Origin: Dastarcus helophoroides
Lineage: Eukaryota > Arthropoda > Insecta > Coleoptera > Bothrideridae
Assembly: GCA_028583605.1 (NCBI GenBank)
Contig: CM053332.1
Location: forward strand, 18,059,623 to 18,123,622
DNA length: 64,000 bases
Direction: 5' to 3'
A program made the position numbers and the translations under genes. The notes below the pieces were generated by a model, which saw only the letters and a program-made list of their open reading frames with translations, had not been told where the DNA came from and made no database searches. Below are positions 1 through 64,000 of the stretch, in pieces. Numbering within the stretch: position 1 is the first letter of the stretch; each line of letters begins with the position of its first letter.

Positions 1-364
1 ATAAGACAAGATTTGTATTTTTTTTTGAATATGGACTGTTTTTCAAATTTCTACTTTTTTTAAAATTGTCGACTATTTTCACTGACTGTTGTTTAAAATT
101 TTAAATTCTTACAAGAAATTTGTCATTTTTTTCCAATATTTCAAATTTTTTAAAAACATTTGAATTTTTTTCAAATTGTCGACATTTTTTACAGAACTTC
201 GATTTTTTAAATATCTTGACTTCAAAAATTTCGAATATCAAAATTTTTTAAAATTTAATATATTTAAAAAAAATTTATTTCAGAATGTTGACGTTTTTAA
301 AAAAAATATTCAATCGCTTTTAAAATTTTAGTTATCCAAGATTCTAACTTCCCAATAAATGTTA
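1..364. repeat. AT-rich degenerate tract
   Basis: No gene. The stretch is made of words such as AAATTT, TTTTTAAA and TTGAC, T-rich on the plus strand. The same word usage recurs across the window inside transposon bodies, so this is probably decayed repeat sequence. No boundary could be fixed. Confidence 0.6.
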
Positions 365-639
365 ATTGATTTTATTTAACATTTCTACGACCCAGTTTGG
401 AAATATTTAAATTTATATTAATGTTTGTTGACAATATTCTAAAACGGTTTTTGAAATTTGACTACGTGATATCTAAATTTATTTAAAACGTCACCTTACG
501 GCAAAAAATATGTTAGTTTATTTCACATAGAATAAGAAAAAATGAAAAATAGTAGACCAAAATTAGATTTGAAAAAAATTTGTTTCCTATTTGAATAAAT
601 TATGAAAATATAAAAATAAAAATATAAAAAAAGGTTGTC

Positions 640-686
640 GCACTGGACATAGATGTTTCGCTCTCATTTGAGCTCGTCAGCAGTGC
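640..686 (-). ncRNA. Type-I hammerhead ribozyme, family A, intact core
   Basis: Read on the minus strand: GCACTG (helix I), CTGACGA, GCTC-AAATGA-GAGC (helix II), GAAA, then stem III ACAT-CT-ATGT, GTC cleavage triplet and CAGTGC closing helix I with six perfect pairs. All invariant core positions of the hammerhead consensus are present. Stem III is only 4 bp with a 2-nt loop, as in Penelope-associated hammerheads, which usually need a dimeric or stabilised fold. Compared with 62556-62602, the stem III loop differs (CT for CG) and every pair is kept. Confidence 0.88.
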
Positions 687-750
687 ATAACATGGAAAGG
701 GAACAATGATAAAGAAATATTTAAAAATAAAAAATTTAAACATATAAAAA

Positions 751-948
751 AAAATTGAAATACAGAACTTGTCCCCTGAAACCAAGAAGGATTAGTAGTA
801 GTAGTATCTCTCTGAAGATGACGGCGTGGCTGTCGAAACGCGCTAAAGCAACGTTTGTTGTGTTTTTTAATCTTTCTTGGTTTCAGCGGACACGTTCTGT
901 GTTTCAATTTTTGAAGATAACCAAGGACCAGTCCGTTCCACCAAAAAT
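751..948 (+). mobile_element. Hammerhead family B element, copy 1, nested in family A
   Basis: The left arm holds GAACTTGTCCCCTGAAACCA, the centre has the ribozyme motif, and the right arm reads TTGTGTTTTTTAATCTTTCT, then a variant of GGTTTCAGGGGACAAG, and ends GACCAGTCCGTTCCACC followed by A-rich sequence. The two arms are inverted repeats of each other, an arrangement shared by most B copies. The B sequence separates two halves of a family A element, which dates B as the younger insertion here. Confidence 0.75.
808..848 (+). ncRNA. Hammerhead ribozyme motif, family B
   Basis: CTCT (helix I) is followed by CTGAAGA, helix II GACGGC-GTG-GCTGTC (one G-U pair), GAAA, and stem III around CGCG. 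The 3' helix I strand is AAAG instead of the usual AGAG, so helix I is weakened. The core letters match the hammerhead consensus CTGANGA...GAAA. Confidence 0.7.
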
Positions 949-1137
949 ATTTAAAAAAAATTTGAATATGAATAGACGTTTCATCGATAATTTATGGTGG
1001 TAAAAATTTCAATATTTGAAGGCCGATCCAAAAGAAACAACTACTCCGAGGGCCTTCCGGCATTGAACTACACTTGTGGGTCGAACGAACTTGTGTTGAT
1101 TACTGTTTCTGGCCGCCAAAATTTCTTCAGAAATACT

Positions 1138-1289
1138 GTACAGTATCTCTCTGAAGATGATAGTTTGACTATAGAAACGCATTAGAGCAACCTTTGTTGT
1201 GTTTTTTAATCTTTATTGGTTTCAGGGGACAAGATTTGTATTTCAGTTTTAGAAGATAACCAAGGACCAGTCCGTTCCACAAAAAAAAA
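1138..1289 (+). mobile_element. Hammerhead family B element, copy 2, with A-rich tail
   Basis: A half-element: ribozyme core, then the standard right arm (TTGTGTTTTTTAATCTTTAT, GGTTTCAGGGGACAAG, GAAGATAACCAAGGACCAG, TCCGTTCCAC) ending in a run of A at about 1280-1289. The tail suggests insertion by reverse transcription, although tails at other copies are short or impure. Confidence 0.68.
1147..1187 (+). ncRNA. Hammerhead ribozyme motif, family B
   Basis: CTCT-CTGAAGA, helix II ATAG-TTTGA-CTAT, GAAA, CGCATT, then AGAG closing helix I by four pairs. The base before GAAA is A rather than C, which weakens the pair next to the core. Core motifs are otherwise intact. Confidence 0.6.
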
Positions 1290-1362
1290 ATGTATTTATT
1301 ATTAAACTAATAACACGGCGATTTTGTTTACTTTTCTGATCTGGATTCTGGATTCGTTTTGG

Positions 1363-2856
1363 ATTGCCTAAAGTTTTCCAACAAGATGGAAAACTGCAAA
1401 AGTTATCTTCATTTCTAAGCCAGGTAAGGATGGGAAGTTTTCCCAAAATTACAGGCCAATCACCCTCTTATCCAATTTGGGTAAGGTGGCGGAAAGGATT
1501 TTAAGAAAACGTCTGCAGAATATCATCAGCGATCGCGACATAATTCCTAAGGAACAATTTGGGTTCCAACGTATGCACTCTACTTCAGACCAACTGCTGA
1601 GAGTGGTTGAAACAATCACTCAACGCATGAACTGGAACCAGGTAGTGGGAGCTATTTTCCTCGATATCTCCAAGGCATTTGACACAGTTTGGCACCAAGG
1701 ATTGGTTTACAAGATGCACCAGTTTGAAATACCTCTAACAATGGTTCAAATGGTAAGCTCGTTCCTGGACCAGCGCTCATTCAGAGCAAAGGTGGGACAG
1801 GAACTATCAAACCAATTAAGGCTACAGTATGGGGTGTCTCAAGGCTCTGCCTTGTCACCTCTGCTGTATTCTCTGTTCACAGCAGACATTCCGAGAACCA
1901 ATCCAACAATCGACCACACCTTATTGGCAACTTACGCAGACGACACAGCTTTAGTGGCGTACTCTTTCAGTCCAGAGGTGGTTACCAGACGACTTCAGGA
2001 GACAACAGACAGTCTACTAGATTACTTCGGCCAATGGGGAATCCAAGTCAACGCAGACAAGACCCAAGCAGTCTTTTTCACTCGAAAAAGACTCCAACCA
2101 TATGGACATGTGAATGTTCATGGGCAAAACGTCGACTAGTGACTTCAGGCAAAGTATCTAGGTGTCATTCTAGACAAAAGACTAACATTCCAGGCACACA
2201 TCGATTATGCAGTGTCCAGAGCCAAAATGCTGAAGGGACTGCTGCAAGCGATGATTGGTAGAAATAATAACCTGTCCATTGGACTTAAGTGTTACTATAC
2301 AAATCAATCCTAAGACCAGCGATGACCTGCGCATCTGTAGCTTGGTCACAGGCGACGGATAATCAGATGAAGAAACTCCAGGTGTTCCAGTACGTCTTTC
2401 CATGGACGCTCCATGGTTTGTGAGAAACAATCAGCTTCACATAGAAGCTGAACTACCTTTGGTAAGAGAATTTCTTAGGGAAATTAATTTTAGGGCGATG
2501 GTGAGAGCGGAAACGCATCCCAACAAACTAGTTCAACAGGCAGTGGATTACGATCCAAATATCCCAACCAGGATTAGAAGACCAAGGATGGTCCTCTAGG
2601 CTAAGACTTCCATTTCCAAAATTTTCTGTTTTGTTTGTTCTTATGTTTCAGGCAAAACAGCTTACAACAGTGCTCCAGCACTATTGTACTGTTCCGACGG
2701 AGGGATTGGGGGCCAAGGGCCCGGCCCGAAGAAGTAGGGGTTTTTAGTCGGTACCCGTAGTTTGAGCGGAAGTCCGACACTATCTGGGTTATCTTGCCAG
2801 ATGTGCGTAAAGCATTTTTCCCTACTTTAACAAAAAAAAAAAATTGCCTAAAGTTT
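1363..2856 (+). mobile_element. 5'-truncated Jockey-like non-LTR retrotransposon with 14-bp TSD
   Basis: The 14-bp sequence ATTGCCTAAAGTTT occurs at 1363-1376 and again at 2843-2856, directly after a poly-A tail (2832-2842). Between them lie a partial reverse transcriptase on the plus strand and a GC-richer 3' untranslated region (about 2600-2831). This is the classic signature of target-primed reverse transcription with 5' truncation: no endonuclease domain and no first ORF remain. Clade assignment (Jockey superclade) rests on the RT motifs only. Confidence 0.93.
1381..2599 (+). pseudogene. Reverse transcriptase fragment, Jockey-like, frameshifted
   Basis: The sense frame opens in the RT domain (KVIFISKPGKDG at about 1399, NYRPITLLS at about 1453) and runs open through 2139. 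Visible RT motifs are FLDISKAFDTVWH (first catalytic Asp), YGVSQGSALSPLLYSLF, and YADDTALVAY (catalytic Asp pair) at about 1936. After the stop at 2137-2139 the reading continues in another frame (KYLGVILDKRLTF at about 2152), breaks again, and resumes at 2402 with a C-terminal segment (DAPWFVRNNQLHIEAELP) of the kind seen downstream of RT in Jockey-like ORF2. The catalytic YADD is intact, but at least two frame breaks and the missing N-terminal half make it non-functional. A full ORF2 is usually over 900 residues. Confidence 0.92.
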
Positions 2857-3000
2857 AGGCCAGCACTTAGGCCACCCTTTCCGGGCCCATTGTGCTATCC
2901 CCGTGATTGAGGTGTCCTTGGTCATTCATTCAGCCACCCAACCTTGCTGAGAAACTGAAGAACGTCCTTTGGATGCGCCTCTCCCAACTTTCCTGATAAT
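2857..3000. other. GC-richer flank of the retrotransposon, unidentified
   Basis: Sequence such as GGCCACCCTTTCCGGGCCC is much more GC-rich than its surroundings. It lies just outside the 3' TSD, so it belongs to the target, not to the inserted element. It may be the tail of an older retrotransposon into which the Jockey-like copy jumped. No ORF was recognised. Confidence 0.4.
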
Positions 3001-4197
3001 TTTGGCATTTCTTCCAAATTTAAACTTTTGAAATATTTCGGTGTCTCGAAATTTTTCCAAAATGTTTACTATTATGAAAATTTTAATAAGACTGTACTTT
3101 TCAAAGTTTTAAAGTTTTAAAAAATACTAATTTTTTTGAAAATTTTTACACATTTGTTTAATTTCACGAATTCACGAAAATATTGATGTTGTTTTAAAAA
3201 TTTCCTCATTATTTAAAATGAAGACTATTTTTAAATTTTCAGGTCAAGATTTTTGACTTTTTAAATAACTTGACTTTTACTTTTAAAATGTTTGACTTAT
3301 TCCAAAATTTTAACTTTTTCTAAAATTTTCGACCTTAGAATTTCGACTTTTTAAATAAATTGGCGTTTTTAACATTTTGACTATCTTTAAACATTTTGAT
3401 TAAGAAAAATGTGGAAATTTTCAAAAATTTTGATTAAGTAAAATGTGGAAATTTTTAAAAATTTTGATTAAGGAAAATGTGGATATTTTTAAAAATTTTG
3501 CGTTATTTTCAAAATTTTAATATTTTCAAAATTTTAACTTTTGAAATGATTTCGACTGTTATTAAAAATTTGGACTAATTTTTTGGATTTGGTCCTTTTT
3601 TAGATTTTAACCTTTTCAACCCCTTAACGCACAGTTATTTTTTGAAATAAACCAGCAAAAAACATCAAGTTCTTCTATTTAAGAAAACATATTTTAGAAA
3701 CTTATTTTAGTAAAAAATAAAAAAAAAATACAAAATTAGTCAAAATTTTCTTATTAATTTTAGTTTTATATTTTGTTATTTTATATTTTATTTTTTAATT
3801 TACCAAATGTTATATCTTTAAATCCGATATAAATAACAAATATTTTAACAAGGTTCCTGCAAAAAATGTATATTCTTTATCGTATCATGTGTCCTTTAAG
3901 TTAAATCTTTATTGTTGATAATTATTAACCTCATAATATTATAGCAGCTTCGTAATAACTTAGTAACAAATAATATGTTAGTTACAATTACAATTCGTTA
4001 GTTACCTATTATAATGCCCTAGATACAGATATTTTAAACGTTTTATGATTTTTTATACCACCGTTGTCAATGATACGATAAAGCTTTAAATGCAACTCGA
4101 TTACTAGCGATTTGAACGATCTCGGACGTGGCCAGACTACTCAGTTAACGCCTCGTCGCCTGGCAACATCCTCGATTATTATACATCGCATAATAAT
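3001..4197. repeat. AT-rich degenerate tract, then AT-rich single-copy-like DNA
   Basis: 3001-3620 is T-rich degenerate sequence with repeated TTTTGACTTTTT and a local triplication around 3400-3490 (AATGTGGAAATTTTTAAAAA-type unit). 3620-4197 is AT-rich without obvious repeat words. No gene was seen. Confidence 0.5.
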
Positions 4198-4209
4198 ATC
4201 ATTACATTA

Positions 4210-4298
4210 TTCTTCATGGTAGACCCTTATTGACCGGAAATATTATGTTTTTTTCAATTTATTTAATTTATTTAAATGTTAAATAAATTGAAAAAAAC
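4210..4298 (-). mobile_element. Hammerhead family A terminal deletion derivative, with TSD
   Basis: It consists of the two ends of family A joined together with no ribozyme. In the A orientation (minus) it starts TGTTTTTTTCAATTTATTT and ends GGGTCTACCATGAAGAA, exactly as the complete copy at 62235-62929 does. It is flanked by the direct repeat ATCATTACATTA at 4198-4209 and 4299-4310; the outermost one or two bases are ambiguous. This copy fixes the true ends of family A and shows that a ribozyme-less form was mobilised or formed in place. Confidence 0.8.
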
Positions 4299-4310
4299 AT
4301 CATTACATTA

Positions 4311-5707
4311 GTAGCTATTAGAATAGGGTGTCCTAAAACTTTCTTGTCCGAGGGCCTAGTGCTTCCTGGCTGCGCCACTCCAAAACGCTGGATTATACAG
4401 CTGATTTGCTGTGAAATTTAACAGCCAACGATTTTTGCTAATAAAGAAAACCACAACCATTGGTTGCAACGTGCAATATCATAAGATAGAAGCCTTGATG
4501 TAGGTATACATTTATATGAAATATATGTTCAACAACGCGACCAGACACAGAACGTGGTCTGAAAAAAGCTTTTCAGCATTGATATGTCCGCTTCCTACAT
4601 CACATCATGAAAATAAAACATCTATAAAGGTAACTTCTCAATAACTTCCAAATCTTTTATATTATTAAATTTTCTCTTTCAGTCTTTAAACATGCTGTCT
4701 GTGCTGCTTTGTGCAAAACGTAGAAAGCTGTCAGAAGGAATAGAAAATGACTGAAGTCTACAAAAATCTGCTTTATAAGTTTTCTGTTTTGTTCCCTTAT
4801 CTGCGCTGCCCTTATAATACATGTATGAAATATACAGCTTATTCGAAACACGGCCACAACTGACCAAGGATCGGTCCAGCGTTCTAATTTTCAGCTTTCG
4901 GTTTTACAGTAGACAGCGGGGCAGGTAGGCTTCAAACGTCCTCCAGGTATGAAACATTCATATGATGAAATGTGATTTTGCCTTAATTAGATTGAAGTTT
5001 TCAGAAACCTTCTGCATGGATGCAGCTGTTACATGCCGGAAATTTTGCAACAGCTGTCGCTAACTTTTGTCGTGCTTGCCGTTATTCTTCAGATGGAAAA
5101 TTAATGATAATTCCGGCGGCGGCTCATTTCCATAGAAATACTTTTGCGATTGATTGCGAGAAAATGTTTTAATTTTCCCATCTGAAACGTAACGATTTTT
5201 CTCGAATTTTGTTCACATATTTAAAGACGATTGTCCTAAATACATGGAGATTGAGCACATAATTATAGTTTGTACTTAATTATATATAATTGTCACCGGA
5301 AACATTACCACGTAGATTGACTGTTTTTTTTTCAATTTTAGGTCCTTGGTCAACCGTGACTTGCATTGGATTTTCTCTTACTTTGAGCAAACGATGCTGG
5401 TTAAATTAAGACATATTTTAGTCATGAGTGATGACAAAAAGCAACTCTGAAGTAAATTTAATACTATTAGAGTTATTTAAAAAATTAGAATTACTTAAAA
5501 AAAATAATTAACTAAATAAAATCAAGCTTTTGTATTTTTTCTCAAATAAGCTATCAGTGGTAGACGTTTCTAATAAATACCCCCACTAAATTAAGAATTA
5601 GAAAATGATATTTATTTTGATTAATTTTCTTATAGTTTGTGTTTTTGATATAATTTCCCATAAACCTGCCTTTATTTATATTCATATTTATGTTTAAATA
5701 AGAGTGT
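4311..5707. other. Gene-free, apparently single-copy sequence
   Basis: Base composition is more even than in the repeat tracts. It contains a mariner-end-like phrase (GGGTGTCCTAAAACTTTCTT at 4326) and a moderately GC-rich patch around 4990-5180. No convincing ORF, splice pattern or RNA gene was found. Confidence 0.4.
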
Positions 5708-5715
5708 ATGCTTAT

Positions 5716-6113
5716 TAGGGTGGCTCTTATTTAGAAAATGTTCGAATTTTTTTCCACGATAGTCCTAAATCGGTTCCAAATATATAAAAAAAAATTCATG
5801 CCAAGTTATAGCTCTTAATTTTAATATCAACCCGGCCCCCCCGATAGCCAAAGTTTTAAATGGAAATAACATAGGAAAAGTTCTGTTAATATTTTGGAAT
5901 TTTTTATCCCATAAACCAATAAACATATCATGTCGACAAATGATTATTTTTATAGAAAATTTACCGCTCTACAAAAAATGTCTCCTGTGATTTTTGGCTA
6001 ACTTGACTGGTTTAAAAGTTATTCGAGGTTAAAATAAAAGTTCTAGTCAATCTAATGGTTTTTTTCGTTTTTATCGTCATTTTATGATTCAAAAATGAAA
6101 AAAGAGTTATAAT
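5716..6113 (+). repeat. Left terminal inverted repeat of the hAT element
   Basis: Reverse-complement partner of about 9053-9452. It contains the tip TAGGGTGGCTCTTATTTAG, a C-rich phrase AACCCGGCCCCCCCGATAGC, and ATAAACCAATAAACATAT. Differences from the right arm are scattered single bases. About 400 bp is long for hAT elements, whose TIRs are often 10-30 bp. Confidence 0.9.
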
Positions 6114-6251
6114 TTATATTTCAAACGAATTTTCTTACCTTGACGTATGCTCTGAAAGAAAAGTATTAATGAATTGAAATAATTTATTATTAAAATTTCA
6201 ATGACTTGAAAGAAAATACCAATATTATCATTTTTTTTTAATCACATACTT

Positions 6252-8631
6252 TTATGAAGTTGTTACATTAGTTTTCTTTAGCGCATCAGGAAACATTTGA
6301 CGATGATCTTTAACTAATTGTAATACAAATTGCATTTGTTTTTCATCTTTGGTATAATGTTTACAAAAATCTTGCACTAGTTTAACTCCTCTCTCAGCAC
6401 AGTCATTTACAACCGATAGTTTTTCGACAAACCGTAATGCAGTTTTGTAGCTTTCATTTTCAGCCCATTCAGAAGGATGAATTTGTAAAAATTCTGTTTG
6501 TAACTCAAATCTTTCAAAAAATTTGATCGATTCTGCAGTTACAAAAAAATCGATATCGTTGTACAATAAATCGTTTATATTCTTGCTTTGAAAGCGTTTT
6601 ACGCTACATTTTTCACTAGTATAATCCAGCTCTTCTTCCGGAATAATATCAATTGAAATCTTGTCTTCTTCTGTATGCAGCTTAGCCACAATTTTTAATT
6701 TGGTTTCTAATGGAACATCTTCATCGAAAATTGCGATGATCGCTAACTCTGGCGATAAGTACCATAGATGATTCATAAATCTATTAATTGCTACAGTAGC
6801 AAGATTACTGTTGATCGCCTTAAAGTTGTGTAGCTCTTTTATAAATTGTAGATCATGGTACGGAGCTTTTACACTATTAGATGATAAATACCAAGCTTTA
6901 ACATAAACAGTTGTCACAAAAACACATATTTGTCGAAGTTTATTGTCTTCACCTTTTTTCAACGATAACTGTTCACGAAACAGGTACATTTTTAGCACGT
7001 AAATAGCTTTTGCCATCCACCGTGCATGATGGCAAGCTCCTGGCTTACGAAAACTAAATTTTTCTGGGATAACACCAATGAAGACTAGAGTAAGCTCCAA
7101 AAACTCTTTGTAATCATCACGAGGCAGCTTTGTTGTCAGAACTTCAGTGGCAAAAGTTTTTATAGACCTAATTTTTTCTACTGTTAACTCGTTTTTATTT
7201 CTTGGATTATCTAATCCTGTTTTGTTATTCAAAGTTTCCCATTGCTTTTGAAATCTGATAAAAAGTGGAACATTTGGCCCAACAGTATTTGGAAAAAGAG
7301 CTTCGAACACATATCTTAGGTCAATTTCGAAAATGTGATGCCTACACGGAAGATATAATAAATCTCTCTCTAATAATTTCTCCAGTAATGCAGCAGCACC
7401 ATTTCGAATGCCTAAATTTGAAGCAGTAGTATCACAGGATATTGCTTTGACAGAAGTGTCGAATCCCCAATCCAGCAATGTTTCGTGAATAATAGTAGCT
7501 TGTGCTTTTCCAGTCCCATCTTCACTCGTTGGTACACCTAACATAATTTCTTTGCCCTCTGACGTAATTATCACTGGTAATCGATGAACGGTTTCGGTAT
7601 TTAACAAATTAGGTAATAATTTTCCGTCCCAGTGTACAACAATAGATGATAAATTCAAGTCTTGGAAGTGTTTTTTTATTTCTATTGATTTTGACTCTCG
7701 CAGAGTTTGTCGTTGTCTTCGAATAGATGATCGATTGATAATCAAAGAGTTAATATCCACATCTAGTAGGTTTATATCAATAAGTGATTGACAGATAGCA
7801 GTTATTATAAATACAGCATCTCTGTCATTTACTTTACATCGATCGAAAGTAGCTACAACTCTATCACTGAGAATATTATAACTTCCTCTTGTTTTTTTTG
7901 ATTCTGATGATCCGGCAGTAGTAGGAAAGTATATTTCTCCACTAGATGCAGATAGAGCACTTCCCTGGCTAGATAAAAGTTCAACATTTTTGTCTAAAAC
8001 AAATAAGGACAATAATATGACGAATAAAATATGAATACGTGAATAAGTAATAAAAAATCTATTGATTATTTGATTCTCATAATTTACCCAATAATGCTTT
8101 TTCTTCATCACTCTTTTTTTTTCGTTTTTCAAAATGAGTTTTTTTGTTCAATTTATTAGAATTATTATCATCGTCATCATATTTTGTTTTAATATTTGCA
8201 ATAAAACCAATTCGTTCATCTGATCTCTGATTAATTAAGAATTCTTTAGAATTTTCATCAATAACTTCAACTACATTTGATGGTGCAATGTCAAATAATT
8301 TTTTTAATGAACAAACAAATTCATTTTGTTTTTTTACAGCCACGTCACTCCGATTTTTGTGTTTGACAAGTATGCGCCACTCATCGTACAATTTTTTCAA
8401 TTTATCTCGGCATCTTTGCATATCTTGAACGGGAATTTCAGCTTTTTTCCAAAACACAATAATTTCATCAATCACTGCAGCGATACTTTCTGGTACAGAA
8501 GTATTTAAAATACGTGTATGAAAAAAGAACACTTTTAGAGCTTGCAATTTCGATGGTAATTTATTACCCACTATTTGGACGTCAACATCACCAATTAAAA
8601 AGATGTTTTGACGTAAACGTGATAGTTCCAT
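6252..8631 (-). CDS. hAT-like transposase (two exons)
   Basis: Predicted to cut and paste the flanking element. Exon 1 runs 8631-8088 from ATG (MELSRLRQN). A GT...AG intron (8087-7994, 94 nt) joins it in phase to exon 2 (7993-6252), giving 2286 nt, 761 residues plus stop. The intron removes an in-frame stop (LLGKL*) and yields ...EEKALL-DKNVELLSS.... Exon 1 encodes a lysine- and acid-rich N-terminal domain ending in a basic stretch. Exon 2 carries what I read as the RNase-H-like core: VVHWDGKLLP (candidate first Asp), ISCDTTASNLG (candidate second Asp), and LPCRHHIFEI, which resembles the C-x-x-H segment of hAT proteins. The C-terminus has NDCAERGVKLVQDF, a candidate for the catalytic Glu. 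The family resembles uncharacterised hAT-like proteins of aphids and Hydra from memory; the TIR and TSD make the hAT call firmer than the protein alone does. An alternative is translation of exon 2 from its own ATG (626 residues). Confidence 0.82.
7994..8087 (-). other. Predicted 94-nt intron of the hAT transposase
   Basis: On the minus strand the donor is G|GTAAATTATG and the acceptor is CTTATTTGTTTTAG|AC, with a T-rich tract before AG. Exon 1 ends one base into a codon and exon 2 supplies the other two, giving GAC (Asp), and the frame stays open on both sides. Confidence 0.75.
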
Positions 8632-9052
8632 ATTTGTCTGATGACTTTAAAATCGAATTGATGAAATTTAAGGATTTAATTAAACAACGAGAAAGCATAA
8701 CTATTAGTAAATATTCGTGAACGATTTTAATAGAGTTGAGATAATAAATATAGGTTATAAGTACTTTAGAATAAATTGTGATGTGAAAAGTTGAAGTTAA
8801 ATCTAATAGATGGCGGCATAATCAGTTTCTGAAATGTTTTTATCTTGAAATTTAAATTTAAAACCAGATTGTATCAATATTTTTATCAATCAAAATTAAA
8901 ATCGTTCAATAATTTGCCAAAAATATTTTGTGTATTTTGAAATTGGAAATATAGTTGAAACAGTTCAAAAATAAAAAAAAATTAGTGTAACTATTATTTT
9001 AGGGTCACGGTCACCTTGGAATTTTTCTGGAAAAAAATCATCAAGATTAAAA

Positions 9053-9452
9053 ATTATAACCCTTTTTTCATTTTTGAATCATAAAATGATGGTAAAAACG
9101 AAAAAAACCATTAGATTGACTAGAACTTTGATTTTGACCTCGAATAACTTTTAAACCAGTCAAGTTAGCCAAAAATCATAAGAGACCTTTTTTGTAGAGC
9201 GGTAAATTTTCTATAAAAATGAATTATTTGTCGACATAATATGTTTATTGGTTTATGGGATAAAAAATTCCAAAGTATTAACAGAACTTTTCCTATGTTA
9301 TTTCCATTTAAAACTTTGGCTATCGGGGGGGCCGGGTTGATATTAAAATTAAGAGCTATAACTTGGCATGAATTTTTTTTTATATATTTGGAACCGATTT
9401 AGGACTATCGTGAAAAAAAATTTCGAACATTTCCTAAATAAGGACCACCCTA
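9053..9452 (-). repeat. Right terminal inverted repeat of the hAT element
   Basis: Reverse complement of 5716-6113, ending CTAAATAAGGACCACCCTA next to the TSD copy ATGCTTAT. The C/G-rich phrase appears here as GCTATCGGGGGGGCCGGGTT. Confidence 0.9.
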
Positions 9453-9460
9453 ATGCTTAT

Positions 9461-10136
9461 AGAAATTATATTATCTAAAACTAATGGACAACCCTGAGCT
9501 ATCGAGATATTATCCTTAAATTATTAAATCCTGATTTCGACGGTTCACTTCGTTAGATGTAGTGCTACAAATGTGATTAACTTATTTATTTAATCATTAG
9601 CAAACTGCAAACATGTGCCAAAATGTTTTTCAAATAGTTTCTGAATGGTAATGCCAAAAGTTTTCAGAGTTAATTCGCAATTAAGGAAACTGCAAGCATG
9701 TCGTTGAAGCGTGTTTATTTTCGTATTCGTAAAGGAAACTTTAGGTGTTAAAGTTTCGTTAATAAATAAATCAACTTGAAAGCTTATTTGTTAGCTTCAT
9801 TTCTTTCTTCCAGATTATCTGCGGAACCTATTACGTTGATAGGGGTGAAACACATCACTGCCACTGAGCTATATATTAATCATCGTATGCTACAAAATAG
9901 GGATGCACACGATGTATCCATCTATCAAAAACTATCGATATTTTCGTTTCAACGTTCGATATTTTTGTATCGATACTTTCCTTCCGATGTGTCGACGGTA
10001 TCAATATTTTTTTTGATATATCGAATTAGTAAAGTAGGTTTAAAAAAATCTTACTTCTTCGGCGGTTAAAATTCTTTAAGGGACTATCTCGTCCGATCCC
10101 ATTCAATATTTCAAGGCCACTGCTTAATTTAATTTG
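9461..10136. other. Gene-free sequence with a CGATA-rich patch
   Basis: No gene. 9898-10030 begins TAGGGATGCACACGATGTAT and contains repeated ATCGATA/TATCGATAC words, typical of subterminal regions of some insect hAT elements. No matching right end or target duplication was found, so only a fragment is suggested. Confidence 0.4.
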
Positions 10137-10155
10137 TTTAAATAAATTGATTTTT

Positions 10156-10338
10156 TTTTGATGGAATGGACTAGTCCTTGGTTATCTTCAAAAATTGTAA
10201 CACAGAACTTGTCCCCTGAAACCAAGAAAGATTAAAAAACACAAGATGACAGCTTGGCTGTCGAAACGCGTTAGAGCAACCTCTGTTGTGTTTTTTGATC
10301 TTTCTTGCTTTCAGGGGACAAGTTTTGAGTTTTCAATT
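10156..10338 (+). mobile_element. Hammerhead family B element with probable 19-bp TSD
   Basis: A two-armed B copy: GGACTAGTCCTTGGTTATCT, CTTGTCCCCTGAAACCAAG, the 3' half of the ribozyme (AGCTTGGCTGTCGAAACGCG at about 10251), then TTTCAGGGGACAAG. The CTGA part of the core is lost at the arm junction (ACACAAGATGACAGC). The flanks TTTAAATAAAT-Y-GATTTTT at 10137-10155 and 10339-10357 match over 19 bp with one difference. This would be a target duplication of retrotransposon-like length, although the sequence is AT-rich and could be coincidental. Confidence 0.65.
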
Positions 10339-10357
10339 TTTAAATAAATCGATTTTT

Positions 10358-11214
10358 CAAATATGGCTTTTTTTGAAATCTCTGCCTTTTTTGTAGTCTC
10401 TTTGTAAATTTTCGAGTTTTTTCAAAGTTTCGACTTTTAATATTTTGACTTTTAAAATTTCGATTTTAAAAATTTCGACTTTTAAAATTTCGCCTCTTTT
10501 CAAACTTTCTACTTTTCGGAAAATTTGAACTTTTTTCAAAATTTTGCTCATTTTCAAAACTTCCACTTTGCTGAAAATTTCGTTTTTTTATTGTTATTGA
10601 ACAACAAGCAACAACAACAAAACAACAAAATGTCGAGTTCTTTTAATTAACATTTTTTTGTAAGTCCGATTTTGGTCCAAATTTTAAATTTCTTATCAAA
10701 AGTTCGACTCTTTCAAAACTTTCGCTTTAACATTTTTTCTCACACAATTTTCAACCATCCAGAATTTTGACTTTTTTTTCAAAATTCTGAATTTTTGAAA
10801 ATTTCAACTTTTCTGATAATTTCAACTTTTTTTTTTATCGTTTTCTTTCGAAAATTCTAGATTTTGTGAAAAGTTGACTCCGAGGATTTTTTAAAATGTC
10901 CAGTTTTTAAAAAAATTGTATTTTTTCAAAATGTCGATTTTATTTCAAAATTTAGACTTTCAGAACATTTCGACCTCTCGTCAAAATTTGTGTCTCTTTA
11001 AGACTTTTAAAATTTCGACTTTATTTTTAAATCTCTGCAGTTTAAAATAAGCTGTGTGTTTTTTAATTTTCGCTTTTAAAAATGTAGATTTTATTTTTAA
11101 AATGAAATTTGAAAATTTCGATATTGTTATTAAACCTTTTTGAAAACCCAGACTTTTTAAAAATTCCGATATCTATCAAATTTCCGCTTCAAAAATTTGT
11201 ACTTTTTTAAAGTT
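10358..11214. repeat. AT-rich degenerate tract
   Basis: T-rich on the plus strand with many TTTCGACTTTT and AAAATTTCGAC words. No gene. The minus-strand ORF here (about 69 codons of Lys, Glu, Ile and Leu repeats) is a by-product of this word usage. Confidence 0.6.
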
Positions 11215-11910
11215 TAACCTTATTTTAAATTTTGATTTTTCCAAAAATTTCTACCATTTTTGAAAACTTTTTTATTACAGATTTTTTTTAAATTTCAACT
11301 TTATTGGAAATTTTCTAGTTGTTTAAATCGCGATATTTTATTAAAATGTCTTTTTTTGACAATTTAAAATGTTTTGCAAAATTTTGAATTTTTTTGCTAC
11401 TTTTTAAGATTTTCTATTTTTTTAAATAAATTTCAACTTATTTTAAATTGGCAATTTTCTACAGCTTACAGATTAAACCTTATTTTAAATTTTAACTTTT
11501 CCAAAAATTTCTACATTTTTTGAAAACTTTTTTAGTACAGAGTTTTTTTAAATTTCAACTTTATTGGAAATTTTCTAGTTGTTTAAATCGCGATATTTTA
11601 TTAAAATGTCTTTTTTTGACAATTTAAAATGTTTTGCAAAATTTTGAATTTTTTTGCTACTTTTTAAGATTTTCGATTTTTTTAAATAAATTTCAACTTA
11701 TTTCAAATTGGCGATTTTCTACAGCTTACAGATTTAACCTTATTTTAAATTTTGCCTTCTCCAAAAATTTCTACCTTTTTTGAAAACTTTTTTACTACAG
11801 ATTTTTTTTTAATTTCAACTTAATTGGAAATTTTCTAGTTGCTTAAATCGCGATATTTTCCTTAAATGTCTTTTTTTTGACAATTTAAACTGTTTTGCAA
11901 AATTTTGATA
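11215..11910. repeat. Tandem repeat, about 260-bp unit, 2.7 copies
   Basis: The phrase TTTTCTACAGCTTACAGAT recurs at 11455 and 11715, and blocks such as CTAGTTGTTTAAATCGCGAT and TTTTTTTGACAATTTAAA recur with the same spacing of about 260 bp. Copies are highly similar, which points to recent duplication. The third copy is cut at about 11910, where a different repeat begins. Confidence 0.85.
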
Positions 11911-14900
11911 GATAGAATATAATAGGTAATAGAAAAAATGCCTGAAAAATTTTTTAAAAAATGAATCACTAATACAAATTTTACAACTATATTTTGTTGC
12001 AATATTAAAGAAAATGTCCAATTTTTCCGAATAAGTCAAAATTTTTGATAGTTTCTATTTTCAAAAAGGACAATTTTTTTAAAAAGCAAATTTTTTGAAC
12101 AAAATTTTTTTATAAAAAAAACCGACATTTCGACAAAAAATATCGACATTTTGAAGTCCAAATTTGGCCAAAAATTAAAAAATGTTTAGAAATTCCCAAA
12201 ACGAATTGAAATTTTGTAAAAATGATGAAACTGTGAAAACTAAATTTTTAAAAAAATTTCGACTTTATATTTGGTATTTTTAAATTCGAAAAGTTGTAAA
12301 AATTTTATGAATTAAGTTTTTCTCAAAATATAAGTCCTAATGTCGTAATTAAAATTTAAAAAAATCCTAATAAATGCCTAAATTTGGTTCGATCGACATT
12401 TTAGGAAAATTATAGAAAAAATGCCTGAAAAAATTTTTTAAAAATGAATCACTAATACAAATTTTACACATTTGTTGCAATATTGAAGATGTCCAAATTT
12501 TCCGAATAATTCAAAATTTTTGGTAGTTTATATTCTCAAAAAGGACAATTTTTTTAAAAAAAGTTAAGATTTTGAACGAAAATTTTTATAAAAAGTTACA
12601 ATGTAAAATTTTCAAAATATCAGACATTTTGACAAAAAATATCGACATTTTGAAGAGTCCAAATTTGGCCAAAAATTGAAAAATGTTTAGAAATTCTCAA
12701 AACAAATTGATATTTTGTAAAAATGATGAAACTGTGAAAACTAAATTTTTAAAAAAATTAAAAATTTTAAAATGAACACAATTTTTAAAAACTTGGAAAC
12801 CTAAAAAAATATCCAAATTTTAAAAAATCGAATTAATTAACAACTATCAAAATTCAACATTTTCCTAAAATTTTGAAGCTTGGGGCAAAATTTGGAGAAG
12901 AAATTTTAAAATTTCTCAAAACCTTTACCGTTTTCTTAAAATCCCTAGTGAAAATGTTTTAAAAAATATTTCAAAATATTGAAAAAAAGAATTTGAGCCA
13001 CCGCCAATGTGAGCAATTTGGAAGAAAAAAAGCCAAAGTTATTAAAACCATTTTTATTTCAATTTTCTACTTTAATTTTAACATCTATAAATTCAAAAAG
13101 CAGTAGAAATTTTATAAGTCAAGTTTTTCCTAAAATACAAAGTCCTAATGTCGCGATTACAAGTCAAAAAATCCCACTTAAAGTCGAAAACTTAGATCGA
13201 AATTCAAATTTTTAATTTGAAATATCAAACTTTTTCTGAAAGTTTTCACTTCGAAGTCGAAATTTTGAGAAAAAAGTCGAATTTTTGGAATCAAAATTTT
13301 ACTCTAAAAACAAGTTTACTCAACCTTAAATTAAACTGATTGTCAAAAAGAAATCTGAGTTATAAATTCTGAAGCTTAAAAATGCCCAGATGCTCAGAAT
13401 TTGTGTAAAAATCTAAATTTCAATGCTAAACTTGAAATCTCATACTTTTTCTGAAAGTCTTCACTTTGAAGTCAAAATTTTTAGAAAAAAGTCGAATTTT
13501 TGGAATCAAAATCCAACTGTCAAAACAAGTCTACGCAACTTCAAATTAAACTGATTGTCAAAAATAAAATCTGAATTATAAATCTGGAAGCTTCAAAATG
13601 CTCAGATGCTCAGATTTTATGTAAAAATCTAAATTTATTAAAGAATCGACATTTTAGACAAAATTGTGGAATTTCTATAAAACTTATTAAAAAAATCTTT
13701 TCAAAATTATAACTTTAGAATAGATTTCAAATATTTAGTAAAGAGTGATATTCAAATTTTGAGTTAAATATCGCATTTAAATTTAGATTTTAAGTAATTT
13801 ATAGAGTTTTAAAATCATTATTACAAATTCCAAGTTTTTCTCGAAAGTTTGTGTTGAATCTCAAAAGATTGTTTTTCTTAAAATTTAAACTTTTTTTCTA
13901 AATGCAAAGTTTAGGCTTTAAATTCTTAGTCTGTAAAATTTAACGTTTTTTTTACAAAATTTAAAACATAAGGTCGAAATTATCAATGAATTAGAATAAA
14001 AAATTCCAAGAAAAGTTTAAATTATTTTAAGGAAATAAATTTAAATTCAAGATTAACCTTACTTTTTTTCCAAATGCAAAGTTTAGGCTTTAAATTTTTT
14101 GACTGTAAAATTTAACGTTTTTTTTTTACAAAATTTAAAACATAAGATCGAAATTTTCAATGAATAAGAATAAAAAATTCTAAGAAAGGTTTAAATTATT
14201 TTAAAAAAGTAAATCTGAGTTCAAGATTAACCTTGAAATATTGGCTTTTTTCTCGAATTTTCGACTTTTATTCTCAAAATTCCTTCTTCCTTCTTCCTTC
14301 TCCTAAAAAATGTAAGCTTCAAACAAAATTCCAAATTTAAAAATCAAAATTTGGGAAAAAAATCAATTATGTCAGTGTAAATTAAAAATTATAAGATCTG
14401 AGTAAAAATTTGAAAATAAACTCGCAATTTTAAGAATTTCTTTATGTGGAACTACACATGCTTCTTCTAAATATCTCAAGTATAAGCCAAAATTGACTTT
14501 TTTTCTCAAAATGTTCAGTAAATACTTCCTAATTTTGACACGATTTCTCAAAATTTCGACCTTAATTTTAACTTAACGTAACTTAACTTATTTTTTAAAA
14601 TTTTAACTTTTTTTACTACAGTCTAACCCTTAACTGAAAATATTGACCTTCTAATGTCGAAAATTTTACTTTCATCTTGAAATGTTGACTTTTTTGAAAA
14701 TATTTGAATCAATACTCAAAACTGAGGTTTTTTTTCTATTTTTACTTGAAACCCAAAAATCCAATAATAAAAATAATTTGAAAATTGTAATTCTTCTAAA
14801 GCGTCCTTTTTTTACAAATCGAAGCTTTCAACCTTTATGTATTTTGTTAAAAATTTCAAATTTTACGTTTGTTCTAGACAGTTCATTTATTTACAAATTT

Positions 14901-14959
14901 TAATTCAAAATGTCGTCTTTTTTTATTGATACTTGGAGACAATTTTCATTATTGTTTTT

Positions 14960-15196
14960 TGATAATTGAAATACTAATCTTGTCCCCTGAAACCAAGAAA
15001 GATTAAAGAACACAAGAAAGGTTACTCTAACGCGTTTCGACAGCAAAGCTATCATCTTCAGAGAGATACACTGGCTTGGCTGTCGAAACACGTTAGAGCA
15101 ACCTTTGTGGTGTTTTATAATTTTTCTTGGTTTCAGGGGACAAGATTTGTATTTAATTCTTAAAGATAACCAAGAACCACTTGTTTTACTAAAAAT
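14960..15196. mobile_element. Hammerhead family B element, double-armed
   Basis: The left arm is minus-oriented (CTTGTCCCCTGAAACCAAG, ribozyme on minus at 15025-15065). It is joined to a plus-oriented right arm (GGCTTGGCTGTCGAAACACG, TTTCAGGGGACAAG, AAGATAACCAAGAACCA). Two B units have thus met head to head at their ribozyme ends. It lies inside E-family copy 1. Confidence 0.75.
15025..15065 (-). ncRNA. Hammerhead ribozyme, family B, intact core
   Basis: Minus strand: CTCT-CTGAAGA, helix II GATAGC-TTT-GCTGTC (one G-U pair), GAAA, ACGCGT palindrome as stem III, T at the cleavage position, AGAG closing helix I. All core letters are present. Confidence 0.78.
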
Positions 15197-15895
15197 AATT
15201 GTTTTTTGTTGAATTTTCTTTTTTCTCAAAATGCCAAATTTAATATTTACTTTTTTTTTAAATGATTAATTTAAACATTAATTTTAACTTAGGGATTTTG
15301 ATTTTATTTTAAAATTTCGATCCTAATCCCGAAATTTTGACTTTGTTTCGAAATTTTCAGATTAAACAGTTATATATTTTTCGGTGTCTATTTTTTTTTA
15401 AATAAGACTTTGTTTTTATAATTCCTATTTTTACTTTTGTAACAATTCTGATCGTAAACTCGGAGGTTCGGGAAATTTTGTATTTTAATATAAACTTTCG
15501 AATTTTTTTCTCAAAAAATTTCAATTTTTTCTAGTTGTTTGCTTAAAATTCCAAAATTTCTTCCTTTGTTGAATTTTTGGTCTTACATGTATCTTTGAAA
15601 TTTTGACTTTTCCAAATGTTTTATGAACTTGAGTTATTTTGAAATTTAGACGTTTTTCTCACAATTTCCCTTCAATATTTTTATTTTTTCGAATGGTTTT
15701 TGTTATAAATCTTAAACTTCTTTTGTAAAATTCCTGACCACGGCCCTGTTTTTTTTAGTAATTGTGATTTTGACCTTTTAGTGCCCTTTTGAAAGCAATT
15801 TGACTTTTTAATACTTTTTTTAGCTATTCGTCTTTGCCTAATTTAACGTCTTATTCACCTTTTCCCCTTACTGATTGTGCCTAAAATCAGGTCTC

Positions 15896-16534
15896 TAATC
15901 AAAATTTATTTCACTTCTACTTTTAATCGCATGTTTTAAACAGATACTAGCGAACCAGTTTCTCAGTTTGATTTGACTGGCAAATACAACCAGTAGTCAT
16001 GGTTTATGTCAGTTTGCTTTACTATCGAGAAATACCAAAATTTGACTTATGACTAGTTATTTTTCGGGTGATTTTGTACCAAAATTAGATGGGAGAGCGC
16101 TTACTGTAAGCACTCTGCTATATTTTAAAAGTGCGGCTAACCCAAAATCCTCTATTAAAAGATGAGTCATTAGTTAAATACCCAAGAACAATCATCACTG
16201 CTGATGTTCAATAATGTGGGATGGCTAAGGCGCTAGAAACTATACAATATATCATAAACTTAGATAATGAAATTAAATATATTGCAGTATTTTCCAACTA
16301 AATAGAAGAAGTATAAATTGAGCACTGACTTCTAGCTATAACTTTGCAGTATGTAACATATTAACACAATTTTTTTACAACCGCTTTAGCTGATTATATG
16401 GGCAGCGCAATACAATGAGGAATTGTTAAGGAATAGATTTCGGAGAAAAGTAGATTTGTATGTTGAATTTCAAAACAAAATTTCTGCTTTTTTATATAAG
16501 TCAACATTTACAGTTAAAAGCTAAAATTAAAATA
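15896..16534. other. Gene-free sequence
   Basis: Less repetitive than its neighbours, with stop codons in every frame. No gene, RNA or transposon end was recognised apart from its position just outside the E-family terminus. Confidence 0.4.
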
Positions 16535-16585
16535 CAAATCTTGTCCCCTAAAATCAAGAAAGATTAAAAAACACAACAGAGGTTG

Positions 16586-16626
16586 CTCTAACGCATTTTG
16601 ATGGCGAAGCTATCATCTTCAGAGAG
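16586..16626 (-). ncRNA. Decayed hammerhead motif, family B
   Basis: CTCT-CTGAAGA and helix II (GATAGC-TTC-GCCATC) are kept, but the invariant GAAA reads CAAAA because the CG before it became CA. A folded hammerhead would lack the essential G12, so it is probably inactive. Similar decay is seen near 17330, 18190 and 19815. Confidence 0.6.
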
Positions 16627-18366
16627 ATACTGAAAATGCGACCAAAACCATTCTTTTACTCAGTCCATAGATATTAATATCATGGAGAGATACTATATCT
16701 CAGTATCTCAGTATCTTTAAAAATTGAAATATTCATAAAAAACCTTAATGAAAAAAAGTCAAAAGGTCGAAATCTTGAAATAAAGCACAGAATTTCCAAA
16801 AAAAATTGAATTTACAAAGAAAAAGCAAAATTTCAGAAAGTCGGAATTCTAATTAAATATCGAACTTTCAAAAAAAACCGAGAAGGATTTTTACTTTTGA
16901 CAAAAGATGAAAACTTAAAAAATTGCAAAAATTTTCAAAAATATCCAATTTTTGAAAAATGATCAAATTAAAAAATGGAGTTACTCAAAAAATAAAAAAA
17001 ATTTAAAGCCCCAACACTTAAAAAAAGTCGTAACTTTCAAAAAAGTTAGCTGTTTAAAAAATCAGAAATTTGAAATAATTCTAGATTCTCCAATGCCAGA
17101 ATTATTAATAAAGTCATACTTTTTAATAAAACTCATAATCTCCAAAAAAAGTCGAAATTCAAAAAATAAAACTTCGAGAAGAGAAAGTTGAAATTTTGAA
17201 AAAAATAGATAAACATTTTATAGGAACCTATATCTTTATTTTGGTGAAACGGACTGGTCCTTGGTTATTTTCAAAAATTGGAATACAAATCTTGTCCCCT
17301 GAAATCAAGAAAGATTAAAAAAACACAACAGAGGTTGCTCCAACTCGTTTTGATGGCCAAGCTATCATATTCAAAGAGATACAGTATCATGGAGAGATAC
17401 AGTAGCTCAGTATCTCAGTATCTTCAAAAATTAAAATATTCACAAAAAACTTTAACAAAAAAAGTCAAAAAGTCGAAATCTTAAAATAAAGCACAGAATT
17501 TCTAAAAAAATGGAATTTACAAAGGAAAAAGCAAAATTTCAGAAAGTCGGAATTCTAATTAAAAATCGAACTTTCAAAAAAAAAACGAGAAAGATTTTTA
17601 CTTTTGACAAAAGATGAAAACTTACAAAATTGCAAAAATTTTCAAAAATATCCAATTTTTGAAAAATGATCAAATTAAAAAATGGAGTTACTCAAAAAAT
17701 AAAAAAAATTTTAAATTCTTAACTTCTAAAAAAGGTCTAAGCTTTTATAAAAGTTAGCTTTTTAAAAAATCTGAAATTTGAAATAATTCGAGATTCTCAA
17801 ATGCCAGAATTAATAATAGAGTCATAATTTTTAATAAAACTCATAATCTTCAAAAAAAGTCGAGATTCAAAAAATAAAAGCTTCGATAAGAGAAAGCCGA
17901 AATTTTGAAAAAAATAGGTAAAAATTTTATAGAAGCCTAAATATTTATTTTGGCGAAACGGACTGGTCCTTGGTTATCTTCAAAAATTGGAATACAAATC
18001 TTGTCCCCTGGAATCAAGAAAGATTAAAAAACACAACAGAAGTTGCTCTAACGCGTTTCGATGGCCAAACTATCATATTCAAAGAGATACAGTATCATGG
18101 AGAGATACAGTTGCTCAGTATCTCAGTATCTTCAAAAATTGAAATACATTTCGTCCCGTGAAACCAAGAGAAATAAAAAAATACAACAGAGGTTGCTCTA
18201 ATGCATTTTGATAGCCAACCTATCCTTTTCATAGAGATACTGAGCTACTGTATCTCTCTAAGATACCTCCAAATTCTGAGCTTGTGTATTTACAGCAAAT
18301 ACCCAAAATTGAAATACAAATCTTGTCCCCTGAAACCAAAAAAGATTAAAAACACAACAGAGGTTG

Positions 18367-18407
18367 CTCTAACGCGTTTCGATAGCCAAGCTATCATCTT
18401 CAGAAGG
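18367..18407 (-). ncRNA. Hammerhead ribozyme motif, family B, core intact
   Basis: CTGAAGA, helix II GATAGC-TTG-GCTATC (six perfect pairs), GAAA, ACGCGT, T, AGAG. The 5' helix I strand is CCTT rather than CTCT, which leaves helix I weak. Confidence 0.68.
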
Positions 18408-18442
18408 AGACAGTATCTCAGAGAGACGCAGTAGCTTAGTTT

Positions 18443-18483
18443 CTCTCTGAAGATGATAGCTTGGCTATCGAAACGAGTTAGAG
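18443..18483 (+). ncRNA. Hammerhead ribozyme motif, family B, core intact
   Basis: CTCT-CTGAAGA, helix II GATAGC-TTG-GCTATC, GAAA, ACGAGT, T, AGAG. Stem III has a mismatch (CGAG for CGCG). It sits about 40 bp from the oppositely oriented motif at 18367-18407, at the centre of a large palindrome. Confidence 0.72.
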
Positions 18484-18750
18484 CAACCTCCGTTGTGTTT
18501 TTTAATCTTTCTTGGTTTCAAGGGACAACATTTGTATTTCAATTTTAGATTTTAACTGTAAATACACGAGCTCAGAATTTAGCAGTATCTCAGAGAGGTG
18601 CAGTAGCTCAGTATCTCTCTGAATATGATAGCTTGGCTATCGAAACGCGTCAGAGCAACCTCCGTTGTGTTTTTTATTCTTTCTTGGTTTCGAGGGGCAA
18701 GATGTCTTTCAATTTTTGAAGATAACCAAGGATTAGTTCGTTCCACCATA

Positions 18751-19790
18751 AAAAAAACCTAAAATGTCGAGTAATGTACAAAATTTAACTGTTGGCCATA
18801 AACAGGAAGTGGATTTTTTGTTTTGCGGACGATTTTTTAACTGACATTGAATAGTTAGTTTAATAGTTATGGATTTTTTAACTGTTGACATTTCTTTACC
18901 AAATTCCAACTTCGTGTTCTGTCTATTTTTTGATAAAATTTAATAAAATCACAAGCAGTAAATGAAATAGTAATAATTATTAAAAGTAAGTTTGGTATTT
19001 AGCGTAATCCATATGGTTGCTGTGGCTTTAATTACATAGCTGCCTATTGCAAAAGACATGAGTTGTAATATGTTAACTGTGTGCCCTTAAGCCTTAGATT
19101 CTGCTCAAGGAGTTGCTTCGCACACATCCATTTATTTAGTTTTTGCGGGGTAATAATTGGATTGAATACTTTGGGATCTTAAGTTAAACACATTGTTTAA
19201 TTACACTGAACTATAGGTCCTTATTAAACATTAATTTATGGAACAAATTCTGATCAATATCATCTACCTGTTGGATTCTCACCAAATCAAAATTTATAGT
19301 TTTGTGGGCGTTCAAATGAAAAGCTTACTTAGGGTGGCGAATATATTAATAGACGATTGTATTCCAATTAATTTGCATTTTAGAGTGCCCTCGAAGAACC
19401 TAATAAAATATTTACGTAGGAGTTGTAATCCGAACTTTGCCCATGGAGGAATAGTAAATCGTTCAATTAGTCGTGTAGGTGTATCAATCTTCAATATTAT
19501 AATTTATGGATAAGCTTTATCGTTCATTTTATTTTGGTAATATAAAGGGCATATTTTAAGGGAATGATGCACTGGGAGGCAGCAATTTCGTTGTCTTAGA
19601 TCTCTGACTTGTTTTTAACTACTTTTTGGCCTCTGAATGCAAAAATAATCTAAGGCTTTGTCCATCACATTAACTTTTTAATCTACAGTCTTAAAAGTTA
19701 TAAAAAATGCGCACGTTATAGAAAAATAAAGGTAAAAGTTACCACATATACTATTGTTGCACGTTATCGATTCATAATGATTAAATACAC
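18751..19790. other. Gene-free sequence
   Basis: Apparently single-copy. Short ORFs on both strands (about 19238-19513) overlap each other, have no recognisable domain and are not called as genes. A 60-bp phrase near 19755 (TGCACGTTATCGATTC) recurs at about 43728 (TTGCGCGTTATCGATTC), also beside a B element. Confidence 0.4.
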
Positions 19791-19870
19791 CGTGAATTAC
19801 AACCACTAACGCAACAAAGGTTGCTGTATTGCGTTTTGATAGCCAAGCTGTCATCTTCAGATACTAATCT
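19791..19870 (-). mobile_element. Hammerhead family B fragment
   Basis: Only the ribozyme neighbourhood remains: AACAAAGGTTGCTGTATTGC, GATAGCCAAGCTGTCATCTT. The GAAA element is mutated (CAAAA on the minus strand) and helix I is broken. Confidence 0.6.
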
Positions 19871-20024
19871 CCATTGCTGCTGTTAGGCAGGTTCATTGTT
19901 CCTATTATGCCCAGACATATGTACCTTTGAATGTTCAGTTGGTTTTGTGCTGTCTTTTTCGTTATTTTTGGCCACCATACTAAAGAAACGTATGTAATCA
20001 AAGGTGTTTTTATTTTTTTTAAGC

Positions 20025-20822
20025 TTAATCCACTCGCAGAGAAAAACCCATTATGCTTTTAAACACTGCAAGTAGGATGCGAAAACAAAGATAGATGGCG
20101 ATGAACCGCCTTCTTAAACGAGGATAGGTTGTAATTTTTGGGGAAAATTCCTTTCGGTAACAAGTTCCATAACTTGAAAGTTTATAGAAAAAAGAGTCTC
20201 CATAGACAGAAGTCCTAACTGTGTCAAGCTGGACCGCACAGGAATTTGCTGTCTTCGACTGTCTAGTATGCCTCAAGAACCTTTCCCTTGGGGGGATCAA
20301 TCCTATTAGTACCAGCGAGCATCTTCCGTGATATTACTTGTAGAAAAGAAACAAGTCACCAACCATACGCCTGTGCTCTAGTGTTTCGAGAGAATCGGTC
20401 AGACTTTCGCCATCAATTAGGCGCATCGCTCTTCTTTGAATTGAATCCAGGAGAGCTAAAGTGTGTTTTGGGGCTGAACTTCAAACATGAGAACGGTATT
20501 GGCTAGTGTTGCCCTAACCTGAGCTTTGTATAGTGTTAATAGCTGATGAGATGTGTAGTACTTTTTAGCTCTAAAAAGAAAACCTAGCTTCTGAGAGGCG
20601 GATTTGGCAATGGCGCGCACATGATCGTCCCAAGCGAAGTTAGTGCTCGCATTCACTCCTAGGATAGATAGATTTGATCCCATCGGAAGAATTTTACCGG
20701 CCATTAGTATGTTTGCTGCACTATCCTTTGATGTTTTCTTAGAGAAAACCGCGGCCTGAGTTTTTGAAGCGTTGAAGTCGACCAAATTGTTCACTCCTAG
20801 AATAGATAGATTAGATCCCATC
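20025..20822 (-). pseudogene. Non-LTR retrotransposon ORF2 C-terminal fragment
   Basis: On the minus strand, 20821-20456 encodes LGVNASTNFAWDDHVRAIAK and ASQKLGFLFRAKKYYTSHQL, the region just after the RT domain in CR1/Jockey-type elements. Farther along, in shifted frames (20300-20025), come FLRHTRQSKTANSCAVQLDT and a shortened RRRFIAIYL end. The phrase MGSNLSILGVN occurs twice (near 20670 and 20800), an internal duplication of about 130 bp. Several frame breaks make it a dead copy. Related fragments lie at 22490-23260 and 61340-61900. Clade assignment is tentative. Confidence 0.82.
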
Positions 20823-22489
20823 GGATCCCATCTTATATGACCAATAGACCATTGTCGGTTTCAGACTTCAAGTTTTGATGAATAATCTGCGGCACATTCA
20901 GAACGCTGTCGTGATTAGCTTGATTATTCGAGTCAAATGAGCTGTTGATCTAAGGCTATTCCTAGATATTTAGTCTCACTTAAGAAGTTAATTTAAACTA
21001 CATTTTTAGTGGAAGCTTCCTTCTCTTCGTGAAAGAAATTATTATTGTTTTATTTGGGTTTACACTTAACCCTTGTGTTAAACTTCAGTTGTTAATGGTG
21101 TTTAAATTTAAAAAATATTTTATGGTCTAATTTTCAATTGTGCGCCTCTATATAGAAGAGTTAATTTTTTTTATACATTTTTGATTAAAAATTTTTCATG
21201 TACCTTTAACGTTAAGGAAGTTACAGGTCAACAAAATTAGAGGAAAAACTATTTTTAATGCAATTGACGAGATAGGAAACATTTGATTTTATAGGTCATT
21301 CTTATTTCGATGAGGTCTGTTTTGGTTGGTGTAATTTTACTTGAGAAACTTTATAGTATATGCTTCTATCTCGAATTTAATATTCATTCATCCGTTATCG
21401 CGTTAAAGTGCGTTCCATAAATTTCCACCTGTCGGAAACGAACTTTTTTTGAATGAACTTCCTTCGTGATTATGTCAACTAAGAATTATAGCAGGTTAGA
21501 AAGAAGTTTATGACGTTTCTCACATTTTAGCTCATCTTAATTGCATTATTAATAACCGGGATGGTAAACAGCGTAAATGCTACGTGCCTAGCATTTATCT
21601 GGCCTAAGATAATGCCAGGGTTCGGATAAGGATACGCATAAATCTACTTTAGATTCAAGGAAGTGGAAAACCCAATACGCTAGTGACGAGCTTAATCGGA
21701 AAACGTTTGCAAACTAATAACTCACCAAGGTGTTCTAATTAAGTGTCTGGATCCTGAAATATATCCCTTAGTGGATTGTTAGATATATATTTGAAGAGAA
21801 AAATTGCTTTATTCGCTTTCATACTTCACATTGTCCTTTAAAATCTGGGCGTTGAATATTTGATTTTAGGCATTCATTAAACCTTGTAAACAAAAAGGCA
21901 GCCAAAAAAATGACGACCACGATGACACCCAGTCTGCATAATTAAGTAAAAAAGTAGCCTCATGCCTAAAAAAATACAGTGTGGAAAACCAAACTTGGTG
22001 GCAAAAGCCAGAATTTATTAAAAAAAAAACGGGAAATTTTGATTTCAACGATAAAACTCCAAACAACTGTCCCCCTCCCTTAAAAAAACGAGACATTTAA
22101 AATTTAAAAAAAATGGGCAGTCAGGGTACTTGCGACAAAAGTAAAAATCTAAAACTAGGAAATAAAAGTGGCTTTTCTTTCATTTTCAAATTAATCATAG
22201 TGTACCAATAATTGAAAGTTCATAACTTGTAAATTAAAATTATCATGACATCCGCTCTCATTGTATGGTATATCCCATTTTCGATGGTCTTGCCTTATTA
22301 CTACTATTTCTAATAAAGCTAGAGGATCAGGATTTTTATAAACCTAAGACAATTTTCAATCTGTACCCGTTCAAGCAAAATTTTAAAATAGTTTTTTTCG
22401 AAATTTAGATTTTTTGTAGCTTCTTTTCGGTTACCTACAAAATTACTTCTAATGCAGTTTTCTCCTAAAATTTAATAGTATAAATATAT
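20823..22489. other. Gene-free sequence
   Basis: Mostly low-complexity or single-copy-like DNA. No ORF with recognisable domains was found; the minus ORF at 21866-22096 is rich in Phe, Leu and Ser, with no family resemblance. Confidence 0.4.
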
Positions 22490-23260
22490 TGTTAACTGGC
22501 CTTATGGCTTTTTCTTAAGATTAATTCACTCGCAAAGGGTAACCTCATTATGCTCATTATGTGAGTAGGATGCGAAAACAAGAATAAATGGCGATGAACC
22601 GCCTTCTTAAAAAAGGATAAATTGTAATTTTTGGAGGAAATTCCTTTCAGTAACAAGTTCCATAATTTGGAAGTTCTATAGAAAAAAGAATCTCCGAAGA
22701 CAAAAGTCCTCACTGTGTCAAGCTGGACCGTACGGGAATTTGCTGTCCCCGACTGTTTAGTATGCCTCAAAAATCTTGCCCTTGAAGAATCAATCCTATT
22801 CGTTCCTGCGAGCATCTTTCTGATAGTATTTGTAGAAAAGAGACCATAGACCTGTGCTCTAGTGTTTCGAAAGAATCGGTCAGACTCTCGCCATCAATTA
22901 GACGAATCGCTCTTCTTTGAATTGAATCCAAAAAAGCTAAAGTGTGCTTTGGGGCTGAACTTGAGATGCCATCGACGACGACCTGAAGAGATCTGTCAGC
23001 GAGAAAATTGGATATCAAATGACAGAGTCCAGGAGGATGACCATAAGATGTTAATTTGGCGAGAAGAGATCGGTGACAGAGATTCTTCATAAAATTAGTC
23101 TACTTGGATTTTGTGGTTGCTGAAGCCAATACAGGAAGGAGATCGTTTATGTGTAACAAAAATAGAGGAGGAGACAGAAGAGAGCCCTGAGGCACCCTTG
23201 GGTTAATCGCAAATATCTCTGATGAAATGACTTCGACGAAGACCTGAAGAGTTTGGAGTT
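22490..23260 (-). pseudogene. Non-LTR retrotransposon fragment, rearranged
   Basis: On the minus strand, going 5' to 3', about 23237-23130 reads SSEIFAINPRVPQGSLLSPP and LFLLHINDLL (RT palm). Then 23090-22975 reads NLCHRSLLAKLTSYG and RSLQVVVDG, which in an ordinary RT comes before VPQGS. The frame then jumps to FLDSIQRRAIRLID and the C-terminal region (22815-22492: FLRHTKQSGTANSRTVQLDT, LWNLLLKGI). RT segments are therefore permuted and the part containing the catalytic Asp pair is missing. It belongs to the same family as 20025-20822. Confidence 0.82.
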
Positions 23261-23861
23261 ATAACCTAAAACTCCATTTTCCTAAACAGAAACCATAGCA
23301 AACAATGATTTTAAATAAAATAACATTGTTTTGTTTTGAAAAATATATGTGTTTATATATTTGTTTCAAGAAAATTTGGAGTTGCGACGATTTTTCTATT
23401 AACCTATGTATGTATTAAGATAGGGTCGATGTTTACATCTGCTAATGAGAAAATTCCCTGACGAATCACGAGATACCGAAAATTTAAGAAACTATCTTCT
23501 TCGAAGAGACAATCGGTGTGGGATCGACGGCGACGCCAGGTTAAAAGTAAAGATTCGTTTACTTCCTTTGAAAATTTTATGTAGCGAGTGGGTGAAACGC
23601 AGTAGACAAACTCAACGCTTTTAAACTAACCTCAAAGTTTAACAGTTTGAAAAGCAAGAAAATGCACCTTAATTTCCTGGAACCGGGAGTGCTTTGTCTC
23701 TTTTCTCTTCTATCTATACCAATATTTTTGAAGTCAACCTTAGAGTTGAAGTTCAAAGGTCCCGATTAAAGTTGAAAATCCGAAAAATATTAAGTCAAAA
23801 TTTAGAAACTAAAAAAGTCACAGCTCGAGTTTAAATGTAAAATATCCAATATTTATTACTT
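23261..23861. other. Gene-free sequence before the satellite array
   Basis: No recognisable gene or transposon end. The sequence becomes AT-rich toward the array. Confidence 0.4.
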
Positions 23862-26381
23862 ATAAGTAGTTTAATAGTTTGAATTTGGAGCTTATTCTGG
23901 AAATTTTGTAATTTTCGCATACGGTCAAAGATAGGGGAAGTATTTATCTTACATTAAACCATGAAGGTGACGGTCGTGTTTTGTTATTTTCAGGCGTCTA
24001 AAGCGTTTTAAAAGCACTGTTAATTTCGCTCTTGAATACGTGTTCTCCGCATGTTGCACTTGTTTTTTTTGTAGATATTCCGGTAGATATCCTGATTTAG
24101 TTTAGGGATATAGTAAAAATTGCCTCAGTGTAACAAAACTAGGAACTCAAACGAATCCTCCTGCATTAAAATTGGGAAACTGGAATCCTTTGTAATTTCG
24201 TGGCTGACTGAAAATTTAACACCACAATAACAGACCTACCAATGATACATCGCGGAGATGGAGTTACGTTGATATGGCTGAAGTTGTGGTAAACCTGAGG
24301 CAACATACTCAACTGGTTATGGCTAAGGTTAAGGTATAGTTGGATAGTTTGACCGCCATTAGTATTAATTGTTTAAATTTAAAGCTTATTCTGGAAATTT
24401 TGAAATTTTCGCATACCGTCAAAGATAGGGGAAGCATTTATCTTACATTAAACCATGAAGGTGACGGTCGTGTTTTGTTATTTTTAGGCTTCTAAAGCAT
24501 TTTAAGAGCACTGTTAAATTCGATCTTAAATACGTGTTCTTCGCATGTTACACTTGTTTTTTTTTTGTGGATATCCTGGTGGATATCCTGATTTAGTTTA
24601 GAGATATAATAAATATTCTCTTAGTGTAACAAAACTAGGAAGTCGAACGAATCCTTGTGCATTACAATTGAAAAACTGAGATCCTTTGTAATTTCGTGGC
24701 TGACTAAAACTTTTAAACCCCAATAACAGACCTATTAATGATACATCGCCGAGATGGAGTTACGTTGATATGGCTGAAGTTGTGGTGAACTTGGCGCAAC
24801 GTGCTCAACTTGTTATGGCTTATTTTCTTGGAGATGAAATTGGATAGTTTGGCCGCCATTAGTATTAATCATTTAAATTTGGAGCTTATTCTGAAAATTT
24901 TGAAATTTTCGCATACCGTCAAAGATAGGGGAAGCATTTATCTACATTGAACCATGAAGGTGACGGTCGTGTTTTGTTATTTTCAGGCTTCAAAAGCATT
25001 TTGAGAGCGCTTGAATACGTGTTCTCCGCATGTTGCATTCTTTTTTTTTGTGGATATTCTGGTGGATATCCTGATTTAGTTTAGAGACATAATAAATATT
25101 GCCCCAGTGTAATAAAACTAAGAAGTCGAACGAATCCTCGTGCATTAAAATTGGGAATCTGGGATCCTTTGTAATTTCGTGGCTGACTGAAACTTTTACA
25201 CCCCAATAACAGACCTACTAATGATACATCGCGGAGATGGAGTTACGTTGGTATGGCTGAAGTGGTGGTGAACCTGGGGCAGCGTCCTCAACTTGTTATG
25301 GCTTATTTTGTTGGAGGTAAAGTTGAATAGTTTGACCGCCATTAGTATTAATTGTTTAAATTTGAAGCTTATTCTGGAAATTTTGAAATTTTCGCATATC
25401 GCCAAAGATAGGGGAAGCATTTATCTTACATTGAACCATGAAGGTGACGGTCGTGTTTTGTTATTTTTAGGCGTCTAAAGCGTTTTAAGAGCACCGTCAA
25501 TTTCACTTTTGAATACGTGTTCTTCGCATGTTGCAATTGTTTTTTTTTTGTGGATATTATGGTGGATATCCTGATTTAGTTTAGAGACATAATAAATATT
25601 GCCCCAGTGTAACAAAACTAGGAAGTCGAACGAATCCTCGTGCATTAAAATTGAGAAACTGGGATCCTTTGTAATTTCGTGGCTGAATGAAAATTTTACA
25701 CCGCAATAACAGACTTACTAATGATACATCGCGGAGATAAAATTACGTTGATATGGCTGAAATCGTGGTGAACTTTGGGCAACATACTCAACTGGTTATG
25801 GCTTATTTTCTTGAAGGTAAAGTTGGATAGTTTAAAGGCCATTAGTATTAATTGTTTTAATTTGGAGCTTATTCTGGAAATTTTGAAATGTTCGCGTACC
25901 GTCAAAGATAGGGGAAGCATTTATCTTACATTGAACCATGACGGTGACGGTCGTGTTTTGTTATTTTCAGGCTTCTAAAGCGTTTTGAGAGCGCTGTTAA
26001 TTTCGCTCTTGAATACGTGTTCTCCGCATGTTGCATTCTTTTTTTTTGTGGATATTCTGGTCGATATCCTGATTTAGTTTACAAACATAATAAATATTGC
26101 TCCAATATTATAAAACTAGGAAGTTGAACAAATCCTCATCTAATGTCCCGCATTAAAATTGGAAAACTGGGATCCTTTGTAATTTCGTGGCTGACTGAAA
26201 CTTTTACACCGCAACAACAATTTTCGCATACCGTCAAACATTGAACCATGAAGGTGACGGTCGTGTTTTGTTATTTTCAGGCTTCTAAAGCGTTTTAAGA
26301 GCACTGTTAATTCCGCTTTTGAATACGAGTTCTCCGCATGTTGCACTTGTTTTTTTGTGGATATTCTGGTGGATATCCTGA
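23862..26381 (+). repeat. Satellite-like tandem array, unit about 486-501 bp, about 5 copies
   Basis: The marker GTCAAAGATAGGGGAAG (or a one-base variant) recurs at about 23926, 24417, 24917, 25403 and 25904, so the spacing is 486-501 bp. A sixth, shortened copy (about 26220-26381) has lost roughly 170 bp. Each unit also holds GGTGACGGTCGTGTTTTGTT and TAATGATACATCGC. Short ORFs within units are shifted or broken between copies, so coding is not supported. One inverted isolated monomer lies at 47998-48273. Confidence 0.92.
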
Positions 26382-26547
26382 ATCTTTTGTCCCGGAGAAA
26401 ACAATAGTTTGGGCAGATTTAATTATCTACCTGGGACTAAGCGATAAGTATTATCAGCGATATATTTGTCCTATGGTTTTTAACATTGGCAATCTGTAGA
26501 CAAATTGTCTAGATTATTATAATTACTTTAAGAATGCTACTGGTTAC
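26382..26547. other. Spacer and left TSD of the 26.5-kb hAT element
   Basis: No gene. It contains the left copy of the target duplication CTGGTTAC at 26540-26547. Confidence 0.6.
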
Positions 26548-29500
26548 TAGTGTTGGAATAATCGAACGATTTTCAGAATCGAATACATTGAATTCGAGTA
26601 CTTTTGAGAATCGAATAAGTATTCGAATACAAAGAATTGAATTATGGGATAATAAAATACCTACAAGAAAAATTGTCTCGGCGGCCTACTCGAGGTATGT
26701 GGTGGCGAGATATGACTTTCGATTTCACTACTTCCGTACCTATGCCCATAATTGGTAATTTCCTAATTGAATGTATATAAATTTCTTAATATAAATAAAT
26801 CTTGAAGCTTTAGAATTCACATACGTATCTTTAAATTTGATTGGATTCGCATATTGGCACTGTATTTCCAGATATTGCTAAATTTCATTATTAGAATTGA
26901 GAGCCAGATTTTAAAAAGTATTTAAGCATTTCATTATTTAATAATTTTATGAGAAGAATGAAGCAATAAATTAAAAATTAGATACATATTCGAATGCAGG
27001 AGTGTGCGAGCATAATGCGTAACCAACCATCCCGAATAAAATGATCTCGAATAAGTGGCGGCTAGTAGCTAAAACTGGAGGGGGTTCTGCGACGGCGTTT
27101 GTGTGCTAAAATTGTGTAAAAGCAAATTAGTTCAGAAAATTAATAACAAATCAGCTCTGATGCTTCTCAATGAACCTCCAATAGAAACCTCAACTTTAGG
27201 AAAAAAGGCAAAATTCGGGGAAAAATTGGAATTTTGTGATTAAATAATGAATTTTATCTGTTTGTTAGAAACTTTCCTGAGCTTGAAATATGTTTTTTTT
27301 TAAATGGATATTTTTTTTTCTTTTTAAACATAAACTTTTAAAAAAAATGTCGAATTAAAACTCAAAATTAAGAAATAGTATCTATTTTTAAAATTGTTCG
27401 AAGTTTTGAGACAAATTTCGAATAATCATTTGCAGTTCAATTACAAATACATTCCCAAAATGTGAATTTTAATCACAATCAACTTCACGCTGAAATATTT
27501 GATCTTTGAAGTTTCTCTGGGAACTTCAAAATTACTAGAAAAAATTTAAATTAGAACATTAACATTGTCAATTAATTTAATATTTTGACTATTTTTAATT
27601 TCGAAATTTCGACTTTTCTAGAAATGTTGACTCATTTTTCAAAATTTCAATAAGTCCTACTTAAAAAGTCGAAATTGTGAGAATATTTTTGACAATTAAT
27701 TTATTTCTTATTATTTATTAATTTTTTGAAAAATTTTATTAACCAATAAAAAATGTCTAGAAATGTTGTCTGCTTTTTCTCCAAATTTTGAGCTTAATCT
27801 TTAAATTTCAATATATTTTTAACGAAATTTGAAGGACTTGACAATTTCAAGAATAAATTTAACAAATAAAAATAATAGTTCTAGAAAAATTGGAAATTTA
27901 GATTCAGAATTTTCTTCGGTTCTACAATAGTGGTAAGTTTTTTTTAGTGAAATATCAAATCACAAAAAAGTTGAAATTTAGAAGGTTCATTTTTTCTTGA
28001 AATTCAACATTTATGTCAAAATTGAACTTTTTTTTAAATCTCTTCCTTTTTTTTCCCAAAATGTTGACATTCTTAGAGAAATTTTAGGGTTTTTTTTTAA
28101 ACATTTTTTGTCAAAATTTTTATATAAAGAATAAATAAAAGCAACTAAACACGTACTTAATCGATTTTAAAAATGTGAACCCCAAGCGGGATGAAAAACG
28201 ATATTTAACTGAACATTCAAGTTTAAAATTTTCTTTTACAAGCCAAAAATTGGGTTTTGGAAAACAATTTTGCTCGAACAAGGCAACTTAGGAAAGGTCG
28301 AAATTTTCGAAAAACTTTTAAAAACAGAATTTTCAAAACAAGACGCAAGGAGCAATTACAAAATGTCATCACTTTCTTTTGTAAGCTAAAAATTAGATTT
28401 GCAATTTTGGCTCAACAAGACAAAATTTTGAAATGTTGAAAGTTTCGACTAAAATTGAAAATTTCGTTAATTAACATTTTGAAAAACTGTTTTAAAAAAT
28501 TCGAAATTTTTAAAAAGGGTCGAATGAAATCAAGACAAAATATTAAAAAAGGTCCAGATTTTCAAAAAAATCGAAATTTTCAAAAAATGTTTCAAGTAGA
28601 AGTCGAAATTTAAAAGAAAAGCCGAAATTTCGTAACTTTCAAAAGAAAAGTCAAAACTTCGAAAATCTAAAAAATAATTGGAATTTTAAATAAAAATAAA
28701 AATCATCGAAAATCAAAATATTTCAAATTTTGAAAAATCGAAATTTTCCAAATTTTGAAAAATCAAAATTTTCCAAGTTTTGGAAAATCGAAATTTTCTA
28801 AATTTTGGAAAATAATACCACATCAGAATAGTCGATATTAACAAGAAAAAAATATTAAAATTCGTGAAAAAATTTGAAATAAAAACGGAATTTTCAAGAA
28901 TTTCGAAAGATTCAACGTTTAAAAAAAGGTTAAATTTCCACATAAGTAAATATTTTCATAAAACCGTAAGTTTTTAAGACAGTACGATTTTTGGAAAATT
29001 TCAAACTTTTCAAAAAAAGTTATAATTGAGAGAACGATCAAATTTTTGGAAAACGGTCAAATTTTAAAAAATAGATTGTAAAATGCGGACATTTTTGAGG
29101 TTGAGATTTTGCAATTAAATCAAAAATGTCAGAAGAAGCCAATTCTCACAAAAAGTCAAAATTTTTAGGAACATACGAACGAAATTCTTAACAAAAGTGG
29201 AAATTTTCAAATGAAGTCAAAATCCTGAAAAAGCACAAAATTTAAAAAGATTCTAATTTTCGTTGAAAGAAAATTGAAATCTCGAGAAAAAATTTGAAAT
29301 ATCTGTACAAAAAAAAAACAAAATTTTAGGAAAATAATCCATCGGCTATTACTTTCATTTAAAAAAAAGCAAAATGCGAAAGCAATGGAAAATTTTCCTA
29401 ACACTTTTTCGTTTCTTTCCAAAATCTTGACATTTTTATAGAAATGTGAGGATTATTTTCTAAAAGTTGTTAGTCAAAATTATAAAATAAACTTTAAAAT

Positions 29501-30574
29501 GTCAAAATCCCGTGAAAAAACTTAACATTTTTAAATTAAATTAAAGGAATATAAAAAAATCAGAAGTTAAAATTTCCAGGAAAAATTTTAAGAACAAAAT
29601 TTGCTGGAAAAGTAGAAATTTCGAGAAAATTTGTTTATATAATATATTTAGAAAAATATAAATTTTCTCAACAAAAAAAAGTAAAAATATTAGAAAAACC
29701 TAAAAATTTTTCCACAATACAGTAGAAATTGCGAAATCAGGTAAAACTCGAAGATTTGGTATTTTTTTTTTTCAGGGAAATCAAAATGCGAAAAAAGTTG
29801 GATACAGATTGTTTCTTGAATTTTTCATTATCTTCTCAAAATTTTAACCCTTTTAAAAAAATTTAACCTTTTTTTTCAAAATTCAATTCTTTCTCGAAAT
29901 TCTGATTTCTTTTTCAAAAGTTTTACAAAAGTTAGTTCTTAAAAGTGCGTTTTTTCATCAAAATTAAAAATAAAATAGATTTTAGCAGATCATAACATGA
30001 AAGGAAGGTAAAGTTTCTGTAAAAGAAATCAGAAAAAATTTAAAATTTCTATAAAAAAGTGTTCAAGGAAGAGTCTTCAAAAAAGACCAAACCTTTTAAG
30101 AAAAAACTCGAAAGTGGAACTGGGGGTGCTGCAGTTCCTCAGTGCATATACGCGAGCCGCCACTGTCTCGAATAAAATACGCATTCAAAATGCATGTCTA
30201 AGATCTCGAATACAAGAATGGGGTACAGTATTCAACATCGGAGAAGTTAAGAATGTAGCGTAGTTAGGAGACCGATTCTTATTCACTACTCAGCATTTCA
30301 ATGTTTTGTTGCATCAGACTACCACAATCTCGAATACATATATTGTATTCGAATACATATTTTGTATTCGAATGCAAGCAAGTACCCGAGAACTTATGAA
30401 TCATGCGATGATGAGATGTTGCTTGCGCAAGGCGAGAACCGATTCTATTCATATTCTCACTTCAACTCACGGAGTCTGGGAGTATTCGAATACTTCAGTT
30501 GAGAATCGGATGTATTCGAGATCTTGGTAGAATCGAATACATCTCACAACTTGTATTCGAATAGCCCAGCACTA
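26548..30574. mobile_element. Non-autonomous hAT element (TAGTGYTGG ends), split by another hAT
   Basis: The left end reads TAGTGTTGGAATAATCGAAC. The right end, reverse-complemented, reads TAGTGCTGGGCTATTCGAAT. It is flanked by the 8-bp duplication CTGGTTAC (26540-26547, 30575-30582). The subterminal regions are full of ATTCGAATAC words. Without the inner element (27053-30165 plus one TSD copy) it is about 900 bp. It has no transposase. The TIR fits the hAT consensus YARNG. Confidence 0.9.
27053..30165. mobile_element. hAT-type element (AGTGGCGGCT ends) nested in the 26.5-kb hAT
   Basis: The left end is AAGTGGCGGCTAGTAG and the right end is CGAGCCGCCACTG, bounded by the 8-bp duplication TCTCGAAT (27045-27052, 30166-30173). 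The terminal CAGTGGCGGCT is shared with the element at 55296-56189. The interior (about 27200-30100) is wholly degenerate AT-rich sequence, with T-rich, A-rich and mixed sections. A small tandem patch at 28710-28810 repeats AAATTTTGAAAAATCGAAA. No transposase is present. Confidence 0.88.
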
Positions 30575-30582
30575 CTGGTTAC

Positions 30583-32518
30583 ATTTACAAATTTCCATTT
30601 ACTGTGTTAAGCTCATTAGTTTGTATATTTTTATAGTTGCAAAGGCGATAACAATATCTTTCTTATTTTAGAGTCTATAATCTAGACTATCAAAATAAGA
30701 CCAGAATGAAAGAAAAATGTTGCATCCTTTAGTTTCCATTTTTAAAAGGATTCCTTATTAATTATGGAGGACGATGTTTTGGATGTAATTTTATGTTTTG
30801 GTCAACAAATCAATTCCAATAAAATCAATAGATAACTCTTTTGAAAGATCAACTATCAAAGAAACGATATGCTCCAATCATTGTTCTCTGCAGATTGTTT
30901 AAGCTCTATTAAATATTTCAAGTACTTTTCAGTATACCGTTGTACTTCAAAGCCAATAACAAATCTAAATAATGAATCTATACCACTCGAGTTCGTGAAA
31001 CATGAAATAAATAAGCGACGATAGGCATTTCATTTAAAATCCAACGCAACTTAAAATGAAATAAGGAGAGCGTTTTAAATTTGTAATAATTTCAAATTTG
31101 TCCTGTCGTCCTTTAAAAAAAACCCCACCTTATGAATTACCCTGAAATTATGTAGCTCGTATTTTACGGTAGATCAAAAGAACACGTGCAAGGAATTATC
31201 TTCTGCTGAGTTGAATAACGGAAAAGCAATTTACCTCGATTTATTAAAATAGGTTCATTTTATTTTCAGCTAATTACGTTTTTCGTGCGTCTTCTCTTCA
31301 AAGTGAGCTTCCAGCAAAAAACTTGTTTTAAGCAAAAAGGTGTAATTAAAAGGAAAACTTTTGAACCGTAACATACAATTTGGGGAAGGTGGAATTCATT
31401 GGCCTGTGCTCCATGTGCGTTGGTAGCTGTAGTTCACGTGCATCTTTGATAAAACCTAAAGTGCAAACCATCAAAATTTCTATTGGGGTAACTTTTGAAC
31501 TTTTAGAAATCAGAATCACCAAAATCTGTTAAATTTTAGAAAACAAACTATAGACGTTAAAATTTTGGGAAGAGAATCTGTTTCACTGTTGGAAATAGCC
31601 TCGATTCGCCCGTGGTAAAATTTAACATGGTAGGAACGTTGTAATAGTCAAATGAATGCGTAAATTAAATTCGTAATCAAATACTCCACATAATTAAAAT
31701 TTTGCTTATCCAAATTATTCTATCGGTTGGGTTTTTACTTAGGGAGCTGATATTAGTTGGGACAATTTGTGACCACATCTGGTTGTATAGCAATAGTTTC
31801 TAAAGTCTAAAATGTTCAAATATTGGGCCCTCGGTTCGTTAATAAATCATTTGACATTCACAAAGTCAAATTAACTTATCAATTTTAGCCCCCACGAGTT
31901 TTCAACCCTTTGAGCTGTAAATTGTATTTAGCTTTTATCTTTTAAGTATATATTGAAAGTTGGAATCAACTTCACCTTTCAAGCTAATCAGCTTAAGGGA
32001 TAAGGCGGGTTATTTATAGCGTACTATCACACGTATTTACGTTGAAGTTATTTTTTATTGAATTATGGTAATTGCTGGTGAAAAATCAATAGTTGATTAT
32101 TGTCTATCGGATTTCACCCAAGTTTCGACTGTATAAATATTGATACAAACTACAAGGTTCTAAAGTTAATATATAACCATTAAGACAGTTGTATTAAATG
32201 TGTTTCTGATAAATAAACAAAGTGTTAATTGTATTAATTTTATTTGCATTTCCTGTGTTGCTAAGAAATCAGGTATTATACAAAAAGAAAAAAAAATCCA
32301 GTTGATCTACTGCCTTGAGATTGGGAGAAAAGTAGTTTCTTGTTTATGTCCTGTTATTTTGGCATTACAAACTTAAAGCGGTTTTAAAACTACTAGGTAT
32401 AACCTCTTTGATGGCGAACAATCCAGAATTTATCGTACATAAGATTGAACGATCATCTCGTAAATGAAACTATTAAAATGTGATCTCTTTTTTGTTGAAA
32501 TAAAAAAATATAATCATT
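30583..32518. other. Gene-free, apparently single-copy sequence
   Basis: More balanced composition than the repeat tracts. No supported ORF, tRNA or transposon end was seen. It could be genuine intergenic or intronic host DNA. Confidence 0.45.
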
Positions 32519-35437
32519 TATGGTATCAAGCCCGTAACCTGGAGGAGCTAGGGGGCTGCAGCACCCCCGAAATGTTTTGACTTTACACTAGATAGAACTG
32601 AATTTCCCAGATGTGCAACCTTTTTAAAAACAATTTTTAATGGATCATTTTGTTTTCGTACCGAAATGTAAGGATGTTTTTTTTTCAAATTTGGCGCCAT
32701 TCCTTTTTATTAGAGACCGGATTTTAAGTACAATCAAGCAAGGTAAAAAGGTGAGCAAAATGTTAAATTAGCCAAAAACGAAAAGCTAAGGAAGGCACCA
32801 AAGAGGTAAAATACTCTTAAAAAAAGCCATCAACAGGCCAAAACTCACAATTACCAAAAAAAAAACATTTTAATATCCCAGTCGAAATTAAAAAAATAAT
32901 AGATTTTAGGTTATACTCGGAATATTCAGAAGGAGTATAACATTTTCAAATGAAGTTCCTATTTCGAATTTATTCTCGAATTTTCACCCTAAAATTTTTA
33001 CCTTACACTCATTCGAGATTTTTCCAAAATTTTGACATTTAATTCTGAAATTTCGTTTCTAGAAAAATTTAAACTTTTCTTGAAATTTCTTTTTTTTTTA
33101 TTTAAAATTTCAATCTTACGTTTTGAATGTTATTAAAATAATGTTGAATTTGCAAGTTTTTAAAGCTTTAACTCTCTATTTTGAAAAAAAATTCAAATTT
33201 TGTGAAGAACTGGAAATTTATGCAAGCGATTTTTGGAGATTTAATACCAAGTTTTAAGAAAAACTTGGATTTTGTAATGATAGTTTTACAGTTTTGGAAT
33301 CTAAAAATTTAAATTTTAAATTGGGTTTTTGAATAAGGTTTTGAATGTTAGGACCAAATCAAAATATCTTATAAGCCATTATTTTGAAAAGACATTTTTT
33401 AATAAGTTATTTTTATGAATTTCTTCTTTAATTTTTCTAACATGGCGATTGAATTTTTAAAAAAATATCTAAAATGTCGATTCTTTTATAAATTTCGAGT
33501 TTTACACAAAACTTGAGCATTTTTAAGTTGGAACATTCAACATTTTTTTAATAACTTTAACCCGTCAGCTTAATTCGAAATTTTTAATTTTTTCAAACTG
33601 TTTAACCTTCATAATAAAAAATTTCGAGATTCTTTGTTATAAAGTTCATTTGTTTATATTTTTATTGCGATTTGAAAAATTCGACTTTTTTCTACAAAAT
33701 TCGAATTCCAAGTGAAAACTTCCAAAAAAATATTGAAATTTCTCTCTTAGTCATCAAATTTCAACTTTAAATTAAAAATTTATTGTACTTTTATTCACGA
33801 CATTTCAACTTTAAATTCATATTTTTAGAAAAACTTGATTTATAAAATTTTTACAACTTTTTAGGACGAGTTCAAAAATGTCAAGATTAAAGACGAAATT
33901 TAAAAAAAATAAGTTTATTGACTTAATTTAATTTTTCAAAATTTTTACATTAGCACTGGTTTAAAATTCAGACTTCTTTAAAATATTTTGATTTTCTTTC
34001 TAGACATTTAATTTATAAAAAATTCCCTGGCCATTTTGAAAAAACACTAAAAGTTTCAGGAAATGTTAAAGTTTATTTTTTGAATTTTGTTTCAAGGCCA
34101 AATTTTGGGTGTTATTAGTTTTGGTTAATAGATTTTATCTTTTGGAAATAAGAGATTTTTTTTAGAAAATTTTGACTTCAAACCTTTTTTTTTCCAAAAT
34201 TATAGCTTCTTTTTTCTTCGGATTTAGAGAGTAATTCTAAATGTCAACTTATTTCTAAAATTTTGAATTTAAAAAACTAAAAACTTCGAGTTCGAGTTCG
34301 AGCACCTTAGGAATTAACATATCCTAATTTTGTTCGTAAATTCAACATTTTTAAAAAAGTTAATATTTTCAGAAATGTTTAATAATAAATTTTGGTTATT
34401 TTTAAGTATAAAGACGGTCGTAATTAAACTTTTTCTACAACGAATTTGTCCACTCTAAATGTACTTTTCCAGACATTTCGAATTAAAATTCCAAATTCAA
34501 AAAACTCAAGATTAAGTTCAGAACTTCGATATCTGACATTTTTCACAAAAATGTTGGCAAAAATTTTAGGTTTCCAGAAAGAATCGAAGTTTAAAAAAAA
34601 TTTTTATGGGTTTGAAGTATGTAAATACCACGATTTCAAACTTTGAATTTTAAGAAAAAAAAATTAAAATTATTAACATACTTCGCATTCAGCAAATAAT
34701 CTAATTCAAATTGAAAATTTCCAAAAAAGGGTCGAAATTTTGAGATTAAGGGTAAAACTTACAAAAAAAAAACCATAAATAACTTTATAGCAGAAACTTT
34801 TTTTTCGAAATTCGGAAAAATCAATCGCATTTCGCATTGCAAATTCAGATAGCAACAATAATTCCCAAAATTGCCCAAAATAAAAAATGTAGGAATTGAA
34901 GTTGTTGCCAGTTAGAAAAAGAGTTGGACGCTAAGAGGAAACTTGAACTTAAAAAAAAACATCTAGTCTTCCAGAGTTTAGAAAGAATATCCAAATTCTA
35001 AATGTTCGAGTGCAAACTTTTAATTGGAGATAAAAGTTAAAATTATGAATTTAATGGAAATTTGAAAAATATATAAAAAAAAGATTTTTCTCCAGCTGAC
35101 TTCAAACTATGTCTTTAAATAGAGCATTTTCTATAGGCATTTTTCATACAAAGTGCAGGTTATAGAAGACAGTTCAAAGATAAATTTTAGAAAAGGAATA
35201 TTTTTCGAGTAATTTTATCATCTTACCCACACATCTGTTTTTATTTAGAAATTGAATTAAGATAAATAGTGTGTTGTTAAATTACTTTGTCAGAATGTTA
35301 GAACAGTTAGACTTTAGAAATGGTTTTAGTGTATTTTTTTAAATATTTTAGTATACTTGTATACAATAATAATATTAATAGTAAAGTAGTGTTGGACCGT
35401 GGCTTCTTCTAACCTAAACGCAAACAAAGACTAGGTA

Positions 35438-35811
35438 TGTTTTTTTCAATTTATTTAACATTTCTTCGGCCCAGTTTGGAAATATTTAAATTTTTTTTTT
35501 CTAATTTGTTGACAATTTTCTAAACAGTTTTTGAAATGTGACTACGTGATATTTAAATTTATTGAAAACTTCACTTCATGACAGTTCACAAATTAAGAGG
35601 TTAGTTTATTTTACATAGAATAGGAATAATGAAAAATAGGAGACCAAAAAATTAGATATGGAAAAAATAAAAATTTTGTTTTTTTGATAAATTAGAAAAA
35701 TATAAAAAAATACATAAAAAGGTTGTAGCACTGGACATCGATGTTTCGCTCTCATTTGAGCTCGTCAGCATAATATTTCCGGTCAATAAGGGTCTACCAT
35801 GAAGAATAAAA
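35438..35811 (-). mobile_element. Hammerhead family A element, copy 3, with TSD
   Basis: It starts TGTTTTTTTCAATTTATTT and ends GGGTCTACCATGAAGAATAA plus A, flanked by ACTAGGTA at 35430-35437 and 35812-35819. It keeps the left half of the complete element up to the ribozyme. At 35768, immediately after the CTGACGAG block (read on minus), it jumps to the family A right end (CATAATATTTCCGGTC). It lies within the 32.5-kb transposon and is therefore younger. Confidence 0.85.
35728..35768 (-). ncRNA. Hammerhead core, family A, helix I lost
   Basis: The minus strand has CTGACGA, GCTC-AAATGA-GAGC, GAAA, ACATCGATGT, C, CAGTGC, all as in the intact copy. The 5' helix I strand GCACTG is replaced by ATTATG, so the ribozyme cannot close helix I and is expected to be inactive in cis. 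Confidence 0.8.
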
Positions 35812-35876
35812 ACTAGGTAGTTTTAGCAGAAGGATCCCCCCCCCCCCCAAATCCTGGTTATGGGCCTGTATGGTAT

Positions 35877-37269
35877 CATATCACTTGTAAACTTGATAAT
35901 TTATTTATTTATCAAAATGATTACTTATTTATTAATAAAAAAGGACTATTCTTTGATCTACGTATCCTATTGCGTGTAATAAATTTGATAACAATAACAT
36001 TTAATGGCTAGTACACGTTGGCAACAAAATTGAGGAGAACCTGTATCTCTAGACAAAGTTCTGCAATTGTCTATAAAGAAATGGGAAACAAATGGCTTGT
36101 TCTCCCTACGAACAAGCAGCAAAAATGTTTTGGAATTTTATCAATATTGATTAATAAAAATTTGAAATATTTCGAAACTGGGTCATAGAAATGTTAAATA
36201 AAATTAATAGACATAATTTTCCGATCAATAAGAGTCCACCACTGAAGAATTATGGTAATTTTAATTTACAAATTGTAAAATTTTAAGTTCTCGTACTTAA
36301 AATTAATTTAAAACTAAATAAAAACGCTCTTATTTCCTAGTTTTAAGTTTTCACCTCTGTCAGCAATCCACATTAGTGTCCCATTTTTTTTGCCTAATCT
36401 CTGGCATTTCGACTTGATTTTCAAAATTTAAATATTTCACATAAAATATTAACCTTAAACTCCAAGTATCCGATTTTATAATTGTCAAGGAAATTACTTA
36501 CATTATGAGAAAATCGACTTTCCAGAAATTTTGATTAAAAAAATCGAGTTCCCAGTCGAATTTACAAATTTATAATTTCACAAGTTTAACTTAAGATACT
36601 TTGGGAGTCGAAATATTAAAAAAAAAATGGAAATTTAAATAAAATAAAAATTGATTTAAATTTGTTTTGCCCCTTTTTTAAACAAACCTATTTTTGGAAA
36701 TTTTACAGATTTTTTTTTAGTTTTGCAGCCAAAGATTATACCAATTAAAGTATTTAACGTCGTCGATCAAAGCTTGGAATACATAAGAGAAGCAGTTCTT
36801 TAGTTTTAGTTGAGTTGCCCTAATTGCTATTTAGGAAAAATACTACGTCATTCGAATCACCTTCGTTTAAGCTGTTGACTTTGGAAAACTATAATATTTC
36901 GTCGCCCTTAAACCATCTTAAACAGCAAACTATCAAGTTACGATCCCAAATTACGATGACTTTATCGTTCGTGAAGAATATCACACATACATATATGTAT
37001 TCAAAATCGTTTGAAAGCAGCGATGAAATTAAAATTACCATAAATCAACAAGGCGCTTTAAGATTCATTTTACGAAGGAACCTAACTTATTAAAAATCAG
37101 CTGAATGTAGCGCCAGGAAGGTCAAAAGGATGTGGTACTTAGTAGTAATACTGCTGCCCATTGTTTGAGCACATTTTTTACGAGTTATATGGTAAACAAA
37201 TAGACAAGTCAGATACCAAGGAATAATAACTACTATAAAATCGAATTATTGCCATAATTTAAATGAATA
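35877..37269. other. Gene-free sequence with a diverged family A end
   Basis: About 36160-36250 (CGAAACTGGGTCATAGAAAT, GTCCACCACTGAAGAA) is a diverged right end of family A. The rest is AT-rich. An 89-codon ORF at 36824-37093 has no recognisable domain and is not called. Confidence 0.5.
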
Positions 37270-37280
37270 AAAATCTTTTC

Positions 37281-37467
37281 TGGATGGATTGAAATACAAA
37301 TCTTGTCCCCTGATACCGAGACAAATAAAAAAGACAACAAAGGTTGCTCTAACGCGTTTCGATAGCCAAGCTATCATCTTCAGAGAGATATTGATCTTTT
37401 TTGGTTTCAGGGAATAAGATTTGTATTTCAATTTTTAAAGATAACCAAAGACCAGTCTGTTCCACCA
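37281..37467. mobile_element. Hammerhead family B element
   Basis: The left arm is minus-oriented (CTTGTCCCCTGATACCGAG), the ribozyme lies at 37347-37387, and a partial right arm follows (GGTTTCAGGGAATAAG, AAGATAACCAAAGACCAG, CTGTTCCACC). Confidence 0.75.
37347..37387 (-). ncRNA. Hammerhead ribozyme, family B, intact core
   Basis: CTCT-CTGAAGA, helix II GATAGC-TTG-GCTATC (six pairs), GAAA, ACGCGT palindrome, T, AGAG (four helix I pairs). This is one of the best preserved copies. Confidence 0.8.
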
Positions 37468-37546
37468 AAATACTGGATGGAATAATGAAACTTTTCAAGA
37501 AGCAAAAACTGTTTTATGAATGGCAAATTTGACATTTGATTCGAGC

Positions 37547-37705
37547 ACGAATTGAAATAGAAAACTTGTCCCCTGAAACCAAGAAAGTTAAAAAAATATA
37601 CAAAAAAGGTTTTCTGATGCATTTCAACAGCCAAGCTATCGCCTTTAGAGAGATACTACAGGGGACACGTTTTATATTTCAATTTTTGAAGATAACCAAG
37701 GACCA
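37547..37705 (-). mobile_element. Hammerhead family B element, degenerate
   Basis: Both arms are present (CTTGTCCCCTGAAACCAAG; TTTTTGAAGATAACCAAGGA), but the ribozyme region reads TTTCAACAGCCAAGCTATCG with an altered core (CTGAAGA and GAAA both mutated) and part of the right arm is deleted. Confidence 0.65.
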
Positions 37706-37710
37706 AAATT

Positions 37711-38391
37711 CCAGCTAGAATGGAAACCAATATTTATTATTTTGTATGTAAAATAACAGTATTTGCTTTCAATAGCATTGATGACACCGAATTTCATATT
37801 TAAAAATAATAAAGATAATTTAATTACACTCAAACAGTGGGAAAACTATTTTCACTAAAAAAAACAGTGAATCTAAAAAAACATGCAAATAGAATATACG
37901 TTAAAGGAAACAAATAAAAAAATGAAGAAGACAAGTTTGATTTTCATTCCAAAAAAACAAATCGAGTATCGAATGTACATTTTAGTAAAATGAGATGCGC
38001 GATGGAAAATACGTCTCATTCGAAACCCAACCAGTTCAATAAATTATCTTCGACAAACGTGATAAGGAAATCCGATATGCGGCTTGTAGCTATTTTCGCC
38101 CAATTGGAATGCCCCAATGCACGTCTAGAATTTATTGGAGTGTACAACACATAACGTGACCTGTCTGACAGAACTCGAACTGCGAAACATCTTTAAAGTT
38201 CAGAGCTCTCTTTCGTCAATAGAGCCAAGGAAACATCCAAGAGCTTGGTGAGCTCGAAAGTGCTCTTAGGCTAATCGTGATCCGTCGTATATTTAACGTT
38301 TACAATATAACTGACGAGTCAGCTTTTTCAATGCTGCCTATACTCGGATACTTTATAATTTAAACTGGAGTTGTCACACTAGTTAAGTCTA
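37711..38391. other. Gene-free sequence
   Basis: Apparently single-copy DNA without a supportable gene. A chance CTGACAG...GAAA arrangement at about 38167 does not meet the hammerhead consensus. Confidence 0.4.
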
Positions 38392-38994
38392 AAGAGCGGA
38401 TTTTATGTAAAATCCTGTGATCCTACTTTTTCGGCCTTTTTCGTGTGGATGTTGCCTAAATTTCAATTTTGTTTGTTATTTGTCTTTTATACTTGATTTG
38501 GACCTATTTTCAGAAAATTACGTGGTTATTTATCCTTTTCTATGGGTTTTTCCCAATACACTTCTGAAAAAATTTGAGGAGAAATATCTATACCCAATAA
38601 AATAAAAATTGAATTCATCATAATAACAATAAAAAGCATCTGGCATACATTTCCAAGAAAAGTAATTTAATAACAATGGCTCTTATGACCCATCCAATCT
38701 CCTTTAAATTTTGCCTGCTATTGTGACGCAGGACAATTAAATTATGCTGCCCATTTATCCTAATTTAATTTTAAAATGAAAACAAATTTATGGATAAGTT
38801 GGTAAAGTTACTAAGAAGATATTCTTTTTCTAACATTTATCTTTGAACTGTCTTCTGTAACCTGCACTTGTGTGCGAAAAAGGCCGCTAAAATGTGCCCT
38901 ATTTAAAGATATAGTTTCCAGTCAGCTGGAGAAAAAGCGCCTTTTAAAAAAAAATATTCAAATTTTGATTTAAATTCATAATTTTAACTTTTAT

Positions 38995-39210
38995 GGTGGA
39001 ACGGACTGGTCCTTGGTTATCTTCAAAAATTGAAACACAGAACTTGACCCCTGAAACCAAGGAAGATTTAAAAACACAACAAACCTTGCTCTAGCGCGTT
39101 TCGACATCTCAGCGCTTGACAACTTGGCTGTCGAAACGCGTTAAAGCAACGTTTGTTGTGTTTTTTAGTCTTTTTTTGGTTTCAGGGGACAAGTTCTGTA
39201 TTTCAATTAA
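38995..39210. mobile_element. Hammerhead family B element, ribozyme scrambled
   Basis: Both arms are clear (GGAACGGACTGGTCCTTGGT left; GGTTTCAGGGGACAAG right). Two ribozyme 3' halves meet head to head: minus GCGCGTTTCGACA and plus GGCTGTCGAAACGCG. CTGAAGA is absent from both, so no functional core remains. Confidence 0.72.
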
Positions 39211-40713
39211 TAACTTTTATCTCAAATTTAAAGTTTGCACACAAACATTTGGAAATTGCTTTCTAAATTCTGGAAAATTAGAGGTTTCTTTTAAGTTCAA
39301 GTTCCCTCTTGGCGTCCAACTTCTTTTCTAACTAACTACAACTTTAATTCCTACGTTTTTTAGAGTTAGCAATCTTAAAATTTCAATGTTTTCTAGAGTT
39401 AATGTTGTGTCTGATTTTTCAATGTAAAAATGCATTTGATTTTTCAGAATTTCGAAAAAAAAAAATTCCTATGAAGTTATTTATCGTTTTTTTTGTAAGT
39501 TTTACCGTTAGTCTTAAAAATTTGACTTTTTTTTGGAAATTTTAAATTTGAATTAGATTTCTTTTTAAATGCGGACTGTGTCAATATTTTTACTTTTTTA
39601 TTCTCAAAATTTAGTTTAATATTTTAGTTTTTAGTTTAAACCTACAAAAGACTTCCACTCTTTTTAAAAATCTAAAAATTTAGCGAAAATCGAAATTCAA
39701 AACTTAATCTTGAATTTTTTGAATTTGGAATTTTAATTCGAAATGTACAAAAACATCTACATTTTGAGTGGACAAAGTCGTTGTAGAAAGAGTTCAATTA
39801 CGATCAAGTTTATGCTTCAGAAAAAACCGACTGAATTTAATAATAAACATTTCTGAGAATATTAACTTTTGTTGAAATTTTGAATTACCGAACGTAAAAT
39901 GGAATATGTTAATTCCTAATAAATTTACCATGTTCAAACCCGAAATTTTCAGTTTTTTAGATTCGAAATTTTAAAAATAAGTTCACATTTAGAATTGTTG
40001 TCTAAATCTCAAGAAAATGAAATTGTTGGAAAAAATGGTTTCAAGTTAAAATTTTCGAAAATACAAAAAAAGAAAAACTATAAATATTGCAAGGCAAGTT
40101 TAAATTAGGGAATTTAGTCTAATTTCCAAAAGATCAAATCTATTAACAAAAACTAACAACAATTAATATTTGGTCTTAAAGCTAAATTCAGAAAAGAAAT
40201 TTTAGTATTTGCTGAAACTTTTAGCGTTTTCTTAAGCGTTTCTTTTAAATCGCCAGGGGATTGTTTTTAAATTAAATTTCGACAGGAAAAAAACAAACTA
40301 TTTTGAAAAAATCTGAATTTTGGGCTAATGCTAATGTAAAAAACTTTGAAAGGAAAAGTAAACTCATTAGGACACCTTTTTTTCAAAATTTTGACTTTGA
40401 TGTTAGCATTTTTAAACTCGAAAAGTCGTAGGAAGGTTAATAAATCAAGTTTTTTTGAACATATGAATTTAACGTCGAAATGTTTAATTGTCGTTCCAAT
40501 TAAAAGTAAAAAATTTCGTAATTAAATTTGAAATTTGTTAACTAAGATAGAAACTTCAATATTTTTTTGAAAGTTTTCATTTGGAAGTCGAAATTTTGAG
40601 AAAAAAGTCAAAGTCCTAATCGAAATATAAAAAGTCAACTTTATAACAAAAAATATTCGACATTTTTTATTATGGGGTTAAATTTTTAGAAAAAAATTAG
40701 GTAATTTTATATT

Positions 40714-40743
40714 AGTTAATTAATTAATTAATTAATTAATTGG
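40714..40743. repeat. (TTAA)n microsatellite
   Basis: About seven tandem TTAA/AATT tetranucleotides within the E-family body. Confidence 0.85.
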
Positions 40744-41515
40744 TTAAAATTATAACAAAAAATCTGAATTTTCCAGTATGAAAATGCTTAAAGTCGAAAA
40801 ATAACATTCTAGATATTTTTTTAAAGTTTTAAAGTTGAATCGAAATTTTAGAAAAATTATAGAAAAAATTCCTAAGAAAAGTTACTAAAAAATGTCTTCC
40901 TCAAAATTATGGCTTATAAAAGATTGTGTAGAGAGTCAAATATTTAAAATTTTATTCATATATCTGAATTTGAACTTTAAACTTTTAAATTCAAGGATTG
41001 TAAGAATTTTATGACAAAATCCAACTTTTTTTTGAAATTTTCGTGTTAAATCTCAAAAGATTGCTTGTATTAATTTCCAAATTTTCTTAAAATTTGAAAT
41101 TTTTTCTCAAAATGGGGAGTTAATCATAAAATCATTAACCTGCAAAATTCGATATTTTTTTATAAAACTTAAAACGTAAGATCAAAATTTCGAATAAAAT
41201 AATAGATATTTCAAGAAAGGTTTTAATTATTTAAAAAAAAAAATTAACAAATAAAGCTTAACCTTGAAATTATGAGTTTTTTTTTCGAATTTTCGACTTT
41301 TAATCGCAAAATTTTAATTTTTTCTAGAAACAACATCCCAGATTTAGAAGTCAACATTTTGGACAAAATTCGAATGAATTTAAAGTAAAAATTTTAAGAT
41401 TTGTAGTGAAAATTTGAGGATGAACTCAAAATTTTAAGTTTTTCTTCATTTGAAAATATACTACTTCTGAATGTCCTGAGTATAACCTAAATTTTTTTTT
41501 AATTTTTCAAGGTTT

Positions 41516-41518
<3 letters not shown>

Positions 41519-41576
<58 letters not shown>
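41519..41576. repeat. (CTA)n microsatellite
   Basis: About 19 uninterrupted CTA trinucleotides at one edge of the family C insertion, possibly its tail. Confidence 0.95.
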
Positions 41577-41577
<1 letters not shown>

Positions 41578-42082
41578 TAATGCACAGACCAATAGGTTTG
41601 AACATTTATTAGATTCGTTGGTAGTTCAGCTACCTATGATTCACTATACACGCCTGGAGGGCTGCATGAATTTGTAGTCTAGGTTGCATTCCTCTTGTAT
41701 ACCACATTGTTGGCGATGGCCATAGTTTCTCTATGGACCAATAGGTGGTAGTACTAAAAAGTCACTCGCTCGACGCCGGTGAATGTTTTAGTACTTACTT
41801 GTCGGAACATTTATTAGCATTCGAGTTGGATATACCAAACTGACGAGATCTAACAAGATCGAAACCGGTATTTGGTTTCCAATTCTCGAATCTAATAAAT
41901 GTTCAAACCTATTGGTCTGTGAATTATAGAATCCTTTTCTTCTGGGAACTCTCCTAGAGAGCAAGCGCTTCACTAGGTGGGTAGTGTTTCAAATGTTGGT
42001 AGTTCAGCTTATACCTATGATTCCACTATACACGCCTGGAGGGCTGCATGAATTTGTAGTCTAGGTTGCATTCTTCTTGCAA
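41520..42082. mobile_element. Hammerhead family C insertion (retrozyme-like), 11-bp TSD
   Basis: AAGGTTTTACT occurs at 41509-41519 and 42083-42093, bracketing a 563-bp insertion in the E repeat. The insertion holds a CTA microsatellite at its left end, then 1.2 copies of a 378-bp unit: TTGGTAGTTCAGC...GGTTGCATTC occurs at 41618-41693 and 41996-42072. One hammerhead per unit lies at 41834-41876. The unit is rich in inverted repeats (for example ACCAATAGGTTTGAAC near 41588 against GTTCAAACCTATTGGT near 41900). A unit longer than one period flanked by a TSD is what integration of a circular or multimeric RNA copy would give. No ORF. Confidence 0.8.
41834..41876 (+). ncRNA. Type-I hammerhead ribozyme, family C, intact core
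   Basis: ACCAAA (helix I) is followed by CTGACGA, GATC-TAACAA-GATC (helix II), GAAA, CCGGT forming with the last A the palindrome ACCGGT (stem III), A at the cleavage position, and TTTGGT closing helix I by six perfect pairs. Outer complementarity (ATTCGAG at about 41817 with CTCGAAT at about 41883) could extend helix I. Every consensus core position is satisfied. The sequence differs from families A and B outside the core. Confidence 0.85.
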
Positions 42083-42237
42083 AAGGTTTTACTTGTTAAT
42101 TGAAAGTTTTGGCCTGTTAATGCATGTTTTTAAGGGTCTTTTACCTTTTTAGTGCCATTTTTAACTGTTCGCTTTGCCTAATTTAACAGTTTGCTCACCT
42201 TTTTACCTTACTTGATTGTGCCTAAAATCCGGTCTCT

Positions 42238-42690
42238 AGTTATGAATAGAGCCTGGAAGTTATGGTATTTGCTACCATATTTGCGATTTTTAATTAGTTT
42301 TCAGTTTATATTGCTATTTTTGGTGAAACTACCATTTTTTGCCATATATGTATTCAGAAAAAGAAAAACAAATCAAAGTAAAATAATTTAAATGACACCA
42401 ATTACTCATTACTCAAATATTATATAAGGAATTTTGTCACTTTTGAGGTTGGTGTTTAGGTTCCAATTTGTAAATAAGAATCATTGCATTAGTTGGCAAT
42501 TTATCCCTTCAGAGAGTAAAATCCACTCAAAAGTAATACCACGAATTCGTATTCGAAACTATAAAATACATAATTTTAAAAAGAAAATCTAAATTTGCAT
42601 AAATTGAAAAATTTCTCATTTTCAAAAGTATGATTTTTAAAGTCGGAAATTTAAAAAAAGATGAAAATTAGAAAAAAATTTAATAGAGTT
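42238..42690. other. Gene-free, with a short dispersed repeat
   Basis: AGAGCCTGGAAGTTATGG at about 42247 recurs as AGAGCCCGGAAGTTATGG at about 49416, with similar downstream words. It may be part of a small non-autonomous element. No gene. Confidence 0.45.
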
Positions 42691-42692
42691 AG

Positions 42693-43036
42693 GTTGAAAT
42701 ACAGAACTTGTCCCTTGAAACCAAGAAAGATTAAAAAAACACTATAAATAGTAAATATAAATAAATAAAATAAATATAAATATATAATAATAACTACTCT
42801 AAAATTCGTATTATTGCTATAATTTAGATGAATATAAATCTTTTCTGGATGGATTGAAACACAAATCTCTGTCACCTGTTCCTGAAACCAAAACATTAAA
42901 AAGACAACAAAGGTTGCTCTAACGCGTTTCGATAGTCCAAGCTGTCATCTTCAGAGAGATATTGATCTTTCTTGGTTTCAGGGGACAAGTTCTGTATTTC
43001 AATTTTTGTAGATAACCAAAGACCAGTCCGTTCCTT
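42693..43036. mobile_element. Hammerhead family B elements, overlapping copies
   Basis: There are two left-arm pieces: GAACTTGTCCCTTGAAACCA at about 42703 and CTGTCACCTGTTCCTGAAAC at about 42869. Then come the ribozyme (42917-42958) and a right arm (GGTTTCAGGGGACAAG, AGATAACCAAAGACCAG, TCCGTTCC). The stretch 42785-42870 resembles 37236-37290, so the flank seems duplicated along with the B element. Confidence 0.7.
42917..42958 (-). ncRNA. Hammerhead ribozyme, family B, core intact
   Basis: CTCT-CTGAAGA, helix II GACAGC-TTG-GACTATC (one bulged base), GAAA, ACGCGT, T, AGAG. Confidence 0.72.
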
Positions 43037-43040
43037 CAGA

Positions 43041-43500
43041 GTTAAATTTCAAAAAAGGTCAAAAATTGAAATTTGGTTAAATGTCGACATTTCATATAAT
43101 CCTAATTCTCTTAAATAGTTAATCTTTGGAAAATGTTGACAGTTTGGAAAACAATTAATTTTCAAACCATCTGAAGGCAAACGTTTTAAAAAATTCCAAA
43201 TATTTAAAGAGGGACAACATTTTGAAGAATTGACTACATTTTCGAAACAAAATATTTTGAGAACGTTAAAAAAGTTAAAATTGCCGAAAAATGTTCAAAA
43301 AGGGGTCAACATTTTGAAATAGTTGTAAACATTTTAGGAGTCAAAATTTTTAAAAAATTCAAGAATTTTAAAAAATGCCGAAAAACTAATCGATTTTTTT
43401 TAAAAAGGCGAAACTTTGGAAATTAATATAAAAGTTCAAAAATAGTCAACATTTTCAAAATGTGTCAAGATTTAAAATATATTGAGTAATTATCAGTTAA
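43041..43500. repeat. AT-rich degenerate tract
   Basis: A-rich on the plus strand with AACATTTTGAA and AAAATTTTTAAAAA words. No gene. Confidence 0.55.
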
Positions 43501-43511
43501 ATTTTCAAAAG

Positions 43512-43705
43512 GTTCGGTGGAACGAACTGGTTCTTGGTTATGTTCAAAAATTGAAATACAAATCTGAGAGATCAGAGAGATCGGTTTCTCTCTGAAGAAG
43601 GTAGCTTGGCTGTCGAAACGTGTTATAGCCACCTTTGTTGTGTTTTTTAATTTTTTTAATCTTTCTTGGTTTCAGGGGACAAAATTTGTAATTCAATTTT
43701 TTTTT
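43512..43705 (+). mobile_element. Hammerhead family B element
   Basis: Left arm: GGTGGAACGAACTGGTTCTT, TTCAAAAATTGAAATACAAA. Ribozyme at 43588-43628, then TTTGTTGTGTTTTTTAAT and GGTTTCAGGGGACAAAAT. The 3' terminal part of the right arm is missing. Confidence 0.72.
43588..43628 (+). ncRNA. Hammerhead ribozyme motif, family B
   Basis: CTCT-CTGAAGA, helix II GGTAGC-TTG-GCTGTC (two wobble pairs), GAAA, ACGTGT, T, ATAG. Stem III and helix I each carry a change, so activity is doubtful although the core is intact. Confidence 0.62.
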
Positions 43706-43709
43706 AGGT

Positions 43710-44308
43710 CTAAATATTGTTGCGCGTTATCGATTCGAAAATTAAAATTTCGTGAATTGTAACATTTTATTTCCAAACTAATTTCGGAACACTACAATTA
43801 TGATTTACTTAACTACCACAACAGGCTATCTAGCTATCTGACTATCCGACTAACTAGCTAACTAACTGACCAACTAATTTCCTGAGAGAAAGGCGACCGC
43901 GTACCTATAACTACATTTTGTTACAATATTAAAGAAAAAGCAATTTTATCAGATGTCAAAATTTTCCAAATTTGTCGAAATTTTGGATAGTTTATATTTT
44001 CAAAAAGGACAAATATGTTTAAAAAGCCAAGTTTTTGAACGAATTTTTTTTAAAAAAGTAACAATGTAAAATTTAACAAAAAAACAACATTTTGAGAAAA
44101 AATATCAACATTTTTAAGAGACCAAATTTCCTCAAAAAATACAAAATATTTAGAAATGCCCAAAAACAAATTGAACTTTTGTAAAAATGCTGTGAAAACT
44201 AAATTTTCAAAAAAACTGAAAATTTAAAAGTGGACAAAATTTTTAAAAAACTTAGAAACTCAAAAAAATGATTATTTTGAAAAATAGACGACATTTTTGA
44301 TAAGAATC
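43710..44308. repeat. Repeat fragments: short dispersed repeat and 505-bp unit relic
   Basis: 43724-43780 shares TTGCGCGTTATCGATTC with about 19755. 43820-43880 is rich in CTAACTAACT/CTATCTGACTATC words. 43914-44300 (ATATTAAAGAAAAAGC, TTTATATTTTCAAAAAGGAC) is a diverged copy of the 505-bp unit found at 11.9-12.8 kb and, inverted, at 57.2-59.9 kb. No gene. Confidence 0.55.
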
Positions 44309-44334
44309 GAAAAAACGGCTACTACGGAAGATAA

Positions 44335-46415
44335 CAGGCACGTAGCCAGGGGAGGGGTCCAAGGGGTCCGGACCCCCCCCCGAAATGAATATTCGCCAAA
44401 AAACTTACGGCAATACGAATTGAAATATCAATAGAAAAATGGTTGATTGTATATTTAAGCATGTAAATAATTTCCAAAATTCCTAACTACTAAATTTATG
44501 ATAAGCAAAATCGCCATGTAGGCATTTTAAGAAAAATTGGCAATGAGCTCAAGGCGTCCCAATATATGCTTCAATCGTCACGTACGTGCAGCAGCGGCAT
44601 TGGAGTCAAAGGACATACTCTTATGCCTAATCTACTTTATTATATTAGATCATATTTCATATTTCCAAATTGCCATAGGAAATACAATACAAATCATGAT
44701 TATGGTACGAGTTAAGAATTAGTAGACAAGTCGACTCTTGACGGGTGATGAGTTAAATACGTGAACTTAAAATGGATATTAGGAATTTTTTCTTTGGTAA
44801 GTTTCACATTTTTATTTGCCAAATTTATATAATGTTAAGATCACTAGATTTTATTCTTTATTTTTACTAATTACCAAAATGAAAAAAAAAATAAAAGAGA
44901 CGAATACGTAAAAATAATTAATGAGTCTTCTTATATTTTCTGAAAAATATTTTCCAGCAATTTTGATAATTTAACAAAATTCCAAGTTTAAATTGAAAAT
45001 TCTAAATTATTTTCTTCAATTTTACGTCTCTCGATTTCATTAATTTATTTTTTTAAATTCCAAGGACGTATAAATAATTTTTTGCCGAATTCTGGTGTTT
45101 TTTCCCAAATATGTTTTACTTTTGATTCATAAATTTTCTATATATTGCAACGTTTTTCTAAATTTTAATTATTTTTAGAAATTTTCGAAATAAAATTGTT
45201 TCAACTTTCTTTTAATTTTTGATTCCAATTCAACATTTTAACTCTCTTTTGATAAACATATTTAGGCGCATTTTGACATTATTTTCAAAATATTCATTTT
45301 AGTTTAAAAATATAAACTTTTTTTAATTCAAGTTTGGACTTTTAATTTTTCTTTTATTTAAACGAAATTTTCATTTGAAATTCCAACTTTTGATGTTTTT
45401 AGTACTTAATTTTTATTTAACATTTTGAAATAATTTAGAAATAATGACTTTAAAATCGAAATCGAAATTTCTAAATAAATGATTTTATAAATTTCGTTTT
45501 TCTTAAAATTTTCAGTGTAGCTAGAAATATTTTTTATAATGTTTGCGTTTTTTTTGTTTAAAATTTTAATTTTTTCTAAAGATCTATATTTTACAATTTC
45601 AGTTTTTTTTTTATTTCTATTCTAAATTTTTCGCTTTGCCCTAAAATTGTGTGCTTTAATTTTTTCAAATTTTAATTCTAGTCACGAAATATCTACTTTA
45701 AAAAAAAATCTAGTTTGAACCCAAAATTTTTGCTTCATCAGAAAATTTTCGGTTTTTTCTCAATATTTAAATTTTGTCTAAATATTTTGGTAAACTTAAC
45801 ATTTTTAGTTAAAAAAAAATTGACTAACTTCAAAGCTCCTGGATTTTGTTTGATAAAGTTCTTTTCTTTTATCATCCTTTTAATTTTTCGTCAAAATTTC
45901 TGCTTTTCCTAAATATTTTTAGATTCACCCTTTTCCTTTCTAAAATAAATTTAAAGTTTCGACAAAAATCGAAATTACAAATTAAAATGGAACCTTCTAT
46001 TGAATTTTTTTTATTTCATCTTTAATATCTAATATTCCTAATTTCGTCTTTGATCTGAAATTTGAAGCTGTTCTGAAAAGTTCAAAAATCACGTATTTTA
46101 AAAAAAAATACTGGGTAATTTTATTTTATTTTTTTTTCAAAATGTCGAAATAGACAGATTTGAAAGATTTAAATATCGAGACTGAAGTCGAACTTGAGAG
46201 TTTCAAATTATAGTTCAAATTTCGAAGTTAAGATTGGAAATTTTAGGCAAAAGTAAAAATTGAGCACTAAGTAAAAGACCAAGACGTTTATTGATTTAAC
46301 AACTCAACTTTTTCTTTAAGTTTTGCAATATTGCTTATTTCGAAGAAGTTTATGTCTAACGTAAAAAAAGGGGGAGTTGGACCCTCCCCGAACGAAAATC
46401 CTGGCTACATGCCTG
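44335..46415. mobile_element. 2.1-kb DNA transposon (CAGGCAYGTAGCCAGG ends) inside mariner
   Basis: The left end is CAGGCACGTAGCCAGGGGAG. The right end reverse-complemented is CAGGCATGTAGCCAGGATTT. Direct repeats GAAGATAA lie at 44327-44334 and 46416-46423; the adjoining G and C extend the match to 10 bp. Both ends carry a G-rich stretch and GGACCC/GGGTCC words. The interior is AT-rich degenerate DNA with no transposase. End sequence and TSD length are like those of 32527-35868. This is probably one non-autonomous family, hAT-like by TSD length only. Confidence 0.88.
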
Positions 46416-47209
46416 GAAGATAACGTGAGAAAAATCTACGATCTCGTATTGGCAGACCGCCGATTGAAGATATGCGAGATAGTTGAGACAGTAGGCATCT
46501 CAAAAGACCTCATAATTTATATCCCGCATGAAATTTTGGGCCTGAGAAAGCTGACGGCGCGGTGGGTGCCGCGTTTGCTCACTCCGGACAACAAGCGCAA
46601 CCGTGAGACCACTTCAGAGCAGTGTTTGACGCTGTTTAAGCGCAATCCGAAGGAATTTCTGTGGCGTTTCGTGACTGTCGACGAAACATGGATCCACTGG
46701 TACACGCCAGAAACCAAGGAACAGTCGAAACAGTGGACTTCACCCAGGTAAACGTGCTCCGAAGAAGGCGAAGACTGTCCTATCGGCCGGAAAGGTGATG
46801 CCCACCGTTTTCTGGGATTCACAAGGTGTGATCTACATCGACTACCTGGAAAAGGGCAAAACGATCACAGGGCTGTACTATGCCGAATTATTGGGTCGAT
46901 TCGACTGCCGAATTGCGGAAAGAACATCCCCATTAGACGAAGAAAAAAGTGCTCTTCTACCATGACAACGCACCGGCTCACACCTTCGCCCTCGCCCCGG
47001 CCAAATTGGTCGAACTGGGCTACGAACTGCGGCCCCATCCACCGTATTCTCCAGATTTGGCCCCGTGTGACTTCTATTTATTTCCAAACTTAAAAAAGTC
47101 ATCCGGCGGGCAGAAATTTAAGTCGAATGAGGAGGTCATCGTCGCCACGGAGGCCTACTTTGCAGACCTCGAGAAAACGTATTTTTCAGACAGGTTAAAG
47201 AAGTTGTAG
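46416..47209 (+). pseudogene. Mariner transposase (DD34D), frameshifted
   Basis: Three frames must be joined. Segment 1 (to about 46743): LADRRLKICEIVETVGISKD, KLTARWVPRLLTPDNKR, VTVDETWIHWYTPE (first catalytic Asp). Segment 2 (about 46750-46905): KRAPKKAKTVLSAGK, YYAELLGRFD. Segment 3 (about 46945-47206): LFYHDNAPAHTFAL (second Asp) and HPPYSPDLAPCDFYLFPN (third Asp), with 34 residues between the second and third Asp, the mariner DD34D spacing. All three Asp codons persist, but frame breaks at about 46743 and 46910, loss of the N-terminus and the inserted element make it dead. Confidence 0.92.
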
Positions 47210-47323
47210 CATCAAGAGTATCGAGTTAAAAGAAGGCTACGTTGAGAAATAAGTCGCCACTTTTCCAAATTTTTTGTTTTTCTTTTGTAGGCTAAGTACT
47301 TATCGGACCACAAGAAAGATGCT

Positions 47324-47997
47324 TATTTCCGTTTTGTGTGTTTAATTATAAATTCTCCACAAAGTGACCCTGTTTAGTCTTCTAAAGGTATTAGTAAAGT
47401 AAAACACATTGGTGAAAAAGTAAAAAGACATAATAGAAGTCAAAAACAGCTATATATACATTGATATATATTTTGGGATAGTTTCCCACAATATAAATAA
47501 ATTAGAGTTTGCAAAATAAAACTGTTAATATTGGAGCATGTTTGGAACAAAATTAAGAGGGATGGTGACGGAAACCGTTTATCAAAAGTAGAGAAACTGT
47601 TCACTTCAAAAATAATAAATATATAATAATAATGTTTATGACGAAGATTATTTCGCAATCTCAATCCCCAATTAAGGTAAGTAGAATTTCTGGAATCTCT
47701 TTTACAGTTATAAACCTGCTCAAATCTATTTATCCGAATTAACTCCATAAATCCAGACAAAGCTTGTTACCGAATCCTTCAGGCGAAAACCTTCTAAAGA
47801 TATAGAAATAACTTGGAACGTAACAAAAACGTACTACATGTCTCTTCACCAAATTGCTACAATTCTCAGTTTTTTAGAGCGTACACATCGCAACTCTAAT
47901 GAAGCCAATTCATCTCGAAAGCTTTGTCCAATTGTCTTTATCAGCCATTATTTCGAGATACATCAACACTCGATAATTTATTCACGTTGTCGGTTAA
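47324..47997. other. Gene-free sequence
   Basis: No supported gene. The minus-strand 106-codon ORF at 47440-47760 has no domain I recognise. Confidence 0.4.
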
Positions 47998-48273
47998 TGC
48001 GAGTACTAATGGCGGTCAAACTATCCAACTTTACCTCCAACAAAATAAGCCATAAGTTGAGCACGTTGCCCCAGGGTCACCACAACTTCAGCCATATCAA
48101 CGTAACTCCATCTCCGCGATGTATCATTAGTAGGTCTGTTATTGCGGTGTAAAAGTTTCAGTCAGCCACGAAATTACAAAGGATCCCAGTTTCCCAATTT
48201 TAATGCGGGGCATTAGACGAGGGTTCGTTCGACTTCCTAGTTTTGTAATACTGGGGCAATATTTATTATGTCG
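47998..48273 (-). repeat. Isolated inverted monomer of the 490-bp satellite
   Basis: The reverse complement matches the 23.9-26.4 kb array: AATGGCGGTCAAACTATCCA, TGTATCATTAGTAGGTCTGT, CGAAATTACAAAGGATCCCA. It covers a little over half a unit and stands alone 22 kb from the array, in opposite orientation. Confidence 0.88.
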
Positions 48274-49541
48274 CTATGGTTGATAGTGTGTTTGAAAAGT
48301 TGCGCTTAAACTTCGCTAATGCCTTATTTTGAATGCTCGCCTCGGGATACACGCGAACCGTAAACAAATTTCTAATTCAGATTCCAACTTTGATTTGAAA
48401 CATTGGTTACATTTTCAGGTTACTACTTACTCTTTTTCTAATAAAAGATGTATTAGACGCCATCAACAGTGACAATAACGACGATATCTAGATATGTAAA
48501 TATTTTTTACATACACAGGTTGATCCAAATAAATTCCGCTGCATTGCTAACTTTGTTATTATTAAAGATACAAAATTAGTAAAAAAAACTAGTATGACTC
48601 CACGAAAAAAATATGAGCATTTGGTTTATGGATTTTTAGACAAACTTACAAATTTTTTAAATGGGACACCCTGTATCTTTTATGCTCTCATGAAAGCTAA
48701 CAGAATTTAGACTAAAAATAGTTATTATGAATTTTCAAGTCAAAACTCGAAATTAAATACAAACATTTTATTTTAAACTCGGCAATTTCGAGTCATCAAA
48801 ATTAAAAAAATATATAAAATTATAAAAAAACCTTTATTATTCTAACCTTTTTTCGGAATCTTATTCAATGATTACAACATTAAAAAAAATTGCCATTTCG
48901 AGAAATTTGCTTCTACAGTAGGCTAAGTAATTTTTGTATTTTATTTTATTATTATTTTTTTTTTCGAAAATTTAAATCAAGTGTGAATTTTTGATTTTTT
49001 TGCATATGATGATAACAAAGGTGAAATTTCCATCTATTAAATACAACTTTTTTCGAAACATCCTGTAAAATATCGAAATAAAATAAAAACAAATATTTTC
49101 AGATTAAGCTCGTGTTTTTAAGAAAAGTCAATATTCAGAAAAAATCACTCCGACTTATTATCCCAAAATTTCTTCTAAGCATGGAAATTCTCTAAAAAAA
49201 AAATGTTTCATTCATACAATGCAAGTTTTATTTCTAAATTTGAGATTTAATCTAAGAAGTACGATTTTTTTATAAAACTGTCGTTTTCATAACAAAAATA
49301 TTTCGGATACAAATACGAAACATATTTTCTTCGTTACTTTTTTCTCAAAAGGTCTATTCTAATCTCGATTTCTACAGTAAAACAGGTTCTAGATTGAAAA
49401 TTATGGCACAACTAGAGCCCGGAAGTTATGGCAATAAAAATATTAAATTTTGGCACCATAAATGGCAAATAAGAAGTTGCACTAAAAACAGGTAAAATCC
49501 CATTTGTAAATTTTTATTCATTATCGTTATACTTAGGTTTA
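48274..49541. other. AT-rich gene-free sequence, with a possible mariner-type MITE
   Basis: At 48515-48680 a segment starts TACACAGGTTGATCC and ends GGGACACCCTGTA, which could be a TA-flanked short Tc1/mariner-type element, though the two ends match only loosely. 48700-49400 is degenerate AT-rich DNA. No gene. Confidence 0.4.
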
Positions 49542-49543
49542 TA

Positions 49544-51638
49544 CAGGCTGTTACAAAAGTTCGGGCCGCTACTTCAGGAGCATATTTTACACATTAAAAT
49601 ATGAAAAATGTTGAAATACATTTTTTTCTTTAAATTGCTTCCTAACGGAGATATGACCATTTAAAGATGGCGCCCCTAAAGTGGTTTTTTTACTACAAAA
49701 AGTTAACGGTTAGTAGCAAAGTCATGAAATTGGGCAAGCAGTTAAAGAATTGGATTAGGCATATTCTCATGTAACATATTTTTTAAATAAGCAGTAGCGT
49801 GGTGTGTAGGGGGTTGCCCGCGATTATTTTTTGCCGTAACTTTTTTGTATTGCAATATTTCGACACAAAAGTGCCATAATCGTAAAAAGCAACTTTTTTT
49901 TATACAAAAAAGGTACTCTTTCTCAAAGTCGCTAAAAGTAACCGTTTCCGAGAAAAAGGCGTTTAAATAATCCTATCCCGTCTTTGAAATTCTAACTAAT
50001 TTGTATAAGAAAAAATAAGTTGGTCATGCAAACTGATCGTAAAGAAAACAATTGTACTTGACAATATCTGCCAGAGATTGACGTTGTGTCACTGATAAAA
50101 TTTGGTCGTAAGCTGTAAACGGCTTTATGCTGAACGTTTTCCTAATAGACACCTACCAGGAGAAAAATTGTTCCAGAAAATTCATGCTCGGTTATGTGAA
50201 ACAGGAAATTTTGTTTTCAAAGGCAAACGTGTTGGAAGGCCAAACGCAGAAGTTGCTAATTTAGAGGAGCGTGTGCTTCAGCGAGTTGAAGAAGATCCAT
50301 GTGTCAGCACTAGACAACTTGCTTTAGCCGAAGGAGTAAATCACGTAACTATCTGGCGAATTTTGAAATTATACCAATTTTACCCCTATCATTTTCAAAG
50401 AGTGCAAGGGTTACTTGCTGCTGATTATCCTCCAAGAATAGAATTTTGCAACTGGCTATTGCATAAGATCGCTGAAAATGAGAACTTTTCATCGCTCATA
50501 TTATTTACGGACGACGCGGGTTTTACCAGAAACGGGATACTTAACTTTCACAACATGCATCAGTGGCAAGTTGAAAATCCCAATGCAGTTATTCAGTCGA
50601 GACATCAGCAACATTTTTCACTTAACATTTGGGGAGGAATAATAGGGGACTCTATAATTGGACGGTTTTTTTTTACCTCATAGGTTAACAGGAGCATCAT
50701 ATAGACATATTTTGCAAACAGAGTTACCCGTGTTACTTGAAAATGTTCCACTCATAACAAGACAGCGAATGTGGATAATGCACGATGGGGCACCTGCCCA
50801 TTTTAGTGCAGTTGCTAGGGAATTTTTGAATAACAACTATCATCAGCGATGGATAGGTCGAGGAGGTCCGATACCATGGCCAGCTAGGTCTCCTGACCTC
50901 AACCCACTCGATTTCTACTTATGGGGACATCTAAAGCAGATCGTCTACTCCACACTAGTTGACAATATCAATGATCTTCGTGAACGAATTGAAAATGGGT
51001 TCAACCAGATTCACAATACACCAGGCATTTGCGAAAGAGTAAGGAGTTCCCTTAGAAGACGAGCCGAGCAATGTATTGCTGCAGGGGGCAGTAATTTCGA
51101 ACACTTGCTTTGATTTTTTTTTTCCTTAATTTTGTACTATTTTTATATCAATGCAGTTAGTAGTGGATAAATTAGAAATTTGCAAAACGAATTCTAATAA
51201 ATGCAACAATTTTGTTTAAACGCTTTTTTCTCGGAAACGGTTACTTTTAGCGACTTTGAGAAGAGTACCTTTTTTGTATAAAAAATGTTGCTTTTTACGA
51301 TTATGGCACTTTTGTGTCGAAATATTGCAATACAAAAAAGTTACAGGCAAAAAATAATCGCGGGCAACCCCCTACACACCACGCTATCTGCTTATTTAAA
51401 AAATATGTTACATGAGAATATGCCTAATCCAATTCTTTAACCGCTTGCCCAATTTCATGACTTTGCTACTAACCGTTAACTTTTTGTAGTAAAAAAACCA
51501 CTTTAGGGGCGCCATCTTTAAATGGTCATATCTCCGTTAGGAGGCAATTTAAAGAAAAAAATGTATGTCAACATTTTTCATATTTTAATGTGTAGAATAT
51601 GCTCCTGAAGTAGCGGCCCGGACTTTTGTAACACCCTG
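49544..51638 (+). mobile_element. Rosa-type (DD41D) mariner-like element with about 420-bp TIRs
   Basis: The left end is CAGGCTGTTACAAAAGTTCG. The right end reverse-complemented is CAGGGTGTTACAAAAGTCCG. TA dinucleotides flank both sides (49542-49543, 51639-51640), as for all Tc1/mariner elements. The terminal inverted repeats span about 49544-49967 and 51217-51638 with few differences. They share GTGTGTAGGGGGTTGCCCGC and ACGGTTAGTAGCAAAGTCAT. It encodes one damaged transposase (50102-51113). Long TIRs are unusual for mariner-like elements. Confidence 0.92.
50102..51113 (+). pseudogene. Mariner-like transposase, DD41D, one T-tract frameshift
   Basis: Residues start at LYAERFPNRHLPG (N-terminal DNA-binding region). 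Next come a GRPN hook (GRPNAEVANLEERVLQ), a second helix-turn-helix (STRQLALAEGVNHVTIWRIL), and the catalytic core: LFTDDAGFTRNG (first Asp), MHDGAPAHFSA (second) and ARSPDLNPLDFYLWG (third). 41 residues separate the second and third Asp, as in the rosa group. The frame breaks at a run of nine T (50666-50674); eight T would keep one frame. Upstream, the start codon region is also disrupted (stop at 50096), so the first roughly 20 residues are lost. Apart from these breaks the catalytic domain is intact, so inactivation looks recent. Confidence 0.92.
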
Positions 51639-51640
51639 TA

Positions 51641-53640
51641 TATATACTAGTTGATGATGTTCCTTAACTCTACTTACTTAACTTATCCCTACTCACTACT
51701 GTCACGACCAGCACTTTATAGTGTTAAATGTATCGATTTTTTTTAATTCCGACATTTTTCCAAAATTTCGATTCCTTTTGAAATTGTCGTCAAAAATTTC
51801 GTCTTTCAACATTTCGATTTTTGTTACAAATTTGAAATTTTTTAAAAACGTTGGATTTTCAGAATGGTTGAATTTCCCTCAAAATTCCGATTTATTTCAA
51901 AATTTTGAGTTTTCTATCAATATCAAAATATTATTTAACCCAAATTTCGAAAAACGTTAAACCCTGTATATTTCAACATTTCGGCTTTTTTAAAATGTTC
52001 GACATTGTTTTTAATATTTCAACAACCAAAATTTTAACACTGCTCAAATTTTTAACTTTTTCAACATTTTGACTTTCTTGAACACTTTTACCTTTCTCTT
52101 CATTTCTATTATTTTTTAAATTTTACTTTTCAAAAATTTCAGGTTTGTTTCATTGACACCTGACAAAAAAAAAACTAAAAAGGCCGATTTTAATTCAAAA
52201 TTGAGACTTTTTCAAAATTTTGACTTGTCAAAAATTGAGCTGTTGACAACATCTTCAAATTGTTTCAAAACTTTTATTTATCATTTTAAAAATTTCGACT
52301 TTTTTAAATTTTTACTTTTCCAAAAATGTTTGTTTTTACAATTTTGTTTTTTTTTCAAATATTCGACTTTTTTGATAATTTTGGCATTTCTTCACTATTT
52401 TTACCTTTAAAGATGTCGACTGTATTTAAACATTTGGCCCCAATACTTCAATTTTGTTAAATCTCAAATATTTACATAATTTTGACTATTTTTGAAATTT
52501 TGGAATTTTGCATTTTTTTAAAAATTTCAAATTCTCGAAAGTTCAAATTTACTATTTTAGAAAACTTTTACTAGTTATCGAATTTTAAATTTTCTTTAAT
52601 TTAAAATTTAGAAATTTCGGTATTTTTTCAAATTTTTATTTTTTTTTAAATATTGGCTTTTTCTAAATTTTGATATTTTCTTGAAAATCCCAATTTTTTT
52701 TTGAAAAATTCTTTTTTTTTATAAAAATTTTGCTTGTCTTGAAAATAATAATTTTTTAATTTTCAAAAATAAAAATTTTTGAAAATTTTGACTTTCAAAT
52801 TTTCGACTTTTTCAAAGTTTTAATCCTTTGCAAATATCTCTAAAATTTTCACTCGTTTTTAAAATGTCAACTGTTTTCTAAATTTTTTTCCACTTTAAGT
52901 TTTTAATTGTTACTTCTCATCAATCAAGTCCCAATTTCGCAAACAGAAGAAGAAAAAAATAAAGACGTTGTTTCAGAAAAATTAAGAAAAATATAAATAA
53001 AACTTAAATGCTAACTAAAAAAGCTTAAGAAAAAAACCAAATTTTGACATTAAATTGATATTTATGAAAACAAAATAAAAATAAAAGAAAGTTTGATCAT
53101 TTTTTCATAAATGTCGAGTTTTACTCGAAATTTTCGTTTTTTTCTCAAAATTCTAAGTTTACATTTTTCAATTCTTATATTTTTGAGACTAAACTAGAAA
53201 TTTTGGAAAGGAATCGAAATTTAAAAATGTATTTAAAAATTTTAAGATAAAAGATGGACAAATCTGGATCGGATAAACAAGAAAACACTTATTATTTCAA
53301 AGAATCGAAAAGCTTACAGTCAAAATTTCAGGAGAAACGTGAAAATTAAATTTTGGCTCAATAAGATAAAATTTTAAAAGATTGAAAAAACACAAAATTC
53401 AAAAACTTCAAGAAAGTCAAAATTTTGAAAAGAAGTAAGTTTAAAAAAATAGCTTTTTAAAAAATTGAAAAATTGTGAACCCAAAGAAATTTAAGAAGGG
53501 ATCAAACTTAAAAAACTGAAATATTAATTAGAAATTTAAAGCTGCAAAGGTCGAAATTTCGAAAATAAGACATAACTTTCAACAAAAAGTCTTAATTTTG
53601 AGAAGCAGTCGAAAATTTGAAAAATGGTTGAAAATTTTGA
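51641..53640. repeat. AT-rich degenerate tract
   Basis: 51720-52860 is T-rich on the plus strand (TTTTTGACTTTT-type words); 52960-53640 switches to A-rich. No ORF with recognisable domains was found. The body type is the same as inside the 27-kb, 32.5-kb and 44.3-kb transposons, but no TIR was found. Confidence 0.55.
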
Positions 53641-53652
53641 TAAAAGTGAAAA

Positions 53653-53708
53653 TTGTATTGTATTTCAATTTTTGAAGATAACCAAGGATCAGTCTGTTCC
53701 ACCAAAAT
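53653..53708 (+). mobile_element. Hammerhead family B 3' end
   Basis: TTGTATTTCAATTTTTGAAG, ATAACCAAGGATCAGTCTGT and TCCACCAAAAT form the terminal part of a B right arm without the ribozyme. It directly precedes the CTGT microsatellite. Confidence 0.75.
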
Positions 53709-53715
53709 ATAAGTA

Positions 53716-54304
<589 letters not shown>

Positions 54305-55235
54305 CTGATCATTTGTCCAGGCTAACCTCGGAAACTGCTAAATTGATTTTAATAAAACTTCTACTAAAATGTAGAGTATTTTTAGGAGTATCTTCTAAGC
54401 TAGTTTTAGTCTGGAATAACCTACCATTTCACTTCTAAAAACTTAACTGTTTCAACCATTTTACTTGAGAATATAACATAGAACCTAAAAAAAGTAACCA
54501 ATCCGCAATGTATATGGCTTATATAATATTGGACGCTAATTTAACTGCGTTAAACTTTGTTTTTATTGTTACATTACCACAGAATATAAAACAACGAAAT
54601 AAATATCGGTATTCAAAAGGTTTTCAGAGTCGTGAAAATTCAATAGTTTTCCACCTTACAGGGCAGGATTTACCAGACACTTAAAACTCATTTGAATAAT
54701 CTTAAAAAAGGAATATCAGAAATAGCGAAGTGGAAGTTAGAAACTCGATATACGACCACCGCAATAAACGGAAACTGTATGAGAAATTCAGCAAACTCTT
54801 CACATTGTAAATCACTTTACTTCCGTATAGTTGCACACCAATCTTTCGGAATTCGATTTGACTGTTACAACACGGGATTAAACCCAAATTTTCATACAAT
54901 TAACGAACTGCATCGTCATGGAGAACATCGGAGATAATCAAAATTACGGTTGTTTTAAATTGAATAATCGAATTGCGCAAATGTGACGAATTAATCCGAT
55001 TTCCTTCATTTTCAGAGCTCGAAACGAACGAACGTCTTGCAAATAGTTGTGGAGTCGTAATGAATAAAGTTTTCCTCGTCAATTTACAGTTAAAGAAATA
55101 CCTGTCTTACAGATTGTTTGTGTTTCTGTTCGTAAAAGTTTAACTGCTTGAGTTTCCTGTGAAATAATTTCAGTGTCCCTCTTTAAAAAAAAACTATTTA
55201 TTAAATACATGGAACAAACAGGTTGGTTATATGTA
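54305..55235. other. Gene-free, with a segment paired to 60.9-61.1 kb
   Basis: 54685-54905 resembles 60925-61145 in the same orientation: AGCGAAGTGGAAGTTAGAAA against TGCTAAGTGGAAATTAGAAA, and CAAATTTTCATACAATTA against CAAATTTTCACACAATTA. Small ORFs in the two copies do not encode the same protein. Function unknown. Confidence 0.5.
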
Positions 55236-55287
55236 AGTGGAATACAACCTAGACTGCAAATTTATGCAGTCCTCCCGTATATAGTGA
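55236..55287 (-). mobile_element. Hammerhead family C fragment (no ribozyme)
   Basis: ATACAACCTAGACTGCAAAT, ATGCAGTCCTCCCGTATATA and GTGAATCATAGG match the reverse complement of the family C unit edge (41640-41690). It continues after the inserted hAT at 56190-56203 (ATCATAGGTAGCC). Only the part outside the hammerhead is present. Confidence 0.7.
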
Positions 55288-55295
55288 ATCATAGG

Positions 55296-56189
55296 CAGTG
55301 GCGGCTGGTGACTTTTTGACAAGGGGTGCGCAGACGCAAAAATATTAGCAGTTAAGAGTTTAGGTGAATCCAGTGTCATAGCAAGATATTAAATTTAAGA
55401 GAAACAAAAGTGACACAAAAGGTGTGATATTTAATAGTATTTTTACGAATTAAATTTAATTACCATCTTATAATCTCCATTTCATGAAAACTGCATTTGA
55501 AAATAAAATATATTTTATTACAAGGTTCTAATTAAACTCTACAAAAACAAAACAAAAATATTTTTTAAAACAAAATCCGCTCTACGATCTTTTAAAGAAA
55601 TAAAGTCTTCATTACTTTCTCATCAAAATTGTTTAAATCCAAATCTATAAATGAATAATTAGATCCTAGATTGGGTACTGCTATCTCTTTGTGAATAGCG
55701 GTACTATTGGCAGTTAGGCTTAGAAGCGGCACAATTAACAATCGCAATCAGATCAGCCGGGACCTACGCATTTAGCATCATAAACGTAAATACACACTCC
55801 AAACTCTGACTCGTACTCACCATTTGGCAATATCGCACATGCGCGGAGCGGCGTACCCCGAGCTAGCTTTAATATGGTGTTCTGTAGTTTATTTCTCCGC
55901 ATCCCGTGAAGACCGTAGATAGGCACCGCACGGCACCCTCGCTAGGTGCATAGTTCTGCGCGCACCAACTTATTTAAATTTCCTTATAATATTTAATATG
56001 TATAACGGAATCAAACGTTGATGTATTTTACTCCAAGTCATTCACAAGTATTATTAGTTAATAGGTATTTCATTATTTTGTGTTTAAAAATGTGATAAAT
56101 CCAAGTCTTTTACATTAAACAAAAAAGAATAGATCGCTCATTTCACGAGGAGCGCACGCTCTTGCGTTCTTTAAAACCAGCCGCCACTG
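55296..56189. mobile_element. Short non-autonomous hAT element (CAGTGGCGGCTGGT ends)
   Basis: The ends CAGTGGCGGCTGGT and ACCAGCCGCCACTG are a perfect 14-bp inverted repeat, flanked by the 8-bp duplication ATCATAGG (55288-55295, 56190-56197). CAGTG fits the hAT consensus and is shared with 27053-30165. The 894-bp body has no transposase and is more GC-rich near 55740-55960 than its surroundings. It inserted into a family C fragment. Confidence 0.93.
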
Positions 56190-56203
56190 ATCATAGGTAG
56201 CCA

Positions 56204-59200
56204 AAGACTTTCGAGAAAAACTTGGAATTTGTAATAATGATTTTAAAATTGTATAAATTACTTAAAATCTAAATTTAAATGCAATATTTGACTCAAATTT
56301 GAATATCACACTTTACTAAAAATTCGAAATCTATTCCAAGGTCATAATTTTGAAAAGATTTTTTTAGTAAGTTTTATAGAAATTCCACAATTTTGTCTAA
56401 AATGTCGATTCTTTAATAAATTTAGATTTTTACACAAAATCTGAGCATCTGAGCATTTTGAAGCTTCCATATTTATAATTCAGATTTTATTTTTGACAAT
56501 CAGTTTAATTTAAAGTTGCGTAGACTTGTTTTGACAGTTGGATTTTGATTCCAAAAATTCGACCTCTTTTTCTAAAAATTTTGACTTCAAAGTGAAGACT
56601 TTCAGAAAAAGTATGAGATTTCAAATTTAGCATTGAAATTTAGATTTTTACACAAATTCTGAGCATCTGGGCATTTTTAAGCTTCAGAATTTATAATTCA
56701 GATTTTTTTTTGACAATCAGTTTAATTTAAGGTTGAGTAAACTTGTTTTTAGAGTTGGATTTTGAATCCAAAAATTCGACTTTTTTCTCAAAATTTCGAC
56801 TTCGAAGTGAAAACTTTCAGAAAAAGTTTGATATTTCAAATTAACAATTGAAATTTCGGTCTAAGTTTCTACTTTAATTAGGATTTTTTTGACTTGTAAT
56901 CGCGACATTAGGACTTTATATTTTAGGAAAAACTTGACTTATAAAATTTCTACTGCTTTTTGAATTTAAAGATGTTAAAATTAAAGTAGAAAATTAAAAT
57001 AAAAATGGTTTTAATAACTTTGGCTTTTTCTTCCAAATTGCTCACATTGGCGGTGGCTCAACTCCTTTTTTTTCAATATTTTGAAATATTTTTGAAAACA
57101 TTGTTACTAGGGATTTTGAGAAAACGGTAAAGGTTTTGAGAAATTTTAAAATTTCTTCTCCAAAATTTGCCCCAAGCTTTAAAATTTTAGGAAAATGTTA
57201 AATTTTGATAGTTGTTAATTGATTCGATTTTTTAAAATTTGGACATTTTTTTTAGGTTTCCAAGTTTTTAAAAATTGCGTTCATTTTAAAATTTTAAAAT
57301 TTTTTAAAAATTTAGTTTTCACAGTTTCATCATTTTTACAAAATATCAATTTGTTTTGGGAATTTCTAAACATTTTTCAATTTTTGGCGAAATTTGGACT
57401 CTTCAAAATGTCGATATTTTTTGTCAAAATGTCGGATATTTTGAAAATTTTACATTGTAACTTTTTATAAAAATTTTCGTTCAAAATCTTGACTTTTTTA
57501 AAAAAAAATGTTCTTTTTGAGAATATAAACTACCAAAAATTTTGAATTATTCGGAAATTTTGGACATCTTCAATATTGCAACAAATTTGTAAAATTTGTA
57601 TTAGTGATTCATTTTTTAAAAATTTTTTCAGGCATTTTTTTATAATTTTCCTAAAATGTCGATCGAACCAAATTTAGACATTTATTAGGATTTTTTTTAA
57701 CTTTTAATTACGACATTAGGACTTATATTTTGAGAAAAACCTAATTCATAAAATTTTTACAACTTTTCGAATTTAAAAATACCAAATATAAAGTCGAAAT
57801 TGTTTTAAAAATTTAGTTTTCACAGTTTCATCATTTTTACAAAATTTCAATTCGTTTTGGGAATTTCTAAACATTTTTCAATTTTTGGCCAAATTTGACT
57901 TCAAAATGTCAAAATTTTTTGTCAAAATGTCGGTTTTTTTAAAAATTTTACGTTGTAACTTTTTATAAAAATTTTTGTTCAAAAACTTGGCTTTTTAAAA
58001 AAATTGTCCTTTTTGAAAATATAAACTATCAACAATTATGAATTATTCGGAAAAATTGGACATTTTCTTTAATATTGCAACAAAATATAGTTGTAAAATT
58101 TGTATTAGTGATTCATTTTTAAAAAAAATTTTTAGGCATTTTTTCTATAATTTTCCTAAAATGTCGATCGAACCAAATTTAGACATTTATTAGGATTTTT
58201 TTAACTTTTAATTACGACATTAGGACTTAAATTTTGAGAAAAACCTAATTCATAAAATTTTTACAACTTTTCGAATTTAAAAATACCAAATATAAAGTCG
58301 AAATTTTTTTAAAAATTTAGTTTTCACAGTTTCATCATTTTTACAAAATTTCAGTTCGTTTTGGGAATTTCTAAACATTTTTTAATTTTTGGCCAAATTT
58401 GGACTTTAAAATGTCAATATTTTTTGTCAAAATGTCGGTTTCTTTAAAAATTTTACATTGAAACCTTTTATAAATATTTTTGTTCAAAAACTTGGCTTTT
58501 TAAAATATTTGTCCTTTTTGAAAATATAAACTATCAAAAATTTTTAATTATTAGGAAAATTCGGACATCTTTAATATTCCAACAAAATATAGTTGTAAAA
58601 TTTATATTAGTGATTCATTTTTAAAAATTTTTTTCAGGCATTTTTTCTATAATTTTCCTAAAATGTCGATCGAACCAAATTTAGACATTTATTAGGATTT
58701 TTTTAACTTTTAATTACGACATTAGGACTTATATTTTGAGAAAACCTAATTTATAAAATTTTTACAACTTTTTGAATTTAAAAATACCAAATATAAAGTC
58801 GAAATTTTTTTAAAAATTTAGTTTTCACAGTTTCATCATTTTTACAAAATTTCAATTCGTTTTGGGATTTTCTAAACATTTTTCAATTTTTGGCCAAGTT
58901 TGGAATTCAAAATGTCAAAATTTTTTGTCAAAATGTCGGTTTTCTTAAAAATTTTACATTGTAACTTTTTATAAAAATTTTTGTTCAAAAACTTACCTTT
59001 TTAAAAAATTTGTCCTTTTTGAAAATATAAATTATCAAAAATTTTGAATTATTCGGAAAATTTGAACATCATCTTTAATATTGCAACAAAATATAGTTGT
59101 AAAATTTGTATTAGTGATTCATTTTTTAAAAATTTTTTCAGGCATTTTTTCTATAATTTTCCTAAAATGTCGATCGAACCAAATTTAGACATTTATTAGG

Positions 59201-60775
59201 ATTTTTTTAACTTTTAATTACGACATTAGGACTTATATTTTGAGAAAAACCTAATTCATAAAATTTTTACAACTTTTCGAATTTAAAAATACCAAATATA
59301 AAGTCGAAATTCTTTTAAAAATTTAGTTTTCACAATTTTATCATTTTTACAAAATTTCAATTTGTTTTGGGAATTTCTAAACATTTTTCAATTTTTGGCC
59401 AAATTTGGACTTCAAAATGTCGATATTTTTTGTCAAAATGTCGGTTTTTTTTAAACATTTTACATTGTAACTTTTTAAAAAAATTTTCGTTCAAAAACTT
59501 GGCTTTTTAAAAAAATTTGTCCTTTTTGAAAATATAAACTATCAAAAATTTTGAATTATTAGGAAAATTTGGATATCTGATAAGATTGCTTTTTCTTCAA
59601 TATTGCAACACAATGTAATTGTAAAATTTGTATAAGTGATTCATTTTAAAAAAAATTTTTTAGGCGTTTTTTCTATAATTTTGTTAAAATGTCGATCGAA
59701 CCAAATTTAGACATTTATTAGGATTTTTTTAACTATTAATTACGACATTAGGACTTATATTTTGAGAAAAACCTAATTCATAAAATTTTTACAACTTTTT
59801 GAATTTAAAAATACCGAAATTAAAGTCGAAATCATAAAAAAAACTGACTTTAATAACTTGGTTCTTTTCTTTCAAATTCGCCACATTGGCAGCGGCTAAA
59901 AATTTAGACACTTTTAAAATATTTAGATTTTTCTCTCTCGACATTTAAACTTTTTTCAAAACGATTTCACTAGGGACTTTAAAAAGACAATAAAGGGTTT
60001 AACAAACTTCTAAATTTCTTCTCTCCAAATGTTGAATTTTGATAGTTTTTAATTGATTCAATCTTTTTGAAATTTAAAGATTTTTTCTAAAATTTTAAAT
60101 TTAAATTTGCTTTGCAGTTTTATAGTTTAGCTTTTTTTTGAAAATGCTGAATATCTTCTATAAATTATGGCTTCTTTTTCGAGATTTAGGCAGTAATTTA
60201 AAGCTGAAGATAATTTAGAGTTTAAAAAACTCAAAATTGGTCTAATTAACTTCAAACTTGACTTTAATTACAGAACTTTGTCTTTCTGAGGTGCACACCC
60301 AGGAGACAATTCAAAGATAATTTTTTAAATTGTGGAAAAGTGATATCCTTCGGGAAATTTTATCATTTTACCTGTGGATCTGTGCTTACAAAATAAGATA
60401 AATAAATAGCGTAGTTCAATTGTCCTGCTTTCAATAGCACCCAAAACTTATAGAGGACGGAAGAAAAGTAATTGTAATTAAATTACATTTCTTAAAAATT
60501 TATGTATGAAGTTTCTTGTTGTTTATTAGCATGGATTAAATTTTTATTTTATTGCCTTATTTTATTACGTATGTATACATATTTCTGCTTAAATTTTTCA
60601 GAAGTGTAAATGTCTTGGGGAAACCAATTGAAAACAAATTTTTAAAAATAGGTCCAAATCATGCATAAAAAAGCAATTAAGATGCAAAACTGAAATTTGG
60701 GCAATAACACACGAGAAACGCCGAAATAGATGAAAAGGTAGGATCATAGGATTTTACATAAAATCCGGTCTCTAA
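56204..60775 (-). repeat. E-family repeat, copy 3 (inverted)
   Basis: It is the reverse complement of E sequence. 56210-57200 pairs with 13850-12870, 57.2-59.9 kb is an expanded tandem block, and 60730-60775 (ATAAAATCCGGTCTCT) is the E terminus equivalent to 38392-38440. It lies about 43 kb from copy 1 in opposite orientation. No coding sequence. Confidence 0.7.
57230..59870. repeat. Tandem array, unit about 505 bp, about 5 copies
   Basis: The marker AAAATGTCGATCGAACCAAA recurs at about 57653, 58160, 58663, 59168 and 59691 (spacing 503-523 bp). Units are very similar over their length. Related units in opposite orientation lie at 11.93-12.77 kb, and a diverged one lies at 43.9-44.3 kb. Confidence 0.92.
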
Positions 60776-61339
60776 TCATGATCAAACTATGAAAACTCTA
60801 TAACCTGCGACTAAATATGTGCTAAACCAAACTAGTAATAATGTAATATGCAGCAACAATCTTCGGGGAATTATCGATTGGGCGATAAATTGCTTAATTT
60901 GCTCGAGACACTAGACACTCATTTACATAAAGTTGGATAAGCAATACCAAAAGTTGCTAAGTGGAAATTAGAAATTTGATATACAATTTCCGCAGTAAGA
61001 GGAAGCAACTTGAGAAATTTGCCAGACCCCTCATTCATGTACACTGTAGCTCATTATTTCCGGATAGTCGCACAGCAATCATTCCAATTCAATTTAGTAA
61101 TTTCACCAAAGCATTAATGCCAAATTTTCACACAATTAGGATGATGAGTCCCGATAGAGCTTAATGGGTAAACTAAATAATGGAGCGGAGTAAATGTGAT
61201 CAACTGTAAAAGGGGATTTACACCGATAAAAAAAAATTATGTTGTATTGTATATTTGCTCGTGTGCGATGAAGTTTTATTGATGTAGACTGTGTCACAGT
61301 TTATGAGTTCCTACTGTACATCAGCATATTTAATCCAGT
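60776..61339. other. Gene-free sequence
   Basis: Contains the partner (60925-61145) of the 54685-54905 segment. No supported gene. Confidence 0.45.
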
Positions 61340-61900
61340 CGCAAATGGCAACCCCATTATGCTTTCAGAGGATTGCGAGTAGAATAGATGAGAGTGAACT
61401 GCCTTCTTAAACATGGATTCTTGTGGAAAATGTGTTTTAGTAACGAGTTCCATAACTTGAAAGTTCTACAGAAAACAGAGTCTCCGCTAACAGAAGACCT
61501 CACTGTGTCAGGCTGGATCGCACAGGATATTGCTGTCTCCGACTGTCTTGCATGCATCAAAAAGCTTGCCCTTGGGGGATCAATCCTATTAGCTCCTGCG
61601 AGAATTCCCATGATAGTATTGGTAGAAAAGAGACAAGTCACCAACCATCCACCTGTGCTCTAATCTTTTGGGAGAATCGATCAAACTCTCGTCATCAGCC
61701 AGGCAAATCGTTCTCCTTTGAAATGAAACCAAAAGAGCTAAAGTGTGGTTTGGGGCCAAACTTCAAACATGAAAACAGTACTCTTGTGTTGGTCCAACTT
61801 GATAGTCTGAGTAGGTGATGAGACGTAAAGTACTTTTTAGCTCTAAAAGGAAAACCCAGCTTCTGAAAGACGGACCCACATGACCGTCCCAAGAGAAGTT
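61340..61900 (-). pseudogene. Non-LTR retrotransposon C-terminal fragment
   Basis: Minus strand: QKLGFPFRAKKYFTSHHLLR at about 61865-61810 and, in another frame, ILAGANRIDPPRASFLMHAR and LWNSLLKHIFHKN toward 61357. Same family as 20025-20822 and 22490-23260. Frame breaks and internal loss make it dead. Its beginning is folded into the palindrome at 61801-61987. Confidence 0.8.
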
Positions 61901-61987
61901 AGTGTGCGGTCATGTGGGTCCGTCTTTCAGAAGCTGGGTTTTCCTTTTAGAGCTAAAAAGTACTTTACATCAACTACTCAGACTATC
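61801..61987. repeat. Near-perfect palindrome of about 80-bp arms
   Basis: 61801-61886 and 61907-61987 are reverse complements (GACGGACCCACATGACCG against CGGTCATGTGGGTCCGTC), with a 20-bp spacer. The arms derive from the non-LTR fragment. The right arm abuts the family B array at 61988. Confidence 0.95.
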
Positions 61988-62234
61988 AATCGATATTAAT
62001 ATCATGGAGAGATACTATATCTTAGTATCTCAGTATCTTTAAAAATTGAAATATTCACAAAAAACCTTAATGAAAAAAGTCAAAAGGTCGAAATCTTGAA
62101 ATAAAGCACAGAATTTCCAAAAAAAATCGAATTTACAAAGAAAAAGCAAAATTTCAGAAAGTCGGAATTCTAATTAAATATCGAACTTTCAAAAAAAACC
62201 GAGAAGGATTTTTACTTTTGACAAATGATGAAAA

Positions 62235-62929
62235 TGTTTTTTTCAATTTATTTAACATTTCTTCGGCCCAGTTTGGAAATATTTAAATTTTTTATGGTTT
62301 GTTGACAATTTTCTAAACAATTTTTGTTCGACCCACAAGTGTAGTTCAATGCCGGAAGGGGTATTAGGCCTCGGAGTAGTTGTTTCTTGTGGATCGGGCT
62401 TCAAATATTTAAATTTTTAACACAGTAAATTTTTAACACAGTAAATTGATGATGAAACGTCTATTCATGTTAAAATTTCTTCATTTTTCTTTTTTATATT
62501 TTAAAATTTTTTTATTTTTAAGTATTTCTTCCTCATTGTTCCCTTTCCATGTTATGCACTGCTGACGAGCTCAAATGAGAGCGAAACATCGATGTCCAGT
62601 GCTACAACCTTTTCTATGTATTTTTTTATATTTTCCTAATTTATCAAAAATATAAAAAATTTTATTTTTTTCATATCCAATTTTTGGTCTCCTATTTTTC
62701 ATTATTCCTATTCTATGTAAAATAAACTAACCTCTTAATTTGTAAACTGTCATGAAGTGACGTTTTCAATAAATTTAAATATCACGTAGTTGCATTTCAA
62801 AAATTGTTTAGAAAATTGTCAACAAACCATAAAAAATTTAAATATTTCCAAACTGGGCCGAAGAAATGTTAAATAAATTGAAAAAAACATAATATTTCCG
62901 GTCAATAGGGGTCTACCATGAAGAATAAA
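62235..62929 (+). mobile_element. Complete hammerhead family A element, with TSD
   Basis: Flanked by GATGAAAA (62227-62234, 62930-62937); the uninterrupted target is seen at 16905-16925, which confirms insertion. It starts TGTTTTTTTCAATTTATTT. About 92-bp inverted arms lie at 62235-62326 and about 62799-62890. The element then extends about 39 bp beyond the right arm, ending GGGTCTACCATGAAGAATAA plus A. The ribozyme is at 62556-62602. No ORF. It is asymmetric: only one end carries the ATATTTCCGGTC extension and A-rich terminus. Confidence 0.9.
62556..62602 (+). ncRNA. Type-I hammerhead ribozyme, family A, intact
   Basis: GCACTG (62556-62561) pairs with CAGTGC (62597-62602). CTGACGA is at 62562-62568. 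Helix II is GCTC/GAGC around AAATGA (62569-62582). GAAA is at 62583-62586. Stem III is ACAT/ATGT with a 2-nt CG loop, and the predicted cleavage is after C62596 (GTC). All consensus core nucleotides are present and all stems are perfect, making this the best candidate in the window for in vitro self-cleavage. Confidence 0.92.
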
Positions 62930-63865
62930 AGATGAAAACTTAAAAAATTGCAAAAATTTTCAAAAATATCCAATTTTTGAAAAATGATCAAATTAAAAAA
63001 TGGAGTTACTCAAAAAATAAAAAAAATTTAATTTCCCAAAACTTAAAAAAGTCGTAACTTTCATAAAAGTTAGCTTTTTAAAAAATCAGAAATTTGAAAT
63101 AATTCTGGATTCTCCAATGCCAGAATTATTAATAAAGTCATACTTTTTAATAAAACTCATAATCTCCAAAAAAAAGTCGAAATTCAAAAAATAAAATTTC
63201 GAGAAGAGAAAGTTGAAATTTTGAAAAAAATAGATAAACATTTTATAGGAGCCTATATCTTTATTTTGGTGAAACGGACTGATCCTTGGTTACCTTCAAA
63301 AATTGGAATACAAATCTTGTCCCCTGAAATCAGGAAAGATTAAAAAAACACAACAGAGGTTGCTCCAACTCGTCAGAATTCTAATTAAAAATCGAACTTT
63401 CAAAAAAAACCGAGAAAAATTTTCACTTTTGTGAAAAGATGAAAACTTACAAAATTGCAAAAATTTTCAAAAATATCCAATTTTTAAAAAATGAACAAAA
63501 TAAAAAATGGAGTTACCCAAAAAATAAAAAACTTTTGAAGTCTTAACTTTTAAAAAAAGCCTACTTTCATAAAAGTTGGCTTTTTAAAAAATCAGAAATT
63601 TGAAATAATTCAAGATTCTCAAATGCCAGAATTATTAATAGAGTCATAATTTTTAATAAAACCCATAATCTTCAAAAAAGTCGAAATTCAAAAAACAAAA
63701 CTTCAAAAAGAGAAAATTGAAATTTAAAAAAAAATAAGTAAAAATTTTATAGAAGCCTAAATCTTTATTTTGGTGAAACGGACTGGTCCTTGGTTATCTT
63801 CAAAAATTGGAATACAAATCTTGTCCCCTGAAATCAAGAAAAATTAAAAAACACAACAGAGGTTG

Positions 63866-63906
63866 CTCTAACGCGTTTCGATGGCCAAGCTATTATCTTC
63901 AGAGAG
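63866..63906 (-). ncRNA. Hammerhead ribozyme, family B, core intact
   Basis: CTCT-CTGAAGA, helix II AATAGC-TTG-GCCATC (pairs weakened by two changes), GAAA, ACGCGT, T, AGAG. Confidence 0.68.
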
Positions 63907-64000
63907 ATACAATATCATGGAGAGATAGAGTAGCTCAGTATCCCAGTATCTTCAAAAATTGAAATACATCTCGTCCCTTGAAACCAAGAAAGATCAAAAA

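Follow-up and report, generated by a model that had tools for sequence, protein, structure and literature searches.

How does a short insertion with no evident coding capacity and with a hammerhead ribozyme motif spread through a beetle genome, and what does the ribozyme contribute to its movement? Hammerheads occur in the terminal repeats of Penelope elements and in animal retrozymes. The question is raised here by a locus near the right end of a 64,000-nucleotide stretch of the Dastarcus helophoroides genome, which was analysed as a whole and is referred to below as the window. Two motifs of one family (family A) are central to it:

62556-62602, plus strand: type I hammerhead motif of copy A1, with predicted cleavage after C62596 (unit position u382)
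640-686, minus strand: hammerhead motif of an older copy, A2, reported by both a descriptor and Rfam

All of the core bases (CUGACGA, GAAA and GUC) are present on the plus strand at 62556-62602, together with stem I (GCACUG/CAGUGC, 6 bp), stem II (GCUC/GAGC, 4 bp) and stem III (ACA/UGU, 3 bp, closed by a 4-nt UCGA loop), and the open end lies in stem I, as in type I hammerheads. A preliminary description had proposed an intact core and three paired helices, and both direct reading and a strict descriptor bear this out; the descriptor reports three hammerheads in the window, at 639-687 (minus), 41834-41876 (plus) and 62556-62602 (plus), and gives 0 matches in 60 first-order simulated windows. 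A pattern scan of viral contigs gave 0 matches. The Rfam family Hammerhead_HH9 (RF02275) aligns with A1 over its full length (model positions 1-77 of 77) and shares the core and stem II with it; the match scores 38.3 bits, with an E-value of 3.7e-6 when the entire window is searched and of 4e-8 when the element is searched by itself. The search of Rfam hammerhead models that had been proposed as a check thus returns a match, but one under the gathering score of 52, and no Rfam family reaches its gathering score anywhere in the window. A further difference from HH9 is that outer stem I is unpaired in family A and paired in a second family, B, described below. Folding, likewise proposed as a check, went against the motif, in that the minimum-energy structure predicted for the isolated A1 47-mer (-12.9 kcal/mol) is something other than a hammerhead, the native hammerhead fold being at -10.4 kcal/mol. 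When two A1 copies are co-folded the best structure is a double hammerhead in which a 10-bp stem III is common to both (-37.1 versus 2 x -12.9 kcal/mol), a fold also given by 11 of 200 controls with shuffled stem III letters, and not predicted for dimers of A2 or of family B. The motif at 62556-62602 is genuine as a sequence motif, and its self-cleavage is predicted.

The insertion around this motif, and other family A copies in the window, are as follows:

62235-62926: copy A1, a two-armed insertion with the hammerhead (locus L009 of the genome set described below)
62235-62326, minus strand: left arm of A1, the unit in reverse complement, running upwards from the inner site (u674), by the segmentation of L009
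62327-62926, plus strand: right arm of A1, covering about u111 to the outer site (u710), hammerhead included, by the same segmentation
62890-62926, plus strand: 37-nt tail of A1, between the inner (u673) and outer (u710) sites, at one end only
62223-62234 (left) and 62927-62938 (right): target duplication of A1, an 11/12 match with an 8-bp exact core
366-780 and 955-1106: pieces of the A2 element, about 76-82% identical to A1
35438-35807: copy A3, a left arm from inner site to motif joined straight to the tail, with flanks AAAGACTAGGTA and AAAAACTAGGTA
35732-35770, minus strand: partial hammerhead motif of A3, with one stem I strand missing (23.5 bits, E 0.21)
4209-4299, minus strand: copy A4, a tiny copy consisting of the tail and a short fold-back, flanked by TCATTACATT (4199-4208 and 4300-4309)
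36120-36250, plus strand: copy A5, older and 5'-truncated, with the tail

The inverted arms of A1 are perfect over 93 nt (62234-62326 and 62798-62890), and none of the 73 stop-to-stop frames of at least 75 aa listed in the window overlaps A1, in agreement with the lack of coding capacity reported at first. The element had been placed at 62235-62929 with an 8-bp target duplication; it is corrected here to 62235-62926, and a 12-bp duplication with a single mismatch is the better reading. The second copy at 640-686 on the minus strand is indeed intact and differs from A1 in its stem III loop, but that is the only base of the motif that differs, and it therefore lends little weight to the pairing. 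Features now added to that first account are the 93-nt arms, A3 with its partial motif, A4, and the second hammerhead family at 41834. Read directly, A1, A3 and A4 each end at the inner site on one side and at the outer site on the other.

Viewed alone, A1 resembles a MITE, that is, a small DNA transposon, bounded by long terminal inverted repeats and 8-bp duplications, with a hammerhead inside it by chance, since it has 93-nt perfect inverted repeats with GATGAAAA on both sides. Copies elsewhere in the genome give a different picture. We searched the 538.9-Mb assembly (50 contigs) that contains the window, a genome-wide survey having been called for in the preliminary description, and near-identical family A copies proved to be many. 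A 150-nt query from the A1 3' end gave 655 first-look candidates, the best 40 of which, when scored, yielded 43 matches at 96-100% identity, and a query across the sequence that follows the tail gave 1017, with 40 matches at 98-100% identity from the best 40; these high identities among so many candidates indicate that family A is both young and numerous. A query with the motif gave 11 places, two of the three window copies not among them, so its counts are lower bounds. The copies run on past the tail and then re-enter the element with a 710-bp tandem period, which defines a unit of 710 nt with one hammerhead; units occur both in tandem and head to head, with at least 3.6 in a row at one locus (L079). 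The unit has a GC content of 30.6%, and its longest stop-to-stop frame, when doubled, is 68 aa. It has neither the reverse transcriptase frame nor the GIY-YIG domain of an autonomous Penelope-like element, and it does have the non-coding tandem units and type I hammerhead of a metazoan retrozyme. A start position that many copies seemed to share within the unit was merely the join of the query's own two arms.

For the anatomy of the insertions we took 60 unit loci, 30 each from the best 40 of the 655 and the best 40 of the 1017 candidates, dropped six as the same place (L024, L051, L052, L073, L074 and L080), and segmented the remaining 54 against the unit on both strands. The sample holds only the best-scoring family A copies; the first query covers both sites and selects tailed copies, and the second, which extends across the outer site, is biased towards long ones. 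The usual form is head to head, a minus-strand left arm and a plus-strand right arm of variable lengths, and 37 of the 38 two-ended insertions pair an inner end with an outer one, at sites 37 nt apart, and so show the combination of one-sided 30-40-bp tail and inverted partial copy that typifies Penelope insertions. Twenty of these are inner-left/outer-right and 17 outer-left/inner-right; one is outer/outer (L016, which is also without a clear duplication) and none is inner/inner. In Penelope elements, too, the tail may sit on either side. Loci from the query that contains no insertion end were mixed in 18 of 18 cases. These figures come from a classification in which 'outer' was widened to u30 and three-arm chains were admitted; a stricter first version, applied to another set of 38 (simple two-arm insertions), gave 32 mixed and six with one end 'other', two of which (L028 and L065) have a spurious AT-rich arm and are kept among the 90 ends considered below. 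Exact target duplications of at least 8 bp, short as in Penelope-type insertions, flank 35 of the 38 (median 12), against 4.6% of pairs when flanks are shuffled between loci, and are mostly 9-16 bp long with a mode of 12, some of these lengths taking in 1-5 bases that belong to the element end. The copies are thus variable two-armed products of a 710-nt unit, found also in tandem and with duplications of about 12 bp, rather than the single discrete element with precise ends first envisaged. A MITE would have fixed repeats and a fixed duplication length; here the inverted arms vary in length and joining point, tandem and multi-unit copies exist, 37 extra bases are always at one end, and the duplications vary, and we regard a MITE as extremely improbable.

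The one-sided tail, the inverted partial copies and the two adjacent start sites together make up the published signature of Penelope-like elements, and for this reason we conclude that family A is very probably a non-autonomous retroelement that a Penelope-like protein, with reverse transcriptase and GIY-YIG endonuclease, copies in trans. The first description had called it a mobile element without open reading frames and hinted at Penelope-like elements and retrozymes, and the anatomy of the ends supports it in this. Twin priming by a LINE also yields inverted 5' parts, and a SINE-like element moved in that way, rather than by a Penelope-like protein, might draw on a reverse transcriptase such as the LINE-type one (by eye) encoded in the window:

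1372-2139, plus strand: reverse transcriptase frame (PF00078, RVT_1, E 1.4e-35)

We consider this source of movement very unlikely, as the two arms have fixed internal starts, the inner site for one and the outer for the other, a poly(A) tail is absent, and the tail is found in either orientation (20 and 17 of 38); internal starts are moreover described as unique to Penelope-like elements (PMC11167929). According to the same source, purified Penelope-like protein cuts and extends both strands, with two adjacent internal reverse-transcription starts that explain the tail. In rotifer Penelope elements (PMC3846280) the inverted terminal repeat falls 37 bp short of the direct repeats, one of the inverted repeats carries a 31-bp tail, duplications measure 8-10 bp, and unrelated sequence can be mobilised in trans.

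Coding Penelope-like elements are themselves frequent in this genome, and their terminal sequence serves as a positive control. GIY-YIG searches gave at least 91 matches (150 of 1070 candidates scored), and three larger regions fetched around such matches contain frames with both RVT_1 and GIY-YIG. The family C sequences of the window have their counterpart in one of these regions (L083), about 100 nt downstream of the reverse transcriptase/GIY-YIG frame; an example from the window is:

750-944: a family C copy, terminal sequence belonging to a coding Penelope-like element; one of its ends is inner, the other outer

Among nine two-arm family C copies in the window, from which the family's inner and outer sites were themselves defined, six pair an inner with an outer end, the other three pair an inner end with one that falls 14-23 nt short of the outer site, and in no copy are the two ends of the same kind. 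Family C abounds in the window, with 30 BLAST pieces located between 750 and 64000 and cores of the form CTGAAGA...GAAACG. These cores were considered as a further hammerhead family and rejected: the descriptor does not report them and Rfam is silent on the one in L083; they are the terminal sequence of the coding Penelope-like element. Twelve GIY-YIG loci (L039-L050) and the three larger regions yielded no autonomous element that has its tail or unit in common with family A; the unit gave a weak 65% match in L046 and a single strong match, an inserted family A piece, in L081.

Among known systems, family A resembles Penelope/Poseidon-type elements with GIY-YIG (PMC3846280 and PMC11167929) in having direct and shorter inverted terminal repeats, a one-sided 30-40-bp tail, a short target duplication, partial tandems and a hammerhead in the terminal repeat; it differs in the position of the motif, which precedes the inner site by about 290 nt (u382 to u673), in a unit without a reading frame, and in its hundreds of young copies. 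With metazoan non-LTR retrozymes it shares a non-coding tandem unit, a type I hammerhead, a GC content under 50% (0.306 in family A) and duplications of more than 4 bp; it differs in its unit of 710 nt, against a reported 170-400 nt that is not strictly defining and within which family B (about 382) falls (PMC7229834), and in its head-to-head arms and tail. In Adineta vaga, unrelated sequences have moved with Penelope terminal repeats on either side of them (PMC3846280); there, as here, terminal sequences are enough for integration in trans, but those cases are single captures of other DNA, whereas family A is numerous and self-similar.

Transcription of tandem family A copies would on this basis give multimeric RNA. 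The helper protein would cut both target strands; one of them would prime reverse transcription at the inner site and the other would do so at the outer site, and the two cDNAs would halt at arbitrary points and then be joined head to head. Since 37 of 38 insertions have one start site per strand, a coupled, perhaps dimeric, complex is suggested. The hammerhead may cut the multimers to unit length, perhaps as a dimer through the self-complementary stem III ACAUCGAUGU, and the cut pieces may be re-ligated into circles, the RNA that enters the genome being one that is uncut, or re-ligated, at the ribozyme site.

The arms bear on this last step. Of 90 arms, 54 cross the cleavage site and 27 are longer than one unit (long ones being favoured by the second query), and only one ends within 5 nt of the cleavage site, where 1.3 are expected. 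Because the arm ends do not gather at the cleavage site and the arms read through it, ribozyme-cut linear RNA is not the usual template; the copied RNA is uncut or re-ligated there, and both uncut multimers and re-ligated circles are compatible with the data. The retrozyme model, in other respects the same as the explanation preferred here, holds that the template is unit RNA in circular form, produced by the hammerhead together with a ligase of the host, and that the ribozyme is needed for spread. The arms exceeding one unit would fit it, as would the divergence between units of one insertion, which is the same whether they are compared between arms in the same pass (2.3%), between arms in different passes (2.0%) or between passes of one arm (2.3%), as against 4.4% between insertions. 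Transcripts of homogeneous tandem arrays would look the same, however, and such arrays exist (L079); moreover, 3 of 2243 sites split the units two versus two, in insertion L066 and array L079, which is unexpected from a single circle without later change and hints at heterogeneous templates or later gene conversion. We regard the circular template as possible, if somewhat doubtful. The class-splitting sites are u569 and u631 in L066 and u314 and u342 in L079. Odd-one-out counts among units are 23, 23 and 10 at 1805 sites. Raw BLAST pieces had made successive units in one cDNA appear more different than two arms, a pattern that would exclude a circular template, and the cleaner segmentation did not bear this out.

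That the hammerhead is an inactive relic, and that the element moves without it, would agree with the scatter of arm ends away from the cleavage site, with the predicted alternative fold of the isolated monomer, and with the 13 of 71 full passes that fail the descriptor; in PMC11167929, ribozyme mutants of a Penelope-like element left in vitro insertion unaffected. Yet the motif is intact in 58 of the 71 full passes and in 45 of the 48 loci that have one, and it varies less (0.82%, 29/3524) than the rest of the unit (2.0%, 589/29351) in an informal comparison, not a formal test, in which A/T runs were masked and copies share history. Older copies, which were found by the motif itself, do not enter into this comparison. 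An intact and less variable motif speaks for maintenance in the source copies.

Family B also argues against a relic:

41834-41876, plus strand: family B hammerhead motif, found by the descriptor and matched by Rfam at 33.9 bits (E 9.9e-5)
41520-42082, plus strand: family B insertion with a left arm and a 382-bp period, flanked by AAGGTTTTACT (41509-41519 and 42083-42093)

Relative to A, pairs are changed on both sides at 5 of 6 positions in stem I, 1 of 4 in stem II and 1 of 3 in stem III, so that all helices are retained with different base pairs; automatic alignment of the two families misplaced stem III. Taken together, these observations make a relic unlikely. Stem III of B is the palindrome ACCGGU without a loop, and it could therefore pair only between two molecules or units. 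The insertion has a 43-nt inverted repeat (41575-41617 and 41887-41929), its period of about 382 bp rests on one pair of repeats, and in the genome 40 scored of 244 candidates gave 41 matches at 96-100% identity, some as close opposite-strand pairs. Family B is also present in the flanks of four family A loci (L021, L022, L025 and L038), with two copies head to head in L038. Runs of ACT/AGT triplets mark the left end of the B insertion (41520-41574) and are seen again at about 786-800, at the arm junction of a family C copy; they possibly reflect slippage where arms or ends were joined.

A young and numerous hammerhead family with a Penelope signature at its insertion ends bears on how animal ribozyme elements move. 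The repeats of hammerhead elements show no motif revealing the helper, according to a 2020 review (PMC7761336), and a paper of the same year proposes Penelope-like elements only as a strong candidate helper (PMC7229834). We found no report of a Penelope end signature on a non-coding hammerhead unit in the literature searched, which lacked most subscription papers, including key ones of 2014, 2017 and 2021 on Penelope hammerheads. With this signature on family A, the helper question can be put to the test, using purified protein, an RNA that is now defined and the two start sites mapped on it, and the rule that insertions pair an inner with an outer end narrows the possible mechanisms of Penelope-like elements, about which little is known. 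A wider proposal, which we advance tentatively as close to an even chance, is that animal hammerhead retrozymes are non-autonomous Penelope-like elements, that one coupled complex starts one cDNA at an inner and one at an outer RNA site, one for each DNA strand, and that the hammerhead would work mainly in dimeric form, to trim or sense multimeric RNA rather than to set template ends.

Other features of the window deserve mention. Near A1 is a near-perfect hairpin (61822-61971) with 65-bp arms (98%), a 20-nt spacer and sub-threshold microRNA matches; the Rfam microRNA matches were rejected as chance, and they sit in inverted-repeat hairpins or score far under thresholds. A 631-aa frame at 6252-8147 on the minus strand has no Pfam match at E 0.001, and a long simple repeat at 53579-54438 is open in several frames, with VCLS and QTDR repeats.
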